From contig NC_006177.1 of the NCBI RefSeq assembly GCF_000009905.1, positions 496,001 through 560,000 on the forward strand: 64,000 nucleotides of DNA. Direction: 5' to 3'. The DNA is from Symbiobacterium thermophilum IAM 14863 (lineage in GTDB: Bacteria; Bacillota; Sulfobacillia; Symbiobacteriales; Symbiobacteriaceae). Each line of letters begins with the position of its first letter. Within the stretch, counting starts at the first letter, position 1. Of this stretch, positions 1 through 64,000 are shown in pieces. A program made the translations under genes and the position numbers. The notes below the pieces were generated by a model. The model did not search any database. It saw only the letters and a program-made list of their open reading frames with translations, and was not told where the DNA came from.

Positions 1-171
1 GCCCTGGGCGAGCAGGGCTGAGAGCACCGCCGCCGGGATGAACTCCAGCCACCGCAGCACCAGCGGCGGCAGCCTGAACCGGCTCAGCACCACGATCGGC
101 AGCATCCGGGGCAGGTAGGTGACCAGGGCCATGCCGAGGAAGAGCAGAAGCACCTCCGTGCGGACGGTCAT
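1..171 (-). CDS. azlD: AzlD-like branched-chain amino acid transport protein, partial
   Basis: This is the N-terminal 57 residues of an AzlD-family protein; the rest lies beyond the window edge. It reads MTVRTEVLLLFLGMALVTYL, then a PRMLPIVVL segment and a WLEFIPAAVLSALL helix, all typical of AzlD. AzlD is the small partner of AzlC in a two-component exporter of branched-chain amino acids and analogues. Its ATG overlaps the TGA of azlC by one base (TGATG), so the pair is translationally coupled. The family call is firm; the substrate is inferred from the family. Confidence 0.85.
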   Translation of the reverse strand, partial: MTVRTEVLLLFLGMALVTYLPRMLPIVVLSRFRLPPLVLRWLEFIPAAVLSALLAQG

Positions 172-875
172 CACCGGAGCATCACCCCCACGGTGGCGGC
201 GACGACGGTCGCGACGATCACGCCCCAGCTGGGCTGGCCGAGCAGCCCCATCGCCACGGCCAGGGCCGCGGCCACGAGGGCGGCGACCCGGCGGCTGCCC
301 GCCTCCTCGCCCCGCAGGTTGGGAACCAGCAGGCCGATGAACATCGCTGAGAGGGCGAAGTCGAGCCCGAGGGCCTCCTGGTTGGTCGCGATGCCGCCCG
401 CCAGCGCCCCGGCGACCGACGCGGCGATCCAGCTCGCCTGAGACGTGATGTGCAGCCCCGCCACAAAGCCAGGGCCGATGGGGCGTCCGCGGAGCACGGA
501 GGCGTTCACCGCGAAGGTCTCGTCGGTGATGCCGTAGGCGAGCAGGGCGTTGACCGCGGGGTGGTTCCGCCGGAACGACGGCAGGAGGGCGGTGCTCAGC
601 AGGAGGTGCCGCAGGTTGACCAGGAAGGTCGTGGAGATGATGGCGGGAGCCGCGGCGCCGGCGGCGAACATCTCCGCGCCGATGAATTGCGCGGAGCCGG
701 CGTACACAAGCAGCGACATGAGCCCCACCTCTGCGACCGAGAAGCCGGCGGTCTGGGCGAGGACGCCGAACGCGAAGCCGATGGGCAGGTAACCGAGGAC
801 GATGGGCAGCGCAGCCCGGCTGCCCGCGGTGAAGGTCGCCGGCGGCAGACTGGGCAGCGTCTGCGTTGTGGCCAT
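171..875 (-). CDS. azlC: AzlC-like branched-chain amino acid permease
   Basis: A 234-residue polytopic membrane protein of the AzlC family, the large subunit of the AzlCD exporter. After a short N-terminus it has the family signature around residues 15-45 (ALPIVLGYLPIGFAFGVLA), the YAGSAQFI motif, and the GITDETFAV motif about midway. Several further hydrophobic helices follow. An upstream ATG at 926 exists, but the ATG at 875 is preferred because GGAGGTG lies about 9 bases before it. It is the first gene of an azlCD operon on the minus strand. No T-box leader was recognised upstream, so regulation is unknown. Confidence 0.92.
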   Translation of the reverse strand: MATTQTLPSLPPATFTAGSRAALPIVLGYLPIGFAFGVLAQTAGFSVAEVGLMSLLVYAGSAQFIGAEMFAAGAAAPAIISTTFLVNLRHLLLSTALLPSFRRNHPAVNALLAYGITDETFAVNASVLRGRPIGPGFVAGLHITSQASWIAASVAGALAGGIATNQEALGLDFALSAMFIGLLVPNLRGEEAGSRRVAALVAAALAVAMGLLGQPSWGVIVATVVAATVGVMLR

Positions 876-1457
876 GCGGGGGACACCTCCAGGGTCTGTG
901 AAGTAACCGTATCTATTTGACTTCAAAGCATTAAAATCCTACATGGTTTTGGTGGGTTGGGGAGCCCGGGCCGGGACCCAGCCGCCGCGCCGCCGGAGGG
1001 TGGCGGAAGCGCCCAATCGGGTGCAGGGTGGCTTCATGGGCTCCGGCTGCGAAGGGGCGGGTCGAGGAAACGCTTCACGCTGTTCCTGAAGCCACGCGCG
1101 GCAGGGATCCCTCGGATGAACGCTCCGAGGGACCCTGCCGCATCGCGTTTTTGCGGAACACGCGCTTGCTTGGGCATCCGAGGCGCCGTGGAGGGAGCCG
1201 CACGCGGAATGGACAGAGCGGCTGGCCAGGGCAAGGATCCGGGGCCGGAAGGCATCGGCACGGATGTGCACTTCCGTGAAACCGCGGAGTGGTGCGGGTC
1301 TCGGGGATCGTGTTACCCGGAGCCCTTGTCGCAGAAGGGTGATCGAAAAGTGCGCATTCGTGTCACTGAAGGCCGGGATGGGGGTCGAGGGCGTTGAGCG
1401 TGTCCAGGGTGGCCGTCAGGACCGGCGGCGACGTGGAGCCGAAGCTCCCGGCCCGGA
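876..1457. other. Intergenic region without a convincing gene
   Basis: About 580 bases between azlC and a decayed gene end. No open frame here combines a ribosome site with recognisable protein sequence. It must hold the azlC promoter, but I could not assign one with confidence. The clearest structure is the long hairpin at 1099-1140. I looked for a T-box leader on both strands and found none that fits. Confidence 0.5.
1099..1140 (+). terminator. Long hairpin, terminator-like on the plus strand
   Basis: A stem of about 16 base pairs joins 1099-1115 and 1125-1140 with one A-C mismatch. The loop is 9 bases (ATGAACGCT). On the plus strand it is followed after a few bases by a run of five T, as in a rho-independent terminator. 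No intact plus-strand gene ends here, so it may be the relic of a lost gene or a processed RNA element. Confidence 0.4.
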
Positions 1458-1724
1458 TTGCCCGCTGGCGTCCCGGTGAGCCTCTGGAACGCGGAGGGCA
1501 ACGAACTGGCGGTGATGGAGCTGAAGCAGTCGTACCCGTCGCTGGTCATCGCCGTACCGGGCCTGGTGCTGGGAGAGCCGTACGCCATCCACGCCGGCGA
1601 AGGAAAAGCGGTCGGCGTTCCAGATGATGGTCACTTTGTCGGCTGGGAAGCCCGCCGTCCGACCTGGCTGACCGGGGCGGGTGTCACCACGGCGCCCCGC
1701 ACCTTCCCGGGCTGGCGACGGTGA
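1458..1724 (+). pseudogene. Remnant of a carbohydrate-binding-type C-terminus
   Basis: The frame reads LPAGVPVSLWNAEGNELAVM, then KQSYPSLVIAVPGLVLGEPY. This resembles the C-terminal beta repeat of Cthe_2159-type carbohydrate-binding proteins, where a modified-residue phrase is followed by 'S-V-V-I-S-x-P-x-L-x-x-G-x-x-Y'. There is no ribosome site, the frame is closed by a TGA at 1395, and nothing upstream supplies the rest of such a protein. I read it as the tail of a decayed secreted protein. The family assignment rests on remembered pattern only. Confidence 0.35.
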
Positions 1725-1739
1725 GATGGCTGCAACGCC

Positions 1740-1773
1740 AGACCCCCACCTGGCAACTGCCGGGTGGGGGTCT
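1740..1773. terminator. Hairpin terminator between the gene remnant and nfo
   Basis: AGACCCCCACC at 1740-1750 pairs perfectly with GGTGGGGGTCT at 1763-1773 across a 12-base loop. On the plus strand it is followed by GCTTTCCTTC. It lies about 50 bases beyond the nfo stop on the minus strand and just after the remnant on the plus strand, so it can separate both units. Confidence 0.65.
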
Positions 1774-1823
1774 GCTTTCCTTCAGGCCGCGGCGGTCAGG
1801 GGCGGCCCATGGCACCGGACCGG

Positions 1824-2663
1824 CTACTGCAGCAGCGACCGGGCATAGGCGATCTCGGGACCGTATTCCGCCTCGTCCTTCACCGGGGTTTCCAGCACGA
1901 CGGGCAGGCCCTCGAAGGCGCCCGAGCGCAGCAGGGTCGCGATGCCCGCTTCGCCCAGGAACCCCTTGCCCAGGTTGGCGTGCCGGTCCTTGCGGCTGCC
2001 GTGGTCGAACTTGGAGTCGTTCAGGTGGACGGCCCTCAGGAGGCCCCAGTAGCCGATCGCGCGAGCGTGCGCGACGAAGTCCTCCCAGTCCTCGGGCCGG
2101 TAGATGCCGGCCGCGAAGGCGTGACAGGTGTCGAAGCAGAAGGCGATGCGCTCAGGCTGCTCCACCCGGCTGCGCACCTCCATCAGCTCCTCCAGGTGGG
2201 TGCCCAGTTCGGAGCCCATCCCGGCGGTGTTTTCCAACAGCAGCGGGCACGAGCCGGTGTAGGCCTCCAGCAGCCGGTTCAGCGTCTCCACCATGCGGGC
2301 TCTGCCGTACGCCTCGCCCTCGCCCACGTGCTTGCCCATGTGGCAGACACAGCCGATGGCGCCGTAGGCCTCGGCGTTCTCCAGGTCCTGCTTCAGGGAG
2401 GCGATGGAGATGGCCTGCAGCTCCGGATCCGGGGTGGAGAGGTTGGTGATGTACGGCGCGTGGGCAACCGCCACCAGGCCGTACTCCGCCATGAGGGCCC
2501 GGCCCCGGGCTGCCGCTTCGGGGTCGGCGGACTTGCCCTTGAATCCGCGCGGGTTCTTGGTGAAGAACTGGAACGCTTCGCAGCCCAGCCTGTGGGCGTT
2601 CTCCACGGCCTGGGGGAATCCCTTGCTGATGCTGATGTGGCACCCGAGCTTCACGACGTTCAC
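1824..2663 (-). CDS. nfo: Endonuclease IV (AP endonuclease)
   Basis: A 279-residue member of the Nfo/EndoIV TIM-barrel family. It cuts the DNA backbone 5' of abasic sites during base excision repair and uses a trinuclear metal centre. Visible family sequence includes the N-terminal GCHISISKG, the FQFFTKNPR segment, AHAPYITNLS, LLLENTAGMG, FCFDTCHAFAAG and the HLNDSKFDHGSRKDRH block. These carry the metal-binding His, Asp and Glu residues. The length matches the usual 280 or so. It appears monocistronic, in the minus direction, between an inferred terminator and the RDD gene. Confidence 0.95.
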   Translation of the reverse strand: MNVVKLGCHISISKGFPQAVENAHRLGCEAFQFFTKNPRGFKGKSADPEAAARGRALMAEYGLVAVAHAPYITNLSTPDPELQAISIASLKQDLENAEAYGAIGCVCHMGKHVGEGEAYGRARMVETLNRLLEAYTGSCPLLLENTAGMGSELGTHLEELMEVRSRVEQPERIAFCFDTCHAFAAGIYRPEDWEDFVAHARAIGYWGLLRAVHLNDSKFDHGSRKDRHANLGKGFLGEAGIATLLRSGAFEGLPVVLETPVKDEAEYGPEIAYARSLLQ

Positions 2664-2746
2664 CTCGATCGTTCAGTATGCCTCGTCCGGGCGGTCATCC
2701 CCACCCGGGATCCGGGCCGGCCGGGGCGCGAACTGTCGCCCCGGCC

Positions 2747-3505
2747 TCAGCGAGCGCGCACGTACAGGACCTCCTCGATGAAATCCTCCGGGACCGGCGG
2801 CAGCGGGTCGGGCCAGCCCATCCGCGCGGCGAGCCCCCGCGCCACCTGCTCCGCCACCCGGCTCCGGGCAGAGACGTGCAGCTGGTGCCGCCGCTGCCAG
2901 AAACCGCGGGCGGGTGCCAGATCCTCTTCACGCAGCCGCAGCGCGTACTCCCGCAGCTTGTTCAGGTCCGTCTGCGGCGGGTGGGAAAGCGCCTTTGGCA
3001 CCTCCGGCGCCTCCGCAGGCCGATCGCGCACGACCACCGTGCCGGCGGCCAGATCCCCCAGCCGCTGCCTGCGCCCGGTGGCCAGGATGCAGATGGCCCC
3101 GATGAGGTAGTAGCCGGGGAGATAGTCGACGATCCGCAGCAGGTTCCGGATGACCGCCTGCAGGAAGGTGACCGGCATGCCGCTCACCTGGACCACGCGG
3201 ATCCCGGCCACCCGCTTGCCGATGGTCTGGCCGTTCCACAGCGCCTCGAAGAGCATCTTGTACAGGAAGAACAGGAGAGCGACGGCCAGAAGCAGAATTG
3301 CGAGGAAAGCGGAGCCGATGAGGTCGAAGCCTTCGCCGAGATCGGTCCACAAGGCCGCCGATGGCAGCGCGACCAGGAGCACGGCGAAGAGGACGGCGTA
3401 CTGGATCGCGGCGTCGATCAAGGCGGCCAGGAACCGGCTTCCGAGGCCGACCGGCTCCAGCGCCAGGTCCACGCTCTCCGGCGTGTCGATGCGAATCGGG
3501 TCCAT
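2747..3505 (-). CDS. RDD-family membrane protein
   Basis: A 252-residue protein starting MDPIRIDTPESVDL. The RDD domain occupies about residues 15-165. It shows the first helix with its Arg (GLGSRFLAALIDAAIQYAV), a second helix rich in Leu and Ala, the FEALWNGQTIGKRVAGIRVV segment, and a later hydrophobic stretch ending in the GRRQRLGDLAAGTVVV motif. The C-terminal 80 residues are soluble and charged. The gene is divergent from the SpoIIM-like gene, with 30 bases between their starts. In actinobacteria RDD and SpoIIM-like genes sit next to DUF58-MoxR genes, as here. The biochemical role is unknown. Confidence 0.85.
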   Translation of the reverse strand: MDPIRIDTPESVDLALEPVGLGSRFLAALIDAAIQYAVLFAVLLVALPSAALWTDLGEGFDLIGSAFLAILLLAVALLFFLYKMLFEALWNGQTIGKRVAGIRVVQVSGMPVTFLQAVIRNLLRIVDYLPGYYLIGAICILATGRRQRLGDLAAGTVVVRDRPAEAPEVPKALSHPPQTDLNKLREYALRLREEDLAPARGFWQRRHQLHVSARSRVAEQVARGLAARMGWPDPLPPVPEDFIEEVLYVRAR

Positions 3506-3535
3506 GGCGCTCACCTCAGGGGAGGGCTGTCTTCC

Positions 3536-4561
3536 GTGAATCAGGATCAGTTCGTGGCCAGGCGGCAGGAGGCCTGGCAAGAGCTGGCCGGGATCCTGGC
3601 CGCGGCCGAGCGCCGGGGGCCCCGCCGGCTCTCGCTGGAGCAGGTGGAGCGGTTGGGGTTGCTCTACCGCCGGGCGGCTTCCGACCTGGCCTACGCCCGG
3701 ACCTACTTCCCGAACGGGCAGGCCACGGCCTATCTGAACCAGCTGGTGTCCCGGGCCCACAACCTCATCTACGCGGAGGAGCCGCAGCGGCTGCGCTCGC
3801 TGTGGCGGCTTTTCGCGCACACCGTCCCGGCCACTGTCCGGGGGGCCTGGCGGCCCCTCCTGCTCTCTGCCGTCCTGATGGGGCTGGGCGGGCTCGTGGG
3901 CTTTTTCGCCATCCTGTCCGACCCCAACCTGGCCGAGGCGCTGGTGCCGCCGGAGCTGCGCCATCACGAGGCGACCGCGCCGGACGGAGACATCTTCCCG
4001 GTGCAGTTCCGCTCCCTGATCGGCACCGCCATTCTGATCAACAACGTCCGGGTCGGCGTAATGGCCTTCGGCCTGGGAATCACCCTGGGCGTCGGCACCG
4101 CGCTGGTGCTCCTCTACAACGGCCTGATCGTCGGCGCGCTGGCCGCCCACTACTTCCGGGCGGGCCTGTCCTTCTCCTTCTGGGCGCTCATCCTGCCCCA
4201 CGGGGTCCTGGAGCTGATGGCGCTCTTCCTCGCAGGCGCCGCCGGCTTCTGCCTGGGCTGGCCCCTCGTCGCGCCCGGGCGGCTGACCCGCGGGGCGGCC
4301 TTCCGGTCGGGCGCCCGGCGGGCGGGGATTCTGATCCTCGGCTCGCTGCCCCTCTTTATGGTCGCCGCCGCCATCGAGGGCTTCATCACCCCGATGGGCA
4401 GCCTCTCCGAGTGGGGCAAGTACGGCGTGGCCCTCGTGACCGGCGCGCTGGGCGTCGCCTACTGGGCCCTGGGAGGGAGGCGGGCGGCCGGCGCCCCTGC
4501 TGATACAGACGCTCAGGCACCGCCGGCCGGAACGGGTTCTACAGCCGCCCCTGTTCCTTGA
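3536..4561 (+). CDS. SpoIIM-like (DUF95) integral membrane protein
   Basis: A 341-residue membrane protein related to stage II sporulation protein M. A soluble N-terminus of about 95 residues holds the FVARRQEAWQEL opening and the YRRAASDLAYARTYFP motif. At least four membrane segments follow, including NNVRVGVMAFGLGITLG and the ILPHGVLELMALFLAG motif typical of the family. The GTG start is preferred because AGGGGAGGG lies just upstream. It is longer than SpoIIM proper and sits beside a MoxR-DUF58 cluster, so it is probably the paralogue found with such clusters rather than the engulfment protein. Its 3' end overlaps the convergent DUF58 gene by 23 bases. Confidence 0.85.
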   Translation: MNQDQFVARRQEAWQELAGILAAAERRGPRRLSLEQVERLGLLYRRAASDLAYARTYFPNGQATAYLNQLVSRAHNLIYAEEPQRLRSLWRLFAHTVPATVRGAWRPLLLSAVLMGLGGLVGFFAILSDPNLAEALVPPELRHHEATAPDGDIFPVQFRSLIGTAILINNVRVGVMAFGLGITLGVGTALVLLYNGLIVGALAAHYFRAGLSFSFWALILPHGVLELMALFLAGAAGFCLGWPLVAPGRLTRGAAFRSGARRAGILILGSLPLFMVAAAIEGFITPMGSLSEWGKYGVALVTGALGVAYWALGGRRAAGAPADTDAQAPPAGTGSTAAPVP

Positions 4562-5852
4562 TCTGCAGGTACTGGTTCACCACCGCCGCCGAGAAGGAGG
4601 ACGGCGGCACGTCGATCACCAGCACGCCGCTGCGCTGCAGCCTGGCCCGGGTCTCGGCCCGCTGTGCCAGGACCTCCAGCGCAGTGGCCTTTTCGTATGC
4701 CTGCTGGGCGTTCTCGGGTATGCAGCGGCTGAGGGCGAGCAGGGCGGGATCGGTCAGCGTGACGACGAGCACCAGGTGGCGGGCCGCCAAGGCGCTCAGG
4801 TGCGCCGTGAGCCCCCGGTTGATCTCCGGATCGACCAGGTCGGTGAAGAGCACCAGCAGGGACCGCCTGCGGTGCCGGGCGGCGAACCAGCCCAGCATAC
4901 GGCCGTAGTCGGGCTCGACCTGTTCGGGCTGAAGGTCGTAAAGGGACTCCAGCATGGCCATCACCTGCCGCCGCCCCTTCCGCGGCGGCACGAAGGCCTT
5001 CACCTCGCCGCCGAAGAGCATCAGCCCCACCTGGTCGCCCCGCTCCGCGGCCACCGTCGCCAGAAGCATCGCCGCGTTGAGCACGTAGTCCAGGCGGGAG
5101 AGCCCCTGGATCTGCGGGATCATCAGCCGGCCGGCGTCGACCAGCAGCATAATGGGCTGGGAGCGGTCGACCTGGTAGAGGTTGGTGACCAGGCTGCCCC
5201 GGCGGGCGGTCGCCGGCCAGTTGATGGCCCGGAACTCGTCCCCCTCCTGGTACTCCCGCAGCGATTCGAACTCGGTGCCGGCTCCCCGCAGGCGGGCCCG
5301 CTTCAGCCCTTCCATCTGGCGGCCCTGCCGCATCGCGACCTCGTACTGGCGCACCGCCAGGAGGTTCGGGTAAACCCGGACCTCGTCGGTGATCGGCCAC
5401 GTGATCATGCGGTTCCAGAGCCCCAGCCGCGAGCGGTACCGGCCGTGGAGGGGGCCGATCGCGTACCGCCCGCGCCGCCCGGGCCGGACCCGGTATCCGA
5501 CCTCCACCCATGCGCCCTCCTCCAGCCGCACCACCGGCCACTCCCCCGCCGGCTCCAGGTGGAGCGGCAGGTCGTCGCACACCTCCAGGGTCACGGGGGC
5601 GCCTTGGCAGCGGAACGCGAGGCGAACGGGGTTCTCCTCCCCCAGGGAGAGGGGGTTCTCCACGCGCCGCTCCGCCTCGATGGTGCGCCGGGATGCGGCC
5701 AGATCCGCCAGCGCAACCCCGGTGAGCGCCGCCGCCAGCGCCAGGCTGAGCCAGAGCAGGCCGGGGAAGAGCGCCGGCAGGGCCGCCAGGGCGAGGAGGA
5801 GGGGCAGGCGGGGCGTGGGGCTGAAGCGCACGGTGACGCGGTCGGCCCTCAT
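4539..5852 (-). CDS. DUF58 domain protein
   Basis: A 437-residue protein. Two hydrophobic segments at about residues 15-50 anchor it, followed by a beta-rich region. The DUF58 core begins near the MEGLKRARLRGAGTEFESLR sequence and continues with EYQEGDEFRAINWPATARRG, both hallmarks of the family. A von Willebrand A-like fold follows, with MLLVDAG and VLFTDLVD strands. The ATG overlaps the TGA of the MoxR gene by one base (TGATG). DUF58 proteins are thought to be partners of MoxR ATPases in assembly or maturation of other proteins; the client here is unknown. Confidence 0.9.
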   Translation of the reverse strand: MRADRVTVRFSPTPRLPLLLALAALPALFPGLLWLSLALAAALTGVALADLAASRRTIEAERRVENPLSLGEENPVRLAFRCQGAPVTLEVCDDLPLHLEPAGEWPVVRLEEGAWVEVGYRVRPGRRGRYAIGPLHGRYRSRLGLWNRMITWPITDEVRVYPNLLAVRQYEVAMRQGRQMEGLKRARLRGAGTEFESLREYQEGDEFRAINWPATARRGSLVTNLYQVDRSQPIMLLVDAGRLMIPQIQGLSRLDYVLNAAMLLATVAAERGDQVGLMLFGGEVKAFVPPRKGRRQVMAMLESLYDLQPEQVEPDYGRMLGWFAARHRRRSLLVLFTDLVDPEINRGLTAHLSALAARHLVLVVTLTDPALLALSRCIPENAQQAYEKATALEVLAQRAETRARLQRSGVLVIDVPPSSFSAAVVNQYLQIKEQGRL

Positions 5853-6808
5853 CAACGTGGGACCGGCTGGGACTGGAGGATCTGCTCCAGCACCTGGTCG
5901 GCCCGCACCCCCTCGACCTCGGCCTCAGGTCGCAGGATTACCCGGTGGCGCAGGACGGGCGCCGCCATCTCCTTGATGTCGTCGGGCACCACGTAGTCCC
6001 GTCCGCGGATGAGCGCCAGCGACTGGGCGCACACCAGGAGGGCGACGGCGCCGCGCGGGCTTGCCCCCACCGCGAGGGTCGACCACGCACGCGTGGCCCG
6101 CACGATCCGGTTGATGTAGTCCAGCACCTCGGGTTCCACCGTGACGCTCCGGTGGGCCGAACGGAGCGCCAGCAGCCCCGGCCCGTCCAGCACCCGGCCG
6201 ATCCCCGCGCGGTCCAGCTCCTGGGCGCGGAACCCGCGGTAGTGCCGCTCCAGGATCGCCCGCTCCTCCTCGGCGGCGGGGTAGTCCATCTGGATCTTCA
6301 TGAGGAACCGGTCCAGCTGCGCCTCGGGCAACGGGTAGGTGCCCTCGTACTCGATGGGGTTCTGGGTGGCGATGACCATGAACGGCTCGGGCAGGGGGTA
6401 GGGCTGGCCGTCCAGGGTCACCTGCCGCTCCTCCATCGCCTCCAGCAGGGCGGACTGGGTCTTGGGCGGGGTGCGGTTGACCTCGTCGGCCAGGAGCAGG
6501 TTGGTGAAGACCGGGCCGCGCCGCACCTCGAAGGTCAGGTCCCTGGGGTTGAAGACCGTGGTGCCCACCACGTCGGCGGGCATCAGGTCGGGCGTGAACT
6601 GGATGCGCCGGAAGCTGACCCCCAGAGCCTGCGCCAGGCTGCGCACCAGGAGGGTCTTGGCCAGGCCCGGCACGCCCTCAATGAGCACGTGACCGCCGGC
6701 CAGCAGGGCCACCAGCAGCTGCTCGATCACCTGGTCCTGGCCGACGATGACCTTTCGGAGCTCGGCCTCGATGCGGCGCAGGGTCTCAACCGTCTCGGTA
6801 AGTGGCAT
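5852..6808 (-). CDS. MoxR-family AAA+ ATPase
   Basis: A 318-residue AAA+ ATPase. The Walker A region is GVPGLAKT near residue 45. Walker B and its surroundings read LLLADEVNRTPPKTQSALLE, and sensor 1 is in VIATQNPIEYEGTYPLPEAQ. The C-terminal lid domain contains the GASPRGAVALL motif of MoxR proteins. GGAGGAG lies just upstream of the ATG. The start lies inside the end of the DUF4350 gene and the stop overlaps the DUF58 start, so the operon is tightly coupled. MoxR proteins act as chaperone-like ATPases for partner complexes. Confidence 0.93.
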   Translation of the reverse strand: MPLTETVETLRRIEAELRKVIVGQDQVIEQLLVALLAGGHVLIEGVPGLAKTLLVRSLAQALGVSFRRIQFTPDLMPADVVGTTVFNPRDLTFEVRRGPVFTNLLLADEVNRTPPKTQSALLEAMEERQVTLDGQPYPLPEPFMVIATQNPIEYEGTYPLPEAQLDRFLMKIQMDYPAAEEERAILERHYRGFRAQELDRAGIGRVLDGPGLLALRSAHRSVTVEPEVLDYINRIVRATRAWSTLAVGASPRGAVALLVCAQSLALIRGRDYVVPDDIKEMAAPVLRHRVILRPEAEVEGVRADQVLEQILQSQPVPR

Positions 6809-7909
6809 GCTCGATTCTCCTCCGCAGCTTCTCCGCCTGCCGGGCCAGATCGATGAGCTCGGCGTCGGCGGGGATGTGGTTCAGGTCCGCGGTGCGTTCC
6901 AGGAGCCGCTCGATCTCTCCGGCCGGCACGCCGCACCGGGCCGCCGCGCGTCCGGCGATCTCCCCGTGGCTCAGCCCCTCCGCACCGCCGGTCAGCCGGC
7001 TGAGCTCCGTGCGGAGCGAACGGTGCAGGGCGCGCAGGACCACGGCGCGGGCCCCGGCCCGGCGGTACAGCCGGCTCATGGAGTGCACGTACTCCACCGC
7101 CGCCCGCGGCGGGCGTTCCGGCGCCGGCAGCGGCGAGCCGAACCGGGCGCCGTAGGACCAGAACAGGAGGGCGACCGCGGCCGCGAGCATCAGCCCGAAG
7201 GCCTGCAGGGATCCCCGCAGGACCTGCCACCAGTGGGTTGGCGCGACGAACCCGTGGTGGTACTCGTCGAAGGCGACCTGTCCCCCGTCGGGGGGCAGCA
7301 GGATCTGCAGGGCCAGATCCAGGTTCTGGGCCTCTCCGATGCGAGCATTGCTGAGCCAGGCGGTGTCCGCCGACCAGAAGATCCGGCCCTCGCCCACCCG
7401 CCAGGAGACCAGCACGGGCCGGCCTTCCTCGTCCTTCAGGTGGATCAGCCGCTCCCCCGGGCGCCGCCGAAGCGGCCGCTGCCCACGGAGACCGCACGGA
7501 TCCCCAGGGTGGCCGGGTGAGGGGCCGCCGGGCGGGCCGTGCCTTCCGCCGCCGGCTGGAAGGTGCCCCTGAACCCGGAAAGCGGTCCGCCCACCAGCGC
7601 CGTTCCGCCGGCGAACACCCACGCCTCCAGGGCGTCCACCTCGTCGGGATCCAGGCCGTCCACGTTCCACACGACCAGCCGGTCCACGGAGCCGTCCAGC
7701 CGGTCCAGCGGCAGGGTCCAGCGCCGCGCCGCCCCCTGGTCGGCCAGGACGGCGTAGATGGCGGAAAGCCCTTCCGGCGTCTGCGCCCAGGACGAGCCGG
7801 CCGGCGCGAGCCGGGCGCGGGGCTGAGGGTCTCCGCCGAAGAGGACGGAAACGAAGATCAGCGCGATCAGGCCGACGATGACGGCCCAGGTGTCGCCGCG
7901 CTTCCGGAT
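6786..7909 (-). pseudogene. DUF4350-type membrane protein, frameshifted
   Basis: Two adjoining reading frames together make one DUF4350-like protein of about 374 residues. The first frame gives a membrane segment (WAVIVGLIALIFVSVLF), then WNVDGLDPDEVDALEAWVFA and GGPLSGFRGTF. It runs into TGA near 7446. The second frame resumes with ERLIHLKDEEGRPVLVSW, GEGRIFWSADTAWLSN and FDEYHHGF, then a second helix and a cytoplasmic tail. One missing base in the C/G run near 7455-7462 explains the break. The first frame has no ATG, GTG or TTG; ATC at 7909 follows GAGAGGGG by 7 bases. The break may be a true mutation, a programmed shift or a sequence error. Confidence 0.7.
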
Positions 7910-8871
7910 GTGGCATCCCCCTCTCGCCAGAGCTGCATCACCAGGGACTCTGCCTGCCGGAACTCGTCCGCCCGGGCCGGCCGGCCGCCGTAGAGGAGCC
8001 CTTCGAGCAGGTCATGCAGGCTGCGCAGGGCCGGGACGAGATCCGGCCGCCGGCGGGCCAGCTGCCGCTCATGTTCCCGGTCGGTCTGTGCGGGCTGGTA
8101 GCGGATAATCCCCAGCCCGTCCAGGTGCTGGAGCAGCGCCAGGTGGGACAGCCGTACCGCGGCGAGGTAGTCGCTGCGGTCGGCGGCCTCCTGCGCCGCG
8201 TGCAGCAGCTCCGCCGGCGTCGGCGGGCGGGCGGGTTCCGTACGGCGGCCCTCCCGCCAGGTCCCTTCGGTTCCCGCTCCGTGACCGGTCAGGCCGCGGT
8301 AGAGGGCGAATCCGGCCCAGGCCAAGGCCAGGGCCCCGACGGCGCCGCCGATCCACCAGACCGACGGCGGCACCGGCCCCAGTTCCTTCCCTTGCAGCGG
8401 CCGGGTGAACAGGCCAAGGACCCACTCGCGGGCCCGGTCCAGCAGCGACTGGCCGGCCACCTGCGCCAGCGCGCGGTCCAGGGATGCGCGGGCGCCCGGC
8501 GCATGGACGGGTTCGGCCTCCACCAGGTCCGCGGCCGCGTGCAGGTGCTCCGCAAGCAACCCCCGGGCACGGGACAGCGCCTCGGGATCCTCCGCGGCCC
8601 CGCGCAGCGAGTCCATCAGGTCCGTAAGATCGGCCTCCACGTCGCCGGCGTCGGCCCACACCGCGTCCACGCCGGACAGGCGGTCGGCCGCGGCGTAGAT
8701 CCTGCGCCGCGCCGCGGTCTCGTCCCCCTGCTGTGCCAGCCGCTCGGCCTCATCCAGGAGCGCAGCCGCCTCCTCCAGCCGGCCGGCGTACGCCCCGGCC
8801 GGCAGCGGGGCAGACGCGGCCGCCGACGGCAGCCACAGCACGAGAAGAAGGGTGGCCAGCGCCCGCCTCAT
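7867..8871 (-). CDS. DUF4129 domain protein
   Basis: A 334-residue protein with an N-terminal signal peptide (MRRALATLLLVLWLPSAAAS). A helical extracellular part follows, then one membrane helix (VWWIGGAVGALALAWAGFAL, about residues 165-190), and a C-terminal DUF4129 domain. That domain has the AAQEAADRSDYLAAVRLSHL helix and the ending GLLYGGRPARADEFRQAESL. DUF4129 proteins often accompany MoxR, DUF58 and transglutaminase genes. The ATG overlaps the stop of the upstream membrane protein gene by four bases (ATGA), and its own end overlaps the DUF4350 gene. Confidence 0.82.
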   Translation of the reverse strand: MRRALATLLLVLWLPSAAASAPLPAGAYAGRLEEAAALLDEAERLAQQGDETAARRRIYAAADRLSGVDAVWADAGDVEADLTDLMDSLRGAAEDPEALSRARGLLAEHLHAAADLVEAEPVHAPGARASLDRALAQVAGQSLLDRAREWVLGLFTRPLQGKELGPVPPSVWWIGGAVGALALAWAGFALYRGLTGHGAGTEGTWREGRRTEPARPPTPAELLHAAQEAADRSDYLAAVRLSHLALLQHLDGLGIIRYQPAQTDREHERQLARRRPDLVPALRSLHDLLEGLLYGGRPARADEFRQAESLVMQLWREGDATSGSAATPGPSSSA

Positions 8872-9794
8872 GGCTGGAAGTCCCCGGTGGCGGACTCCGC
8901 CTGCTGCCGGGCCATCCACTCCAGATCGTACCCCTCCCTGCGGACCCGGGTGTCGAAGTAGACGACGGTGAGGCCGACCGCCATGAACGGGGTGATGAAG
9001 GTGGCCGCCAACCCTTCCACCAGCGTCAGCAGCGTGAAGGGCAGGAAGGACCCGGTGATGGCGGTGACGATGCCCGCCGCGAAGCTGGAAGGACCGACCA
9101 CGATGTAGCTGAGCAGGGTGCTCAGCAGCCAGAAGACAATCCCCGTGCCCAGCAGCGGCCAGAAGCGGGAGCGGACCAGCTCGAAGGAGCGGCCGATGGC
9201 GCTGCCCGCGCCCTTCTGCTCCACCACCACGGCGTGGCCCGTGAAGACCGTGAAGGTGGCCAGGGCGATCAGCCCTACGGGGATGGTGAGGAAGGCGAGC
9301 ACCAGCAGCCCGGCCAGCGCGAGCAGGGGGACGGCGGCGATCCACATGAGGACGAGGAGCGCGTGGGATCCGAGCATCGCACCGTAACGGGTCGCCCCCA
9401 CCCGGAACGACTCGCCCACGGAGACGGGCGGCATGTGCAGTACGGCCCGCGTCGCGGCGTCCAGAAGGGCGCCCTTGTACAGCGGGTAGAGCAGGAGGAT
9501 CGCCACCCACGAGACCACCATCAGCGAGCCCAGCCGCAGCACGCCCGAAAAGTCGCCCGCGTCGGCCGCGGCGAGGGCGCGGACCAGGGGGTTGCCGAAC
9601 GGCCCCATCTGCAGGTCGGGCGAGAGCGACAGCACAAACAGCGAGTACAGCAGGCCGGGGGTGGCGCCGATCAGCCCCATCGGAAGCAGCGAGCGCCACG
9701 AACGGCCGAAAACCCGGAAGGTCTGGTCCAGGATCTGGCCCAGGTCCCGGGGCCTCAGGACGTCGTCGGCGGGAGCCGGGGAATGGGTGGACAT
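8868..9794 (-). CDS. Polytopic membrane protein, glycerophosphodiesterase-membrane-domain-like
   Basis: A 308-residue protein and the first gene of the MoxR/DUF58 operon. An N-terminal cytoplasmic stretch has RPRDLGQILDQTFRVFGRSW, a pattern common to proteins with the membrane domain of glycerophosphoryl diester phosphodiesterase. At least six hydrophobic segments follow, and a short tail ends YFDTRVRREGYDLEW, also typical. GAGGAGGT precedes the ATG at good distance. No catalytic phosphodiesterase domain is present. It may form part of the membrane assembly handled by MoxR, but that is only an inference from gene order. Confidence 0.75.
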   Translation of the reverse strand: MSTHSPAPADDVLRPRDLGQILDQTFRVFGRSWRSLLPMGLIGATPGLLYSLFVLSLSPDLQMGPFGNPLVRALAAADAGDFSGVLRLGSLMVVSWVAILLLYPLYKGALLDAATRAVLHMPPVSVGESFRVGATRYGAMLGSHALLVLMWIAAVPLLALAGLLVLAFLTIPVGLIALATFTVFTGHAVVVEQKGAGSAIGRSFELVRSRFWPLLGTGIVFWLLSTLLSYIVVGPSSFAAGIVTAITGSFLPFTLLTLVEGLAATFITPFMAVGLTVVYFDTRVRREGYDLEWMARQQAESATGDFQP

Positions 9795-9884
9795 GATTTG
9801 ACCTCCTCAGAAAATCAGAAGGGATCTTACCAATTGTTCGTACTTTGGCAGCCGGGATCCTTCCCGCCCCTCCGCATGCAAGAA

Positions 9885-9910
9885 GCGGGGAGCGGTTTCC
9901 CGCTCCCCGC
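9885..9910 (-). terminator. Terminator after potD
   Basis: GCGGGGAGCGG at 9885-9895 pairs with CCGCTCCCCGC at 9900-9910 over a 4-base loop. It begins 6 bases past the potD stop. On the minus strand it is followed by TTCTTGC, a weak T tract. It ends the polyamine operon. Confidence 0.7.
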
Positions 9911-9916
9911 AGCGCA

Positions 9917-11026
9917 TCAGCCTTTCACTTCGGTCCAGATCTGGTCGTAGATCTGGTTCATCTGGTCGCCCAGGTCGTCCAGCGACTCCGCGTTCCGCAG
10001 CCACTCCGCCGGCGGGTTGATGGCCGGGTTGGCCAGGTCCTCGGCGGAGATGTACGGCATGGCCGCCTTGTTGGGGTTGCCGTAGGGGTACTCGGCGGAG
10101 ATGCGGGCGCTGACCACCGGATCCAGCAGGAAGTTGATGAACACCTCGGCGGTGTACTTGTGCGGCGCGTCCTTCGGGATCGCCACGTTGTCCACCCACA
10201 TGGTCACGCCCTCGGGCGGCAGGATGAACTGGAACGCGTCGCTCTCCCGCATGACCAGGGCCGCCTCGCCGCTCCACACCACGCCGCCCCAGACCTCGCC
10301 GCCGAGCAGCAGATCCTTCGGGCTGTCGCTGTTGAAGGCCTTGACGTTGGGCTTCAGCGCCTTCAGCTTCTCCTTGGCCCGGGCCAGCGCATCCGGGTCG
10401 GTGGTGTTGACGCCGTACCCCTCGGTGCGCAGGGCGATGCCGATCATCTCACGGGCGTCGTCCGGCACGACCAGCCTCCCCTGGAACTCGGGGTTCCACA
10501 GGTCGGCCCAGGACGTCATCTGATCGGGGCTGATCTTCTCCGTGTTGATGACGATCCCCGTGGTGCCCCACACGTAGGGTACGGAGTACCTCAGCTCCGG
10601 GTCGTGGTCCAGCCCGCGGAAGCGGTCATCGATGTTCTTCAGGTTGGGGATGTTGGCGTGGTCCAGCTCCTCCAGCAGCCCTTCCCGGCGCAGCACCTTG
10701 ATCATGTAGATCTCCGGGATGATGATGTCGTAGCCCGAGGCGCCGGCCTTCAGCTTGGCGTGCATCTCCTCGTTGCTGGAGTAGGTGTCGTAGTTGACCC
10801 GGACGTTGTAGACCCGCTCGAACTCGCGGATGATCGACTGCGGCAGGTACTCCGTCCAGGTAAAGACGTTGAGCTCGGCGGAGAGCCGGCTCATGTCCAC
10901 GCTCGGATCCCGCTCGGGCCGGGGCAGGTCAGACGCTGCGCCCGTGCTCCCTCCGACTGAGCAGCCCGACAGGGCCACGGCCGCCACCAGCAGGGCGGCC
11001 AGCGCGAACCCCACACGCTTCTTCAT
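9917..11026 (-). CDS. potD: Spermidine/putrescine ABC transporter substrate-binding lipoprotein
   Basis: A 369-residue extracellular solute-binding protein of the PotD/PotF type. The start MKKRVGFALAALLVAAVALS is followed by the lipobox LSGC, so the mature protein is lipid-anchored. Family sequence includes LNVFTWTEYLPQSIIREFE, GYDIIIPEIYMIKVL, VPYVWGTTGIVINTEKI and WVDNVAIPKDAPH. An ATG seven codons earlier was rejected because the ribosome site GGGAGGAAAAG lies between the two. It is the last gene of potABCD. Polyamine specificity is inferred from homology and operon structure. Confidence 0.9.
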   Translation of the reverse strand: MKKRVGFALAALLVAAVALSGCSVGGSTGAASDLPRPERDPSVDMSRLSAELNVFTWTEYLPQSIIREFERVYNVRVNYDTYSSNEEMHAKLKAGASGYDIIIPEIYMIKVLRREGLLEELDHANIPNLKNIDDRFRGLDHDPELRYSVPYVWGTTGIVINTEKISPDQMTSWADLWNPEFQGRLVVPDDAREMIGIALRTEGYGVNTTDPDALARAKEKLKALKPNVKAFNSDSPKDLLLGGEVWGGVVWSGEAALVMRESDAFQFILPPEGVTMWVDNVAIPKDAPHKYTAEVFINFLLDPVVSARISAEYPYGNPNKAAMPYISAEDLANPAINPPAEWLRNAESLDDLGDQMNQIYDQIWTEVKG

Positions 11027-11052
11027 TCCGTTCTTTTCCTCCCGCAAGCATA

Positions 11053-11826
11053 CTAGATTCGGTTCTCCGTCAGCCGGAGGTACAGAGTGGTGGCAATCCC
11101 CGTCACCAGCACCATGATGGTGGACAGGGCGTTCACCTCAGGGGTCAGGCCGGTCTTCATCATCCCGTAGACGCGCAGGGGCAGGGTGGTGGCCCCGGGG
11201 CCCGCGGTGAAGAACGAGAGGATGAAGTCGTCCAGCGACAGGGTGAAGGAAAGCAGGATGGCGGCGACGATGGCCGGCATGAGGAGGGGCAGGGTCACGT
11301 AGCGCAGGGTCTGCCACGGGGTGGCGCCCAGGTCGCGGGCCGCTTCCTCCAGGCGTTCGTCCATGTCGCTCAGCCGAGCCCGCAGCACCAGGACCACGTA
11401 CGAGATCGAGGTCCCCACGTGTGCAGCCAGGATCGTGCCCAGGCCGAGGGAGATCCCGAGAGCCGTGAACAGGACCAGCGCGCCCACGCCAAGCACGATG
11501 TCGGGCAGAACCAGGGGCACGTACAGCAGCCCCTCAATCCAGACCCGGCCGGGGATGTGGCGCCTGTGCAGGGCGAGCGCCGCTGCCGTGCCCAGGGCCG
11601 TGGCGATGACCGCGGTGGCGGCAGCGATGATCAGGCTGTTCTTGACCGCCTCCCACAGCAGCCGGTTCTGAAAGAGCCGCACGTACCAGTCCAGCGTGAA
11701 GCCCTTCCAGACCGCGCTGGTCCGTGAGCTGTTGAACGACAGAATGACAAGCAGGAAGATGGGCAGGTAGAGGAACCCATACACCAGTGCGGCGTGGAGC
11801 CGCAGCAAGCCGCTGCCCCGCTTCAC
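11053..11826 (-). CDS. potC: Spermidine/putrescine ABC transporter permease
   Basis: A 257-residue permease with about six membrane segments. It has the PotC-type opening ALVYGFLYLPIFLLVILSFN, with the SFNSS motif and a domain I-like WYVRLFQNRLLWEAVKNSLI segment. The EAA loop for contact with the ATPase reads LEEAARDLGATPWQTLRYVT. Near the end is FTLSLDDFILSFF. The GTG start overlaps the potB stop by four bases (GTGA). It pairs with PotB to form the membrane channel. Confidence 0.9.
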   Translation of the reverse strand: MKRGSGLLRLHAALVYGFLYLPIFLLVILSFNSSRTSAVWKGFTLDWYVRLFQNRLLWEAVKNSLIIAAATAVIATALGTAAALALHRRHIPGRVWIEGLLYVPLVLPDIVLGVGALVLFTALGISLGLGTILAAHVGTSISYVVLVLRARLSDMDERLEEAARDLGATPWQTLRYVTLPLLMPAIVAAILLSFTLSLDDFILSFFTAGPGATTLPLRVYGMMKTGLTPEVNALSTIMVLVTGIATTLYLRLTENRI

Positions 11827-12674
11827 CGCTTCACCTCCCCGCCGTCGATGCGCCCGGCCCGCTGCACCAGCAGCGCGACCACGAGCACCACCGCGGTCAG
11901 GGCCAGTGCGACGGCCGCGCCGAAGGGCCAGTTGCGCGCCTGCAGGAACTGGTTCTGGATCAGGTTGCCAATCATGATCGAGCGGGCGCCGCCCATGAGG
12001 TCGGGAACCAGGTACATGCCGAAGGCGGAGATGAAGACCATCATCCCTCCGACCAGGACGCCGGGCCGGGAGAGCGGCCAGGTCACCGACCAGAACGCCG
12101 TCCACGGGTTCGCGCCCAGGTCCTGCGCGGCGGCCAGCAGTCGCTCGTCCAGCTTCTCCAGGTTCGCGTAGAGCGGGAGGACGAGCAGCGGGAGCAGGGT
12201 ATAGACGAGTCCCACCTGCACCGCCGCCTCATTATAGAGAAGGGGGAGGGGGTCGTCAATCACCCCGATGGCCATCAGCAGCGAGTTGATGACCCCCTGC
12301 GCCCGCATGAGCACCATCAGGGCATATGTGCGGACCAGGAAGTTGGTCCAGAACGGGATGACCACCAGCAGGAGCAGCCGGCCGCGCCGCCGCATCGGGC
12401 TGCGGGCGATGTAGTAGGCCAGGGGGTAGCCCAGGAGCAGCGAAAGCAGTGTCGCCAGGGCCGCCTGCACCACCGAGCGCACGAAGATGCGCAGGTAGAG
12501 CGGGTCCAGCAGCCGGCTGTAGTGCGCCAGCGTGAACCCCTGGGGCCAGGGCGAGTCGGGGGCGATCTGAACCGCCAAGCTGTAGACCAGCATCAGGGCC
12601 ATCGGCGCGGCGACCAGCGCCACGAGCCAGATCACGGTGGGGGCCAGCATGGCCCAGCCTGCCCGCCGGCTCAT
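11823..12674 (-). CDS. potB: Spermidine/putrescine ABC transporter permease
   Basis: A 283-residue permease beginning [20 protein letters not shown]. It has six or so membrane helices, a periplasmic-facing segment with [21 protein letters not shown], and the EAA loop [20 protein letters not shown]. The [17 protein letters not shown] sequence is typical of PotB. The ATG overlaps the potA stop by four bases, and the gene overlaps potC at its other end. All four pot genes lie within 3.8 kb. Confidence 0.9.
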
Positions 12675-13717
12675 GGCGCCACCACCACGCAGTGCTCCGC
12701 GGCGAAGCGGAGCTCGACCTGGTCGCCGATATCCGGTCCCGGGCCTGCGGGCAGCAGAGCGGCCAGCCGTCGGCCGGCCACCTCCACCATCAGCCGGGTG
12801 CCGGTGCCGACGAAGAGCCGCTCGGCCACGATGCCGTGGACCCGGTTCTCCGCCGGCCGCGCCGGCTCCGTCGACCCGGGCCACCGGACCTGCACCTGCT
12901 CGGGGCGCAGCGCCACCGTCGTCTTGCCGGGCGACAGGTGGCGGCTCACCTGCAGGTGGTAGTCGCCCCACCGCAGCCGGCCGTTGGCCGCACCCTCGCC
13001 CTCCAGCAGGTTGGCCTCGCCCAGGAACTGCGCAACGAAGCGGGTGGCCGGGCGCAGGTAGACCTCCTCGGGAGTGCCGACCTGCTCCACCCGGCCGTTG
13101 CGCATCACCGCGATGCGGTCGGACATCGCGAGCGCTTCCTCCTGGTCGTGTGTCACATATAGGAAGGTCGCTCCCAGCTTGCGCTGGAGCTGCCTGAGTT
13201 CCACCTGCATCGCACGCCGCAGCTGGAGGTCCAGCGCCCCCAGCGGCTCGTCCAGCAGCAGCACCTTCGGCTCCATGACCAGGGCGCGCGCCAGGGCGAC
13301 CCGCTGCTGCTGGCCTCCGGAGAGCTCATGGGGACGTCGGCTCCCCATGTCGCCCAGCCGAACCAACTCCAGGGCCTCCGCGACCCGCCGCCGGATCTCT
13401 GCCGGGGCTACCTTCTTCATGCGCAGGCCGAACGCGACGTTGTCGAATACGGTCATGTGCGGGAACAGCGCGTAGTGCTGGAAGACCGTATTGACGGGTC
13501 GCTTGTACGCTGGGAGTCCCTGAACCGGTCTGCCCGCCAGCCAGATCTCTCCGGAGGTGGGTTCCTCGAACCCGGCCAGCAGCCTGAGGGTCGTGGTCTT
13601 GCCGCAGCCGCTGGGCCCGAGAAGCGTCAGGAACTCGCCCGGACGAATTTCGAGGGTAAGATCGTTTAGGGCTTCGGTCGAATCGAACCGCTTCGACACG
13701 CCCCGAAACTCGACCAT
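12671..13717 (-). CDS. potA: Spermidine/putrescine ABC transporter ATPase
   Basis: A 348-residue ABC ATPase. Walker A is GPSGCGKTT, the Q-loop region is [15 protein letters not shown], the signature is [15 protein letters not shown], and Walker B is [12 protein letters not shown]. The H-loop is [16 protein letters not shown]. The C-terminal 110 residues form a TOBE-like domain, as in PotA and MalK. I chose the ATG at 13717 ([11 protein letters not shown]). A longer in-frame GTG at 13852 has no ribosome site. The gene lies downstream of a strong terminator at 13865-13886, so it needs a promoter in the 150 bases between; none was clear. Confidence 0.92.
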
Positions 13718-13864
13718 GTTGTTCGTAGCGACCTCACGCCTTTCTGCAAGAGTTGGGGCGTGTTCGCTCTGCCCGTCGGACAGAGCCACACGCCAGCCAT
13801 CATCATTCGTCCTATGGGGGGGCGGTTCCTTCAAGTCAAGCACGTAAACCACAAAAAATAAACG

Positions 13865-13886
13865 GCCACCAGCGCTGGCTGGTGGC
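13865..13886 (-). terminator. Rho-independent terminator of the small membrane-protein gene
   Basis: GCCACCAGC at 13865-13873 pairs perfectly with GCTGGTGGC at 13878-13886 over a GCTG loop. On the minus strand it is followed by GTTTATTTTTTG. It starts 16 bases past the stop of the small gene at 13902 and ends that transcription unit ahead of potA. Confidence 0.8.
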
Positions 13887-13901
13887 TGTAGCTCAATTAT
13901 C

Positions 13902-14102
13902 CTATATTTCCATGGCCTTACGGGGGGAAATCACCCGCAGGTGCGCTCTGCCGCGGCGGCACGCGCGCCGCTTCGCGCGCCGCCGGCGCGGCGGTTGTGC
14001 GGGGGCCGGCAGGTCCATGATGACCATCGCGGCGATAACCGCCACGGCCATGAGGAGGAGGCAGAGGAGCAGATGGGTTTCGGGTGTCACCTGGAAGATC
14101 AT
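13902..14102 (-). CDS. Small single-span membrane protein with basic tail
   Basis: A 66-residue protein, [20 protein letters not shown] and onward. A single hydrophobic helix spans about residues 10-32, followed by a Pro-rich turn and a very basic tail with many Arg residues. I do not recognise a family. It looks real because AGGAGG stands 8 bases before the ATG, an 18-bp near-palindrome sits just upstream, and a perfect terminator follows. The basic tail implies it faces the cytoplasm, possibly binding nucleic acid or phospholipid. It forms its own short unit between comEC (divergent) and the pot operon. Confidence 0.6.
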
Positions 14103-14140
14103 GCGGATCGCCTCCTCGCACGAGCAGCTTGGACGGTTGT

Positions 14141-14158
14141 GTTCGTGAATTCTCGAAC
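14141..14158. promoter_or_regulatory. Candidate operator palindrome
   Basis: GTTCGTGAATTCTCGAAC is an 18-bp inverted repeat matching at 16 of 18 positions. It lies 39-56 bases upstream of the small membrane-protein start and about 170 bases upstream of comEC, in their shared control region. It differs from the DinR/LexA box, whose half sites have the opposite order. The regulator is unknown. Confidence 0.4.
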
Positions 14159-14323
14159 TAACTTGCCTACCTTTATTCTAGCTGCCGCCTTCTCTGGTGC
14201 CTATAGCCCGAATGCCCCATAAGTAACCATTCTGCAGGCGGGCCAGGGTACCGGCCCAAGGTGTAGCAGGAGAACGACCGGGCGTGCAGAAATTTCCATA
14301 AAATGGTTGTCGGAGGTCTACCC

Positions 14324-16792
14324 GTGCACAATCGTCCGGCGCTGCTCTTGGCGGTGGCCTTTGCGCTTGGCATCCTGGCCGCCGAGTGGGTGCGCCCCCA
14401 TCCCGTGCTCTGCGCGGCGATCCTCGTGCCCTTGGCCGCGCTGGCGGCGGGGCGGAGGGGTGGGGCTCTGCTTCTGGCGGCGATCGCGCTTGCCGGTGCG
14501 GCGCGCTGGTCCTACGTGCAGACCGCGGGCAGGGGGAACCTGGACGCCTGGACCGACCGGCGGGTGACCCTCGTCGGCACGGTGGTGAGCGAGCCTGCGC
14601 TGCAGGAAGACGGACGCGTCACGTATATCGTCGCCGCGGAGGCGGCGCAGGGGCAGCCGGCCCGGGGGCGGGTGCGGGTGGCGCAGCGGGGCGGCACGGC
14701 ACCCGCGTACGGGGAACGGGTCGCCGCGACCGGCGTCCTGACGCCGCCCGCACCGGCGCGCCGGCCGGGGGGATTCGACGAGGCCGCGTACCTGGCCCGC
14801 CAGTCGGTCTACCTGGTGATGGAGTCCGGCCCGGCCGAGCGGATGGGGCCGGGCCGGGTCGACTGGTTCCGGCGGGTTGCCGTGGCGACCAGGCTGCGGC
14901 TGGAGGCGGTGCTCCAACAGGCGTTGCCCGAGCGAGAGGCCGCCCTGATGGCCGGGCTGCTCTTCGGAAGCCGCGGCCACCTGCCGGAAGACGTCGCGGA
15001 CGCCTTCCGCGGCGCGGGGGTCTTCCACTTGCTGGCGGTGAGCGGCGGCAACGTGGCCATGGTGGTCATGCCCCTGCTCTGGCTCCTGTACCGGGCGGGG
15101 TTGGGGCGCCGGGCCGCCGCCGCACTGGCGGTCCCCGCCGTGGTGTTCTTCATCTTCCTCACCGGCGCCAGCCCCTCGGTACTGCGGGCCGGGCTCATGG
15201 CGGTGCTGGTGCTGGCCGGGGACATCCTGGGGCGGGAGCGGGACGCGCTGAACACCCTGGGCGCAGCCGCGGCCCTGCTGCTCATGGGCGTGCCGGGGCT
15301 GCTGTTCGACCTGGGTTTCCAGCTCTCCGTGGCGGCCACGCTGGGCATTCTGCTGCTGGCGGGTCCCATCCGGGGGTGGCTGGAGCCGCGCCTGGCCCGG
15401 GCGTTGCCCGGCAAGCCTCCTTCGTGGCTGTCGGCCGGCCTGGCGGCAACCCTTGCCGCCCAGGCCCTGGTGGAGCCGCTCAGCCTGCACGCGTTCGGCC
15501 TGTTCTCTCCGGTGGGTCCCCTGGCCAACCTGGCGGTGATCCCGTACGTGGGGCTGCTGGTGCCCTTCGGGCTGGCGACGGTCCTGCTGGGCCTGTTCGC
15601 GCCGCCGGCCGTGTGGCTGCTGGGGGTCGCCGGGCGCGGGGCCCTGGTCGGCCTGGTGTACATGGTGAAGGCCCTGGCGTCGGTGCCGCTGGCTCAGGTC
15701 GATGTGGGGCGCCTGCCGCCGGGGTGGGCCCTCGGGTGGTACGCCGCCCTGGCCTGGGCGGCGTTGCCGGAGGCCCGCCGGATTCCGGCGGCGCTGTGGG
15801 CCCGGCTTCGGGCCTGCCGGCGGGCCGTGCGCGCGGGTGGCGCGCTTGCCGGCGCCCTCGCGCTGCTGGCGGCGGCCGGCGCGGCGCTCTCCTGGCGGCT
15901 TGCCCTGGCCGCGCCGCCGGACGCGCTGGAGCTCGTGGTCCTGGACGTCGGTCAGGGCGACGCCATCCTGGTGAAGGCGCCGGGGGACCACGCGGCGCTG
16001 GTCGACGCCGGACCCGCTTACGAGTTCGGGACGGGCGGAGGCAGGTTCGATGCCGGCGCGGCGGTGGTTGTGCCGCACCTCAGGCGAATCGGGGTCCGCC
16101 GCCTGGACCTCTTCGTTCTCACCCACCCCGACGTCGATCACGTGGGCGGGGCGGGAAGTGTGCTGCGGGCGCTCCCTGTGGGGCAGGTGCTCGTGAGCAC
16201 CCCCCGGGCGGAGGAGGTTCACCACGTGTCCGCGCTGGAGACGGCCAGGGCGCTGGGGGTGCCCGTGCGGGTGCCGCAGGAGGGCGAGGTCCTGCGGTTG
16301 GGGGAGGAGGTGTTCCTGGAGGTCCTCGGGCCTCCGTCCCCGCCGATCACGGGCAGCCGCTCCGACGACAACGCCAACTGCGTGGCCCTGCGGGTGGTGT
16401 ACCGGCAGGTTGCCTTCCTGCTGGCCTGCGACCTCGAGGCGGTCGCCGAGGAGCGGCTGGTGGAGCGGGGCCGCCTGCTGCGGGCGGACGTGCTGAAGGT
16501 GTCGCACCACGGCTCCCGCTTCTCGACCGGCGATCGGTTCCTGGAGGCCGTGCGCCCAAGGTACGCCGTCATCTCCGCCGGCGCGGGCAATCCTTTCGGC
16601 CACCCCCACGCCGACGTGCTCGATAGGCTGAGCCGGGCAGGCGCCGAGATCTGGCGCACGGACCGGCACGGCACGGTGACGGTGCGCACCGACGGCTTCC
16701 AGGTCCGGGTAGAAGGCAGCCGCGGGCGGCCTCCAGGCGCGCCGGGGCGGCCGCTCCTGCCGTGGAGCGGCCGCCTGATCGGAGTGTGGTGA
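14324..16792 (+). CDS. comEC: ComEC/Rec2 competence channel protein
   Basis: An 822-residue protein with the full ComEC layout. Membrane helices and a DUF4131-type region lie at the N-terminus. The competence domain follows in the middle, with HLLAVSGGNVAMVVMPLLWL and ILLLAGPIRGWLEPRLAR. A C-terminal metallo-beta-lactamase-like domain begins at LELVVLDVGQGDAILVKAPG. Its metal-site motif is VLTHPDVDHVGGAGS, and later VLKVSHHGS. It imports single-stranded DNA during transformation. GTG at 14324 is chosen because GGAGGT lies 6 bases before it. It heads the usual comEC-holA-rpsT neighbourhood but is separated from holA by a convergent gene. Confidence 0.95.
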   Translation: MHNRPALLLAVAFALGILAAEWVRPHPVLCAAILVPLAALAAGRRGGALLLAAIALAGAARWSYVQTAGRGNLDAWTDRRVTLVGTVVSEPALQEDGRVTYIVAAEAAQGQPARGRVRVAQRGGTAPAYGERVAATGVLTPPAPARRPGGFDEAAYLARQSVYLVMESGPAERMGPGRVDWFRRVAVATRLRLEAVLQQALPEREAALMAGLLFGSRGHLPEDVADAFRGAGVFHLLAVSGGNVAMVVMPLLWLLYRAGLGRRAAAALAVPAVVFFIFLTGASPSVLRAGLMAVLVLAGDILGRERDALNTLGAAAALLLMGVPGLLFDLGFQLSVAATLGILLLAGPIRGWLEPRLARALPGKPPSWLSAGLAATLAAQALVEPLSLHAFGLFSPVGPLANLAVIPYVGLLVPFGLATVLLGLFAPPAVWLLGVAGRGALVGLVYMVKALASVPLAQVDVGRLPPGWALGWYAALAWAALPEARRIPAALWARLRACRRAVRAGGALAGALALLAAAGAALSWRLALAAPPDALELVVLDVGQGDAILVKAPGDHAALVDAGPAYEFGTGGGRFDAGAAVVVPHLRRIGVRRLDLFVLTHPDVDHVGGAGSVLRALPVGQVLVSTPRAEEVHHVSALETARALGVPVRVPQEGEVLRLGEEVFLEVLGPPSPPITGSRSDDNANCVALRVVYRQVAFLLACDLEAVAEERLVERGRLLRADVLKVSHHGSRFSTGDRFLEAVRPRYAVISAGAGNPFGHPHADVLDRLSRAGAEIWRTDRHGTVTVRTDGFQVRVEGSRGRPPGAPGRPLLPWSGRLIGVW

Positions 16793-16798
16793 CGGTTT

Positions 16799-18460
16799 TT
16801 AGCTGCGCCGTCTGGCCCGCCGCAGGGCCTTGAGCCGGACCACCCGGTCCGCGTTGACCTCGGGGTCGCCCACCTCGGGGACCGGCCAGCGGTGCCGGGC
16901 GAAGCGGGCCGCCTGCACGGTGACCACGGCCCATACGGGCGCCAGGGCGCCGAGGACCATCACCTGCAGGCAGGTGAGGAAGAACCATACCCAGAGGCCG
17001 GCCGGCGGCAGGGCCACGGGAAACTCCCAACCGGTGGCGAGCACCAGGGCGCCGACGGGCAGCGCGAGGAGCGCCGCGCAGCTCAGGGCGGCGTGCAGGC
17101 CGGCGGCGGCCACGTACCGGGACTTCCGGAAGGGGCGCCGGGAAACGGCGTAGCCCGCCGCAGAGGCGGCCAGCACCCCGGCCCCGGCCGCTGCCAGGAC
17201 GTAACGCAGCGCCGCCCAGGCCCAGGGGCCATCCAGGCCGGCTGCCCCGGTGCCGTACTGGCCTCCCAGGGCGAAGAATAGGAGGTGGAAGGCGGCGAGG
17301 TACGCCAGGTGCGCCCGGAATGCAGCCCCGCCGGAGGGGCTGCGGTAGACGAACAAGAGGTAGAGCAGCATCAGCAGCAGGGCCGGCCCCACGTACGGCA
17401 GCCGGTCGAGGGCGCCGGCCTTCATCCAGGTCTCGCGCGCGGTGCGAAGCCGCTGTTCCATGCGCTCCAGGTATGCTGCTCCCTCGACGGCCGACGCCGG
17501 GGCGGGCGGCAGCTCCTCGTGCGAACCGTACGCCGCGAGCGCGGCTGCCGCCCACGCCCGGCGGGATTCCAGGTGGACCTGGGTCAGCGCATCCAGCGGC
17601 CGCCCCTCCACGGCGAGCGCGCTGAGGATGGGCTTCCCCCGGGGGGAAACGGGCGCGGGCAGGCCGGCGAGGGCGGCCACGGTCGGAGCCACGTCGTAGA
17701 CGGTGGCGTCGCCGCCTCCCCCGGCGAGCACGCCGCTGCCGGCCAGGATGAGCGGGGACCCGGTGCGTGCGGCACGCCCGTCGGGAGAGCCCGCGACGAC
17801 GACCGCGGTGTCCCGCCAGTCGATGCGGTCAAAAAGCGCGACCAGGCGGAGGTCCAGCTCCGCCAGGGCACCGTCGTCCACCTCGCCGCCGGCGAGATCC
17901 GCCGCCTGGACGATGACGAGCCGTGGCCCGCCGGGCTCCAGCATGGCGTACACCGCGTCCCCCAGCTCGGCCAGCGTGGCGCCCTCCCGCCACGGCGACA
18001 GCGCGCCGCCCGCCAGGGCCGCCAGCGCGGGGCCGCCGGCCCCGCCCGCCGGAACCTGGCTCCGGGCGGCGGCGTCGATCAGGGTATCGACGCCGGCGGT
18101 ACCGCCGCCGGGGGCGGCGGGGAACCCGCCGTGGGCCGGGGGCGTGCCGCTGAGCAGCGTAGCCGTCCAGTCGGATGTACCGCCGGCTTCCGCGGCCTCC
18201 AGGCGGTAAGCCGCGCCGTGCCGGCGCAGCCAGTCCAGCGAGGGCAGCCGGTAGACGCGGTCGGCCGTCAGCCCGTCGATGAGGAGCAGCACGACCCGAT
18301 CGGCCAGCGGGGCGGATCCTATCGCCGGCCGTTCGGCCCGGGCCGCGACGGGCTGGAACGCGGACAGCTGGCCGTAGCCGAAGGCAGCGGCGCGCCACGC
18401 GCCGTACGCTGCCCCGAAGAGCAGGCAGATCAGCAGCAAGACGGCCGGGCCGCGGCGCAC
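16799..18460 (-). CDS. Alkaline-phosphatase-superfamily-like membrane protein
   Basis: A 553-residue protein. It has an N-terminal signal anchor, then a domain like the alkaline phosphatase or sulfatase superfamily: VVLLLIDGLTADRVYRLPSL, SDWTATLLSGTPPAHGGFP, and later LVIVQAADLAGGEVDD and VYDVAPTVAALAGLPAPVSP. Five or so membrane helices fill the C-terminal half. The Asp-Gly after the first strand and the Thr in SDWTATLLSG sit where this superfamily keeps its metal-binding Asp and nucleophile. It may be a membrane phosphodiesterase or transferase; the substrate is unknown. Its stop lies 6 bases from the comEC stop. Confidence 0.7.
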   Translation of the reverse strand: MRRGPAVLLLICLLFGAAYGAWRAAAFGYGQLSAFQPVAARAERPAIGSAPLADRVVLLLIDGLTADRVYRLPSLDWLRRHGAAYRLEAAEAGGTSDWTATLLSGTPPAHGGFPAAPGGGTAGVDTLIDAAARSQVPAGGAGGPALAALAGGALSPWREGATLAELGDAVYAMLEPGGPRLVIVQAADLAGGEVDDGALAELDLRLVALFDRIDWRDTAVVVAGSPDGRAARTGSPLILAGSGVLAGGGGDATVYDVAPTVAALAGLPAPVSPRGKPILSALAVEGRPLDALTQVHLESRRAWAAAALAAYGSHEELPPAPASAVEGAAYLERMEQRLRTARETWMKAGALDRLPYVGPALLLMLLYLLFVYRSPSGGAAFRAHLAYLAAFHLLFFALGGQYGTGAAGLDGPWAWAALRYVLAAAGAGVLAASAAGYAVSRRPFRKSRYVAAAGLHAALSCAALLALPVGALVLATGWEFPVALPPAGLWVWFFLTCLQVMVLGALAPVWAVVTVQAARFARHRWPVPEVGDPEVNADRVVRLKALRRARRRS

Positions 18461-18562
18461 ACCATCGCCTCCTGTCGGAGATGAGATGGCTCATACATTC
18501 GTTTTCCGCCGCCGGCGGTCCTGCAGGGACGGCGGCTGTCGGCCCCGAATGGTTGAACGCAG

Positions 18563-19621
18563 ATGACGGGAGGGAGTGGCGCCGCGTTGCAGTACCACGA
18601 AGTGCTGGACGAGATCGGCCGGGGGATCCTCCGACCGGTCTACCTGGTCTACGGGGAAGAGGGCTTCCTCGTGGAGGAGGTGTACCGCGCCCTGCGCGCG
18701 GCGGTCGTCCACCCCGAGACCGCCGACTTCAACTTCCACGTGCTGGAACCCGGGCCCGACCAGCTCAGCCAGGCCCTGAGCCTCGCGCAGACCCAGCCGT
18801 TCTTCGCGGAGAAGCGGCTGGTGGTGGTGAAGGAGTGCCCGGCCATCGTGCCCCGGCGCAGGGGAGGCTCCGACGAGCAGGCCCCGGCGGACGCCGGGGA
18901 CGCGGCGCTGCTGGGCTACCTGAAGGCGCCGGTGGCCTCCACCGTGCTCCTCTTCCTGGCCGCCCAGGTGGACGTACGCCGGAAGACCACCAAGGCCCTG
19001 ATGGCCGCCGGAGCCGCGGTGGAGTGCCGACCGCTGAAGCCGGAGGACGCGGCCATGTGGGCCCAGCGGCGGGCGCAGTCCGAGGGGAAGCGGCTGGGCG
19101 GCCAGGCGGCACACCTCCTGGTGGAGCGCGTCGGTACGGACCTGGGGATGCTCGCCCGGGAGCTGGAGAAGCTGGTGCTCTACGTGGGTCCTGCGGGCGA
19201 GATCCGGGCCGCGGACGTGGAGACCATGGTCTCCGCCATGGCGGAGACGGAGATCTTCCGGCTCAGCGACGCGGTGCTGAGGCGGGAGCGGGCGCGCGCG
19301 GTGGCCCTGCTGGAGCGTCTGCTGCAGCAGGTGGACCACCCCCTGCAGCTGCTCAGCGCGCTGACCGGCCGCTTCCGGCAGTTGCTCCTGGTCAAGGCGC
19401 TGGCGGCGCGGCGGCTCTCCCCGAAGGAGGCGGCGCAGCTGGCGCACATGCACCCCTACGCGTACGGCAAGCTGGCCGAGCATGCCGCGACCGTGGACCG
19501 GGCCGAGATCGTCCGCGCCCTGAAGCGGCTGCTGGAGGCCGACCTGGCGATCAAGTCCGGCTACGACCCGCGGCTCACCCTGGAGACGGTGGTTGCCGAA
19601 CTGGTGGGCGAACAGGGCTGA
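18563..19621 (+). CDS. holA: DNA polymerase III delta subunit
   Basis: A 352-residue HolA protein, part of the clamp loader that opens the sliding clamp onto primed DNA. It shows the family opening RPVYLVYGEEGFLVEEVYRA, then FNFHVLEPGPDQLSQALSLA, AQTQPFFAEKRLVVVKECPA, and the C-terminal LLSALTGRFRQLLLVKALAA. The ATG at 18563 is the upstream choice. A TTG at 18587 follows GGGAGGGAG more loosely and is an alternative. holA next to comEC and rpsT is the usual Firmicute arrangement. Confidence 0.92.
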   Translation: MTGGSGAALQYHEVLDEIGRGILRPVYLVYGEEGFLVEEVYRALRAAVVHPETADFNFHVLEPGPDQLSQALSLAQTQPFFAEKRLVVVKECPAIVPRRRGGSDEQAPADAGDAALLGYLKAPVASTVLLFLAAQVDVRRKTTKALMAAGAAVECRPLKPEDAAMWAQRRAQSEGKRLGGQAAHLLVERVGTDLGMLARELEKLVLYVGPAGEIRAADVETMVSAMAETEIFRLSDAVLRRERARAVALLERLLQQVDHPLQLLSALTGRFRQLLLVKALAARRLSPKEAAQLAHMHPYAYGKLAEHAATVDRAEIVRALKRLLEADLAIKSGYDPRLTLETVVAELVGEQG

Positions 19622-19632
19622 GGGAACGTAAG

Positions 19633-19660
19633 AGCCCCAACCGCATCTGCGGTTGGGGCT
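19633..19660. terminator. Bidirectional terminator between holA and rpsT
   Basis: AGCCCCAACCGC at 19633-19644 pairs perfectly with GCGGTTGGGGCT at 19649-19660 over an ATCT loop, followed by TCTGT. The two genes converge here, and both stops are within about 30 bases. Confidence 0.8.
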
Positions 19661-19687
19661 TCTGTACGGTGATGAAAGAGTGCCGGC

Positions 19688-19972
19688 CTACTCGTTGGCG
19701 GCAGCAACGGCCTGGGCCGCAGTGGCCTTGGCCAGTGCCTTGGCCAGGCGCGCCTTCTTCCGGGCGGCGGTGTTCTTGTGGATGACGCCCTTCGAGGCTG
19801 CCCGGTCCAGTGCCGAGAAGGCCCGGTTGAGCAGGATCGGGGCGTTCTCGGTGCCAAGCGCCTCCCGGAACTTGCGAATTGCCGTCCGGAGGCTGGACTT
19901 GACCATCTTGTTGCGTGCGGTGCGCTTCGCAGCGACCAGGGCACGCTTCTTCGCGGACCTCGTGTTAGCCAA
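19688..19972 (-). CDS. rpsT: 30S ribosomal protein S20
   Basis: A 94-residue S20 protein, which binds 16S rRNA in the small subunit. It is basic and helical, with NTRSAKKRALVAAKRTARNK, and a C-terminal KNTAARKKARLAKALAKA. The TTG at 19972 is chosen because GGAGGTGAGGAG directly precedes it. A longer reading from 19996 would place that ribosome site inside the gene. A good sigma-A promoter lies upstream. The gene is on the opposite strand to holA, as in related genomes. Confidence 0.95.
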   Translation of the reverse strand: MANTRSAKKRALVAAKRTARNKMVKSSLRTAIRKFREALGTENAPILLNRAFSALDRAASKGVIHKNTAARKKARLAKALAKATAAQAVAAANE

Positions 19973-20007
19973 CTCCTCACCTCCAAGCATCGGCATTTAA
20001 CATCGGA

Positions 20008-20036
20008 ATTCTAGCATAGCCCTGGCTGGCATGCAA
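20008..20036 (-). promoter_or_regulatory. Sigma-A promoter of rpsT
   Basis: On the minus strand the -35 is TTGCAT (20036-20031) and the -10 is TAGAAT (20013-20008), with a 17-base spacer. It lies 36-64 bases upstream of the rpsT start. Confidence 0.75.
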
Positions 20037-20110
20037 GGGAATTCCCGCCGCGAATAATCGATTTGTCGCGCGGTCAGACTACTGCGCAGAATATGGAGGT
20101 GAGAGGCGCC

Positions 20111-20440
20111 ATGATGGGGGCGATCGTACGGTTCGTCGTGTCGGCCGTCGTCCTGCTGGTGGTCGCCTGGCTGACCCCGGGCTTCGCCGTGAATGGATTC
20201 TGGGCGGCGCTGTTTGCCTCCCTGGTGATTGCCGGCCTCGGCTGGGTCGCCCAGGCCATGCTGGGACGCGGGGCCTCCCCGGCCGGGCGGGGCGTCGCCG
20301 GGTTCATCGCCGCGGCGGTGATCATCTACCTGACCGGATGGCTGTTCCCCGGATGGCTGACGGTCACCTGGTGGGGCGCCCTGATCGCCGCCTTCCTCAT
20401 CGGGCTGGCGGACGCCTTTGTCCCCACTGAGCTGCGCTGA
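20111..20440 (+). CDS. Phage-holin-family (holin superfamily IV) membrane protein
   Basis: A 109-residue protein with four predicted membrane spans: residues near 5-25, 28-48, 60-77 and 85-100. Sequences such as WLTPGFAVNGFWAALFASLV and TVTWWGALIAAFLIGLADAF match the small four-span family annotated as phage holin (Phage_holin_4_2). No phage genes are nearby, so this is most likely a chromosomal membrane protein of unknown role. GGAGGTGAGAGG precedes the ATG. Confidence 0.8.
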   Translation: MMGAIVRFVVSAVVLLVVAWLTPGFAVNGFWAALFASLVIAGLGWVAQAMLGRGASPAGRGVAGFIAAAVIIYLTGWLFPGWLTVTWWGALIAAFLIGLADAFVPTELR

Positions 20441-20524
20441 CGCGAACCTTTTTTCGCTGCACGCCGTCCTAATCAGCGAACAGCCGACGGCACCCTGCCC
20501 CGGCGATCGCTGAGGTGATGCAGC

Positions 20525-21697
20525 ATGTCCTTTCCGGACCCGAGGCAGCCGATTCCCGCACATCCGCACCGACCCCGGCGACGCACCGGCTGGGCGGTGC
20601 TTGCCGCGCTGCTGGTCGCCGCCGCCGCCGGTGCCGGCGGATTTCTGCTGGGGCAGTACACCGCACCGCATCCGCCCTTCGACCCGCTGTGGCTCCGGGC
20701 CTACCTGGACCGTCCGCTGGACACGGCGCCACCGGGCGAAGGGTTCTGGATCGCGGGCTATTACGTGGACTACGACAGCGATTCGCTGGAATCGGTGCGG
20801 CTGAACGCCCATCACCTGGACCAGGTGATCGTCTTCGGGTACGGCTTCGACGCGGAGGGGAACGCGGTCGGCAAGGACCAGACCCTCATCCGGGGTGTCA
20901 CCAGCCACCAGAAGCGGGTGCTCCTCTTCGGGAACTTCTCCGACGCGGGCTTCGACCCCGACCTGGCGCACCGGATCCTGACGGATCCCGTCGTGCAGGA
21001 GCGCGCCATGTCGTCCATGCTGGACGAGGCCGGCCGGCTCGGCGTCAGCGGTATCCAGATCGACTTCGAGAACATCCCGCCCGAGGACCGGGAAGCGTAC
21101 ACGCAGTTTCTCCGCCGCCTGAAGGAGCGGTTGGAACCGCTGGGCCTGACCCTCTCCGTCGCGGCCGCCGCCAAGACGTCGGACACCACCTCGGGGTGGG
21201 GCGGCGCGACCGACTACGCGGCCATCGGGAAGATCGTCGATCACTTCTACATCATGGCGTACGATCAGCACTGGCTCGGTGGCGAGCCGGGCCCTGTGGC
21301 CTCGCTGGACTGGACGGAGCGGGTGATCCGTTACGCGATCGGCGTGATGCCGTCGCAGAAGATCCTGCTGGGCGTTCCGCTCTACGGTTACGAATGGGCC
21401 CTGGAGCCGGAGCTGGCGGATACCAACGCGGCTTACGGGCCGGGGCGCATGCAGCGCCGCGCGGCCCAGTTCGGGGCCGAGGTGGTCTGGGATCCGGTGC
21501 ATGCCGAGAACCGGGCGGTCTTCCTCACCGACGAAGGCCAGCGGGTTGCCTGGTTCCCGGACGAGCGGAGCCTGGAGGCCAAGCTGCGGCTCGCCTACCA
21601 ATACAATCTGAAGGGGATCGCCGTCTGGAGGGTGGGCCTGGAGCCCGACGACTGGTGGCACCGCATGGGCGAGTTTCGTCTCAATCCCGAGAAGTAG
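20525..21697 (+). CDS. Spore-type glycoside hydrolase family 18 protein
   Basis: A 390-residue protein. A basic N-terminus and one membrane helix (WAVLAALLVAAAAGAGGFLL, about residues 23-43) anchor a GH18 barrel. The catalytic strand reads SGIQIDFENIPPEDREAY, keeping the final Asp and the acid Glu of the DxxDxDxE motif but with Ser and Gln in the earlier Asp positions, as in many YaaH/YdhD-like cortex-lytic enzymes. Other signs are HFYIMAYDQHWLGGEPGP and KILLGVPLYGYEW. It probably hydrolyses spore peptidoglycan (N-acetylglucosaminidase). No LysM repeats are present. Confidence 0.85.
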   Translation: MSFPDPRQPIPAHPHRPRRRTGWAVLAALLVAAAAGAGGFLLGQYTAPHPPFDPLWLRAYLDRPLDTAPPGEGFWIAGYYVDYDSDSLESVRLNAHHLDQVIVFGYGFDAEGNAVGKDQTLIRGVTSHQKRVLLFGNFSDAGFDPDLAHRILTDPVVQERAMSSMLDEAGRLGVSGIQIDFENIPPEDREAYTQFLRRLKERLEPLGLTLSVAAAAKTSDTTSGWGGATDYAAIGKIVDHFYIMAYDQHWLGGEPGPVASLDWTERVIRYAIGVMPSQKILLGVPLYGYEWALEPELADTNAAYGPGRMQRRAAQFGAEVVWDPVHAENRAVFLTDEGQRVAWFPDERSLEAKLRLAYQYNLKGIAVWRVGLEPDDWWHRMGEFRLNPEK

Positions 21698-21810
21698 GCT
21701 TCGCTCCTAGCGTGCGCCCGGACCGGGCGGAGTATTCACCCCTGTTCCGCGCCGGTGCGATGTGGTAAGCTAAGTGGAACCATTCTGGCTACAGTGGGGG
21801 GCCTGGTGTC

Positions 21811-22059
21811 ATGACCCTGCACGAGGTGGCAGCGGAGCTGGCGCGGCGGATGAACTGCACCGTGGAGCCCGCCCATGGGGATGCGCAGTCGGTCACGGTG
21901 AGGGGGAAGGGGTACCACTTCGTCGTGGCGGGATTCTTCGGCGGCTGGCAGGCGACCCTTTACCTGCCGGACCAGGATCCGGTCACGTTCTACGGCGAGG
22001 CCGTGGAGGCGCTGGAGATCCGGTTGAAGGGCAGGCTCTCCGGGCGCCCGGTGGATTGA
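21811..22059 (+). CDS. Hypothetical small protein
   Basis: An 82-residue soluble protein of unknown family starting MTLHEVAAELARRMNCTVEP. It looks like a compact alpha-beta fold: a first helix, then strands with SVTVRGKGYHFVVAGFFGGW and TLYLPDQDPVTFYGEAVEAL. Codon use matches neighbours. It stands alone between the GH18 gene and greA. Confidence 0.6.
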   Translation: MTLHEVAAELARRMNCTVEPAHGDAQSVTVRGKGYHFVVAGFFGGWQATLYLPDQDPVTFYGEAVEALEIRLKGRLSGRPVD

Positions 22060-22071
22060 CGGGCCCATCCC

Positions 22072-22100
22072 TTGATTCTGGCTGCCAGCGGAGTTACAAT
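22072..22100 (+). promoter_or_regulatory. Sigma-A promoter of greA
   Basis: TTGATT at 22072-22077 and TACAAT at 22095-22100 are separated by 17 bases. They lie 80-108 bases upstream of the greA ATG. Confidence 0.7.
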
Positions 22101-22179
22101 AGCCGCGAAGCCAGCGGGCGCTGTTCTGCATGGTTCTTCTTTTTTTCAATTCGGTTGGTTGCGAGGGAGATTGACAGAT

Positions 22180-22662
22180 ATGGAAGAGAACAAGCCGGTC
22201 GTGTTGTCGCCGGAAGGCCTTCAGCAGCTTCAGGAGGAGCTGGATTACCTCCGGAACGTCAAGCGCAAGGAAGTGGCGGAGCGCCTGAAAGAGGCCCGGT
22301 CGTACGGCGACCTCTCCGAGAACTCCGAGTACGATGACGCCCGCAACGAGCAGGCGTTCGTTGAGGGCCGCATCGCCATGCTGGAGAACACGCTGCGCAA
22401 CGCCGTGATCATGGACGAGTCGGAGGACGAGGCTGAAGCGGGCAAGATCCGGCTTGGCTCCACCGTAGTGCTGAAGGACCTGGAATACGGCGATCTGCTG
22501 GAGTATACCATCGTGGGCACGGTGGAGGCCGACCCGGCCAAGAACAAGATCTCCAACGAGTCGCCCGTGGGCAAGGCCATCATGGGCCGGACCAAGGGCG
22601 AGGTCGTCGTCGTGGAGGCGCCGGCCGGCCGGATCGAGTACGAGATCGTCGATGTGAAATAG
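22180..22662 (+). CDS. greA: Transcription elongation factor GreA
   Basis: A 160-residue GreA. It rescues backtracked RNA polymerase by stimulating transcript cleavage through the secondary channel. The N-terminal coiled coil (about residues 8-75) carries the acidic tip in SYGDLSENSEYDDARNEQAF; the tip residues are Asp and Glu. The C-terminal FKBP-like domain includes SPVGKAIMGRTKGEVVVVEA. A longer in-frame start (22072) was rejected because it lies within the promoter. A terminator follows directly. Confidence 0.96.
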   Translation: MEENKPVVLSPEGLQQLQEELDYLRNVKRKEVAERLKEARSYGDLSENSEYDDARNEQAFVEGRIAMLENTLRNAVIMDESEDEAEAGKIRLGSTVVLKDLEYGDLLEYTIVGTVEADPAKNKISNESPVGKAIMGRTKGEVVVVEAPAGRIEYEIVDVK

Positions 22663-22676
22663 GGCGTAGGCATTCC

Positions 22677-22712
22677 GGGGCAGCCCCGACCCGTCCAGGT
22701 CGGGGCTGCCCC
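22677..22712 (+). terminator. Terminator of greA
   Basis: A perfect 15-bp stem joins 22677-22691 (GGGGCAGCCCCGACC) and 22698-22712 with a 6-base loop, followed by GTTTTCC. Confidence 0.85.
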
Positions 22713-22740
22713 GTTTTCCGTGCCCGGGCGTCCACACTTG

Positions 22741-22769
22741 TCATAACGCCGGCGGCTCGTCCGTACACT
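22741..22769 (+). promoter_or_regulatory. Possible sigma-E/F-type promoter of spoIIP
   Basis: TCATAA at 22741-22746 and CGTACACT at 22762-22769 are 15 bases apart. They resemble the mother-cell sigma-E consensus (ATA-type -35, CATACANT-type -10) with one mismatch in the -10. They lie about 50 bases before the inferred spoIIP start. In Bacillus spoIIP is made under sporulation sigma factors, which fits, but the match is imperfect. Confidence 0.3.
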
Positions 22770-22820
22770 GGAGTATGGCCCACGAGCCACGTCCGACGAA
22801 CCCAGGCGAGGTGAGTTGCC

Positions 22821-23972
22821 ATCGAGCGCAAGCTGTGGACGGCGAGGCCGCTGCTTATCGCTTACCTCTTGGTGGTGGCCGCGACGGTCGGCCTGCTGGT
22901 CAACCGCCGGCCCCCGGAGTCCGGCTCGCTGCCGGCCATGACCGCCCGGGCGTCCGACGGCCGGACCCACGAGTCCGAGCGGACCGAGGAGTCCTTCTGG
23001 ACGGCCCTGTTCCGGCCGGGCCTGCCCACCGCCCGGCAGATGCTGCGCAGAGCGGTGCCGGCCCTGGCGGTACGGGGCCCCCTGGGGGAACCGGACGACC
23101 GCGTCCTGCGCTTCCTGTGGACAGGCCCCGGGCCCCAGCGGCCGCAGACCCTCTTCCAGGCAGCCCTGCCGTTCCTGCGCCCGGGTGCTTTGCCGGAGGA
23201 GCCCATGACCGTGGACCCGTCCCTTCCGGCAGGCGAGAGCCCCGGCCCGGAGCCCCGGCCGTCCCCGCCCGCCGCGGCCGAGGCGCCCTTCCCGAGGCCC
23301 GAGCCCGGAGCGACGGTGCTCAACGACGGGCTGCCCCTGGTGGGCATCTACCATACCCACGACTACGAGGCCTACATCTCCGAGTTCCCGGACCTGGCCG
23401 TCACCAGCGACCAGGACCTGCAGCGGATCGCCTCCTACGACCACAGCAAGCGGACCATCGTCGACATCGGGGCCATCCTGGCCCGAAGGCTCCGGGATCT
23501 GGGCGTCACCACGGTGCACGCTCCCTTCAAGCACCAGGAGCTGGGCTACGAGTACGCCTACCAGTCGTCCCGCAACACCGCCCGCCGGATTCTGCGGGAG
23601 GCGCCGACGGTGAAGGTGCTGATGGACCTGCACCGAGACGGCAACATGGACCTGGACTCCACGGTCTGGATCGACGGCCAGCCGGTGGCCCGGGTCCGGT
23701 GCGTGATCGGCGTCCGGGACGACCTGACCCACTGGCAGGAGAACCTGGCGTTCTGCAACCGGCTGATGGAGAAGATGGAGGAGGCCAACCCCGGCATCAC
23801 CCTGCCCACGCTCACCCCCCAGGCCCGGTACAACCAGGACCTCCTGCCCGGGGCCATCCTGCTGGAGATCGGCAACGCCCTGAACACCTTCGAGGAGGCC
23901 GAGCGGGCCGTCTACTACCTGGCCGACGCCCTGGTGGAGCTGCTCCGGGCCGGGGAGTACCCCGGAAAGTGA
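22821..23972 (+). CDS. spoIIP: Stage II sporulation protein P
   Basis: A SpoIIP protein of about 383 residues. An N-terminal membrane anchor (ARPLLIAYLLVVAATVGLLV) is followed by a Pro-rich linker. The amidase/endopeptidase domain includes LVGIYHTHDYEAYI with the metal-binding His pair, YAYQSSRNTARRIL, and VLMDLHRDGNMD. SpoIIP degrades peptidoglycan to drive engulfment, with SpoIID and SpoIIM. No ATG, GTG or TTG lies between an in-frame TGA at 22812 and TTG 22869, which would cut into the anchor. ATC at 22821 follows GAGGTGA by 6 bases and gives IERKLWTARPLLI, so I take it as the start. Confidence 0.88.
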   Translation: MERKLWTARPLLIAYLLVVAATVGLLVNRRPPESGSLPAMTARASDGRTHESERTEESFWTALFRPGLPTARQMLRRAVPALAVRGPLGEPDDRVLRFLWTGPGPQRPQTLFQAALPFLRPGALPEEPMTVDPSLPAGESPGPEPRPSPPAAAEAPFPRPEPGATVLNDGLPLVGIYHTHDYEAYISEFPDLAVTSDQDLQRIASYDHSKRTIVDIGAILARRLRDLGVTTVHAPFKHQELGYEYAYQSSRNTARRILREAPTVKVLMDLHRDGNMDLDSTVWIDGQPVARVRCVIGVRDDLTHWQENLAFCNRLMEKMEEANPGITLPTLTPQARYNQDLLPGAILLEIGNALNTFEEAERAVYYLADALVELLRAGEYPGK

Positions 23973-23985
23973 GGGCCGCGGGCCG

Positions 23986-24014
23986 TTGTACCTGTTCGGG
24001 GGTGGTGCTATAAT
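23986..24014 (+). promoter_or_regulatory. Sigma-A promoter of lepA
   Basis: TTGTAC at 23986-23991 and the perfect TATAAT at 24009-24014 have a 17-base spacer, 41 bases before the lepA ATG. Confidence 0.75.
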
Positions 24015-24054
24015 ACTCTGAAGCCTGTTCTGGGGGAGCAGAAAGGAAAGCGAT

Positions 24055-25866
<1,812 letters not shown>

Positions 25867-25918
25867 CGCGACGGCCGGGCTCCGCGGGGCCCGGCCGCAG
25901 AGTTGGGAGGGCCGTGCC

Positions 25919-27169
25919 GTGCCGATCGGGCTCTACGTGCACATCCCCTTCTGCCTGCACAAGTGCGGGTACTGCGACTTCAACAGCCATGCCGGCTCGG
26001 ACCGCGCGGAGCAGGCGCACTACGTGGATGCCCTTCTGCGGGAGATGGAGCTCTGGGCGACCCGTCCCGAGGTCGCGGGGGAACAGGTCTCCACGGTCTA
26101 CGTCGGCGGAGGGACGCCGACCCTGCTGGAGGGCGCAGAGCTGGCCCGGGTGCTGCGCGGGGTGCGGGAGCACTTCCGCCTGGCCCCCGACGCCGAGGTG
26201 ACGGTGGAAGGCAACCCGGGCACGGTGGACGTGGAGGGGGAGAAGCTCCACCTGGCGGTTCAGGCCGGGGCCACCCGCCTCTCGTTGGGCGTCCAGGCCC
26301 GCCAGCGGCACCTGCTGGAGCGGCTGGGCCGGATCCACGACGCCCTGCAGGTGGAGGCGGCCGTGAAAGCAGCCCGCCGGGCGGGCTTTGCGAACCTCAA
26401 CCTCGACCTGATGTACGGCCTGCCCGGCCAGACCCCGGCTGACTTCCGCGAGACCGTCTCCTGGGCCCTCGGGCTGGGGCCGACCCACATCAGCGCCTAC
26501 AGCCTGATCATCGAGGAAGGGACGCCCTTCTACCACGCCTACCTGGCCGGACGGCTGCACCTGCCGCCGGAGGAGGCGGAGGAGCAGATGTTCCTGGAGG
26601 GCAAGGCGCTGCTGGAGGCGGCCGGGTTCGAGCACTACGAGGTGTCCAACTGGGCGCGCCCGGGATTCCGGTGCCGGCATAACCTCATCTACTGGCGCAA
26701 CGAGCACTACCTGGGGCTCGGCTGCGGGGCTCACTCGTTCCTGCGGTTGGCGGCGCCGCTCAGCAACCTGGGGCCGCCGCGGCCCGGCCTCACCGCATCC
26801 CGAGTGCAGGGCGGCAGCCCGGTGGAGACGGCGCCGGGCCTTCCGGGGCAGCAGTACCGGTTCTGGAACCTGAAACACCCCGGCGCCTACCGGGCCGCGC
26901 TGGAGCGGGGCGTCCTGCCGGTGGAGGCCGGGGAGGTCGTCGACCGTCGGGCCGAGATGGCGGAGACGATGTTCATGGGGCTTCGGCTCCTGGAGGGGGT
27001 CAGCGGCGAGCGCTTCGAGGCCCGGTTCGGCGTCTCCATCGCCGACGTGTACGGGCCGGATGTGGACCGGCTCCGGCGGGAGGGGCTGCTGGAGTGGGCA
27101 GAAGGCGCCCTTCGCCTGACGCCCCGGGGACTCCGGCTGGGCAACCGGGTCTGGGAGGCGTTCGTCTAG
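25919..27169 (+). CDS. hemW: Radical SAM protein HemW
   Basis: A 416-residue HemW, formerly called HemN-like coproporphyrinogen oxidase; it is now seen as a heme chaperone. The radical SAM cluster motif is CLHKCGYC (CX3CX2C) within LYVHIPFCLHKCGYCDFNSH. Further family sequence is TVYVGGGTPTLL, VEGNPGTVD, LSLGVQ and LMYGLPGQTPADFRETV. The C-terminal winged-helix-like region includes EMAETMFMGLRLLEGVS. The GTG start follows GGGAGG by 8 bases. It lacks the extra Cys of true oxygen-independent HemN at the start. Confidence 0.94.
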   Translation: MPIGLYVHIPFCLHKCGYCDFNSHAGSDRAEQAHYVDALLREMELWATRPEVAGEQVSTVYVGGGTPTLLEGAELARVLRGVREHFRLAPDAEVTVEGNPGTVDVEGEKLHLAVQAGATRLSLGVQARQRHLLERLGRIHDALQVEAAVKAARRAGFANLNLDLMYGLPGQTPADFRETVSWALGLGPTHISAYSLIIEEGTPFYHAYLAGRLHLPPEEAEEQMFLEGKALLEAAGFEHYEVSNWARPGFRCRHNLIYWRNEHYLGLGCGAHSFLRLAAPLSNLGPPRPGLTASRVQGGSPVETAPGLPGQQYRFWNLKHPGAYRAALERGVLPVEAGEVVDRRAEMAETMFMGLRLLEGVSGERFEARFGVSIADVYGPDVDRLRREGLLEWAEGALRLTPRGLRLGNRVWEAFV

Positions 27170-27193
27170 ACCCGCCCGCGAAAAAGTCGTTTG

Positions 27194-27226
27194 CTCACAA
27201 GCTGTTCACAAGGTATTCACAGGATG
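27194..27226. repeat. Three tandem 11-bp repeats (TTCACAAG-type)
   Basis: CTCACAAGCTG, TTCACAAGGTA and TTCACAGGATG follow each other without gaps at 27194-27226. The 11-bp period puts each CACA on the same face of the helix. They resemble degenerate DnaA boxes (GTATTCACA matches TTATNCACA at 8 of 9). They lie 47-79 bases before the zinc-ribbon ORF and may be a binding site for its regulator. Confidence 0.4.
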
Positions 27227-27272
27227 TCCTCCGAAATGGCTGTCCAATTCTTTGCCAGAAGGACAGACTGTG

Positions 27273-27563
27273 ATGAGACAACAGGCGGGAAACATCTGTC
27301 GCCGCTGCGGACGGAGCAGCGAGGAACTCTTTCAAATGCTGGACAACGGCGGCCGCTGGGCGGTCGTGGCCGGCGCGTGCACCTGCGGGCATCGGTGGAC
27401 CGAGATCCACACCGCGGTGCCGAACCTCTCCGCCGTTCGGAGATGGCTCCGGCAGGGATGTCAGCCGCCGGACGGGCCGGTGGGTCCCATGCAGGGCGGT
27501 CCCTGGCAGACCTGGCGGGTGGAGGGGTTGGGGCCGGAACCTGTTCACAGTCCGGGAAGGTGA
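27273..27563 (+). CDS. Small zinc-ribbon protein
   Basis: A 96-residue soluble protein beginning MRQQAGNICRRCGRSSEELF. CRRC and a later CTCG could form a zinc ribbon across about residues 9-35. The remainder, with HTAVPNLSAVRRWLRQGCQP, is not recognised. The ATG is preceded by AGAAGGACAG. Its TGA stop at 27561-27563 sits inside the ribosome site (GGAAGGTGA) of the CYTH gene, suggesting translational coupling. The function is unknown. Confidence 0.6.
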   Translation: MRQQAGNICRRCGRSSEELFQMLDNGGRWAVVAGACTCGHRWTEIHTAVPNLSAVRRWLRQGCQPPDGPVGPMQGGPWQTWRVEGLGPEPVHSPGR

Positions 27564-27568
27564 CCACC

Positions 27569-28219
27569 TTGGAAGTCGAGATCAAGCTGGCGGTGCCCCC
27601 CACCGTGCCCGGGGGGCCAGGGGCCTTGTTTGAACGGCTGGCCGCGCAGGAGACGCTGGCCGGGTTCCCCCTGGGCGCCGCGCAGCGGGTCGCACTCCGT
27701 GACACCTACTTCGACACGGACGACGGCACCCTGGCCGGGGCCGGCGCGGGCCTGCGCGTGCGCCGGGAGGACGGTCGGACCCTGATCACCCTGAAGGTGA
27801 CGCAAGCGCGGGAGGATGCGCTCACCCGGCGGGAGGAGTATGAAGCCCCCTTGGACTTGGCCAGCCTCCGGGAGGTGGTGGAGCGGATCCGGCCCCTCAT
27901 CGGCCCGGGTACCGTGCCCTTCGCCGCCTTCGCGGCGGGCCGCCCTGCAGGGCCGCTGGAACCCGTTCTCGATGTGCGCACGGAGCGGATCGTGCGGACG
28001 GTCGGCAACGTCGCTACGCTGTCGCTGGACCGGGTCCTCTATCCCGGCCTCGCCCCTGAGCCCTATTACGACATCGAGGTGGAGGCGGCGCCGGGCCTGG
28101 CTGACCCGGCGGTCCTGCGCGCGCTGGAGGCGGCGCTCACCGCCGCGGCCGACGGCCACCTGCGCCCGGAGGGCCGCTCGAAGCTGGAGCGGGGCCTCGC
28201 CCTCCTGCGCCGCCGGTGA
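27569..28219 (+). CDS. CYTH domain protein (triphosphate tunnel phosphatase-like)
   Basis: A 216-residue protein that begins LEVEIKLAVPP, the conserved ExExK motif of the CYTH/triphosphate-tunnel fold. Other tunnel strands include LRDTYFDTDDGTLAGAGAGL, LRVRREDGRTLITLKVTQ and YYDIEVEA. These enzymes hydrolyse inorganic triphosphate or nucleoside triphosphates, and some act on thiamine triphosphate or make cAMP. The TTG start follows GGAAGGTGA by 5 bases. The substrate is undetermined. Confidence 0.85.
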   Translation: MEVEIKLAVPPTVPGGPGALFERLAAQETLAGFPLGAAQRVALRDTYFDTDDGTLAGAGAGLRVRREDGRTLITLKVTQAREDALTRREEYEAPLDLASLREVVERIRPLIGPGTVPFAAFAAGRPAGPLEPVLDVRTERIVRTVGNVATLSLDRVLYPGLAPEPYYDIEVEAAPGLADPAVLRALEAALTAAADGHLRPEGRSKLERGLALLRRR

Positions 28220-28278
28220 TCTCCCGTACCACAGACGCAGCCGGCCGGGTCGCACCCGGCCGTTTCTCGCGCCTGGGA

Positions 28279-28307
28279 TTGAATAATTATGCGCAGGAAG
28301 GTATAAT
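28279..28307 (+). promoter_or_regulatory. Sigma-A promoter of argH
   Basis: TTGAAT at 28279-28284 and a perfect TATAAT at 28302-28307 are 17 bases apart. They lie about 36 bases upstream of the argH ATG. Confidence 0.75.
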
Positions 28308-28342
28308 CATGCGAGACCGGAATCACGAGGAGGCCGCGTGCC

Positions 28343-29728
28343 ATGACCAAGCTGTGGGGAGGCCGCTTCACCAAGCCCGCGGACAAGACCGCCGAGGGGT
28401 TCACCTCGTCGCTGGCCTTTGACCGGCGGCTGTACAAACAGGACATCCGGGGATCCATCGCTCACGTCCGCATGCTGGGGAGGCAGGGCATCATCCCGGC
28501 CGCCGACGCGGCGCGCATTGAGCAGGGGCTCCGGGAGATCGAGGCCGAGATCGAGGCGGGGCAGTTTCCGTTCCGCCAGGAGTACGAGGACATCCACCTG
28601 AACATCGAGAAGCGGCTCATCGAGAAGATCGGACCGGCCGGGGGGCGGCTGCACACCGCCCGCAGCCGCAACGACCAGGTGGTCACGGACGTGCACCTGT
28701 GGGTGAAGGACGAGATCGCCGCGGTGCAGCGGCTGGTGAGCGATCTTCAGGGGACGCTGCTGGACCGGGCCCGGGAGCAGATGGGCGCCGTCATGCCCGG
28801 CTACACCCACCTGCAGCGGGCGCAGCCCGTCCTGCTGTCGCACCACCTGATGGCCTACTTCTGGATGCTGGAGCGGGACTACGGCCGCTTCGCGGACGCG
28901 CTGCGACGCGCTGACGTCTCGCCTCTGGGCGCCGGGGCGCTGGCGGGCACCACCTTCCCCATCGACCGGGAGTTCACCGCGGCGGAGCTGGGCTTCGCCG
29001 GGGTGTACCCCAACTCCATGGACGCGGTCAGCGACCGGGACTTCATCGTGGAGTTCGTGGCGGCTGCGGCCATCTGCCAGATGCACCTCTCCCGGCTGGC
29101 GGAGGAGCTGGTGATGTGGTCCTCCACCGAGTTCGGGTTCGTGGAGATGGATGACGCCTACGCCACCGGTTCCTCCATCATGCCGCAGAAGAAGAACCCG
29201 GACGTGGCGGAACTGGTGCGGGGCAAGACCGGCCGCATCTACGGCGACCTGATGGCCCTGCTGACGGTCCTGAAGGGGCTGCCCCTGGCGTACCACACCG
29301 ACCTGCAGGAGGACAAGGAGCGGCTGTTCGACGCGGTGGACACCCTGAAGGCCTGCCTGACGGTGATGACCGGCATGCTGGCGACCTTGAAGTTCAACCG
29401 GGAGCGCATGGCGCAGGCGGTCCGCCGGGACTTCTCCAACGCGACCGACATGGCGGACTACCTGGTGAAGAAGGGCATGCCCTTCCGGGAGGCCCACGAG
29501 GTGGTGGGCAAGGCCGTGCTCTACTGCGTCGAGCGGGGCAAGTTCCTGGCCGATCTCACCCTGGAGGAGTTCAAGGCGTTCTCGGCGCTGTTCGAGGCGG
29601 ACATCTACCAGGCCATCGCCCCCGAGACCTGCGTCAGCCAGCGCACGTCCCTCGGGGGCACCGCCCCCGCCGAGGTGGAGCGGCAGCTGGCCCTGGCGGC
29701 GGAGATCCTCTCCCGGCGGATGGGGTAG
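28343..29728 (+). CDS. argH: Argininosuccinate lyase
   Basis: A 461-residue member of the fumarase/aspartase superfamily. It splits argininosuccinate into arginine and fumarate, the last step of arginine synthesis. Signature sequence is GSSIMPQKKNPDVAELVRGK, with the catalytic Ser loop, and nearby TARSRNDQVVTDVHLW. The opening KLWGGRF and the LTLEEFKAFSALFEADIY region are typical. The length is normal. It has its own promoter. No argG is present here, so the pathway genes are dispersed. Confidence 0.97.
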   Translation: MTKLWGGRFTKPADKTAEGFTSSLAFDRRLYKQDIRGSIAHVRMLGRQGIIPAADAARIEQGLREIEAEIEAGQFPFRQEYEDIHLNIEKRLIEKIGPAGGRLHTARSRNDQVVTDVHLWVKDEIAAVQRLVSDLQGTLLDRAREQMGAVMPGYTHLQRAQPVLLSHHLMAYFWMLERDYGRFADALRRADVSPLGAGALAGTTFPIDREFTAAELGFAGVYPNSMDAVSDRDFIVEFVAAAAICQMHLSRLAEELVMWSSTEFGFVEMDDAYATGSSIMPQKKNPDVAELVRGKTGRIYGDLMALLTVLKGLPLAYHTDLQEDKERLFDAVDTLKACLTVMTGMLATLKFNRERMAQAVRRDFSNATDMADYLVKKGMPFREAHEVVGKAVLYCVERGKFLADLTLEEFKAFSALFEADIYQAIAPETCVSQRTSLGGTAPAEVERQLALAAEILSRRMG

Positions 29729-29845
29729 GCGGCACGCTGCGGGCGGTCATCAGGGCGTGCCTGAGGAGGCCGACCGGGTGATCGGGGCGATGGGTGAACT
29801 GCCACGGGCGCTTCGGGAACGGATGGGGGAGACATAACGACAAGA
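29729..29845 (+). other. Short remnant frame between argH and repeat 1
   Basis: A frame here reads VPEEADRVIGAMGELPRALR, then ERMGET, and stops at TAA 29835-29837, immediately before the hairpin repeat at 29846. It has a coding-like mix of residues but no convincing start, so it may be the truncated tail of a lost gene at the island's left edge. It could also be chance. Confidence 0.25.
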
Positions 29846-29907
29846 CGCACCGCTGGTCTGTCGAAGACCGTCGGTGCGTTCGGATTTTCGTTTGCCATTT
29901 CTCGATG
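29846..29907 (+). repeat. Hairpin direct repeat 1, left edge of island
   Basis: A 62-base element matching 32233-32294 at 53 of 62 positions, with a 27-base identical core (29855-29881). Its hairpin starts CGCACC and has the inner stem GGTCT-GTCGA-AGACC; a T-rich run follows on the plus strand (TTCGGATTTTCG). It therefore also looks like a terminator for argH. The two copies lie in the same orientation on either side of the AAA/TOPRIM genes. Confidence 0.75.
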
Positions 29908-30160
29908 TGCGCTCATCCCTATGGTTGTCCTCGCGTGGCGTCGCCAATCCACGGTTCGCTATCATCGGAGACGTACAGTTGGTTGGACTTCGCAACCCTG
30001 CTTTATCCTGTCCAAAATGCGAGCCCTGGAAATCTCGGTCGAAGCGTGCAAAGGAGGCAGGGACCACAACGACAGTGAACTTGCAGGACATTCCAATCAG
30101 ACCACAGAATTGAGCGTAAGCATCTGTTAAGGGAGACCCGCGTTCTCAGGGGGCGAGTGC

Positions 30161-31294
30161 ATGATCACGCGAGTTACACTGGAGAACTGGAAGAATTTCA
30201 GGAAAGTAGATGTTGAATTGGCCGACAGAATGTTCCTTGTAGGGCCCAATGCGTCTGGTAAGTCCAATCTCCTCGATGCATTTCGTTTCTTATGTGATAT
30301 TGCCAAGGTCGGGGGTGGTTTACAGAAAGCGGTCAACGACCGGGGGGGTGTCTCCAAGCTTCGGTGTCTAGCAGCAAGGAAATACACCGACATTACTGTC
30401 GAGGTTACCTTGGAGTTAAACGAAACGTGGCGGTACCGAATCAGGTTCAACCAAGACAACAATAGGAACCCGATCTTGAAGGAAGAGAAGATCTGGAAGG
30501 GTGACACATTACTTCGAGAGCGCCCAACCGAGGAGGACAAAGATGATCCGGCTCGGATGACCCAAACCGAGTTAGAGCAGATCAATGCTAACAAAGACTT
30601 TAGAGAGATCGCCCAGTATCTTGCAGGCGTGAAGTACCTGCATATCGTCCCTCAGTTAGTTAGAGAACCTGAACGCTCTGTGGGGCGACATGGAGATGCG
30701 TATGGGGGTGACTTTCTAGAGCAGATAGCGAGGGTTCCGTCAAGAACGCGAGATTCGAGACTCAGCTTTATTAAGGACGCCTTGAAGGTGGCGGTGCCGC
30801 AACTGAAAGAACTTGAGTTGTACAGAGATGAACGTGGTACACCCCATTTGCGGGGTTTGTACGAGCACTGGCGTCCTAAGGCTGGGTGGCAAACAGAAGA
30901 ACAGTTCTCAGATGGTACTCTTCGTCTAATGGGCCTGCTCTGGTCGCTCTTGGATGGGACAGGACTGTTGTTGCTCGAGGAACCAGAACTATCCTTGCAT
31001 CCAGAGGTCGTCCGATATATCCCGCAGATGATCGCTAGAAGCCAGCGGCGCCGACCGCGGCAAGTCTTGATTAGCACACATAGTCGAGATATTCTCGAAG
31101 ACGAAGATATTTCCGCCGATGAGGTGTTGATGCTTGTTCCCAGTCCTGAGGGCACCAGAGTGCTGGCAGGAAAAGATGATGAGATGATCCATGAGCTTCT
31201 GGAAGGGGGCGCCACGATAGCTGACGCAGTGATACCCAGGACGAAACCTCAAGACGCGTCGAAGTTGAGTGGCTTTGGGGAGAAGGTACGGTAA
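30161..31294 (+). CDS. RecF/OLD-like AAA ATPase of a putative defence module
   Basis: A 377-residue ATPase of the ABC/SMC-like AAA_15/AAA_21 type. The N-terminal strand ITRVTLENWKNFRKVDVEL is followed by Walker A GPNASGKS (residues 28-35). A signature-like FSDGTLR lies near 249-255, and Walker B LLLLEEPELSLHP at about 269-281 with E273/E274. The H-loop is STHS (His307). The coiled-coil part is short. No nuclease domain is fused to it. The next gene encodes a TOPRIM-like partner beginning at the very next base after the stop. Layout resembles OLD, Gabija and PARIS ATPases, but I cannot assign it to a named system. Base composition differs from neighbours. Confidence 0.8.
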   Translation: MITRVTLENWKNFRKVDVELADRMFLVGPNASGKSNLLDAFRFLCDIAKVGGGLQKAVNDRGGVSKLRCLAARKYTDITVEVTLELNETWRYRIRFNQDNNRNPILKEEKIWKGDTLLRERPTEEDKDDPARMTQTELEQINANKDFREIAQYLAGVKYLHIVPQLVREPERSVGRHGDAYGGDFLEQIARVPSRTRDSRLSFIKDALKVAVPQLKELELYRDERGTPHLRGLYEHWRPKAGWQTEEQFSDGTLRLMGLLWSLLDGTGLLLLEEPELSLHPEVVRYIPQMIARSQRRRPRQVLISTHSRDILEDEDISADEVLMLVPSPEGTRVLAGKDDEMIHELLEGGATIADAVIPRTKPQDASKLSGFGEKVR

Positions 31295-31915
31295 ATGGCA
31301 ACTCTGAGGCGCGCTATGAGTGTTGCTGTTGAGGGAAAAGTTGACGAGGCAGTGGCCAAGCGCATTCTTGCAGAGATTGATGCACTAGAGCCTAAGCCTA
31401 TCATATACGTGACACGTGGCAAGTCCAATTTGAAGAACAAAATCGCTTCCTATAACCAAGCTGCAGTTCATGGCCCATGGCTAGTCTTAGTAGACCTTGA
31501 CACTCCGATGCTGTGTCCATCAACGATGCGGCGACAGTGGATCCCACAGGCATCAGCGAACATGTGTTTTCGTATTGCGGTGCCCCAGATCGAAAGCTGG
31601 CTTATCGCGGATAGGTCAGGAATTGCTCGTTATCTTCGAGTGCCTCCCGACTTGGTTCCGACCGACATCGAAGCCCGGCAAAATGCCAAGGATGTTATGG
31701 TGTCGCTTGCACACAGATCTCGTAACCGAGACTTGCGAGAAGACATGGTCAAGTATGTGAACGGAGTCGTGAGAGGTCCGGGGAAGGCCTATGCAAGCCG
31801 AATAATAGAGTTTGTGGAGAACCACTGGGACGTCCGAGCAGCTGCTCAGCAGTCAGACAGCCTTCACCGGTGTCTTTTGTCTCTAGAGACACTTGTCCAA
31901 AGATGGATTGCGTGA
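31295..31915 (+). CDS. TOPRIM-like effector partner of the AAA ATPase
   Basis: A 206-residue protein. Its start, SVAVEGKVDEAVAKRILAEI, has the Glu of a TOPRIM fold at the end of strand 1; the matching acidic strand is PWLVLVDLDT (DxD). Later parts include FRIAVPQIESWLIADRSGIA and a C-terminal GPGKAYASRIIEFVENHW. This layout is seen in small TOPRIM-type or RloB/DUF4276/DUF4435-like partners of AAA ATPases, but I cannot name the family. Its start abuts the ATPase stop, with GGAGAAGG as ribosome site inside the ATPase gene. It is probably a nuclease or toxin controlled by the ATPase; that is inference. Confidence 0.65.
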   Translation: MATLRRAMSVAVEGKVDEAVAKRILAEIDALEPKPIIYVTRGKSNLKNKIASYNQAAVHGPWLVLVDLDTPMLCPSTMRRQWIPQASANMCFRIAVPQIESWLIADRSGIARYLRVPPDLVPTDIEARQNAKDVMVSLAHRSRNRDLREDMVKYVNGVVRGPGKAYASRIIEFVENHWDVRAAAQQSDSLHRCLLSLETLVQRWIA

Positions 31916-32232
31916 CAACTGAGAGCGTGCTTGTCCAACAGCACGGTCGGGCCAATTTTGTGGCCAAGCCCTATCGTATTGTCCCTGTGCGAGCCACCAC
32001 ACGTTGTCGTTGTAGCAAGAGGCGATGGTCGTAGGTATATCAGCAAGGTGACCAGGTAATCAGAGGAGTGGTCCCGGAAGCAACACATATCACGAAGCCC
32101 TTGGGTAAGTTCACAAGTTCTCGTGCGCGCTGCCCCGAACTCGGAGAGAGGTAGCAGGAAGCCTCTGTTATGGTGCTATGTCAACTTGTTAAGTGGCATC
32201 ACCCGTCCGGGTATGCATCATAAGAGCTAGAC
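31916..32232. other. Non-coding right part of the island
   Basis: About 320 bases of moderate GC between the TOPRIM-like gene and repeat 2. I see no convincing gene, tRNA or array. A small inverted pairing (GGCCAATTTTGTGGCC, near 31950) is the only local structure I noticed. Confidence 0.4.
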
Positions 32233-32294
32233 CGCACCTTCGGTCTGTCGAAGACCGTCGGTGCGTTCTGTTTTTCGTTCGCCATGTTTCGACG
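32233..32294 (+). repeat. Hairpin direct repeat 2, right edge of island
   Basis: This is the second copy of the 62-base element at 29846-29907. It keeps the GGTCT-GTCGA-AGACC inner stem and is followed by TTCTGTTTTTCG on the plus strand, a stronger T tract than copy 1. Sequence similarity continues for about 26 bases past the hairpin, so it is more than two chance terminators. It would end transcription of the AAA/TOPRIM operon. Confidence 0.75.
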
Positions 32295-32321
32295 CAACGC
32301 CCGTGCTGTGTCGATGCGCGC

Positions 32322-32426
32322 CTAGGGGTTTGTCCGCCTCAGCTCCTCCAGCCGCCGCAGGGTCTCCGCCAGCGGCGGCACGCCCCACGCCGCCCGCTCC
32401 TCGTCCGTCGTGTCCGGGTCGGGCGT
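32322..32426 (-). pseudogene. Truncated C-terminal gene remnant at the island edge
   Basis: Thirty-four codons run to TAG at 32322: DPDTTDEERAAWGVPPLAET, then LRRLEELRRTNP. The sequence is coding-like and amphipathic, but a TAA at 32427-32429 closes the frame and no start fits. I read it as the tail of a minus-strand gene cut by the insertion. The parent family is not recognised. Confidence 0.3.
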
Positions 32427-32457
32427 TTACCCGTTGGCGAAAAGTGTCGCTCCTGCC

Positions 32458-32486
32458 TTGTCCTTCCTGACCGTTCGCTTTACCAT
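32458..32486 (+). promoter_or_regulatory. Candidate sigma-A promoter of the subtilase gene
   Basis: TTGTCC at 32458-32463 and TACCAT at 32481-32486 have a 17-base spacer, 67 bases before the ATG. Confidence 0.45.
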
Positions 32487-32552
32487 AACGACACCGCAGA
32501 GAGGCGGTGCAGGCCGGAAGCGGACCTGCAGATCAGGAGAGGAGGAGGACCC

Positions 32553-34262
32553 ATGAGGCGCGTAGTGATCTGGCTGGTGGCCCTGTGCACGGTGCTGGCG
32601 GCCTCGGTCCCGAACCTGGCCCTGGCGGAGCAACGTGCGGTCTCCCCGAAGGACCACGTGCGCGTAGACCTGGAAGCCCCGGCGGTTCCCGGCCAGTTCG
32701 TCGTGAAGTTCAAGCCGGGCGTCGCGGCGGCCCAGCGGGCGGCCATCGCCAGTCAGATGGGCGCCAGGATGGTGGACCGGGTGGCGGCGCTGGACGTCGA
32801 GGTGCTGGAGTTCCCGGCCCTGTCCGCCAAGGGAGACCTGAAGGCCAGTGAGGCAGTGCTCAAGGCCCTGAAGATGAACCCCAACGTCGAATACGTGGAG
32901 CCCAACTACATCTACCACACCGCTTCGGGCTGGGTGCCCAACGACCCGGGCATCAGCCAGCAGTGGGCGTGGGACGTCATCGACGCCTACGAGGCCTGGG
33001 CCGTGACCCGGGGCGACCGCGGCACGGTCATCGCCGTCGTCGACACGGGGGTGCAGCGCAACCACCCGGATCTTAACGACAAGATCGTCCCGGGCTACGA
33101 CTTCGTCGACGGCGACAACGCCCCGGACGACGGCAACGGCCACGGCACCCATGTCGCGGGCACCGCGGCGGCCGAGACCGACAACGCCACCGGCGGCGCC
33201 GGCATGTGCCCTGAGTGCAGCATCATGCCGGTGCGGGTCCTGAACAACTCGGGCACGGGCTCCCTGGCCAACGTGGCCAACGGCATCATCTGGGCGGCCG
33301 ACCACGGCGCAGACGTGATCAACCTGAGCCTGGGCGGCGCGATGGGGTCCACGACCCTGCAGAACGCCGTCAACTACGCCTGGAACCGGGGGGTCTTCCT
33401 GGCCTGCGCCGCCGGGAATGAAGGAACCAGCATGCCCTCCTACCCGGCGTACTACGCCCGGTGCTTCGCCGTCGCCGCCACCACCCAGTCCGACACCAGG
33501 GCGTCCTTCTCCAACTACGGCAACTGGGTGGAGGTCGGCGCTCCCGGCGTGAGCATTTACTCCACGTGGATCGGCAGCGGCTACAACACCATCAGCGGCA
33601 CGTCCATGGCGACCCCCCACGTCGCGGGCCTGGCGGGCCTCCTGGCCTCGCAGGGTCTCGACAACCAGGAGATCTGGGACCGCATCGTGGCGACGGCCGA
33701 TGACATCCCCGGCACGGGCACCTACTGGGCCGCCGGCCGCATCAACGCCTACAAGGCCGTCACAAACCAGACGGGCCCTGGCCCCGGCCCTGGCCCCAAT
33801 CCCGGCGATCCGGGCCAGAACAAGGTGCAGAACGGCGGCTTTGAGAACGGGACCGCCCCCTGGGTCCAGACCTCCTCGGGCGGCTACCAGCTGATCAGCA
33901 CCTACCGGCCGCGGACCGGCAGCTACAGCGCCTGGCTGGGCGGGTACAACTACGGCACCGACGCCATCAGCCAGACCGTGACCATCCCGCAGAACGGCAA
34001 GCTCACCTTCTGGTGGTACATGACCTCCGACGAGGGAAGCTCCACGGCGTACGACTACCTGCGGGTGCGGCTCTACAACCAGAACGGCAGCCTGCTCACC
34101 ACCCTGGTCACCCGGAGCAACCGGGATGCACGGAACCAGTGGGTGCAGGAGACGGTGAACCTCTCCAGCTACGCGGGCCAGACGGTGCGGTTGGAGTTCA
34201 GCGTCACCACCGACTGGCTGCTGCCCACCAGCTTCTTCATCGACGACGTCGAACTGAAGTAG
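32553..34262 (+). CDS. Secreted subtilisin-family serine protease
   Basis: A 569-residue protease. It has a signal peptide (to about ALAEQ, residue 26), an inhibitor-I9-like propeptide with PGQFVVKFKPGV and NPNVEYVEPNYIYH, then the S8 domain. The catalytic triad is Asp164 in VVDTG, His197 in GHGTHVAG and Ser351 in GTSMATPHVAG. After the catalytic domain comes a GPGPGPGPNPGDPG linker and a C-terminal beta-sandwich-like domain (GGFENGTAPWV to FFIDDVELK), probably for binding substrate or cell surface. AGGAGAGGAGGAGG precedes the ATG. It likely digests extracellular protein. Confidence 0.94.
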   Translation: MRRVVIWLVALCTVLAASVPNLALAEQRAVSPKDHVRVDLEAPAVPGQFVVKFKPGVAAAQRAAIASQMGARMVDRVAALDVEVLEFPALSAKGDLKASEAVLKALKMNPNVEYVEPNYIYHTASGWVPNDPGISQQWAWDVIDAYEAWAVTRGDRGTVIAVVDTGVQRNHPDLNDKIVPGYDFVDGDNAPDDGNGHGTHVAGTAAAETDNATGGAGMCPECSIMPVRVLNNSGTGSLANVANGIIWAADHGADVINLSLGGAMGSTTLQNAVNYAWNRGVFLACAAGNEGTSMPSYPAYYARCFAVAATTQSDTRASFSNYGNWVEVGAPGVSIYSTWIGSGYNTISGTSMATPHVAGLAGLLASQGLDNQEIWDRIVATADDIPGTGTYWAAGRINAYKAVTNQTGPGPGPGPNPGDPGQNKVQNGGFENGTAPWVQTSSGGYQLISTYRPRTGSYSAWLGGYNYGTDAISQTVTIPQNGKLTFWWYMTSDEGSSTAYDYLRVRLYNQNGSLLTTLVTRSNRDARNQWVQETVNLSSYAGQTVRLEFSVTTDWLLPTSFFIDDVELK

Positions 34263-34281
34263 ACGCCGCAGACACGGGATA

Positions 34282-34313
34282 CGGGGCTGCACGCCATCGG
34301 GCGTGCAGCCCCG
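34282..34313. terminator. Hairpin terminator between the subtilase and the amino acid ABC operon
   Basis: CGGGGCTGCACGCC at 34282-34295 pairs perfectly with the sequence at 34300-34313 over an ATCG loop. It lies 20 bases past the subtilase stop and 12 bases past the end of the convergent permease gene. There is no T tract. Confidence 0.65.
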
Positions 34314-34324
34314 CCTGCCAGCGG

Positions 34325-34984
34325 CTAGTGGGTAAGCCAGGACATGCGCCGCTCCTGCCAGAGCCCGATCCGGTTGATGGTGAGGCAGAGCACGTAGTAG
34401 ATCAGGCCGATCGTGCCGAAGATGGCGAAGAACTGGACCGTCGAGCCGTGTTTGCCCAGGATGATGACGCCCTTGCCGGTGAGCTCCTGAACGCCGGTCA
34501 CCCACACGTAGGAGGTGTCCTTCACCACCGTGATGAACTGGCCGGTGAGCGGCGGGATCATCTTGCGCAAGGCCTGGGGCAGCACGATGTGCTGCATGGT
34601 CTGCCACCAGGTGAATCCCTGAGACCGGGCGGCTTCCCACTGCCCCTTGTCCACCGAGTTGAGGCCGCCCCGGACGATCTCGCCGACGATGGCCGCGGTG
34701 AAGAGGGTCATGGCCAGGGTACCGGAGTCGACGGGCTTCATCGGCATGGTGAAGCGGAACAGGAGGATGAGCAGGATCAGCGGCGAGGCGCGGAAGCTCT
34801 CGATGTAGACCGCCGCGATCCGGGCGAAGAGCCAGTGGCCGCTGTAGCGCATGACGCCGAGGAGCGTGCCGAGGAAGAACGAGAAGACGATGGTGAGCGC
34901 GCTGATGCGCAGGGTGATCAGCAGCCCGTCCAGCATGAAGCGGACGTTGTGCCACTCGGCGAGGACGGCGAGTTCCTCGATCAC
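34325..34984 (-). CDS. Polar amino acid ABC transporter permease
   Basis: A 219-residue His/Glu/Gln/Arg-type permease of the HisMQ/GlnP family. It has about five membrane helices. The EAA-type contact loop is QWEAARSQGFTWWQTMQHIV followed by LPQALRKMIPPL. The start region reads VIEELAVLAEWHNVRF, in which the GTG overlaps the upstream permease stop by four bases. It pairs with the next permease as a heterodimer. The amino acid imported is not visible in the sequence. Confidence 0.9.
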   Translation of the reverse strand: MIEELAVLAEWHNVRFMLDGLLITLRISALTIVFSFFLGTLLGVMRYSGHWLFARIAAVYIESFRASPLILLILLFRFTMPMKPVDSGTLAMTLFTAAIVGEIVRGGLNSVDKGQWEAARSQGFTWWQTMQHIVLPQALRKMIPPLTGQFITVVKDTSYVWVTGVQELTGKGVIILGKHGSTVQFFAIFGTIGLIYYVLCLTINRIGLWQERRMSWLTH

Positions 34985-35670
34985 GCGGCCGACACCTCCC
35001 CGCCGCGGCTGAGCCGCACCCGCTCCTCCCACCGGCGGGCGAGCTGGGCCAGCGGGAAGCAGATGGCGAAGTAGATCGCCCAGACGGTGAGGTACGCCGG
35101 CCCGTAGTAGCCGGTGGAGGCCGACCAGGAGTCAGCCTGGAACATCAGGTCACCGCCGGAGATCATGGCCAGGATGGAGGAGTTCTTGATCAGCGCCACG
35201 GCCTGATTGGTCATGGGCGGCAGCACGATCTGCGTTGCCTGGGGCAGGATGATGTGGCGCATGGCCTGCACGTAGGTGAAGCCCTGCGACAAGGCCGCCT
35301 CCAGCTGCCCCCGGTGGATCGCCTGGATGCCGGCCCGCACCACCTCGGTCATGTACGCGCCGTGGTAGACCCCCAGCCCCAGCACGCCCACCGCCGGGGT
35401 GGGCAGCATGATGTCGAAGTGGGGCAGGAGGTAATAGAGGAAGAAGACCTGGGTGACCAGGGGCGTGTTCTGGATCAGGCTCACGTACAGGCGGCTTACG
35501 GCCCGGCCGCTCCTCCACGGGGCGGTGGCGAGGACGCCGAACACCACGCCCAGGGCCAGGGCGAGAAGGAGGGCCAGACCCGCCGTGCTGGCGGTCCGGC
35601 CCAGGCCCTCGACGAGGATGTGCCAGTCGCGGAAGAGCGCCTGCCACTTGAATGCGGCAAAGCGGTCCAC
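34981..35670 (-). CDS. Polar amino acid ABC transporter permease
   Basis: A 229-residue permease of the same family as its downstream neighbour. Family parts are SLIQNTPLVTQVFFLYYLLP, the contact loop LEAALSQGFTYVQAMRHIIL and the PQATQIVLPPMTNQAVALIK segment. The GTG start lies 3 bases beyond the end of the binding-protein gene, so the four genes are one operon (ATPase, binding protein, two permeases). Confidence 0.9.
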   Translation of the reverse strand: MDRFAAFKWQALFRDWHILVEGLGRTASTAGLALLLALALGVVFGVLATAPWRSGRAVSRLYVSLIQNTPLVTQVFFLYYLLPHFDIMLPTPAVGVLGLGVYHGAYMTEVVRAGIQAIHRGQLEAALSQGFTYVQAMRHIILPQATQIVLPPMTNQAVALIKNSSILAMISGGDLMFQADSWSASTGYYGPAYLTVWAIYFAICFPLAQLARRWEERVRLSRGGEVSAA

Positions 35671-35673
35671 CGG

Positions 35674-36501
35674 CTACTTCAGCCCCCACTTCTCGTACAG
35701 CTGGTCCAGCTCACCGGACTCCTTCATCCCTTTGAGGATGTTGTTGACGAACTCGGCCAGTTCGGTGTTGGACAGCTTGGTCGCGATGCCGTACTCCTGC
35801 GGGGCGAACTTGTCGGGCAGCATGACGTTCTTGTCGTCCTTGTAGCCCCACAGGATCGACTGGTCCACGGAGAAGGCGTCGATGCGGCGGGAGTCCAGAG
35901 CCGCCTTGATCTCGGGGTAGGTGGCGAACTCCATGAACTCGACCTTGATGCCGTCCTTCTCCGCCTGCTCCGTCAGGGCCGCTCGGGTGGACGCGGACTG
36001 CGCCACGCCGATGACCTTGCCGTCGAGATCCTTCCAGGACTGGATGCCGCTGTCCGCCAGCACCAGGAAACCGACGTAGTCCGTGAAGTACGGGTCAGAG
36101 AAGTTCCAGCTCTTCTTGCGCTCTTCGGTGATGGTGAACGTCGCGATCACCAGGTCGATCTCGCCGTTGTCCAGGGCCGGCCCGCGGGTCTTGGCGTTGA
36201 CGCCCGTGAACTGTACCTTGCTCTCGTCGCCGAAGATCTCCTTGGCGATGCGCCTGGCCAGGTCGATCTCGAGGCCTTCATGCGCGTTCTTGGCGGGGTC
36301 GAAGTAGCCGAATTTCGGGACGTCCTCCTTCACGCCCACCCGCAGCACGCCGGCGTCCCTGATCTTCTGGACCTGCGCGGGCAGGTCGGAGGCGCCACCC
36401 CCGGCGCCGCCGCCGGCCGGGGCGCTGGACCGCCCCCCACAGCCCGCCAGAACGGCCGCGCACAGAAGCGCCGCGACAGTCGCACCCCATCTGCGTTTCA
36501 T
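35674..36501 (-). CDS. Polar amino acid ABC transporter substrate-binding lipoprotein
   Basis: A 275-residue family-3 solute-binding protein. Signal and lipobox: MKRRWGATVAALLCAAVLAG then Cys, with a Gly-rich linker. The binding-domain pattern is GVLRVGVKEDVPKFGYFDP, followed by EGLEIDLARRIAKEIFGDES and YFTDYVGFLVL. The ATG at 36501 is chosen over an upstream reading because GGGGGAG lies 8 bases before it. It delivers a polar amino acid to the permease pair. Confidence 0.92.
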   Translation of the reverse strand: MKRRWGATVAALLCAAVLAGCGGRSSAPAGGGAGGGASDLPAQVQKIRDAGVLRVGVKEDVPKFGYFDPAKNAHEGLEIDLARRIAKEIFGDESKVQFTGVNAKTRGPALDNGEIDLVIATFTITEERKKSWNFSDPYFTDYVGFLVLADSGIQSWKDLDGKVIGVAQSASTRAALTEQAEKDGIKVEFMEFATYPEIKAALDSRRIDAFSVDQSILWGYKDDKNVMLPDKFAPQEYGIATKLSNTELAEFVNNILKGMKESGELDQLYEKWGLK

Positions 36502-36544
36502 TCCGATACTCCCCCTCTGCCGTTGGTCTTCTAGCGGCCATTCC

Positions 36545-37270
36545 TCAGCGCAGAATGCGGCTGAGGAACAGCTTCGTCCGCTCATGGGTCGGAGACTCGA
36601 AGAAGTGCTCGGGCGGCCCCTCTTCCAGGATCTGCCCGCCGTCCATGAAGATCACCCGGTCGGCCACCTCGCGGGCGAAGCCCATCTCGTGGGTGACCAC
36701 CACCATCGTGATCCCGTCCTGCGACAGGCTGATCATGACGTCCAGCACCTCCTGGACCATCTCCGGGTCCAGCGCGGAGGTGGGCTCGTCAAAGAGCATG
36801 ATCTTCGGCCGCATGTTGAGGGCGCGGGCGATGGCGACCCGCTGCTGCTGCCCGCCCGACAGCTGCGACGGGTACGCGTGGGCCTTGTGCTTCAGCCCGA
36901 CCCGCTCCAGGAACTGCAGGCCCGTGGCCTCGGCCTCCTCCCGGGGGACGCCCTTGACCAGGATCGGCGCCAGCGTGACGTTCTCCAGCACCGTCTTGTG
37001 GGGGTAGAGGTTGAACTGCTGGAACACCATGCCGATGGACTGGCGCACCTTGGTCAGCGGGGCGCGCGGGGCCGTGACGTCGACGCCGTCGACGATCACC
37101 GTCCCGCTGGTCGGCCGCTCCAGGAGGTTGATGCAGCGGATGAGGGTGGACTTGCCGGAACCCGAAGGCCCGATGACGACCAGTTTCTCCCCGGCCTTGA
37201 CGGTCAGGTCGATGTCCACCAGCACGTGCAGCGGGCCGAAGTGCTTGTTGACCTTGATGAGCTGGATCAT
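36545..37270 (-). CDS. glnQ: Polar amino acid ABC transporter ATPase
   Basis: A 241-residue GlnQ-type ABC ATPase. It contains Walker [10 protein letters not shown], the Q-loop [14 protein letters not shown], the signature [15 protein letters not shown] and Walker [21 protein letters not shown], then H-loop VVTHEMGFA. It is the first gene of the operon. Substrate choice belongs to the binding protein downstream. Confidence 0.94.
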
Positions 37271-37610
37271 GGGGAACGCCTACCACCTCTTGCGGGGCAC
37301 GGTACGTGCCTGATCCACGGATACTTGGGCCGCCGAACTTGTGCGGACTGTCAGAATACAGTGCATAGGCGGTGGTTTTCGACATGATTAGCCATTCTTC
37401 CTGCCGCTCCGTTCCAACCGGCGGAGAAGAAAAAAGAAACAGGACGCCTCCCGCACGGCGTCCTGTTTCCTCACATGGGGGGACAGGGGATTTGCTGGTC
37501 ACGGTCTTAGTATATGCCCCCGGCCCCCGTCCCGGCATCCTGCCGGGGAAGGGATTTGCCGTCTTCGATCGGACGATGCCCGCCTCCTCCCCGCGGAGGA
37601 GGCGGGGGCA
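37271..37610. other. Intergenic region upstream of glnQ
   Basis: About 340 bases between the response regulator and glnQ, both on the minus strand. It holds the perfect terminator at 37437-37468 and a GC-rich hairpin at about 37576-37611 that overlaps the end of the response regulator gene. The glnQ promoter must lie in 37280-37430, but no clear -35/-10 pair was found. No gene is seen. Confidence 0.5.
37437..37468 (-). terminator. Terminator downstream of the two-component operon
   Basis: AAACAGGACGCC at 37437-37448 pairs with GGCGTCCTGTTT at 37457-37468, with an 8-base loop. On the minus strand it is followed by CTTTTTTCTTC, a good T tract. It ends the Nudix/TPR/mobA/kinase/regulator run. 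Confidence 0.8.
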
Positions 37611-38246
37611 TCAGTCGTCCACCAGCCCCTCCCGCACGGCCCACAGGGCCGCCTGCGTGCGATCGGTGAGCTGCAGCTTGCTGAGGATCGAGGAGATGTG
37701 GGTCTTGACGGTGGTCTCGCTGATCACCAGCCGCTCGGCGATCTCCCGGTTGGTCAGCCCGTGGGCCAGGGCCCGCAGCACGTCCAGTTCCCGGGGCGTG
37801 AGCAGGTCCCGCTTGCTCGGCTGGTGCGGCTGGGCGGTGCGGACCATGAGCCGCTTCATGACCTCGGGGTGCAGCCGCGGCTCGCCCCGGTGGACGGCGC
37901 GGATGGCGTCGACCAGGTCCGCAGGCTCGATGTCCTTGGTGAGAAAGCCCAGGGCGCCCTCCTCGATGCAGGCCATCGCCTTCTCCAGGTCGAGGAACGA
38001 GGTGAGCATGATCACCTTGGCGCCGGTCCCCTTCAGCTCCCGCAGAGCGCTGAGGCCGTCGAGGCCCGGCATCATGAGGTCCATCAGCACAACGTCGGGT
38101 GCGAGCGTTCGGGTCATCTCCACCGCCTGGCGGCCGTCGGCCGCCTCGCCGACCACCTCGAAATCGTCCTGCAGCTCGAAGTAGGTGGCGAGACCCTGTC
38201 TGACCATGAAGTGGTCATCGCAGATCAGGATGCGTATAGGGCTCAC
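37611..38246 (-). CDS. NarL/LuxR-type response regulator
   Basis: A 211-residue regulator. The receiver domain (about residues 5-120) begins RILICDDHFMVRQGL; the phosphoacceptor Asp lies in DVVLMDLMMPGLDG. The LuxR-type helix-turn-helix is LTPRELDVLRALAHGLTNRE, followed by IAERLVISETTVKTHISSIL. The GTG start follows GGAGGTGAT by 5 bases. It is the partner of the kinase just upstream and overlaps its end. The genes controlled are unknown, but the operon includes mobA. Confidence 0.92.
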   Translation of the reverse strand: MSPIRILICDDHFMVRQGLATYFELQDDFEVVGEAADGRQAVEMTRTLAPDVVLMDLMMPGLDGLSALRELKGTGAKVIMLTSFLDLEKAMACIEEGALGFLTKDIEPADLVDAIRAVHRGEPRLHPEVMKRLMVRTAQPHQPSKRDLLTPRELDVLRALAHGLTNREIAERLVISETTVKTHISSILSKLQLTDRTQAALWAVREGLVDD

Positions 38247-40183
38247 CCGGGATCACCTCCGGAGGCTGCGGGGATGCGTGCCCGAATGCAGGTCCCCTGG
38301 CCGGGAGCGGATATGACCTCCAGGGATCCCTTCAGTTCGCTCACCCGCTCTCTCATTCCGATCATACCGAATGAAGCGCCCCGCGCGGAAGCCGTGGGAT
38401 CGAATCCGACGCCGTCATCGCAGACCTCCAGCAGCGCCTCCTCAGGGCGCAGGTCCAGCTTCACCCGGACGTGGCGGGCCCGGGCGTGCTTGGCCACGTT
38501 GTTGAGCGCCTCCTGGGCGACGCGGTAGAGGGCGAACTCCACGTCAGGGCTGAGCCGCTCGTCTCCGCTTAGCGTCAGGTTCACCTCGACGCCGGTCCGC
38601 CGCCGGAACAGGTTGATGTGGTTGCTGAGCGCCATGGCCAGCCCCTTCTCCTGCAAGGCCGCGGGCCGCAGCTCGAAGATCAGCGACCGCATCTCCGCCA
38701 GCGCCTCACCGGCCATCTCCCGGGAGCGGGTGAGCAGGGTCCGGGCCTTCTCCGGCTTCCGGTCCAGCAAGCCCACCGCCGACTCCAGGTTGAGCGTCAG
38801 CCCGAACAGCACCTGGGTCACCGAGTCGTGCAGTTCCCGAGCCAGCCGGTTCCGCTCCTCCAGGACGGCCACCTCCCGCGCCTTGGCGTGAAGCTCCGAA
38901 CTCTCGATCAGCCGGCCGGCCTGGTTGGCCAGCAGGGTCAGCAGGCGCAGGTGCTGCTCGTCGAAGCGGCCCGGCTGCCGGCTGGCGACCACCAGCACGC
39001 CCAGCGTCCGGTTCTTGGTCCGGATCGGCGCCTGGATCACGTCCCGCCAGCCTCCGGCCCGCACCAGGTCCTGGTTGAGGCGGGGATCCCGGTCGGGCTC
39101 GCGCGAGAAGTGGGGCTTGCCGGTCTGCAGTACCAGGCTGGTGAGGTTGCCCTCCATGGGCAGTTCCAGGCCCACGTAAGCCTCCATCCCCTCGCCGTGG
39201 GTGGCCCGCACAAACTGGCGGGATCCATCGGGCGTGAGCAGCGTGACCAGGGCCGACGAGCCGCCGGTCACCCGCACGGACTCCCGGGCGATGACCTGGA
39301 GCACCTCGTCCGGGTGGATCGCGGTGCTGATGGCCTCGTCCACCGCGTGCAGGGCCTCCGACTCGGCCAGCCGCCGCTCCAGGGCCCTCACCGTCTGTGC
39401 CAGCTGGTCGGTGCGGTCGGCGACCTTGTCCTCCAGCGTGTCCAGGAGCCGGTTCATCCGGTGAAACTCCTGCGAGAGGAACCAGGTGGAGGCCAGCGGG
39501 CCGAAGAGCAGGACCAGGGCCGCCGGCTGGTACTGGTAGATCAGGGCGGCGATCCCCCCGAGGGTGGTGGTGAGCAGGAAGGGGATCAGGGGCAGCCGTT
39601 CCCACTCCCGCCGCAGCGACGCCCAGACCGGGTCCTGCCGGAGGGCGGCCATGCCCAGCGGGTAGAAGACGATGCGGATCAGGAGCCGGATGGAGATGCC
39701 GACGAACAGGGCCGGCCAGTCCGAGGTGAAGACGATCGGCCCGGCCGCCGGCCGGATCATGCGCGCGGCCCAGCTGCCGAGGGCCACCGCGGAGAAGGTG
39801 ATCACCCCGCGGACGAGGGCTCGGGGACCCCGGTGCTCCTTGACCACCTGCCGGGTGAAGGGGCCGCCCACCAGGTGGTAGAGGGCGGTGCCGATGGCCG
39901 AGCCCAGGGCGGCGATGTAGGGGTGGAAGAGGAGCATCGCCGCCACGTCGATGGCCATGGAGATCGAGATGTCGCCCCTGGCCCCGCGGATGGCCACCCG
40001 CCAGGGCTGCGCCAGCCAGACCGCCAGCGCGATGACGGCAATCTGGAGCAGCGCGGGCAGAGGCGGCGGCAGCGGCTCCCCCTTCCCCGGCAGCTCCAGC
40101 GGCAGCAAGAGGGCCGCGCCGGCCACCAGCGCGAGCGACAGCATCGAGATCCACAGGGCGCTGGGCTGCTTCAACGGGATCAA
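38243..40183 (-). CDS. NarX/DesK-type sensor histidine kinase with GAF domain
   Basis: A 646-residue kinase. The first 230 residues have several membrane segments and no obvious periplasmic sensor. A coiled-coil linker with DKVADRTDQLAQTVRALERR follows, then a GAF-like domain, about residues 285-425. The HisKA_3 motif is NRLARELHDSVTQVLFGLTL, with the phosphorylated His; the ATPase domain has EALNNVAKHARARH and CDDGVGFD. The TTG start overlaps the mobA stop. Membrane or cytoplasmic signals may be sensed by the GAF domain; the ligand is unknown. Confidence 0.9.
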   Translation of the reverse strand: MIPLKQPSALWISMLSLALVAGAALLLPLELPGKGEPLPPPLPALLQIAVIALAVWLAQPWRVAIRGARGDISISMAIDVAAMLLFHPYIAALGSAIGTALYHLVGGPFTRQVVKEHRGPRALVRGVITFSAVALGSWAARMIRPAAGPIVFTSDWPALFVGISIRLLIRIVFYPLGMAALRQDPVWASLRREWERLPLIPFLLTTTLGGIAALIYQYQPAALVLLFGPLASTWFLSQEFHRMNRLLDTLEDKVADRTDQLAQTVRALERRLAESEALHAVDEAISTAIHPDEVLQVIARESVRVTGGSSALVTLLTPDGSRQFVRATHGEGMEAYVGLELPMEGNLTSLVLQTGKPHFSREPDRDPRLNQDLVRAGGWRDVIQAPIRTKNRTLGVLVVASRQPGRFDEQHLRLLTLLANQAGRLIESSELHAKAREVAVLEERNRLARELHDSVTQVLFGLTLNLESAVGLLDRKPEKARTLLTRSREMAGEALAEMRSLIFELRPAALQEKGLAMALSNHINLFRRRTGVEVNLTLSGDERLSPDVEFALYRVAQEALNNVAKHARARHVRVKLDLRPEEALLEVCDDGVGFDPTASARGASFGMIGMRERVSELKGSLEVISAPGQGTCIRARIPAASGGDPG

Positions 40184-40785
40184 CCTTCCTCCTCCAGCCA
40201 GCGGCGCGCCTCTTCCAGGTCCGCGGGCGTGTTGCAGTTGAAGAACAGCCGCTCCGGCTCGCCGAACGGCAGGAGCTCCGCATCCGTGATCTCCCGCACG
40301 CGCACGTCCGGGAAGATCGAGATCAGGCGCAGCCGTCCTGCCTCCAGGTTGCGGGCGATGCTGGGCAGGCAGCCGCGGCCGTACACCGCGTGCATCGGCT
40401 CGTACTCGCCACCGGGCGCGGGTACGACGATATCGTAGCCGGGAGCGGCCTGCACCATGAAGCGGACCAGCGCCTCGTTGATGAAGGGCATGTCCACGGC
40501 GCAGAAGAAGGCGTGCTCAAACCGGCTCGCCCGCAGGCCCGCCTCCACGCCGGCCAGGGGGCCGAGCCCGGGCACCCGGTCGCTCACCATGGGGACGCCG
40601 AGGAAGGCGTACTCCCCGGGCGTGTTGGTCACGATCACCACCTGCCGGAACCAGGCGGACAGCCGCTCGACCTGCCGCTGGATCAGCGGCTTGCCGTCCA
40701 GCGCCAGCAGCGCCTTATTGCGGCCCATGCGGCTGGAGCGGCCCCCGGCCAGGATGACGCCGCAGGCGTCCATCTTCCCATCCAC
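40180..40785 (-). CDS. mobA: Molybdenum cofactor guanylyltransferase
   Basis: A 201-residue MobA. It attaches GMP to molybdopterin to make the guanine dinucleotide cofactor. The N-terminal nucleotide-binding loop is GVILAGGRSSRMGRNKALLA, followed by LIQRQVERL. A central AVDMPFI holds the metal-binding Asp, and GEPERLFFNCNTPADLEEAR closes it. The GTG at 40785 follows GAGGTGA by 7 bases; an ATG 12 bases later is weaker. It lies in an operon with a two-component system. It may feed the molybdoenzyme at 60.6 kb. Confidence 0.92.
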   Translation of the reverse strand: MDGKMDACGVILAGGRSSRMGRNKALLALDGKPLIQRQVERLSAWFRQVVIVTNTPGEYAFLGVPMVSDRVPGLGPLAGVEAGLRASRFEHAFFCAVDMPFINEALVRFMVQAAPGYDIVVPAPGGEYEPMHAVYGRGCLPSIARNLEAGRLRLISIFPDVRVREITDAELLPFGEPERLFFNCNTPADLEEARRWLEEEG

Positions 40786-40792
40786 CGGTGTC

Positions 40793-41680
40793 TCACCTCG
40801 TGCTTTCCTGCTGCGGACGGCCGCCCGCAGCGAGCTGATAGCGGAAGACCGCCACGGCCGCGTTGTCCGCATCCACGGCTGCCGCCTCCTCCGCCAGCGC
40901 CTGGGCCGCGTCGACGTCGCCCAGGGCGAGGGCGGCCTGTGCGGCCAGGACCAGCGTCTCCGCCTGCCAGGAGGGGGAGTAGGTCCCCGGTGCGTACGGC
41001 CGGGCCAGATCGAGCGCCTCGCGGGCGAGGTCCAGCGCGTCCGCGGGCGCTCCCAGGGCCAGCTTGAAGCGCGCCCGCGCCGCCATGACGTCGGCCTTCT
41101 CGGCCGCGGAGGCGCGCTCCCAGGCGGTGTTCAGCGCGTACTCCGCCTGCCGGATGCGCCCGAGGCCGCGAAAGGCATAATGCAGCTCCAGGTGGCCCCG
41201 GTAGTGATACGGGTCGATGGCGACGATGTCCCGGGCCAGGTTCAGCTGTTCGTGGTAGCGGGTGTTGTGGTAGGCCGTCAGGGCGGGCTCGAACAGCGGC
41301 CCCGCCCAGGCGACCGCCCACCGGTCCTCCTCCCAGCGGAGCGTCAGGGACCACTCCGACCACTCCACGGCGCGGCCGGGATCGCGGACGGTGACGCCCC
41401 GCACGGCCACCCGCATCACCCCCGGCTCGAGCTCCCGGGCGGCTCCCACCGCCTCAAAGCGGACCGTGTGGTCCGCCAGGTACGAAGCGACCGCCCCGCT
41501 GTCCATCCGGCGACGGGCCTCCGCCGTCAGGGCGCCCCAGACCTGGCCGGCGTCGCCGCCCGCCAGCGCCTCCATGAAGCGCAGGGCCGCGCCGGCCGCC
41601 GCCTCCGCCGTGGGCTCCTCCCGGGCGCAACCGGCCAGCAGCGCCAGGACCATTCCAAGCACGACAAGCCAACGGCGCAC
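40793..41680 (-). CDS. TPR-repeat lipoprotein
   Basis: A 295-residue protein beginning MRRWLVVLGMVLALLAGCAR, a clear lipoprotein signal with lipobox LAGC. A domain like those in nuclear-transport-factor-2 folds comes next (FMEALAGGDAGQVWGALTAE to LRWEEDRWAVAWAG). The C-terminal half has helical repeats of TPR type (QLNLARDIVAIDPYHYRGHL, DVMAARARFKLALGAPADAL). It might be an extracellular partner of the kinase downstream, but that is inferred from operon order only. Confidence 0.75.
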   Translation of the reverse strand: MRRWLVVLGMVLALLAGCAREEPTAEAAAGAALRFMEALAGGDAGQVWGALTAEARRRMDSGAVASYLADHTVRFEAVGAARELEPGVMRVAVRGVTVRDPGRAVEWSEWSLTLRWEEDRWAVAWAGPLFEPALTAYHNTRYHEQLNLARDIVAIDPYHYRGHLELHYAFRGLGRIRQAEYALNTAWERASAAEKADVMAARARFKLALGAPADALDLAREALDLARPYAPGTYSPSWQAETLVLAAQAALALGDVDAAQALAEEAAAVDADNAAVAVFRYQLAAGGRPQQESTR

Positions 41681-41686
41681 CAGCGT

Positions 41687-42145
41687 TCACTCCCGTTCTG
41701 CGGCTGCCGCCAGGGCCTTCCGGACCCAGGCCCGTACCTCGTCGGTCAGCGGAATCCGGTCCAGGTCCTCGGGGCCGTACCAGCCCACTCGGTCCACCTC
41801 GTGGTTGGCCGTGAGCCGGACGGCCCCGGGGTCCGCCGGGCGGGCGAAGTAGATGAGGTCGATGTGCTCGTGGCCGGGCGCGATCTGCTCCAGCTGGACG
41901 CCCTCGGGGCGGGCCAGTTGCCGCGGCCCCGGAATGGGGGGCAGGGCGGGCGGCGAGATCAGACGCACCTCCAGGCCGGCCTCCTCCCGCACCTCCCGCA
42001 CGGCCGCCTCGTCGGGCAGCTCGTTGGGTTCGATGTGGCCGCCGGGCGGGAGCCACATGCCCAGTTTTCGGTGCCAGAGGAGGAGGACCTTGCCCTCGTG
42101 GACCACGAACGTGGCCACGGTGAAGTCGCGCGTCACAGCCGTCAT
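41687..42145 (-). CDS. Nudix hydrolase
   Basis: A 152-residue Nudix protein. The Nudix box follows GMWLPPGGHIEPNELPDEAA and reads REVREEAGLEV, giving the GX5EX7REUXEEXGU signature with metal-binding Glu residues. The ATG at 42145 (MTAVTRDFTVATFVVHEGKV) follows AGGAG by about 12 bases. The substrate, such as an oxidised nucleotide or ADP-ribose, cannot be told. It lies 6 bases upstream of the lipoprotein gene start. Confidence 0.88.
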   Translation of the reverse strand: MTAVTRDFTVATFVVHEGKVLLLWHRKLGMWLPPGGHIEPNELPDEAAVREVREEAGLEVRLISPPALPPIPGPRQLARPEGVQLEQIAPGHEHIDLIYFARPADPGAVRLTANHEVDRVGWYGPEDLDRIPLTDEVRAWVRKALAAAAERE

Positions 42146-42407
42146 TTCCCTGAACAGCTCCTTCGGGTTGTGCGTTTTCGGGTCCGCCGTCGGGCTTCGA
42201 TCATAGGCTGGGTCTGTGAGGTGAACCACATGCTGTGGACTCGATTCCGCGGCAAGTCCGCGGCTGTCCGGCAGAGCGCGGGAAGCCTGTTTGCACCCCG
42301 GTCCGCCGGGGTCAGGCGGACGGGCGGGTGCCGCTGCGGGGGCCGGGCGGCCCAGCGGACACCGGCTGCCAGGTGAGCGCATAACCTGACGGAGGGGGGT
42401 TGCGGCG

Positions 42408-42755
42408 ATGAACTGGGACGACATGGGGACCATGCCCTACGGCGGTACGGCCATGCCCATGGGGATGGACGGCATGCCTTACGGCAAGTGGAACATGCCG
42501 TACGGCAAGGGTGGAATGCCCTTCGGCAAGGGCGGGATGCCCTTCGGCAAGGGCGGGATGCCTTTCGGCAAAGGCGGCATGCCCTTTGACAAGGGCATGC
42601 CCTTTGGAAAGGGCGGTATGCCGTTCGGCAAGGGCGGGTTCGGCAAGATGCCCGGCTGGGGCGGCGTTCCCGGCGGCGGCTTCGCCAAGCAGTACCCGCC
42701 CGGGATGGTGGGCATCCCTTACGGCTTCTACCCGGGGTATGGCCTGGTTCAGTAG
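42408..42755 (+). CDS. MPFGKGG-repeat low-complexity protein
   Basis: A 115-residue protein dominated by a 7-residue repeat. From residue 30 (42495) to 42638 there are seven units: MPYGKGG, three of MPFGKGG, MPFDKG (one residue short) and two more MPFGKGG. Gly- and Pro-rich flanks start MNWDDMGTMPYGGTAMPMGM and end with PYGFYPGYG. GGAGGGGGG precedes the ATG. There is no signal peptide or membrane helix. I do not recognise a family. It might be a spore-coat or other structural protein, but I have only composition to judge. It stands alone. Confidence 0.7.
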   Translation: MNWDDMGTMPYGGTAMPMGMDGMPYGKWNMPYGKGGMPFGKGGMPFGKGGMPFGKGGMPFDKGMPFGKGGMPFGKGGFGKMPGWGGVPGGGFAKQYPPGMVGIPYGFYPGYGLVQ

Positions 42756-42784
42756 CGGAACCACATGAGGGGCGGCAGGGCCGG

Positions 42785-43837
42785 TTACGGCGCCTGCCGT
42801 CCGCCCGTTTCGGCGCGCCGCCCGAGCGGGTGCAGCCGCCACCCCATATGACGCATCTCGGACAGGATCAGATGCAGCTGCAGCCCGTACTCCCGCCGGT
42901 CGCGCCGGTCGATGAGGGCGGACACCAGGCCGTCGAACGCGGCCAGGGCGGCCTCGCACTTCCGGGCGGCTTCCCGGTCGACGGCCGCGCCCCGCAGGAC
43001 CCCGTCCAGGACGGCGCCCTTGTACGCCTGCAGCGCCCGCATGGCCGCCGCCAGCGCCTCCCGCTCGGGGCCGTACCCGACGCCGCCCATGTCCGCCGCG
43101 ATCCGGTGGATGACGGCCACGGCCGCCACGAACCCCTCCAGCACGGCGTGGGCCTCCCGCAGCGTCTCGGCGTCTTCCGCCCGGCCCTCCGCCTCGGCGA
43201 AGTCCAGGAGGGTCCGGGCGGCGGACAGGCGTCTCCGGGCCTCGTCGGCGTCCTGGCTGAGCTGCGCCGCGGGGTAGTCCTGCGGGTGGCTGAGGCTGAG
43301 AAGCAGCCGGTCGATGCTGGCGTCCAGCTCCCGGTTGCCCTCCGCCAGCTCGGCGCGGGCCCGCCCCAGGGCGTCGGGCGGATGGATCAGCCGGTTGACC
43401 AGGAAGCCCACCGTCATCCCGACGACGATGGTCGCCATGCGCGCAAGGGTGTACAGAAGGAAGTCGTGCTGGGGACGGTCCAGGACGAACAGGACCACGA
43501 CCACGGCGAGGCCGGCGGCTTCCGTGAGGCGCATCCGCACCAGGATGCCCAGGGCCAGCACGGCGCCCAGGGCCATGGTGAGGGGGTTGACCGGCAGCCA
43601 CAGTCCCAGCAGCGTGGCCACCGCCCCGGCCACGGCGTTGCCCACCAGCTGCTGCAGGAAGGCGTTCTTGGCCTGCGTGATGGACGGCTGCACGGCGAGC
43701 ACGGCTGCCACCGCGCCGAACGTGGCGTAGGCGGAGCCGAACCAGTGCAGGAGGGCCAGGGACAGGAAGACCGCGACGCCGGTCTTCAGGATACGGGCGC
43801 CGAAGAACGGCTGGAGCACGCGCAGGGGCAGATCCAT
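42785..43837 (-). CDS. Aromatic acid exporter-like (FUSC) membrane protein
   Basis: A 350-residue protein of the ArAE/FUSC type. The N-terminal half has about six membrane helices, with ILKTGVAVFLSLALLHWFGS, FGAVAAVLAVQPSITQAKNA and GMTVGFLVNRLIHPPDAL. The C-terminal half is helical and cytoplasmic, with EGNRELDASIDRLLLSLSHP. Members export aromatic carboxylic acids or related compounds; the substrate is not known here. Confidence 0.82.
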   Translation of the reverse strand: MDLPLRVLQPFFGARILKTGVAVFLSLALLHWFGSAYATFGAVAAVLAVQPSITQAKNAFLQQLVGNAVAGAVATLLGLWLPVNPLTMALGAVLALGILVRMRLTEAAGLAVVVVLFVLDRPQHDFLLYTLARMATIVVGMTVGFLVNRLIHPPDALGRARAELAEGNRELDASIDRLLLSLSHPQDYPAAQLSQDADEARRRLSAARTLLDFAEAEGRAEDAETLREAHAVLEGFVAAVAVIHRIAADMGGVGYGPEREALAAAMRALQAYKGAVLDGVLRGAAVDREAARKCEAALAAFDGLVSALIDRRDRREYGLQLHLILSEMRHMGWRLHPLGRRAETGGRQAP

Positions 43838-43859
43838 CCACCATCACCTTATCCAGCAA

Positions 43860-43888
43860 TTGACATCAAAAGCAGTGGCTGGTACAGT
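43860..43888 (+). promoter_or_regulatory. Promoter of yyaC
   Basis: A perfect TTGACA at 43860-43865 and TACAGT at 43883-43888 are separated by 17 bases, about 33 bases before the GTG start. It fits sigma-A; a sporulation sigma factor would be expected for yyaC, so the site may serve other conditions. Confidence 0.65.
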
Positions 43889-43920
43889 ATGAAATAGCAA
43901 AAACAGGGAGGGAAGGGCCG

Positions 43921-44538
43921 GTGAGCCGCGACCTGCCCAGGCCGGCGGCCGGGGTGCCGCCGCTGCTGGACGTGCATTTCGAGGATCCGACCGCGCCGGA
44001 ACGGCTGGCGGCTGCCATCGCCAGGCAGTTCCGGGCGCTCCCGCACCCTGAGCGGCATCTGCCGGTCTTCTTCCTGGTGGGCGCCACCAGCTCCACGGGC
44101 GACTCCCTGGGGCCGTTCACCGGATGGTTTCTGCGGCGCAAGGGCTTCCGCGGCGAGCATGTGGGAGACCTCGCCGACCCGGTGCACGCGACCAACCTGC
44201 GGGAGCGGCTCGCCGAGGCCCGGGCGCGCGCCCTGCGCCGGGAGCGGCTGCCCTACATCATCGCCGTCGACGCCGCCGTGGGCCGGCCCGGGCGCATCAC
44301 GGTCAACCGGGGGCCGCTGAGGCCCGGCGCTGCGATGGGCAAGGCCCTGCCCCAGGTGGGCCACCTGCACATCATGGGCGGCACGGCCAACTTCCCGTTC
44401 ATGATCTGGTTTACCGACCTGGACCAGACCGTGGGCATGGCCGAGGTGATCGCCGACGGCCTCCTGGCCTTCTGGGCCGCCTACGAGTCGGGGGAGCTGT
44501 TCGGGCGGCCCTCCGTCGCACGGACCGGGCTTGCCTGA
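43921..44538 (+). CDS. yyaC: YyaC/DUF1256 spore protease-fold protein
   Basis: A 205-residue YyaC protein related in fold to germination protease. Visible family parts are PVFFLVGATSSTGDSLGPFT, GFRGEHVGDLADPVHATNL, PYIIAVDAAVGRPGRITVN and HIMGGTANFPFM. YyaC is a forespore protein of spore-forming Firmicutes; its exact substrate is not known. The GTG start follows GGAGGGAAGGGCCG. It points to a sporulating host. Confidence 0.9.
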   Translation: MSRDLPRPAAGVPPLLDVHFEDPTAPERLAAAIARQFRALPHPERHLPVFFLVGATSSTGDSLGPFTGWFLRRKGFRGEHVGDLADPVHATNLRERLAEARARALRRERLPYIIAVDAAVGRPGRITVNRGPLRPGAAMGKALPQVGHLHIMGGTANFPFMIWFTDLDQTVGMAEVIADGLLAFWAAYESGELFGRPSVARTGLA

Positions 44539-44602
44539 GGGGCGGCGCTCACGATCCTGCCAGAGTTCGCCATCGCATGGGGTGAACCCTCTTTGCGCGC
44601 CC

Positions 44603-44631
44603 TTGACGGTGCCTTTCAGGATGGGTAGACT
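44603..44631 (+). promoter_or_regulatory. Sigma-A promoter of hpt-guaA
   Basis: TTGACG at 44603-44608 and TAGACT at 44626-44631 have a 17-base spacer, 45 bases before the hpt start. No purine riboswitch was seen. Confidence 0.6.
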
Positions 44632-44676
44632 GTTGCCAAAACCAGACACGCCAGGGTAGGAGAGGAGACCGCGACG

Positions 44677-45216
44677 GTGCAGCAAGATATCGAACGCGTC
44701 CTGATTACCGAGGAGCAGATCCGGGAAAAGATCAAGGAGCTGGGTGCGCAGATCTCCGAGGACTTCCGGGGGAAGGACCTGGTCGTGGTCGGCATCCTGA
44801 AGGGCGCGGCCCTCTTCTGCGCCGACCTTTTCCGGGCCATCTCCATTCCCGCGGAACTGGACTTCATGCGCATCACCTCGTACGGCGCTGCGACCAAGTC
44901 CACCGGTGTGCACAGGGTACTGCTGGATCTGGACTATACCCTTGAAGGGCGTCACGTGCTGATCGTTGAGGACATCGTCGACACGGGGCTGACGATCAAG
45001 TTCCTGAAGGAGTACCTGTCCCAGCGCGGGCCGGCGTCGCTCAGCGTGGCCGCCCTCCTGGACAAGCCCTCCCGGCGCAAGGTCGAGGTCACCATCGACT
45101 ACCGCGGCTTCGAGGTGCCGGACTTCTTCGTGGTCGGCATGGGGCTGGACTACGCCGAGAAGTACCGCAACCTGCGCGACATCTGCATTCTGAAGCCCGA
45201 GATCTACAAGTCCTGA
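44677..45216 (+). CDS. hpt: Hypoxanthine phosphoribosyltransferase
   Basis: A 179-residue phosphoribosyltransferase that salvages hypoxanthine or guanine to IMP or GMP. PRPP-binding motif: [20 protein letters not shown]. Other family parts are [32 protein letters not shown] and [20 protein letters not shown]. The GTG start follows GGAGAGGAG. It is probably co-transcribed with guaA, 28 bases on, which fits purine salvage. Confidence 0.95.
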
Positions 45217-45244
45217 GAACGCGCGCGGCGGAAGGAGAAACGGC

Positions 45245-46786
45245 ATGAGTCAGCAACGGGACCTGATCGTGGTTGTGGACTTCGGCGGGCAGTACAGCCA
45301 CCTGATCGCGCGTCGGGTGCGGGAGGCGCAGGTGTACTGCGAGATCTGGCCGTTCACCGCACCGGTGCAGCGCTACCGGGAGGCCGGGGTGAAGGGGATC
45401 ATCTTCTCCGGCGGCCCGGCGTCGGTGGAACAGGCTGACGCGCCCCGCATCGATCCCGCCATCTACGAGCTGGGCATCCCGATTCTCGGCATCTGCTACG
45501 GGATGCAGCTCATGGCGCTGCAGCTGGGCGGCGAGGTCCGTCGGGGGCAGCAGGGCGAGTACGGCCGGGCCACGCTGCGCCTGGCCGACGCGGAGCATCC
45601 GCTGCTCAGGGGACTGGGGCGTGAGAGTCTCGTCTGGATGAGCCACTTCGATTCCGTGACGAGGGTGCCGTCCGGCTTCCGCGTGCTGGGCGCCACCGAG
45701 AACACGGCCGTGGCGGTGATGGGGGACGACGCCCGACGGCTGTACGGCGTGCAGTTCCATCCCGAGGTCGTGCACACGGCCCAGGGCCGGGAGATCCTCC
45801 GAAACTTCCTCTTTAATATCGCCGGGTGCAGGGGGGACTGGACCACCGAGTCGTTCATCACCCGCCAGGTGGAGGAGATCCGCCGGCAGGTCGGCAGCGG
45901 CAGGGTGCTCTGCGCCCTGTCGGGCGGCGTCGACTCGTCGGTCGCGGCGGTGCTGGTCCACAAGGCCGTCGGCGACCAGCTCACGTGCATCTTCGTCGAC
46001 CACGGCCTCATGCGCAAGGGCGAGCCGGAGCAGGTGGTCCGCACCTTCCGGGACCACTTCCACATCCATCTGGTCCACGTGGACGCCTCCGAGCGCTTCC
46101 TCAGCAAGCTGAGGGGCGTGACGGACCCCGAGCAGAAGCGGAAGATCATCGGCAACGAGTTCATCCGCCTGTTCGAGGATGAGGCCCGCAAGCTGGGGCA
46201 GATCGACTTCCTGGTCCAGGGCACCGTCTATCCCGACGTCATCGAGTCCGGCACCGAGACCGCCCGGGTGATCAAGTCCCACCACAACGTGGGCGGGCTG
46301 CCGGAGGACATGCGGTTCCAGCTGATCGAGCCCTTCCGGCAGCTGTTCAAGGACGAGGTTCGCGCCGTGGGGCGCGCCCTGGGTGTGCCCGAGGAGATCG
46401 TCGGCCGCCACCCGTTCCCCGGGCCGGGGCTCGGCGTCCGGGTGCTGGGGGAGGTCACCCCCGAGAAGCTGGAGATCCTCCGGGAGGCCGACCGCATCTT
46501 CGTCGAGGAGATCCGGAAGGCCGGGCTGTACGACGAGCTCTGGCAGGCCTTCACGGTGCTGCCGGACGTCCGCAGCGTCGGGGTGATGGGCGACGAACGG
46601 ACGTACGCTTACCCCGTTGTCCTGCGGGCGGTGACCTCTGAAGACGCGATGACGGCCGACTTCTACCGGTTGCCCTGGGATCTGCTGGAGCGCATTGCCA
46701 GCCGCATCGTGAACGAGGTGCCGCACGTCAACCGGGTGGTGTACGACGTCACCTCGAAGCCGCCGGGGACGATCGAGTGGGAGTGA
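45245..46786 (+). CDS. guaA: GMP synthase (glutamine-hydrolysing)
   Basis: A 513-residue GuaA that makes GMP from XMP. An N-terminal glutamine amidotransferase domain has [12 protein letters not shown] with the catalytic Cys and the pair of His and Glu in [13 protein letters not shown]. The ATP pyrophosphatase domain has the P-loop [20 protein letters not shown], and the C-terminal dimerisation domain includes [11 protein letters not shown] and [20 protein letters not shown]. The length and order are normal. GGAAGGAG precedes the ATG. Confidence 0.97.
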
Positions 46787-46860
46787 CATACCGGGTCAGC
46801 GAGCCGGGGCCATGGGCCGCCGGCTCTGTCGTTGGCGGCTTCTGGCAGATCCCGGTCCCC

Positions 46861-46889
46861 TTGACGCACCGAACGTTTGATGCTATTTT
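46861..46889 (+). promoter_or_regulatory. Sigma-A promoter of hrcA
   Basis: TTGACG at 46861-46866 and TATTTT at 46884-46889 have a 17-base spacer, ending 13 bases before the CIRCE element. Confidence 0.6.
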
Positions 46890-46902
46890 CATGCTGAACG
46901 CG

Positions 46903-46929
46903 TTAGCACTCTCCGGCGTTGATTGCTAA
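46903..46929. promoter_or_regulatory. CIRCE operator upstream of hrcA
   Basis: TTAGCACTC at 46903-46911, a 9-base spacer, and GATTGCTAA at 46921-46929. The right half differs at one position from the consensus GAGTGCTAA. This is the site where HrcA represses heat-shock genes, so hrcA controls itself. Confidence 0.9.
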
Positions 46930-46983
46930 CGGGGGCAACGCCCGTATGGTCAGTGGTTCGGGGTCATGCGGAGGTGACACCCC

Positions 46984-48009
46984 GTGATTGATGACCGCAA
47001 GAACAAGGTGCTGCAGGCCATAATCGAGGACTACGTCGCCACCGCGGAGCCGGTCGGGTCCCGGACGATCGCGCGCAAGTACAATCTGGGCGTCAGCCCG
47101 GCGACGATCCGCAACGAGATGTCGGATCTGGAGGAGCTCGGCTACCTGGAACAGCCGCACACATCGGCCGGCCGCATCCCCTCGAATCTGGGATACCGGT
47201 ATTACGTCGACTGCCTCATGCCCGAGCGGCCCATCAACCCTGCGGAGCAGGAGCTGATCCGGAGCACCTTCCAGCGCAAGATCCGCGAGCTCGACACGCT
47301 GGTGCGGGAGACGGCGCGGCTGCTCTCGGAGACCACCCATCTCACCGCCGTGATCTCGGGCCCGCAGTTCGAGAAGGCGGTCTTCAAGGAGATCCGGATC
47401 GTGCCGCTGGGCAACGACCGGGCACTCCTCATCTATATCACCGACAGCGGCCTGGTGGAGAACCAGGTGGTGGAGGTCCCCCTCCAGGTCACCATGCTGG
47501 AACTGCAGCAGGTGGCGGAGCTGCTGAGCGAGCACCTGCGGGGCAGACGGGTGGAGACGCTCTCCCGTACGGCCCTGCAGAGCCTGCACCGGGAGCTCTC
47601 CCGGTACGGCACGCTCCTGGAGCAGGCGCTCCACTTCCTGGAGCAGAAGCTGGAGCCCGGCGACCGGCACCGGCTCTACTTCGGCGGCACCTCCCACATG
47701 CTGGACCAGCCCGAGTTCCGCGACGTGCAGAAGCTCCGCGGGGTCCTCTCCTTCCTGGAGCAGGAGGAGGCCGTGGCGGCCGTGCTCGGCCTGGACCGGC
47801 TCACCGAAGGGGTGGAGATCCAGATCGGCGAGGAGATCCGCCTGCGGGAGCTGGCGGACTGCTCGGTGGTGACGGCGACATACCGGGTGGGGGACAGGAT
47901 CATCGGCAAGATGGGCGTCATCGGCCCGCGGCGGATGGAGTACCCCAAGGTGGTTTCGATCCTCAACGCCATCGCCTCCCACCTCAGCGAGATGAACCGG
48001 CTCTTCTAG
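46984..48009 (+). CDS. hrcA: Heat-inducible transcription repressor HrcA
   Basis: A 341-residue HrcA. The N-terminal winged helix has NKVLQAIIEDYVATAEPVGS, ATIRNEMSDLEELGYLEQPH and TSAGRIPSNLGYRYYVDC. The C-terminal GAF-like domain includes VVTATYRVGDRIIGKMGVIG and PRRMEYPKVVSILNAIASHL. HrcA binds CIRCE and is folded with help from GroE, so it releases DNA on heat stress. The GTG start follows GGAGGTG by 7 bases. It precedes grpE-dnaK-dnaJ as usual, but a terminator and promoter separate them. Confidence 0.96.
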   Translation: MIDDRKNKVLQAIIEDYVATAEPVGSRTIARKYNLGVSPATIRNEMSDLEELGYLEQPHTSAGRIPSNLGYRYYVDCLMPERPINPAEQELIRSTFQRKIRELDTLVRETARLLSETTHLTAVISGPQFEKAVFKEIRIVPLGNDRALLIYITDSGLVENQVVEVPLQVTMLELQQVAELLSEHLRGRRVETLSRTALQSLHRELSRYGTLLEQALHFLEQKLEPGDRHRLYFGGTSHMLDQPEFRDVQKLRGVLSFLEQEEAVAAVLGLDRLTEGVEIQIGEEIRLRELADCSVVTATYRVGDRIIGKMGVIGPRRMEYPKVVSILNAIASHLSEMNRLF

Positions 48010-48014
48010 CAGCG

Positions 48015-48047
48015 GAGGGCCCGGGGCGGGAATCGCCCCGGGCCTCT
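48015..48047 (+). terminator. Hairpin after hrcA
   Basis: GCCCGGGGCG at 48019-48028 pairs with CGCCCCGGGC at 48034-48043, with a few extra pairs outward. The loop is 5 bases. There is no T tract, so termination may be partial. Confidence 0.5.
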
Positions 48048-48066
48048 GCGCGTCCTGGCTCAGGGC

Positions 48067-48095
48067 TTGACACGGGTAGAGGTGGGTGCTATGTT
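48067..48095 (+). promoter_or_regulatory. Sigma-A promoter of grpE-dnaK-dnaJ
   Basis: A perfect TTGACA at 48067-48072 and TATGTT at 48090-48095 with a 17-base spacer. A CIRCE lies 14 bases further on. Confidence 0.75.
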
Positions 48096-48109
48096 CATTT
48101 GTGGATGCG

Positions 48110-48136
48110 TTAGCACTCAGGTAACGCGAGTGCTAA
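48110..48136. promoter_or_regulatory. Perfect CIRCE operator upstream of grpE
   Basis: TTAGCACTC at 48110-48118, a 9-base spacer and GAGTGCTAA at 48128-48136 give an exact consensus CIRCE. It overlaps the likely transcript start of the grpE-dnaK-dnaJ unit, so HrcA should repress it. Confidence 0.95.
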
Positions 48137-48162
48137 CAATAGAGAAGAGGTGACCGGCAGCA

Positions 48163-48795
48163 GTGGCGGAAGACATGAAGAAGTCCCCCCAGGCAGAGGA
48201 TCCACCGGAACAGCAGACCGGCGAGGCTGAGGCGGTTCCGGCACAGCCGGCCGATGCCGCTGGCGGCGCCGGCGCGGAGAGCGGCGCTCCGGAAGCGGGT
48301 GCGGATTCGGAGGCCCCCGCCGAGGCCGCTGTCGACGGCGCACCTGGTGAGGCCGAACCCGAAGCCGACCGGGTGGCCGAGCTGATGGACCGCCTGATCC
48401 GTCTGCAGGCGGATTTCGAGAACTACCGGCGCCGGGTGCAGCGGGAGAAGGAGGAGATCGCGCAGTACGGCACGCAGCGGCTGCTGATCAACCTCCTGCC
48501 CGTGCTCGACAACCTGGAGCGGGCGCTGGCCACGCCGCCGAACCCCGGCGACGAACGGCTGCGCCAGGGCGTCGAGCTGACGGCTCGGTCGTTCCTGGAA
48601 GTCCTGGCCAAGGAGGGTGTCAAGCCGATCGAGGCTGTCGGCCAGCCCTTCGACCCGCACCTGCATGAAGCGGTGATGACCGGGGACGACCCCGACAAGG
48701 AAGAGGGCATTGTCCTCGAGGAGTTCCGGAAGGGGTACATGCTGGGCGACCGCGTCATCAGGGCGAGCATGGTGAAGGTGAACACCCGAAGTTAG
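48163..48795 (+). CDS. grpE: Nucleotide exchange factor GrpE
   Basis: A 210-residue GrpE, which releases ADP from DnaK. The first 65 residues are low-complexity, rich in Ala, Glu and Pro. The coiled coil has LMDRLIRLQADFENYRRRVQ, and the beta wing ends GYMLGDRVIRASMVKV. It starts at GTG, with GAGGTGA about 9 bases before. It is a CIRCE-controlled operon leader. Confidence 0.96.
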   Translation: MAEDMKKSPQAEDPPEQQTGEAEAVPAQPADAAGGAGAESGAPEAGADSEAPAEAAVDGAPGEAEPEADRVAELMDRLIRLQADFENYRRRVQREKEEIAQYGTQRLLINLLPVLDNLERALATPPNPGDERLRQGVELTARSFLEVLAKEGVKPIEAVGQPFDPHLHEAVMTGDDPDKEEGIVLEEFRKGYMLGDRVIRASMVKVNTRS

Positions 48796-48831
48796 CGGGC
48801 AGACCAGTGGAGTGAGGAGGCTTTTCCGTAC

Positions 48832-50670
<1,839 letters not shown>

Positions 50671-50691
50671 GTCTGACGGGACGAGTCTCCG

Positions 50692-50720
50692 GGAGGGGGG
50701 CCGCTTGACAGCCCCCCTCC
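50692..50720 (+). terminator. Hairpin between dnaK and dnaJ
   Basis: GGAGGGGGGC at 50692-50701 pairs with GCCCCCCTCC at 50711-50720 over a 9-base loop. It is followed by TGTCACTT with no T tract, so it may attenuate rather than stop transcription into dnaJ. Confidence 0.4.
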
Positions 50721-50770
50721 TGTCACTTGCTCCGGACCCGACCAGGTGGTAATTTCTAAGGAGTAGGGGG

Positions 50771-51931
50771 GTGGACCGACTGGCCAAGCGCGACTACTAC
50801 GAGATCCTTGGCGTTCCCCGGAACGCCACCGAGGCCGAGATCAAGAAGGCCTTTCGGAACCTCGCCCGCAAGTACCACCCTGACGCCAACAAGGACGACC
50901 CCGACGCGGCCGAGAAATTCAAGGAGATCAACGAGGCCTACCAGGTCCTCTCTGACCCGGAAAAGCGGGCCCGCTACGACCAGTTCGGTCACGCGGCGGA
51001 GCAGATGGGCGGGGCCGGCGGCAACCCCTTCGAGGGCTTCGGGGGCTTCGGCGATTTCGGGGGATTCAGCGACATCTTTGAGATGTTCTTCGGTGGCGCC
51101 GGTCGGCAGCGGAACCCCCGCGGACCGGTCCGGGGCGCCGATCTGGAGTACGAACTGGAGCTGACCCTGAAAGAGGCGGCCTTCGGCTGCACCAAGGAGC
51201 TGCGGGTGCCGCGCGTCGAGGACTGCGACACCTGCCACGGTTCCGGCGCACGGCCGGGCACCCAGCCGGTGACCTGCCCCAAGTGCGGCGGCACGGGCCA
51301 GGTCCAGATGACCCAGCACACCGTCTTCGGCCGGTTCGTCAACGTGATGACCTGCGATCGGTGCCGCGGCGAGGGCAAGATCGTCGAGTCGCCCTGCCCC
51401 ACCTGCCGTGGCCGGGGGCGCGTGCAGAAGACCCAGCGGGTGGAGGTCAAGGTGCCTGGCGGCGTGGAGACCGGCACGCGGCTGCGCATGCCGGGTTACG
51501 GCGAGGCCGGCGAACGCGGCGGCCCCCCGGGAGACCTGTTCATCGTCATGCGGGTCCGCCCCGACCGGCGGTTCCGGCGGGAGGGCGACGACCTGTTCAC
51601 CACCACCGAGATTTCCTTCATCCAGGCCGCGCTGGGCACCGAAATCGAGGTGGAGACCCTGGACGGCCCCGAGCTCATCAAGATCCCTGAGGGCACGCAG
51701 CCGGGGGACACCATCCGGCTGAAGGGCAAGGGGACCCACCGCTTGCGGGGATCCGGCCGCGGCGACCTGCACGTGGTCATCAGCGTGAAGACGCCCGGGC
51801 GGCTCTCCGAGAGGGAACGGGAGCTGCTGTTGGAGGTGGCTGCCCTGCGCGGCGAGCGGGTCGCCGGAATGACGGAGAACAAGGAGAAAAGCTTTCTGAA
51901 GAAGATGAAGGACGCCCTCGGCGGCCGCTGA
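50771..51931 (+). CDS. dnaJ: Chaperone DnaJ (Hsp40)
   Basis: A 386-residue type I DnaJ that delivers substrates to DnaK and stimulates its ATPase. The J domain begins [20 protein letters not shown], with the HPD motif at YHPDAN. A Gly/Phe region follows ([20 protein letters not shown]). The four CXXCXGXG zinc repeats read [24 protein letters not shown] and CPTCRGRG. The GTG start follows AAGGAG by 8 bases. Confidence 0.97.
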
Positions 51932-51941
51932 GGCTGCAGGC

Positions 51942-51970
51942 GGGCCTCCTCCCGCGACCGGGGGAGGCCC
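51942..51970 (+). terminator. Hairpin after dnaJ
   Basis: GGGCCTCC at the left (from 51942) and GGGGGAGGCCC at the right (to 51970) form a GC-rich stem with a short loop. TGCTGTCATT follows, so the T tract is weak. Confidence 0.5.
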
Positions 51971-52019
51971 TGCTGTCATTGCGCCGGGCGCGCCGGGGCG
52001 ATGGGGAGGAGATGCGACC

Positions 52020-52820
52020 GTGCCGCGGCTGAACCGCCGAGATCCGCTCCTCGACCCCCTGCTGCCCCCTTCGGCCTGGGAGATCGCCCGCCGGAGGCGC
52101 AGGGTGCGCCGCTGGGTCGCCCTGGCCCTGGCGGCGGCGCTGGTCGGGCTGGGCGCCTGGGGCTGGCTCACCTTCACGGACCGGACCCGCAGCCTCCCGC
52201 CCGTGCAGGTGGCAGAGGCGGCCGGAGAGGCCCTGCTGCGCGCGGCGCGCTACGACTTCCGCGCCGCGGTGACCGGCAGCTCTCCCGACGGTTTTTTTCC
52301 CAACGCACAGCTCGCCGGCGAGTTCCAGGCCGAGCCGCTGCTCCTGCACCTGCGCGGCGAGGTGGGCAGCGGTGCGGCCATGATGCCCATCGAGTACTGG
52401 CTCTCGGGGGACGCCCTGTTCGTGCGGCAGGCCAGGGGCGGCTGGGTCCGGTCGCCCACGGCGGACGTCCCGGATGTGGTCGCCTTCCTGCCCGAGCAGC
52501 TGGCGGCACCGCTGCTGGCCGGTGTGAACCGGGCGGAGCTGGTGGGTCGGGAGCGGGTGGACGGTGCGCAGACCGCGGTGCTGGCGCTGGATCTTGATCC
52601 GGCGGTCATGCAGGTGGCGCCGCCCGGGCAAGATGAACGGGTGGAGTACCGGCTGTGGGTGGACGTCCGGCGCCTGCGCCCGGTCCGGATGGCCATCCGG
52701 GTGGAGCGCCCGGCCGATGCCGGCTCCAGCTTCGATTACCAGCTCGATCTGACCTACCCGGCCCCCGGGTCGCTGTCGCTGCCCGACGAGGTGCTTCAGG
52801 CGGCCGGGCCGGGCGAGTGA
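52020..52820 (+). CDS. Membrane-anchored extracellular protein, LolA/LppX-like
   Basis: A 266-residue protein. A basic N-terminus and a single helix (VALALAAALVGLGAWGWLTF, about residues 33-52) anchor a beta-rich extracellular part. Strands such as LLLHLRGEVGSGAAMMPIEY and LSGDALFVRQARGGWVRSPT suggest a half-barrel lipid- or ligand-binding fold like LolA/LppX. The call rests on pattern only. GGGGAGG precedes the GTG. Its stop is 15 bases before prmA. Confidence 0.55.
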   Translation: MPRLNRRDPLLDPLLPPSAWEIARRRRRVRRWVALALAAALVGLGAWGWLTFTDRTRSLPPVQVAEAAGEALLRAARYDFRAAVTGSSPDGFFPNAQLAGEFQAEPLLLHLRGEVGSGAAMMPIEYWLSGDALFVRQARGGWVRSPTADVPDVVAFLPEQLAAPLLAGVNRAELVGRERVDGAQTAVLALDLDPAVMQVAPPGQDERVEYRLWVDVRRLRPVRMAIRVERPADAGSSFDYQLDLTYPAPGSLSLPDEVLQAAGPGE

Positions 52821-52834
52821 ATGGAGGAGACGGC

Positions 52835-53749
52835 TTGCGATACCTGGAGATCCGCATCCGCTGCCAGCGTGCCGCCGCCGACGCCGTGGGGAACCTGCTC
52901 CTCACGCTGACCGGCGCCGGCTACGCGGTGGACGACCCCCTGATCGTGGAACAGAACCGGTCCCGATGGGACATGACCGACCTGCCGCCCGGCGACCCGG
53001 AGTGGGTGACGGTTTCCGGGTGGCTGCCCGAGGCGGGTGACGTCGAGCAGCAGCGGCTCCGCCTGGAGACCGGGCTGGACGAAATCCGGTCGCTGGGGCT
53101 GGGGGCGGTGGATCCGGCCCGCTTCCGCTGGGTGGAGGAGGAGGACTGGGCTCACGCCTGGAAGGCCTACTTCCGGCCGACCCGCGTCGGCGACCGGCTG
53201 GTGGTGGTCCCCGCCTGGGAGGAGTACGCCCCGCAGGAGGGGGAGCTGCCCATCCGGATCGACCCGGGCATGGCGTTCGGCACGGGGACCCACGCCACCA
53301 CGGCGCTCTGCATGCGCTGGCTGGAGGAGCTGGTCACGCCGGGGAGCCGGGTGATCGACGTCGGCACCGGTTCGGGCATCCTGGCCGTGGCGGCCAAGCA
53401 CCTCGGGGCGGCGGAGGTGGTGGCCATCGACGTGGATCCCGTGGCGGTGGATGCCGCGCGGGAGAACGCCGGGCGCAACGGGGTCGAGATCGACGTCCGG
53501 CTGGCGACGCTGGACCAGGTGGCCGAGGGCGAGGCGGACCTGATCGTGGCCAACATCATCGCCTCGGTCATCGTTGACATCCTGCCGGACGTGGCTTCCC
53601 GGTTGAAGCCGGGCGGCCGTTTCCTGGCCTCGGGAATCATCGCGGCCAGGAAGGAGGCCGTCACCGAGGCAATGACCGACGCGTGGCTCCTGCCGGTGGG
53701 CGCCCGCGAGCAGGACGGCTGGGTGGCGATCCTGGCGATGAAGCCATGA
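52835..53749 (+). CDS. prmA: Ribosomal protein L11 methyltransferase
   Basis: A 304-residue PrmA that trimethylates Lys and the N-terminus of L11. The substrate-binding N-terminal part begins LRYLEIRIRCQRAAADAVGN. The methyltransferase part has GMAFGTGTHATTALCMRWLE, IDVGTGSGILAVAAKHLGAA for SAM binding and DLIVANIIASVIVDIL. The TTG start follows GGAGGAGA by 5 bases. It comes after dnaJ, as usual, and overlaps rsmE by four bases. Confidence 0.94.
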   Translation: MRYLEIRIRCQRAAADAVGNLLLTLTGAGYAVDDPLIVEQNRSRWDMTDLPPGDPEWVTVSGWLPEAGDVEQQRLRLETGLDEIRSLGLGAVDPARFRWVEEEDWAHAWKAYFRPTRVGDRLVVVPAWEEYAPQEGELPIRIDPGMAFGTGTHATTALCMRWLEELVTPGSRVIDVGTGSGILAVAAKHLGAAEVVAIDVDPVAVDAARENAGRNGVEIDVRLATLDQVAEGEADLIVANIIASVIVDILPDVASRLKPGGRFLASGIIAARKEAVTEAMTDAWLLPVGAREQDGWVAILAMKP

Positions 53750-54477
53750 CGCCGCGGTTCTTCCTGGAGCGGGTGGAGGGCGACGAGGTGGTCCTGCCCC
53801 GCGCAGACTCCCACCACCTGCTGCGGGTGCTCCGGGCCGGGCCCGGGACGCCCTTCGTCGTCCTCTCCGGCGGCATGGCCTACGACTGCGTGCTCCACCG
53901 GGTGGACGACGGCCTGGCCCGGGGGCGGATCCGGGCCGCGGAGCCGGCCGCCGGCGAGCCGGCCATCCGCATCACGCTGTTTCAGGGCCTCGCCAAGGGG
54001 GAGAAGATGGAGCTGGTGCTCCAGCACGGCACCGAGCTGGGGATCGCGGAGTTCGTCGCCGTGGCGGCGGCGCGCAGCGTCGTCCGGCTGGACGAGCGCA
54101 AGGCGGCCCAGCGGACCGAGCGCTGGCAGCGCATCGCGCGCGAGGCGGCGGAGCAGTCCCGGCGGGGGGCGGTGCCCACCGTTGCTCCGCCGCACACCTG
54201 GAAGGAGGCGGTGGCGCGCATCCCGGAGTTCGACCTGGCCCTGGTGGCCTGGGAGGGCGGGGGCGAGCCGCTCCGGGCGGCGCTGGAGGCTCGCCCGGAG
54301 GCCAGGGATATCGCGGTGTTCATCGGCCCGGAGGGGGGCCTGACCGCCGAGGAGGTGGAGCTGGCCAGGCAGGCCGGTGCGGTCCCCGTCACGTTGGGCC
54401 CGCGCATCCTGCGGACGGAGACGGCCCCGTTGGCCGCGGTCGCCGCGATCCTGTACGCGCGCGGCGAGTGGGGCTGA
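53746..54477 (+). CDS. rsmE: 16S rRNA uridine-1498 methyltransferase
   Basis: A 243-residue SPOUT-type RNA methyltransferase that makes m3U1498 in 16S rRNA. The N-terminal PUA-like part has PRADSHHLLRVLRAGPGTPF. The knot has FQGLAKGEKMELVLQHGTEL, IGPEGGLTAEEVELARQAGA and LGPRILRTETAPLAAVAAIL, the usual SAM pocket. The ATG overlaps the prmA stop by four bases. Confidence 0.95.
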   Translation: MTPRFFLERVEGDEVVLPRADSHHLLRVLRAGPGTPFVVLSGGMAYDCVLHRVDDGLARGRIRAAEPAAGEPAIRITLFQGLAKGEKMELVLQHGTELGIAEFVAVAAARSVVRLDERKAAQRTERWQRIAREAAEQSRRGAVPTVAPPHTWKEAVARIPEFDLALVAWEGGGEPLRAALEARPEARDIAVFIGPEGGLTAEEVELARQAGAVPVTLGPRILRTETAPLAAVAAILYARGEWG

Positions 54478-54481
54478 CGGG

Positions 54482-55276
54482 CTAAAGCAGCCGGAAGAGC
54501 CCCTCGGCGTAGGCGACGCCCGAACGGCCGGCCATGATGCGGGCCATCAGCCGTACGGCCCCGTCGGTCTCGGCCTCGTCCAGGTACACCATCTGGCTCC
54601 GGTGCGCCCGGACCGCCCGCACCTTGTCGTCGATCACCGGCGAGATGTCCACCAGCACATCCGGATGGCGGGTGCCGTAGAAGTAGACCTGCGCACCGCT
54701 CACGGCGCGGGAGCGGGCCAGGTCCATCACGGCGCGCCCCAGGGCCTTGTGGTCCCGGTGGGCCATCTGGGGCACCAGCTCCTTGGGGTCGAAGGCCAGC
54801 ACCACCTCCGGCCCGGCATGGTCCCAGGCCCTGGCGAGCAGCCGCTCCAGACGGGGATCTTCGGCCAGGCCGAAGTCCGGCAGGCCGAGGAAGTGGACCG
54901 CCTCGTAGCCCTGCAGGCGCGCGGCCTGCCACTGCTCCGCCTGGCGCTGTTCGGCCAGATCCCGCCAGTTCCCGCGCTTTTCGCCGTCGGTGAGCACCAC
55001 GGCCGTGATGCGGCTCCCCGCCAGGGCCATCCGCCTGAGGGTGCCGCCGCAGAAGAACTCCAGGTCGTCGGGGTGCGCGGTGAAGGCCAGCACCCGCCGC
55101 GGCGTGCTCACCAGCAGTTCGCCCTGCGCGCGGGCCAGCTCGGGGTGATCCGGCGCGACGAGGCAGGCGGCCATCCACTCGACCCAGCGCAGGCTCCCGA
55201 ACCGATAGAGCCCGGAGAACAGCCGCCGCTTCACGGCGAGGGTGCGGTCGGGCCGGGCCTCCGCATGCTCGGGCAT
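54482..55276 (-). CDS. PIG-L family deacetylase
   Basis: A 264-residue LmbE/PIG-L-type zinc deacetylase. The motif VLAFTAHPDDLEFFCGGTLR holds the metal-binding His and Asp plus the catalytic Asp. A second His lies in HRDHKALGRAVMD. The first 40 residues are a membrane-associating stretch. Such enzymes remove N-acetyl groups from GlcNAc-linked substrates, in BshB or MshB roles among others. The gene is convergent to rsmE by 4 bases and follows a sister gene by about 12 bases. Confidence 0.88.
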   Translation of the reverse strand: MPEHAEARPDRTLAVKRRLFSGLYRFGSLRWVEWMAACLVAPDHPELARAQGELLVSTPRRVLAFTAHPDDLEFFCGGTLRRMALAGSRITAVVLTDGEKRGNWRDLAEQRQAEQWQAARLQGYEAVHFLGLPDFGLAEDPRLERLLARAWDHAGPEVVLAFDPKELVPQMAHRDHKALGRAVMDLARSRAVSGAQVYFYGTRHPDVLVDISPVIDDKVRAVRAHRSQMVYLDEAETDGAVRLMARIMAGRSGVAYAEGLFRLL

Positions 55277-55288
55277 GTGGCCACCTCC

Positions 55289-56053
55289 TCATACCAGCCG
55301 ATAGAAGGCTTCGGTGTACAGGGCCGGCACCCGCCCGGAGTAAAGGCGGCTGACGAAACGGCCGAAGGAGTCCACGGCCCAGTCCGGGCCCAGCAACTGG
55401 CTCCGGTGGGCCTTCACCGCGTTCAGCTTCTCCTGGAGCACCTCGGTGATGTCCACCAGCACGTTGGGCTGGCGGGCGGCGTAGAAGTAGATGCGTTCGC
55501 CCCGCCACACGGAGCTGCGCGCCCTGGCCAGCACGGCGGCGCCCAGGGCGAGGTGGTCCGGGTTCTGGGCGAGCGGCGTCGGCCCCTTGGGGTCGAAGGC
55601 GAGCACCAGCTCGGGGCGGGTGCGCGCCCACAGCTCATCCAGCGCGCGCTCCAGCTCGGGCCCGGGGCGGATCCCGCCGTCGGGCAGGTCCAGCTGCACC
55701 AGCTCCGCCCGGAGGATCGTCGCCGCCTGCTCGGCCTCCCGTGCCCGGATCTCGCCGATGTTGGCCCGGTTGGTCGCCTGCTCGCCCCGGGAGAGCACCG
55801 CGAGGGTCACGGCGCTGCCGTTCTGGGAGAGCAGCCGGAGGGTGCCGCCGGCGAACAGCTCCAGGTCCCCCGGGTGCGGGCCGATGGCCAGCACCCGCCA
55901 GCGGCGGCCGACCATCTCCAGCCCCGCCTGCAGGGCGACGCTGGGGTAGTAGGGCTGCTGCATCCGCCGCCAGACCACCCACGCCGTCGCCACCGCGCTG
56001 CCGGCGATCAGCCAGGGCAGTACCGGTCCCGATCGTCGTTCCACTGCGCTCAC
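55289..56053 (-). CDS. PIG-L family protein with HPGD motif
   Basis: A 254-residue sister of the next gene. One N-terminal helix (LPWLIAGSAVATAWVVWRR) anchors it. The conserved loop reads VLAIGPHPGDLELFAGGTLR. Against the usual HPDD, the first Asp, the catalytic base in PIG-L enzymes, is Gly; the His and second Asp (metal ligands) remain. The distal His is kept in NPDHLALGAAVL. It may be inactive or altered. The GTG at 56053 follows GAGAGGGGCC. It probably arose by tandem duplication with its neighbour. Confidence 0.85.
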   Translation of the reverse strand: MSAVERRSGPVLPWLIAGSAVATAWVVWRRMQQPYYPSVALQAGLEMVGRRWRVLAIGPHPGDLELFAGGTLRLLSQNGSAVTLAVLSRGEQATNRANIGEIRAREAEQAATILRAELVQLDLPDGGIRPGPELERALDELWARTRPELVLAFDPKGPTPLAQNPDHLALGAAVLARARSSVWRGERIYFYAARQPNVLVDITEVLQEKLNAVKAHRSQLLGPDWAVDSFGRFVSRLYSGRVPALYTEAFYRLV

Positions 56054-56235
56054 GGCCCCTCTCTCATCGCTCTTCGGGGGTAGCATGCGCCGGCGGGGCC
56101 GGTTTCACGCAGAAGGGGAGCGGCGGAGCCGGAACCGGCGGTGTGCCGGGGGCGTCCAAGTAGCGTGGTTCCCGCGCAGGGCGAAACGACAGGCGTCGGG
56201 CGGTGGATAAGCTAGTGACGGTCGGAGGTGCTGCC

Positions 56236-56538
56236 GTGGAACCGCATGAGCGTGTTCAGGCCTACGAGCGACTCCTCTTCCGGCGGAACGCGGCGGCCTG
56301 GACCACGATCATCGCCGCGTTCGTCGTGCTTCCCCTGGCTGCGCGGGGCTGGGACCCCCGGGTCGCAGGCCTGGTGGCCCTCGGCATCTTCGGCGCATAC
56401 ATCTGGTTTATCTGGCCCCACTGGCGCTGCCCCCAGTGCGGACACCCCCTGGGACGTCCGGCCCGGATCATGCGGTGCGCCTGGTGCGGCGCCCCACTGA
56501 CGCCGGACACCCCGGGCGGCGGCGCCAGCGGCAGATGA
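56236..56538 (+). CDS. Small membrane protein with C-terminal zinc ribbon
   Basis: A 100-residue protein. Two membrane helices (about residues 20-35 and 42-60: WTTIIAAFVVLPLAARGWDP, VAGLVALGIFGAYIWFIW) precede a ribbon CPQCGHPLGR and CAWCGAP, with two CXXC pairs. The GTG follows GGAGGTG by 5 bases. The family is unknown. It stands 24 bases before ddl and may be in the same unit. Confidence 0.65.
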   Translation: MEPHERVQAYERLLFRRNAAAWTTIIAAFVVLPLAARGWDPRVAGLVALGIFGAYIWFIWPHWRCPQCGHPLGRPARIMRCAWCGAPLTPDTPGGGASGR

Positions 56539-56562
56539 CCCACTACCCCACGCAAAGAGGCG

Positions 56563-57672
56563 ATGCAACCCATGTGCGCGAAGACCCGCGTTTACCTGCT
56601 TTTCGGCGGCCGATCCGGCGAGCACGAGGTGTCGCTGATGTCGGCCAGGAACGTGCTGGAGGCCCTGGACCGGAGCAAGTATGAGGTCATCCCCGTCGGC
56701 ATCACCAAGGAGGGTCGCTGGCTCCAGGTGGGCGACCCGCTCCGGGCCCTGACCGAGGGGGTGGCGGCGGCGGGCGGCCGGCCGGTGGGGCTCCTGGGCG
56801 ACCCGTCGTACTCCGGTCCGGTTCCCCTGTCCGACGGGCTCAGGCCTGCGGCCCACGACGGGCCCGTGGTCTTTTTCCCGGTGCTGCACGGTACATACGG
56901 CGAGGACGGCACGATCCAGGGGCTGTTGGAGATGGCCAACGTGCCCTACGTGGGCTGCGGCGTGCTGGCGTCCAGCGTCGCCATGGACAAGGGCGTGGCC
57001 AAGGCGCTCTTCCGCCAGGCCGGCCTCGAGGTGGGCCCCTACCGGGTCTACCTCCGGCGCGACTGGGAGCGCCACCCCGAGCAGATCCGGGCGGACGTCT
57101 CAGCGCACCTCCGCTACCCGGTGTTCGTCAAGCCGGCCAACCTGGGCTCGTCGGTGGGCATCACCAAGGTGAAGCGGCCGGAGGACCTGGACCGGGCCAT
57201 GGATGAGGCCGCCCGCTTTGACCGGCGGATCATCGTCGAGCAGGGCATCGACGCGCGGGAGATCGAGGTCGCCGTTCTGGGCAACGACGACCCCATCGCC
57301 TCCGTCCCCGGCGAGATCCTGCCGGGGGCCGAGTTCTACGATTACACCGACAAGTACTTCAGCGGCGCGTCCCAGACCCGGATCCCGGCCGACCTTCCCG
57401 ACGACCTGGTCGAGGAGTTCCGGCGCCAGGCGGTGGTGGCGTTCAAGGCCATCGACGGCTCCGGCATGGCCCGCGTGGACTTCTTCCTGGAACGGGGCAC
57501 CAACCGCATCTTCATCAACGAGGTGAACACCATTCCCGGGTTCACCAACATCTCCATGTACCCCAAGCTCTGGGAGGCCTCGGGCATCGGTTACGGCGAG
57601 CTGCTGGACCGGCTGATCCAGCTCGCCCTGGAGCGGCATGCCGACAAAAACCGAAATGCCACCTCGGTTTAG
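56563..57672 (+). CDS. ddl: D-alanine--D-alanine ligase
   Basis: A 369-residue ATP-grasp ligase that joins two D-Ala for peptidoglycan. It has [40 protein letters not shown] and later [15 protein letters not shown]. Metal-binding motifs are [20 protein letters not shown] and [15 protein letters not shown]. Glu, Ser and Tyr/Phe-type sites are in place for D-Ala-D-Ala rather than D-lactate as far as can be judged. The ATG has AAGAGG just before it. Confidence 0.95.
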
Positions 57673-57776
57673 ACCGTGGAGGAATTCCCAGCGGCGGGGA
57701 AGAATAATTCGACAGGGACTGATCAGAATAAGCGGGTGTGTCCTGCGGGCGCAGCCCGCGCGATGGAGTGAGACCG

Positions 57777-58121
57777 ATGGCCCACGACTGCGTGTTCTGC
57801 AAGATCGCCGCCGGCGAGATCCCCTCCAGCAAGGTCTATGAGGACGAGCACGTCCTGGCCTTCCGCGACATCAACCCGGTCGCCCCTGTCCACGTGCTGG
57901 TCATCCCGAAGCAGCACGTGCCCTCCGTGGCAGAGTTCGGGCCGGAGCATGACGAACTTCTGAGCCGGCTGTTCGCGGCCGTCCGGAAGGTCGCGGCGGA
58001 GACCGGCGTGGCCGAGACGGGCTATCGGGTGGTAACCAACGTCGGGAAGGACGCCGGTCAGCAGGTGTTTCACGTCCACCTCCACGTGCTCGGCGGCCGT
58101 CCGCTCGGGCCGGTGGCCTGA
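57777..58121 (+). CDS. HIT-family protein (HinT-like)
   Basis: A 114-residue HIT protein. The zinc site C-X2-C at the start is CVFCKIAAGEIPSSKVYEDE, and the active motif is QQVFHVHLHVLGG, the HXHXHXX histidine triad. These proteins cleave AMP from amidated nucleotides. GGAGTGAGACCG precedes the ATG. It comes before rpsU, which has its own promoter. Confidence 0.94.
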   Translation: MAHDCVFCKIAAGEIPSSKVYEDEHVLAFRDINPVAPVHVLVIPKQHVPSVAEFGPEHDELLSRLFAAVRKVAAETGVAETGYRVVTNVGKDAGQQVFHVHLHVLGGRPLGPVA

Positions 58122-58125
58122 GGAA

Positions 58126-58155
58126 TTGACATAAGCTTTGGCGCCGCGGTATAAT
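58126..58155 (+). promoter_or_regulatory. Strong sigma-A promoter of rpsU-yqeY
   Basis: TTGACA at 58126-58131 and TATAAT at 58150-58155, both perfect, are separated by 18 bases. They lie about 52 bases before the rpsU ATG. Confidence 0.85.
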
Positions 58156-58207
58156 CGCGGAGCGTGTTCTTTTTCCCCCAGGTCCAGCGGAGGGGAGGGA
58201 AGTTCGG

Positions 58208-58384
58208 ATGTCCGAGGTCAAAATCGGCAAGAATGAGTCGCTGGATAGCGCCCTTCGCCGTTTCAAGCGCCAGCTGCAGCGGGCCGGCGTGCTCGCCGAG
58301 ATTCGCAAGCGTGAGCACTATGAGAAGCCCAGCGTGAAGCGCAAGAAGAAGAGCGAGGCGGCTCGCAGGCGCAAGTACCGCTGA
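58208..58384 (+). CDS. rpsU: 30S ribosomal protein S21
   Basis: A 58-residue S21, very basic, starting [20 protein letters not shown] and continuing [20 protein letters not shown], with a Lys/Arg-rich tail. S21 helps the small subunit select mRNA. GGAGGGAAG precedes the ATG by a few bases. It is followed 22 bases later by yqeY, the common Firmicute pair. Confidence 0.96.
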
Positions 58385-58406
58385 AGAGCGAAGGAGCTGG
58401 CTGCCC

Positions 58407-58856
58407 ATGAACCTGAATGAACGCCTCACCGAGGACATGAAGGCTGCCCTGAAGGCCGGCCCGGCCGGCAAGGCGCGGCTGGAGACCATTCGGTTTCTGC
58501 GGGCGGCGGTGAAGAACGCCGAGATCGAGAAGCACGCACCCCTCTCCGACGATGAGATCCTGGGCATCATCACCAAACAGGTGAAGCAGCTCCGCGAATC
58601 GCTGGCTGACTTCCAGCGGAGCGGCCGGCAGGACCTGGTCGAGAAGACCGAGGCGGAGATCGCCGTCCTGTCGGAGTACCTCCCGGAACAGTTGAGCGCA
58701 GACGAGGTGCGCGACCTGGCCCGCAAGGTCATCGCCCAGGTGGGCGCCCAGGGCGCCCGGGACATGGGCAAGGTCATGGGCCCGCTGATGGCCCAGGTCC
58801 GCGGCCGTGCGGATGGAAAGATGGTCCAGCAGATCGTCAAGGAGTTGCTCGGGTAG
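58407..58856 (+). CDS. yqeY: YqeY/GatB-related protein
   Basis: A 149-residue YqeY protein related to the tail domain of the GatB amidotransferase subunit. It begins MNLNERLTEDMKAALKAGPA and has the hallmark RLETIRFLRAAVKNAEIEK and ARDMGKVMGPLMAQVRGRAD. A role in tRNA-dependent amidation or tRNA binding is suspected, not proven. The good terminator follows 8 bases on. Confidence 0.92.
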   Translation: MNLNERLTEDMKAALKAGPAGKARLETIRFLRAAVKNAEIEKHAPLSDDEILGIITKQVKQLRESLADFQRSGRQDLVEKTEAEIAVLSEYLPEQLSADEVRDLARKVIAQVGAQGARDMGKVMGPLMAQVRGRADGKMVQQIVKELLG

Positions 58857-58864
58857 CAGGCCAG

Positions 58865-58897
58865 AGCCCCGATGGATGCGGCGCATCCGTTGGGGCT
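58865..58897 (+). terminator. Terminator of rpsU-yqeY
   Basis: The 15-bp stem 58865-58879 with 58883-58897 (two G-T wobbles) ends in GGGGCT and is followed by TTCTTC. The loop is GGC. Confidence 0.8.
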
Positions 58898-58974
58898 TTC
58901 TTCATGTCGCTCGCGAAAGCCGTTTCCGGCATGGTATAGTGAAGGTAATGCCGTCGCGACGAGGAGGGTGGGCC

Positions 58975-59559
58975 GTGTCCGCCGGGAAGCAGACCGACCG
59001 CCGCGGTTTTTTCCGGGAAGGGTTCCGTAGCCTCCTGCGCGCCTTCGCCGAGACCGCGCAGGCGGCGGCCGACGAGGCGGCGGTGCGCGGCGCCGGTGGC
59101 GTTCGCTGGCTGCGCCCGCCGGGGGCCTTGCCCGAGGCCGCGTTCCTGCTCACCTGCACCCGCTGCGGGGACTGTGCCCGCGCCTGCCCCGCGGGCGCCA
59201 TCCGGCTCCTGCCCGAGTCGGCGGGCGCGGCCGTGGGCACGCCCTTCATCGACCCGCTGATGCAGCCCTGCGACCTGTGCGGCCGCTGTATGGGCGCCTG
59301 CGGGCCGGGGGCCCTGGTGCCGGTTGCCGAACCCCGGCAGGTGCGGATGGGCGTGGCCGTGATCGATCCGGCCCGGTGCTGGGCCGTCCAGGGGTCGATC
59401 TGCGATCTGTGCTGGCAGCGGTGCCCCTTTCCGGACGAGGCGATCCGCATGGTGGACGGAAAGCCGCAGGTGCAGCCGGAGCAGTGCACCGGGTGCGGCC
59501 AGTGCGCCTACGTCTGCGTGAGCACGCCTCCGGCCATCACGATTCAACCTCGCAGCTGA
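58975..59559 (+). CDS. Four-cluster ferredoxin-like protein (NapF/MauM type)
   Basis: A 194-residue polyferredoxin. Its N-terminus reads TDRRGFFREGFRSLLRAFAE, like the twin-arginine-like start of NapF/MauM proteins. Cys motifs in order are CTRCGDCARACP, CDLCGRCMGACG, CWAVQGSICDLCWQRCP and CTGCGQCAYVC, enough for four 4Fe-4S clusters. It likely passes electrons to the molybdoenzyme downstream. GAGGAGGGTGGGCC precedes the GTG. Confidence 0.85.
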   Translation: MSAGKQTDRRGFFREGFRSLLRAFAETAQAAADEAAVRGAGGVRWLRPPGALPEAAFLLTCTRCGDCARACPAGAIRLLPESAGAAVGTPFIDPLMQPCDLCGRCMGACGPGALVPVAEPRQVRMGVAVIDPARCWAVQGSICDLCWQRCPFPDEAIRMVDGKPQVQPEQCTGCGQCAYVCVSTPPAITIQPRS

Positions 59560-59573
59560 TCAGGAGGAGTTGG

Positions 59574-60554
59574 ATGTACACACTGCGCATGGTGCCCACC
59601 GAGCAGGCCGTCGGCCTGATGTACGCCCACGACCTGACCCGCATCGTCCCCGGGGAGGGGAAAGGACCGCGGTTCCGCCGCGGGCAGGTCGTCCGCCCCG
59701 AGGACGTCCCGGTGCTCCTGGCCATGGGCAAGGAGCACCTCTACGTCTGGGAGCCGCATCCCGGCATGCTGCACGAGGAGGAGGCCGCCCTGCGGCTGGC
59801 GGAGGCCGGCGCGGGCGGCGGGCTGCGCTGGGATCCTCCCGCGGAGGGGAAGGTGAGCCTGCGGGCGGCCTTCCGGGGCCTGCTGCGGGTGGATGCGGCC
59901 CGGCTGGAGGCCATCAACGCGATCGGCGACATCACCATCGCCACGCTGCGGGATGCAACGCTGGTGGAAGAGGACACCGTTGTGGCCGGCTGCAAGGTGA
60001 CCCCGCTGCTGGTGGCGGAGGAGCAGATCCGGCGGGCGGAGGCCATGGGCCGCTGGATCGAGGTGAAGCCGCTGGCGCCGCTCAGGGCGGGCCTGGTGGT
60101 CACCGGGAGCGAGGTGTACAAGGGCCGGATTCCGGACAAGTTCGGACCGGTGGTGGAGGAGAAGCTGGCCCGCTTCGGCTGCCCGGTGGTCTACAAGGCC
60201 TACAGCAACGACCAGGCGGAGATGACCGCCGCGAAGATCCGGGAGGCCGTGGAAGCCGGCGCCCAGATGGTGCTCTGCACCGGCGGCATGTCGGTGGACC
60301 CCGACGACGCGACCCCGGGGGCGATTCGCCGGGCCGGCGCCGACGTGGTGACCTACGGCGTGCCTTTCCTGCCCGGGTCGATGTTCCTGTTCGCGTACCT
60401 GGGCGACGTGCCCGTCATGGGCCTGCCCGGCGCCGTCATGTGGGAGAAGGTGACGGTGTTTGACGTCGTGCTGCCGCGGGTGCTGGCGGGCGAGCGGCTG
60501 AGCAAGGCCGACTTCGTCCGCCTGGGCCACGGCGGGCTGCTGCCCAGGGAGTAA
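59574..60554 (+). CDS. Molybdopterin-binding (MoCF/MoeA-like) protein
   Basis: A 326-residue protein whose C-terminal part has a MoCF/MogA-type domain: VTGSEVYKGRIPDKFGPVVE, LCTGGMSVDPDDATPGAIRR and PVMGLPGAVMWEKVTVFDVV. The N-terminus is not like full MoeA. It sits directly between the polyferredoxin and the molybdoenzyme, so it likely helps insert or handle the Mo cofactor. AGGAGGAG precedes the ATG by a few bases. Confidence 0.8.
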   Translation: MYTLRMVPTEQAVGLMYAHDLTRIVPGEGKGPRFRRGQVVRPEDVPVLLAMGKEHLYVWEPHPGMLHEEEAALRLAEAGAGGGLRWDPPAEGKVSLRAAFRGLLRVDAARLEAINAIGDITIATLRDATLVEEDTVVAGCKVTPLLVAEEQIRRAEAMGRWIEVKPLAPLRAGLVVTGSEVYKGRIPDKFGPVVEEKLARFGCPVVYKAYSNDQAEMTAAKIREAVEAGAQMVLCTGGMSVDPDDATPGAIRRAGADVVTYGVPFLPGSMFLFAYLGDVPVMGLPGAVMWEKVTVFDVVLPRVLAGERLSKADFVRLGHGGLLPRE

Positions 60555-60630
60555 GGGCAGCAGCCCGTCCGGCGCCCTGTGGCCCTGCGGACCTGGCCGG
60601 CGCCGCACCGCGTGAGGAGGAGGGTTTCTG

Positions 60631-62772
60631 GTGGCTGTATCCAGGGAGACCCGGCCCGAGAGCCGGAGGGGAGCGGATGGCGTGGTCGTGAAGCGGGCGG
60701 TCTGCCCCCACGACTGCTGGGACACCTGTTCCATGCTGGTGCATGTGAAGGACGGCCGGGTGGTCCGGGTCATGGGGGACCCCGACCATCCCGTGACGCG
60801 CGGCTACCTCTGCGTCAAGACCAACCACTACGAGGAACGGGTATACAGCCCCGACCGGGTGCTGTACCCGATGAAGCGCACCGGCCCGAAGGGCTCCGGG
60901 CAGTTCGAACGCATCTCCTGGGACGAGGCGCTCACGACCATCGCCGACCGCTTCCGCGCCATCATCGCCCAGTACGGTGCCGAGGCGATCCTGCCGTACT
61001 CCTACGCCGGCACCATCGGCACGCTGCAGTACGGCTCCATGGACCGGCGGTTCTTCCACCGGCTCGGGGCCAGCCAGCTGGACCGGACCATCTGCTCCGC
61101 GGCCGGCGAGGCCGCCATCAAGTCGGTGATCGGCGCCAAGATGGGGCCCGATCCCGAGGACATGGTGCACGCCCGGCTGATCGTCGCCTGGGGCGTCAAC
61201 GTGACCTCGTCCAACCCCCACCAGTGGCCGATCATCCAGGAGGCCCGGCGGCGGGGGGCCAAGCTGGTGGTCATCGACCCGTACCGGTACAAGGGGGCGC
61301 GGGAGGCGGACTGGCACCTCTCCCCCCGCCCGGGCACCGACGCGGCCCTGGCCCTGGGGCTGATGCACGTGCTGGTGCGGGAAGGCTGGATCGACCGGGA
61401 TTACGTGGAGCGGTACACGGAGGGGTTCGAGCAGCTCCGGAGAAAGGTGGCCGAGTGGCCGCCGGAGCGGGCAGCCGCGGTCACCGGCATCCCGGCGGGC
61501 GACATCGAGCGGCTGGCCCGGCTGTGGTGGGAGAGCCGCCCCGGCGTGCTGCGGGTGGGGTATGGCTTGCAGCGACACACCAACGGAGGCTCCACCGTGC
61601 GGGCCATCTGCATGATCCCCGCCCTCACCGGCCACTGGCGGGACCGGGGCGGCGGGTTCCTGCTCTCCAACTCCGGCTCCTACGGCCTCAACTCCTTTGC
61701 CCTGCGGCGTCCTGACCTGATGCCGTCCCCGCCGCCCCGGACCATCAACATGATCGAGCTGGGCAAGGCCCTCACCGAACTCACGGACCCGCCGGTCATG
61801 GCGCTGTTCGTGTACAACTCGAATCCCGCAAGTGTCGCGCCGAACCAATCGAAGGTCCTGGCGGGTCTTTCACGTGAAGACCTGTTCACCGTGGTCCACG
61901 AGCAGCTCTTCACGGACACCTGCCGCTGGGCGGACATCGTGCTGCCCGCCACGACCCAGTTCGAGCAGACCGACCTGATGACCTCGTACTGGCACCTTTA
62001 CGTGCAGCTCAACGAGCCGGTCATCGAGCCGCTGGGCGAGGCGGTGCCCAACACCGAGCTCTTCCGCCGGCTGGCCCGGGCGATGGGGTTCACGGAGCCG
62101 TGCTTCCAGGACAGCGACGAGGAGCTGATCCGGCAGGCGCTCTCCGGCGGCAGCCCCTTCCTGGAGGGGATCACCCTGGAGCGGCTGAGGCAGGAGCGGT
62201 TCATCAAGGTCTCCCGGCCGGCGGCGCCGTTTGCCGAGGGTGGGTTCGCTACTCCGTCGGGGAAAGTGGAATTCTATTCCCAGGCCCTGGCGGACCTGGG
62301 GCTGGACCCCGTGGTGGAGTACACGCCCCCGGCGGAGTCCGCCGACGGCTCGCCGGAGCTGGCAGCCCGGTACCCGATCGCCCTGATTACGCCGGCCGCC
62401 CACCACTTCCTGAACTCCACCTTCGCCAACCTGCCGCGGATGCGGGAGCGGGAGGGGGCGCCCACCATCTTCCTCAACCCGGCGGACGCGGCCGCCCGGA
62501 ACATCCGGAGCGGTGATTGGGTGCGGGTCTTCAACGACCGGGGTTCGGTGCGGCTGCAGGCTCAGGTCGGCGACTGGTCGCAGCCCGGTGTGGCCGTCTC
62601 GCCCAGCATCTGGTGGTCCCGCCACATGCCCGACGGCGTCGGCATCAACGTGCTGACCACGGACCGGCCCACTGACATGGGCGGCGGCGCCTCCTTCCAC
62701 ACCAACCTGGTGCAGGTGGAGCTCTGCGTTCCGCCGGACGGACAGGTCCGTGACGACGACCCATCCCGTTAA
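60631..62772 (+). CDS. Molybdopterin oxidoreductase (bis-MGD family)
   Basis: A 713-residue catalytic subunit of the DMSO-reductase superfamily. Its N-terminal 4Fe-4S motif is CPHDCWDTCSMLVHV with a later Cys in GYLCVK. Mo-domain parts are ISWDEALTTIADRFRAI, TICSAAGEAAIKSVIGAKMG and LSPRPGTDAALALGLMHVLV. The C-terminal molybdopterin-binding part includes TPAAHHFLNSTFANLPRM and FNDRGSVRLQAQVGDW. No Tat signal was seen, so it is probably cytoplasmic. The substrate is unknown; it shares the fate of the ferredoxin gene before it. Confidence 0.9.
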   Translation: MAVSRETRPESRRGADGVVVKRAVCPHDCWDTCSMLVHVKDGRVVRVMGDPDHPVTRGYLCVKTNHYEERVYSPDRVLYPMKRTGPKGSGQFERISWDEALTTIADRFRAIIAQYGAEAILPYSYAGTIGTLQYGSMDRRFFHRLGASQLDRTICSAAGEAAIKSVIGAKMGPDPEDMVHARLIVAWGVNVTSSNPHQWPIIQEARRRGAKLVVIDPYRYKGAREADWHLSPRPGTDAALALGLMHVLVREGWIDRDYVERYTEGFEQLRRKVAEWPPERAAAVTGIPAGDIERLARLWWESRPGVLRVGYGLQRHTNGGSTVRAICMIPALTGHWRDRGGGFLLSNSGSYGLNSFALRRPDLMPSPPPRTINMIELGKALTELTDPPVMALFVYNSNPASVAPNQSKVLAGLSREDLFTVVHEQLFTDTCRWADIVLPATTQFEQTDLMTSYWHLYVQLNEPVIEPLGEAVPNTELFRRLARAMGFTEPCFQDSDEELIRQALSGGSPFLEGITLERLRQERFIKVSRPAAPFAEGGFATPSGKVEFYSQALADLGLDPVVEYTPPAESADGSPELAARYPIALITPAAHHFLNSTFANLPRMREREGAPTIFLNPADAAARNIRSGDWVRVFNDRGSVRLQAQVGDWSQPGVAVSPSIWWSRHMPDGVGINVLTTDRPTDMGGGASFHTNLVQVELCVPPDGQVRDDDPSR

Positions 62773-62821
62773 CCGCCGGGGTGACCCGCGGCCCCCGGCC
62801 CACCACCTGGAGGTGATGCCC

Positions 62822-64000
62822 ATGCGCCAGCGAAAGGCTTTCTGGCCCGCCCTGGCCCTCTTGCTGGGCCTCGTGTTGACGCTTGCCGGGGCGCCCGGCG
62901 CCCGTGCGGAGAATGGGTCCGGTAAGGTCTACGTCCTGCGCATCGACAACGGGCAGGTGATCGACCCGGGCCTGGCGCAGTTCGCCGACCGCGTCTTCGA
63001 CGAAGCGGGGGCGGATCCGGATGCCGTCGCGATCGCGGTGGTGCTGGACACGCCGGGGGGCTACGTGGAGAGCGCGGCCCGGATCAAGGACCGCCTGCTC
63101 CATCCTCCGAACGGCCTGAAGACCATCGCCTACGTCGAAAACGACGCCGTCTCGGCCGGCGCCCTGATCGCCACGGCCGCCGAGTACCTCTTCATGCATC
63201 CGGGCGCGGTGATCGGCGCCGCGGAGCCCCGCAACGCCCTGACCGGCGAGACCGCCGACTACAAGTCGCTCTCCGTGGTCGTCAACTACTTCACCTCGGC
63301 GGCGGAGTACCGGAAACGGGACCCGAACATCGCCCGGGCATTCGTGGACAAGGACCACCCCATGCCGTGGCAGACCGATGTGCTGCTCACGCTGGACTAC
63401 CAGAAGGCGGTGGCGACCGGTTACGCCAACGGCGTGGCCGACAGCCTGCACGACGCCATCCGCCAGGCGGGCATCGCCCAGTTCCAGCTGGTGGAGCCGC
63501 AGTGGACCTTCTCGGAGCAGGTGGGGCGGGTGCTGACGACGCCCTGGGTCGCCATCCTGCTGCTGGTGGTGGGCGTGATCGCCTTCGGCATCGAGTTCAT
63601 GCAGCCGGGCCTCACCGGGCCGGCCGCCCTGGGCATCGTCTGCCTCACGCTCTTCTTCCTGGGCAACGCCCTGGTGGGTACGGCGGGCTGGGTGGAGATC
63701 GCCCTCGCAATCAGCGGGCTGGTGCTGCTAGGGGTAGAGCTGTTCACGCCGGGCTTCGGCATCTTCGGGCTGGCGGGCATCGTCGCCTTCGGCGGCGCCA
63801 TCTTCCTGGCGGCCCCCTCGGCCGGTCTGGCCTGGCGGTACCTCACGTGGACGACCGTCGCCTCCGCCTTCGTGCTCTTCGCCGTGATCCGCGCCATCAG
63901 CCGGCGGGGGTTGGGCAAGGTGCTCACGCTGAAAGACACGGCGAAGGACTGGTCGGCTCAGGCTGAGGACCGGGCCCGGCTGGTGGGGCGGGAGGGCGTG
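62822..64000 (+). CDS. NfeD-type membrane serine protease, 3' end cut by window
   Basis: The first 393 codons of a ClpP-class NfeD (1b-type) protein. A signal peptide (MRQRKAFWPALALLLGLVLT to ARAE) is followed by a ClpP-like domain with VVLDTPGGYVESAARI and catalytic Ser111 in NDAVSAGALIATAAEY. At least four membrane helices follow (WVAILLLVVGVIAFGIEFMQ and on). NfeD proteins partner stomatin/flotillin proteins, in membrane quality control. ATG at 62822 is taken because GGAGGT lies 7 bases before it; an ATG two codons earlier is an alternative. The end is outside. Confidence 0.88.
   Translation, partial: MRQRKAFWPALALLLGLVLTLAGAPGARAENGSGKVYVLRIDNGQVIDPGLAQFADRVFDEAGADPDAVAIAVVLDTPGGYVESAARIKDRLLHPPNGLKTIAYVENDAVSAGALIATAAEYLFMHPGAVIGAAEPRNALTGETADYKSLSVVVNYFTSAAEYRKRDPNIARAFVDKDHPMPWQTDVLLTLDYQKAVATGYANGVADSLHDAIRQAGIAQFQLVEPQWTFSEQVGRVLTTPWVAILLLVVGVIAFGIEFMQPGLTGPAALGIVCLTLFFLGNALVGTAGWVEIALAISGLVLLGVELFTPGFGIFGLAGIVAFGGAIFLAAPSAGLAWRYLTWTTVASAFVLFAVIRAISRRGLGKVLTLKDTAKDWSAQAEDRARLVGREGV

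Follow-up and report, generated by a model that had tools for sequence, protein, structure and literature searches.

A heptad-repeat protein of Symbiobacterium as a candidate structural protein of the spore outer layers

Introduction

CotG-like genes share a chromosomal organisation, with a position beside cotH. In BclA-type exosporium proteins, a variable repeat body is joined to a fixed C-terminal part whose tail is a folded trimer domain, and the elastin- and resilin-like disordered elastomers combine high Pro and Gly contents with aromatic residues and short tandem repeats. CotG-like coat proteins of Bacillus are described as modular and disordered proteins with tandem repeats, not homologous between species and positively charged in most cases (PMC9765600). 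According to the same source, repeats of 6-7 residues in B. subtilis CotG space two interacting ends, deleting repeats changes the permeability of the coat, and the phosphorylation sites for CotH lie mostly in the repeats (PMC9765600). The collagen-like BclA-type proteins are placed under sigma-K control in C. difficile in another study (PMC3789822). Galperin et al. (2012; PMC3533761) consider it likely that the spore coats of other Firmicutes contain proteins still to be identified, for which low-complexity families are candidates.

Here we describe a gene for a repeat protein in a 64-kb stretch of Symbiobacterium thermophilum IAM 14863 DNA (the window, by which we mean the whole stretch analysed, 496001-560000 of a single 3,566,135-base contig). 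Its product resembles CotG in having central tandem repeats, here eight units of 6-7 residues, and a positive charge, although a much weaker one (net +5.5 and pI 9.6, vs. +57 for CotG). Unlike in CotG, the repeat is made of Met, Pro, Phe, Gly, and Lys without Ser, Arg, or His, and no sequence relation is known. The gene is not beside cotH either: the CotH match lies at positions 880613-881545 of contig C1, whereas the repeat gene lies at 538408. The 115 residues of the window protein include no Ser that could correspond to the phosphorylation sites for CotH. Because the gene is not beside cotH and its repeats lack Ser, we do not place the protein in the CotG group; the two-ended spacer is only half matched, since the N-terminus is not conserved and there is one conserved end. 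By analogy, CotG of B. subtilis would be the nearest described mode of action, without group membership. In contrast to BclA, the heptads hold no GXX collagen triplets, and the 28-residue tail has no folded trimer domain. Low complexity is the feature shared with the candidates of Galperin et al. (2012). The protein differs from elastin and resilin in its intracellular origin and in its repeat, and we claim no relation to them. Among the best title matches in the literature there was no coat-protein study of the genus, and the string MPFGKGG was not found in a literature search.

Results

The Repeat Gene and Its Product

The features of the locus, in window coordinates, are the following.

42361 to 42363, forward strand: -35-like element ACC (sigma-K type AC), with 17 bases between the AC and the -10 box in all three genus genomes
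42380 to 42389, forward strand: -10-like element CATAACCTGA (CATANNNTGA), in all three genus genomes
42391 to 42399, forward strand: ribosome-binding site GGAGGGGGG, read from the sequence, with GGGGG preserved in both other genomes
42408 to 42755, forward strand: coding sequence, 115 aa, pI 9.6
42474 to 42638, forward strand: eight heptad units, consensus MPFGKGG, from TRF and unit-by-unit comparison
42669 to 42755, forward strand: invariant C-terminal tail PGGGFAKQYPPGMVGIPYGFYPGYGLVQ and stop, identical in all three genomes
42770 to 42802, no strand assigned: G+C-rich hairpin between convergent genes, a predicted stem that reaches into the 3' end of the neighbour

The frame runs exactly from ATG to TAG over the positions listed, and its product is composed of 32% Gly, 14% Met, 14% Pro, and 9% Lys, with seven Tyr and without Ser, Cys, His, Arg, or Glu. 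The array within it is the top-scoring one reported by TRF for the 64 kb (42495-42637, period 21, 7.0 copies, score 167). Read in order, the units are MPYGKWN, MPYGKGG, MPFGKGG three times, MPFDKG, and MPFGKGG twice more, so that exact MPFGKGG makes up five of the eight MP[FY]-type units; no heptapeptide exceeded three occurrences across 2000 shuffles of the protein. The original prediction had described seven near-identical 21-base units, one of them a codon short. The array and its short unit (MPFDKG, 18 bases and six residues at 42579-42596) are confirmed, and the count becomes eight, or seven when started from 42495.

The same prediction read the array as a sign of recent slippage. This fits the adjacent pair at 42516 and 42537, the only copies with identical DNA, but not the array as a whole: the seven units at 42495-42638 depart from the majority letter 13 times, and 11 of these departures fall at third codon positions. 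Thus, the repeat peptide was kept while the DNA drifted, and the silent differences between units are evidence against a recent origin of the whole array. Over longer times the repeat number clearly changes, as the orthologue lengths of 115, 162, and 194 aa demonstrate.

Pfam and NCBIfam, each searched at E-values up to 10, returned no family for the protein, in agreement with its first description as a member of an unknown family. A likeness to Formin 1 (E 2.8e-4), the best of three matches to solved structures, was judged to be low-complexity chance. AlphaFold returned a mean pLDDT of 49.5 and no secondary structure (from an alignment of three sequences only); in this model the repeat body looks disordered and is probably unfolded. 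The original prediction had called the make-up reminiscent of structural or phase-separating proteins; its disordered look is supported, and phase separation is a conjecture. The tail is aromatic, contains the peptide QYPPGMVGIPYGFYPGYGLVQ, and ends in ...GIPYGFYPGYGLVQ. All three orthologous proteins have a pI of 9.4-9.6 and a net charge of +5.5. The ribosome site had already been rated as good, and a G-rich site stands in the same role in the other two genomes. Downstream, the hairpin stem is predicted in all three genomes with z of only -1.1, -1.8, and -1.6 against shuffles; it is weakly indicated as a possible terminator without a T run, and a terminator scan found none.

Conservation Within the Genus

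The original prediction was made to depend on the frame being kept in relatives, and within the genus it is: the gene is present at the same place in both other genomes searched (G001 and G002). The order of NUDIX gene, repeat gene, and ArAE_1 exporter gene is the same in all three genomes, the Pfam names of these neighbours being those of the window's copies. The downstream neighbour is convergent. A DUF1256 gene, which we take to be of the same family as the spore protein YyaC, lies close to the repeat gene in the window.

The last 28 residues are identical in the three species. Over the C-terminal 29 codons, the pairs of genomes differ by 9, 12, and 11 bases, all at third codon positions and with no amino-acid change, a silent-only pattern that was never matched when the differences were placed at random 20,000 times for each pair. 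The N-terminus differs, being MNWD in the window protein and MFYG in the other two, and the two orthologues do contain Ser (4 and 10 residues), part of it in variant units like MPSGQMA. Judged by these sequence comparisons, this is a real gene, found among the genomes searched only in the three of the genus.

Across the class, strong matches to the C-terminal 36 residues were found in three of 154 genomes; the other 18 of the 21 genomes with E-values up to 0.1 scored 0.026 or worse. No orthologue was found outside the genus by a profile scan of the genome contigs, in which none of 593 pattern stretches was confirmed, and the C-terminal pattern occurred in a single stretch, on a MAG contig (cf. 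G002 contig 43). An initial search gave matches at E-values up to 1 in 30 of 61 genomes, including three that were rejected as homologues. Those in G003 (3.8e-9) and G004 (4.3e-4), which represent related genera, are DNA arrays without one continuous frame. They lie between genes (L004:1530-1767, 21-base, 11.3 copies; L006:1593-1868, 22-base, 12.6 copies), and the genes beside them are unlike each other (E 0.48). In these two genomes the exporter appears to adjoin a serine-hydrolase-like ORF instead, and no repeat gene was found in the 1.5 kb exporter flanks or by a motif scan of the loci. The third match, in G041 (4.0e-5), comes from a protein of SPFG repeats whose gene has the same promoter form and which we take as a parallel. 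A further 24 weak-match loci (L007-L030) were scanned by script.

A Sigma-K-Type Promoter Motif

For C. difficile mother-cell promoters, a published study gives a -35 of AC for sigma-K and ATA for sigma-E, with a -10 box common to both, and assigns dpaA to sigma-K and sipL to sigma-E (PMC3789822). Upstream of the repeat gene we found a sigma-K-type AC -35 together with a CATANNNT -10. All three upstream regions have AC-N17-CATANNNTGA followed by the G-rich ribosome site, the third base of the ACC being T in G001. Within the 64 kb, counting both strands, CATANNNTGA has only this one occurrence, and ACC-N16-CATANNNTG was found once where 0.07 were expected. AC-N17-CATANNNT alone is not telling (one found, 0.71 expected); with TGA added, one was found and 0.00 expected. 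No sigma-70 promoter was found in 42100-43000, and CATANNNTGA was rejected as a promoter for cotH, where the spacing is 11 and the position uncertain.

The -10 box ends 20 bases ahead of the ATG, which would leave a very short leader of about 14 bases that starts inside the G run. Similar distances occur at other motif sites, for example L101, L104, L111, and L114. SigK (TIGR02846) scores over its curated cut-off in all three genus genomes and in none of 14 control genomes, B. subtilis being included among the failures. Because the -10 box is common to both factors and sipL is sigma-E controlled in C. difficile, sigma-E, to judge from the promoter sequence, may control the repeat gene instead of sigma-K.

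Genes Behind the Same Motif

In the genome of S. thermophilum (G000), ACC-N16-CATANNNTG has 23 sites, vs. nine for the reversed control, so that some of the 23 must be chance. The looser AC-N10..24-CATANNNTGA is in mild excess over its reversed control in G000 (51 vs. 37), in clearer excess in G002 (42 vs. 23), and not in excess in G001 (48 vs. 45). With the three genomes pooled, the spacing from AC to CATANNNTGA peaks at 17 (17 of 81 rows, 5.4 expected), followed by 15 and 12 (10 and 9 rows); the count used forward-strand rows only, since minus-strand rows seem to give just one spacing for each site, and its rows are not independent, as they come from related genomes with several rows per site.

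An ORF of at least 40 aa with a crude ribosome site begins within 130 bases downstream of 20 of the 23 sites, vs. 801 of 1840 positions drawn at random from these loci; three sites have no ORF behind them. The Pfam comparison took in 16 of the 20 motif genes, two of them via the G002 or G001 orthologue, and left out L110, L113, L119, and L121. The motif genes include those for a DpaA_N protein (dipicolinate synthase A homologue, E 2.4e-26), a SipL/SPOCS protein (E 2.6e-10, scored on the G002 orthologue), and a LysM-LysM-GH18 protein (by Pfam). Others encode a UDP-glucose dehydrogenase, GNAT proteins, a nucleotidyltransferase, and several proteins without a family. Two NMT1-like binding proteins (one by Pfam, one by reading) and an arginase-family gene count against a spore regulon. 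Upstream of the SPOCS gene and two YGGFG small-protein genes, the motif is present in nine of nine regions in the three genomes; two of these regions had been picked by the motif and seven had not. Together, the promoter, regulon, and conservation evidence supports the link to sporulation that the original prediction had hinted at.

Other Low-Complexity Proteins

PFGK/GKPF/SPFG-type motifs occur in four further proteins, of 56, 139, 101, and 280 aa. The 56-aa ORF (L111:1542-1712, forward strand, near C1:1985227 of the same genome as the window) begins MMFYGFGKPFYGKSFLGKPFVGKPFFGKGF..., repeats GKPFYGK-SFLGKPFVGKPFFGKG, and has no Pfam family. It lies under ACC-N16-CATATGCTG and has MFYG near its start, as do the two orthologues of the repeat protein; from its sequence it looks like a small cousin of the latter. 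The 139-aa protein (L076:4524-4943, reverse strand), with orthologues of 140 and 132 aa (L066 and L067), ends in GKGKPFGKFGI. Its gene adjoins a GNAT gene, and ACC-N16-CATANNNTGA stands ahead of both genes in all three genomes. Nearby in G002, a 101-aa ORF holds KFFGKPFAKPFGKGSGKPFFKG, and CATANNNT was not found within 110 bases of it.

The 280-aa protein (L005:1159-2001, reverse strand) belongs to G041, from another family of the class. It has ten SPFG units with AC-N17-CATAGTTTGA just upstream, and is the only locus with the motif among the 27 weak-match loci L004-L030. On sequence, it may be regarded as a parallel PFG-repeat coat candidate.

Two paralogous Gly/aromatic proteins of 80-81 aa (L120, L121, and L095-L100) begin MNFGGFG... 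and MHYGGFG..., have ends such as GYPGWYGI or GKGFGI, and carry the same promoter form in the three genomes. A 322-aa Pro/Gln/Ala repeat protein (L119, C1:2732500, reverse strand, in the window's own genome) has PQIQPGVAAQGLPG units behind ACC-N16-CATAAGATG. Within the window, a loose motif set applied to 546 stop-free stretches gave 13 matches, seven in the repeat gene and six elsewhere (two overlapping). A short CTTCGGGGG repeat at 51028-51072 may correspond to the Gly/Phe region in a DnaJ-like gene.

Discussion

We consider it likely that the repeat protein is a lineage-specific structural protein of the outer layers of the endospore, made in the mother cell and thus a candidate for the coat or spore surface; both its location and its mechanism are what we infer. 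The reason is the combination of a late-sporulation-type switch, as in known spore genes, with an invariant stretch of 28 final residues and freely differing repeats. Sigma-K RNA polymerase would transcribe the gene late, in the mother cell. The disordered MPFGKGG body would stay flexible as a spacer or adhesive filler, its Phe, Tyr, Met, and Lys side chains making many weak contacts, and the number of units could therefore drift at little cost. The constant aromatic tail (...GIPYGFYPGYGLVQ) would dock the protein on a specific coat partner. Free length with a fixed tail is expected of a flexible spacer or filler that docks at one end.

The promoter speaks for cell type and time but not for place, and the motif also stands ahead of enzymes that need no coat location, such as the dipicolinate synthase A homologue and the UDP-glucose dehydrogenase. 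The protein could thus be made late in the mother cell and act outside the coat, for example by filling the cytoplasm, by serving as a scaffold until it is degraded, or as a storage protein set free when the cell lyses. We regard this as rather improbable, given that an invariant tail on a freely varying body suggests binding to a fixed partner, and that several other low-complexity proteins also have the motif ahead of their genes. A role in handling copper or a similar metal, for which Met, present about once per heptad, would be the soft ligand, would suit the Met contents of 14%, 12%, and 16% in the G000, G002, and G001 proteins. It is made very unlikely by the spacing of the Met residues, most commonly 7 in two of the three proteins (7 of 15 and 8 of 18 spacings) and 3 in G001, by the lack of His and the presence of only 0-2 Cys, by the lack of a signal peptide by eye, and by neighbours that are NUDIX, ArAE_1, and DUF1256 genes.

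In G+C-rich DNA with many shadow ORFs, the frame might also be spurious, lying over a 21-base DNA minisatellite without a protein product, and the G003 and G004 arrays, which have no continuous frame, did score as weak matches. We dropped this explanation given the silent-only differences of the tail across three genomes; the predominance of third positions among the unit differences (11 of 13) and the conserved promoter motif and ribosome site likewise leave it hardly any probability. The C-terminus, invariant up to the stop behind a variable body, would be compatible with a regulatory peptide of the leader or arrest type that is conserved at this end. Since the next gene downstream is convergent, there is no gene in cis for such a peptide to control, and no membrane segment is seen by eye; this reading was dropped as well and is now scarcely credible.

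Returning to a structural role in the spore outer layers, a broader proposal can be made, tentatively and with a good deal of doubt. The coat of this G+C-rich spore-former might be assembled largely from small disordered proteins of its own, unrelated to one another but with a common sticker language (PFGK/KPFxGK, Phe-Gly-Lys). Sigma-K would switch them on jointly, and through aromatic-lysine and methionine contacts they would condense into a shell without the Bacillus transglutaminase. Tgl (PF20085) was found in none of the three genus genomes, and Lys-Gln crosslinking by this enzyme was rejected on that ground. Another family of the class may have reached the PFG solution independently.

The repeat protein represents a new family within a known kind, that of repeat-built, low-complexity, and lineage-limited coat candidates. 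Coat proteins show little conservation, and outside Bacillus they are easily overlooked. With one promoter rule and conservation combined, candidate coat genes of the genus can be read off as a list, and the repeat protein offers a concrete test case for whether repeat "sticker" proteins build a coat.
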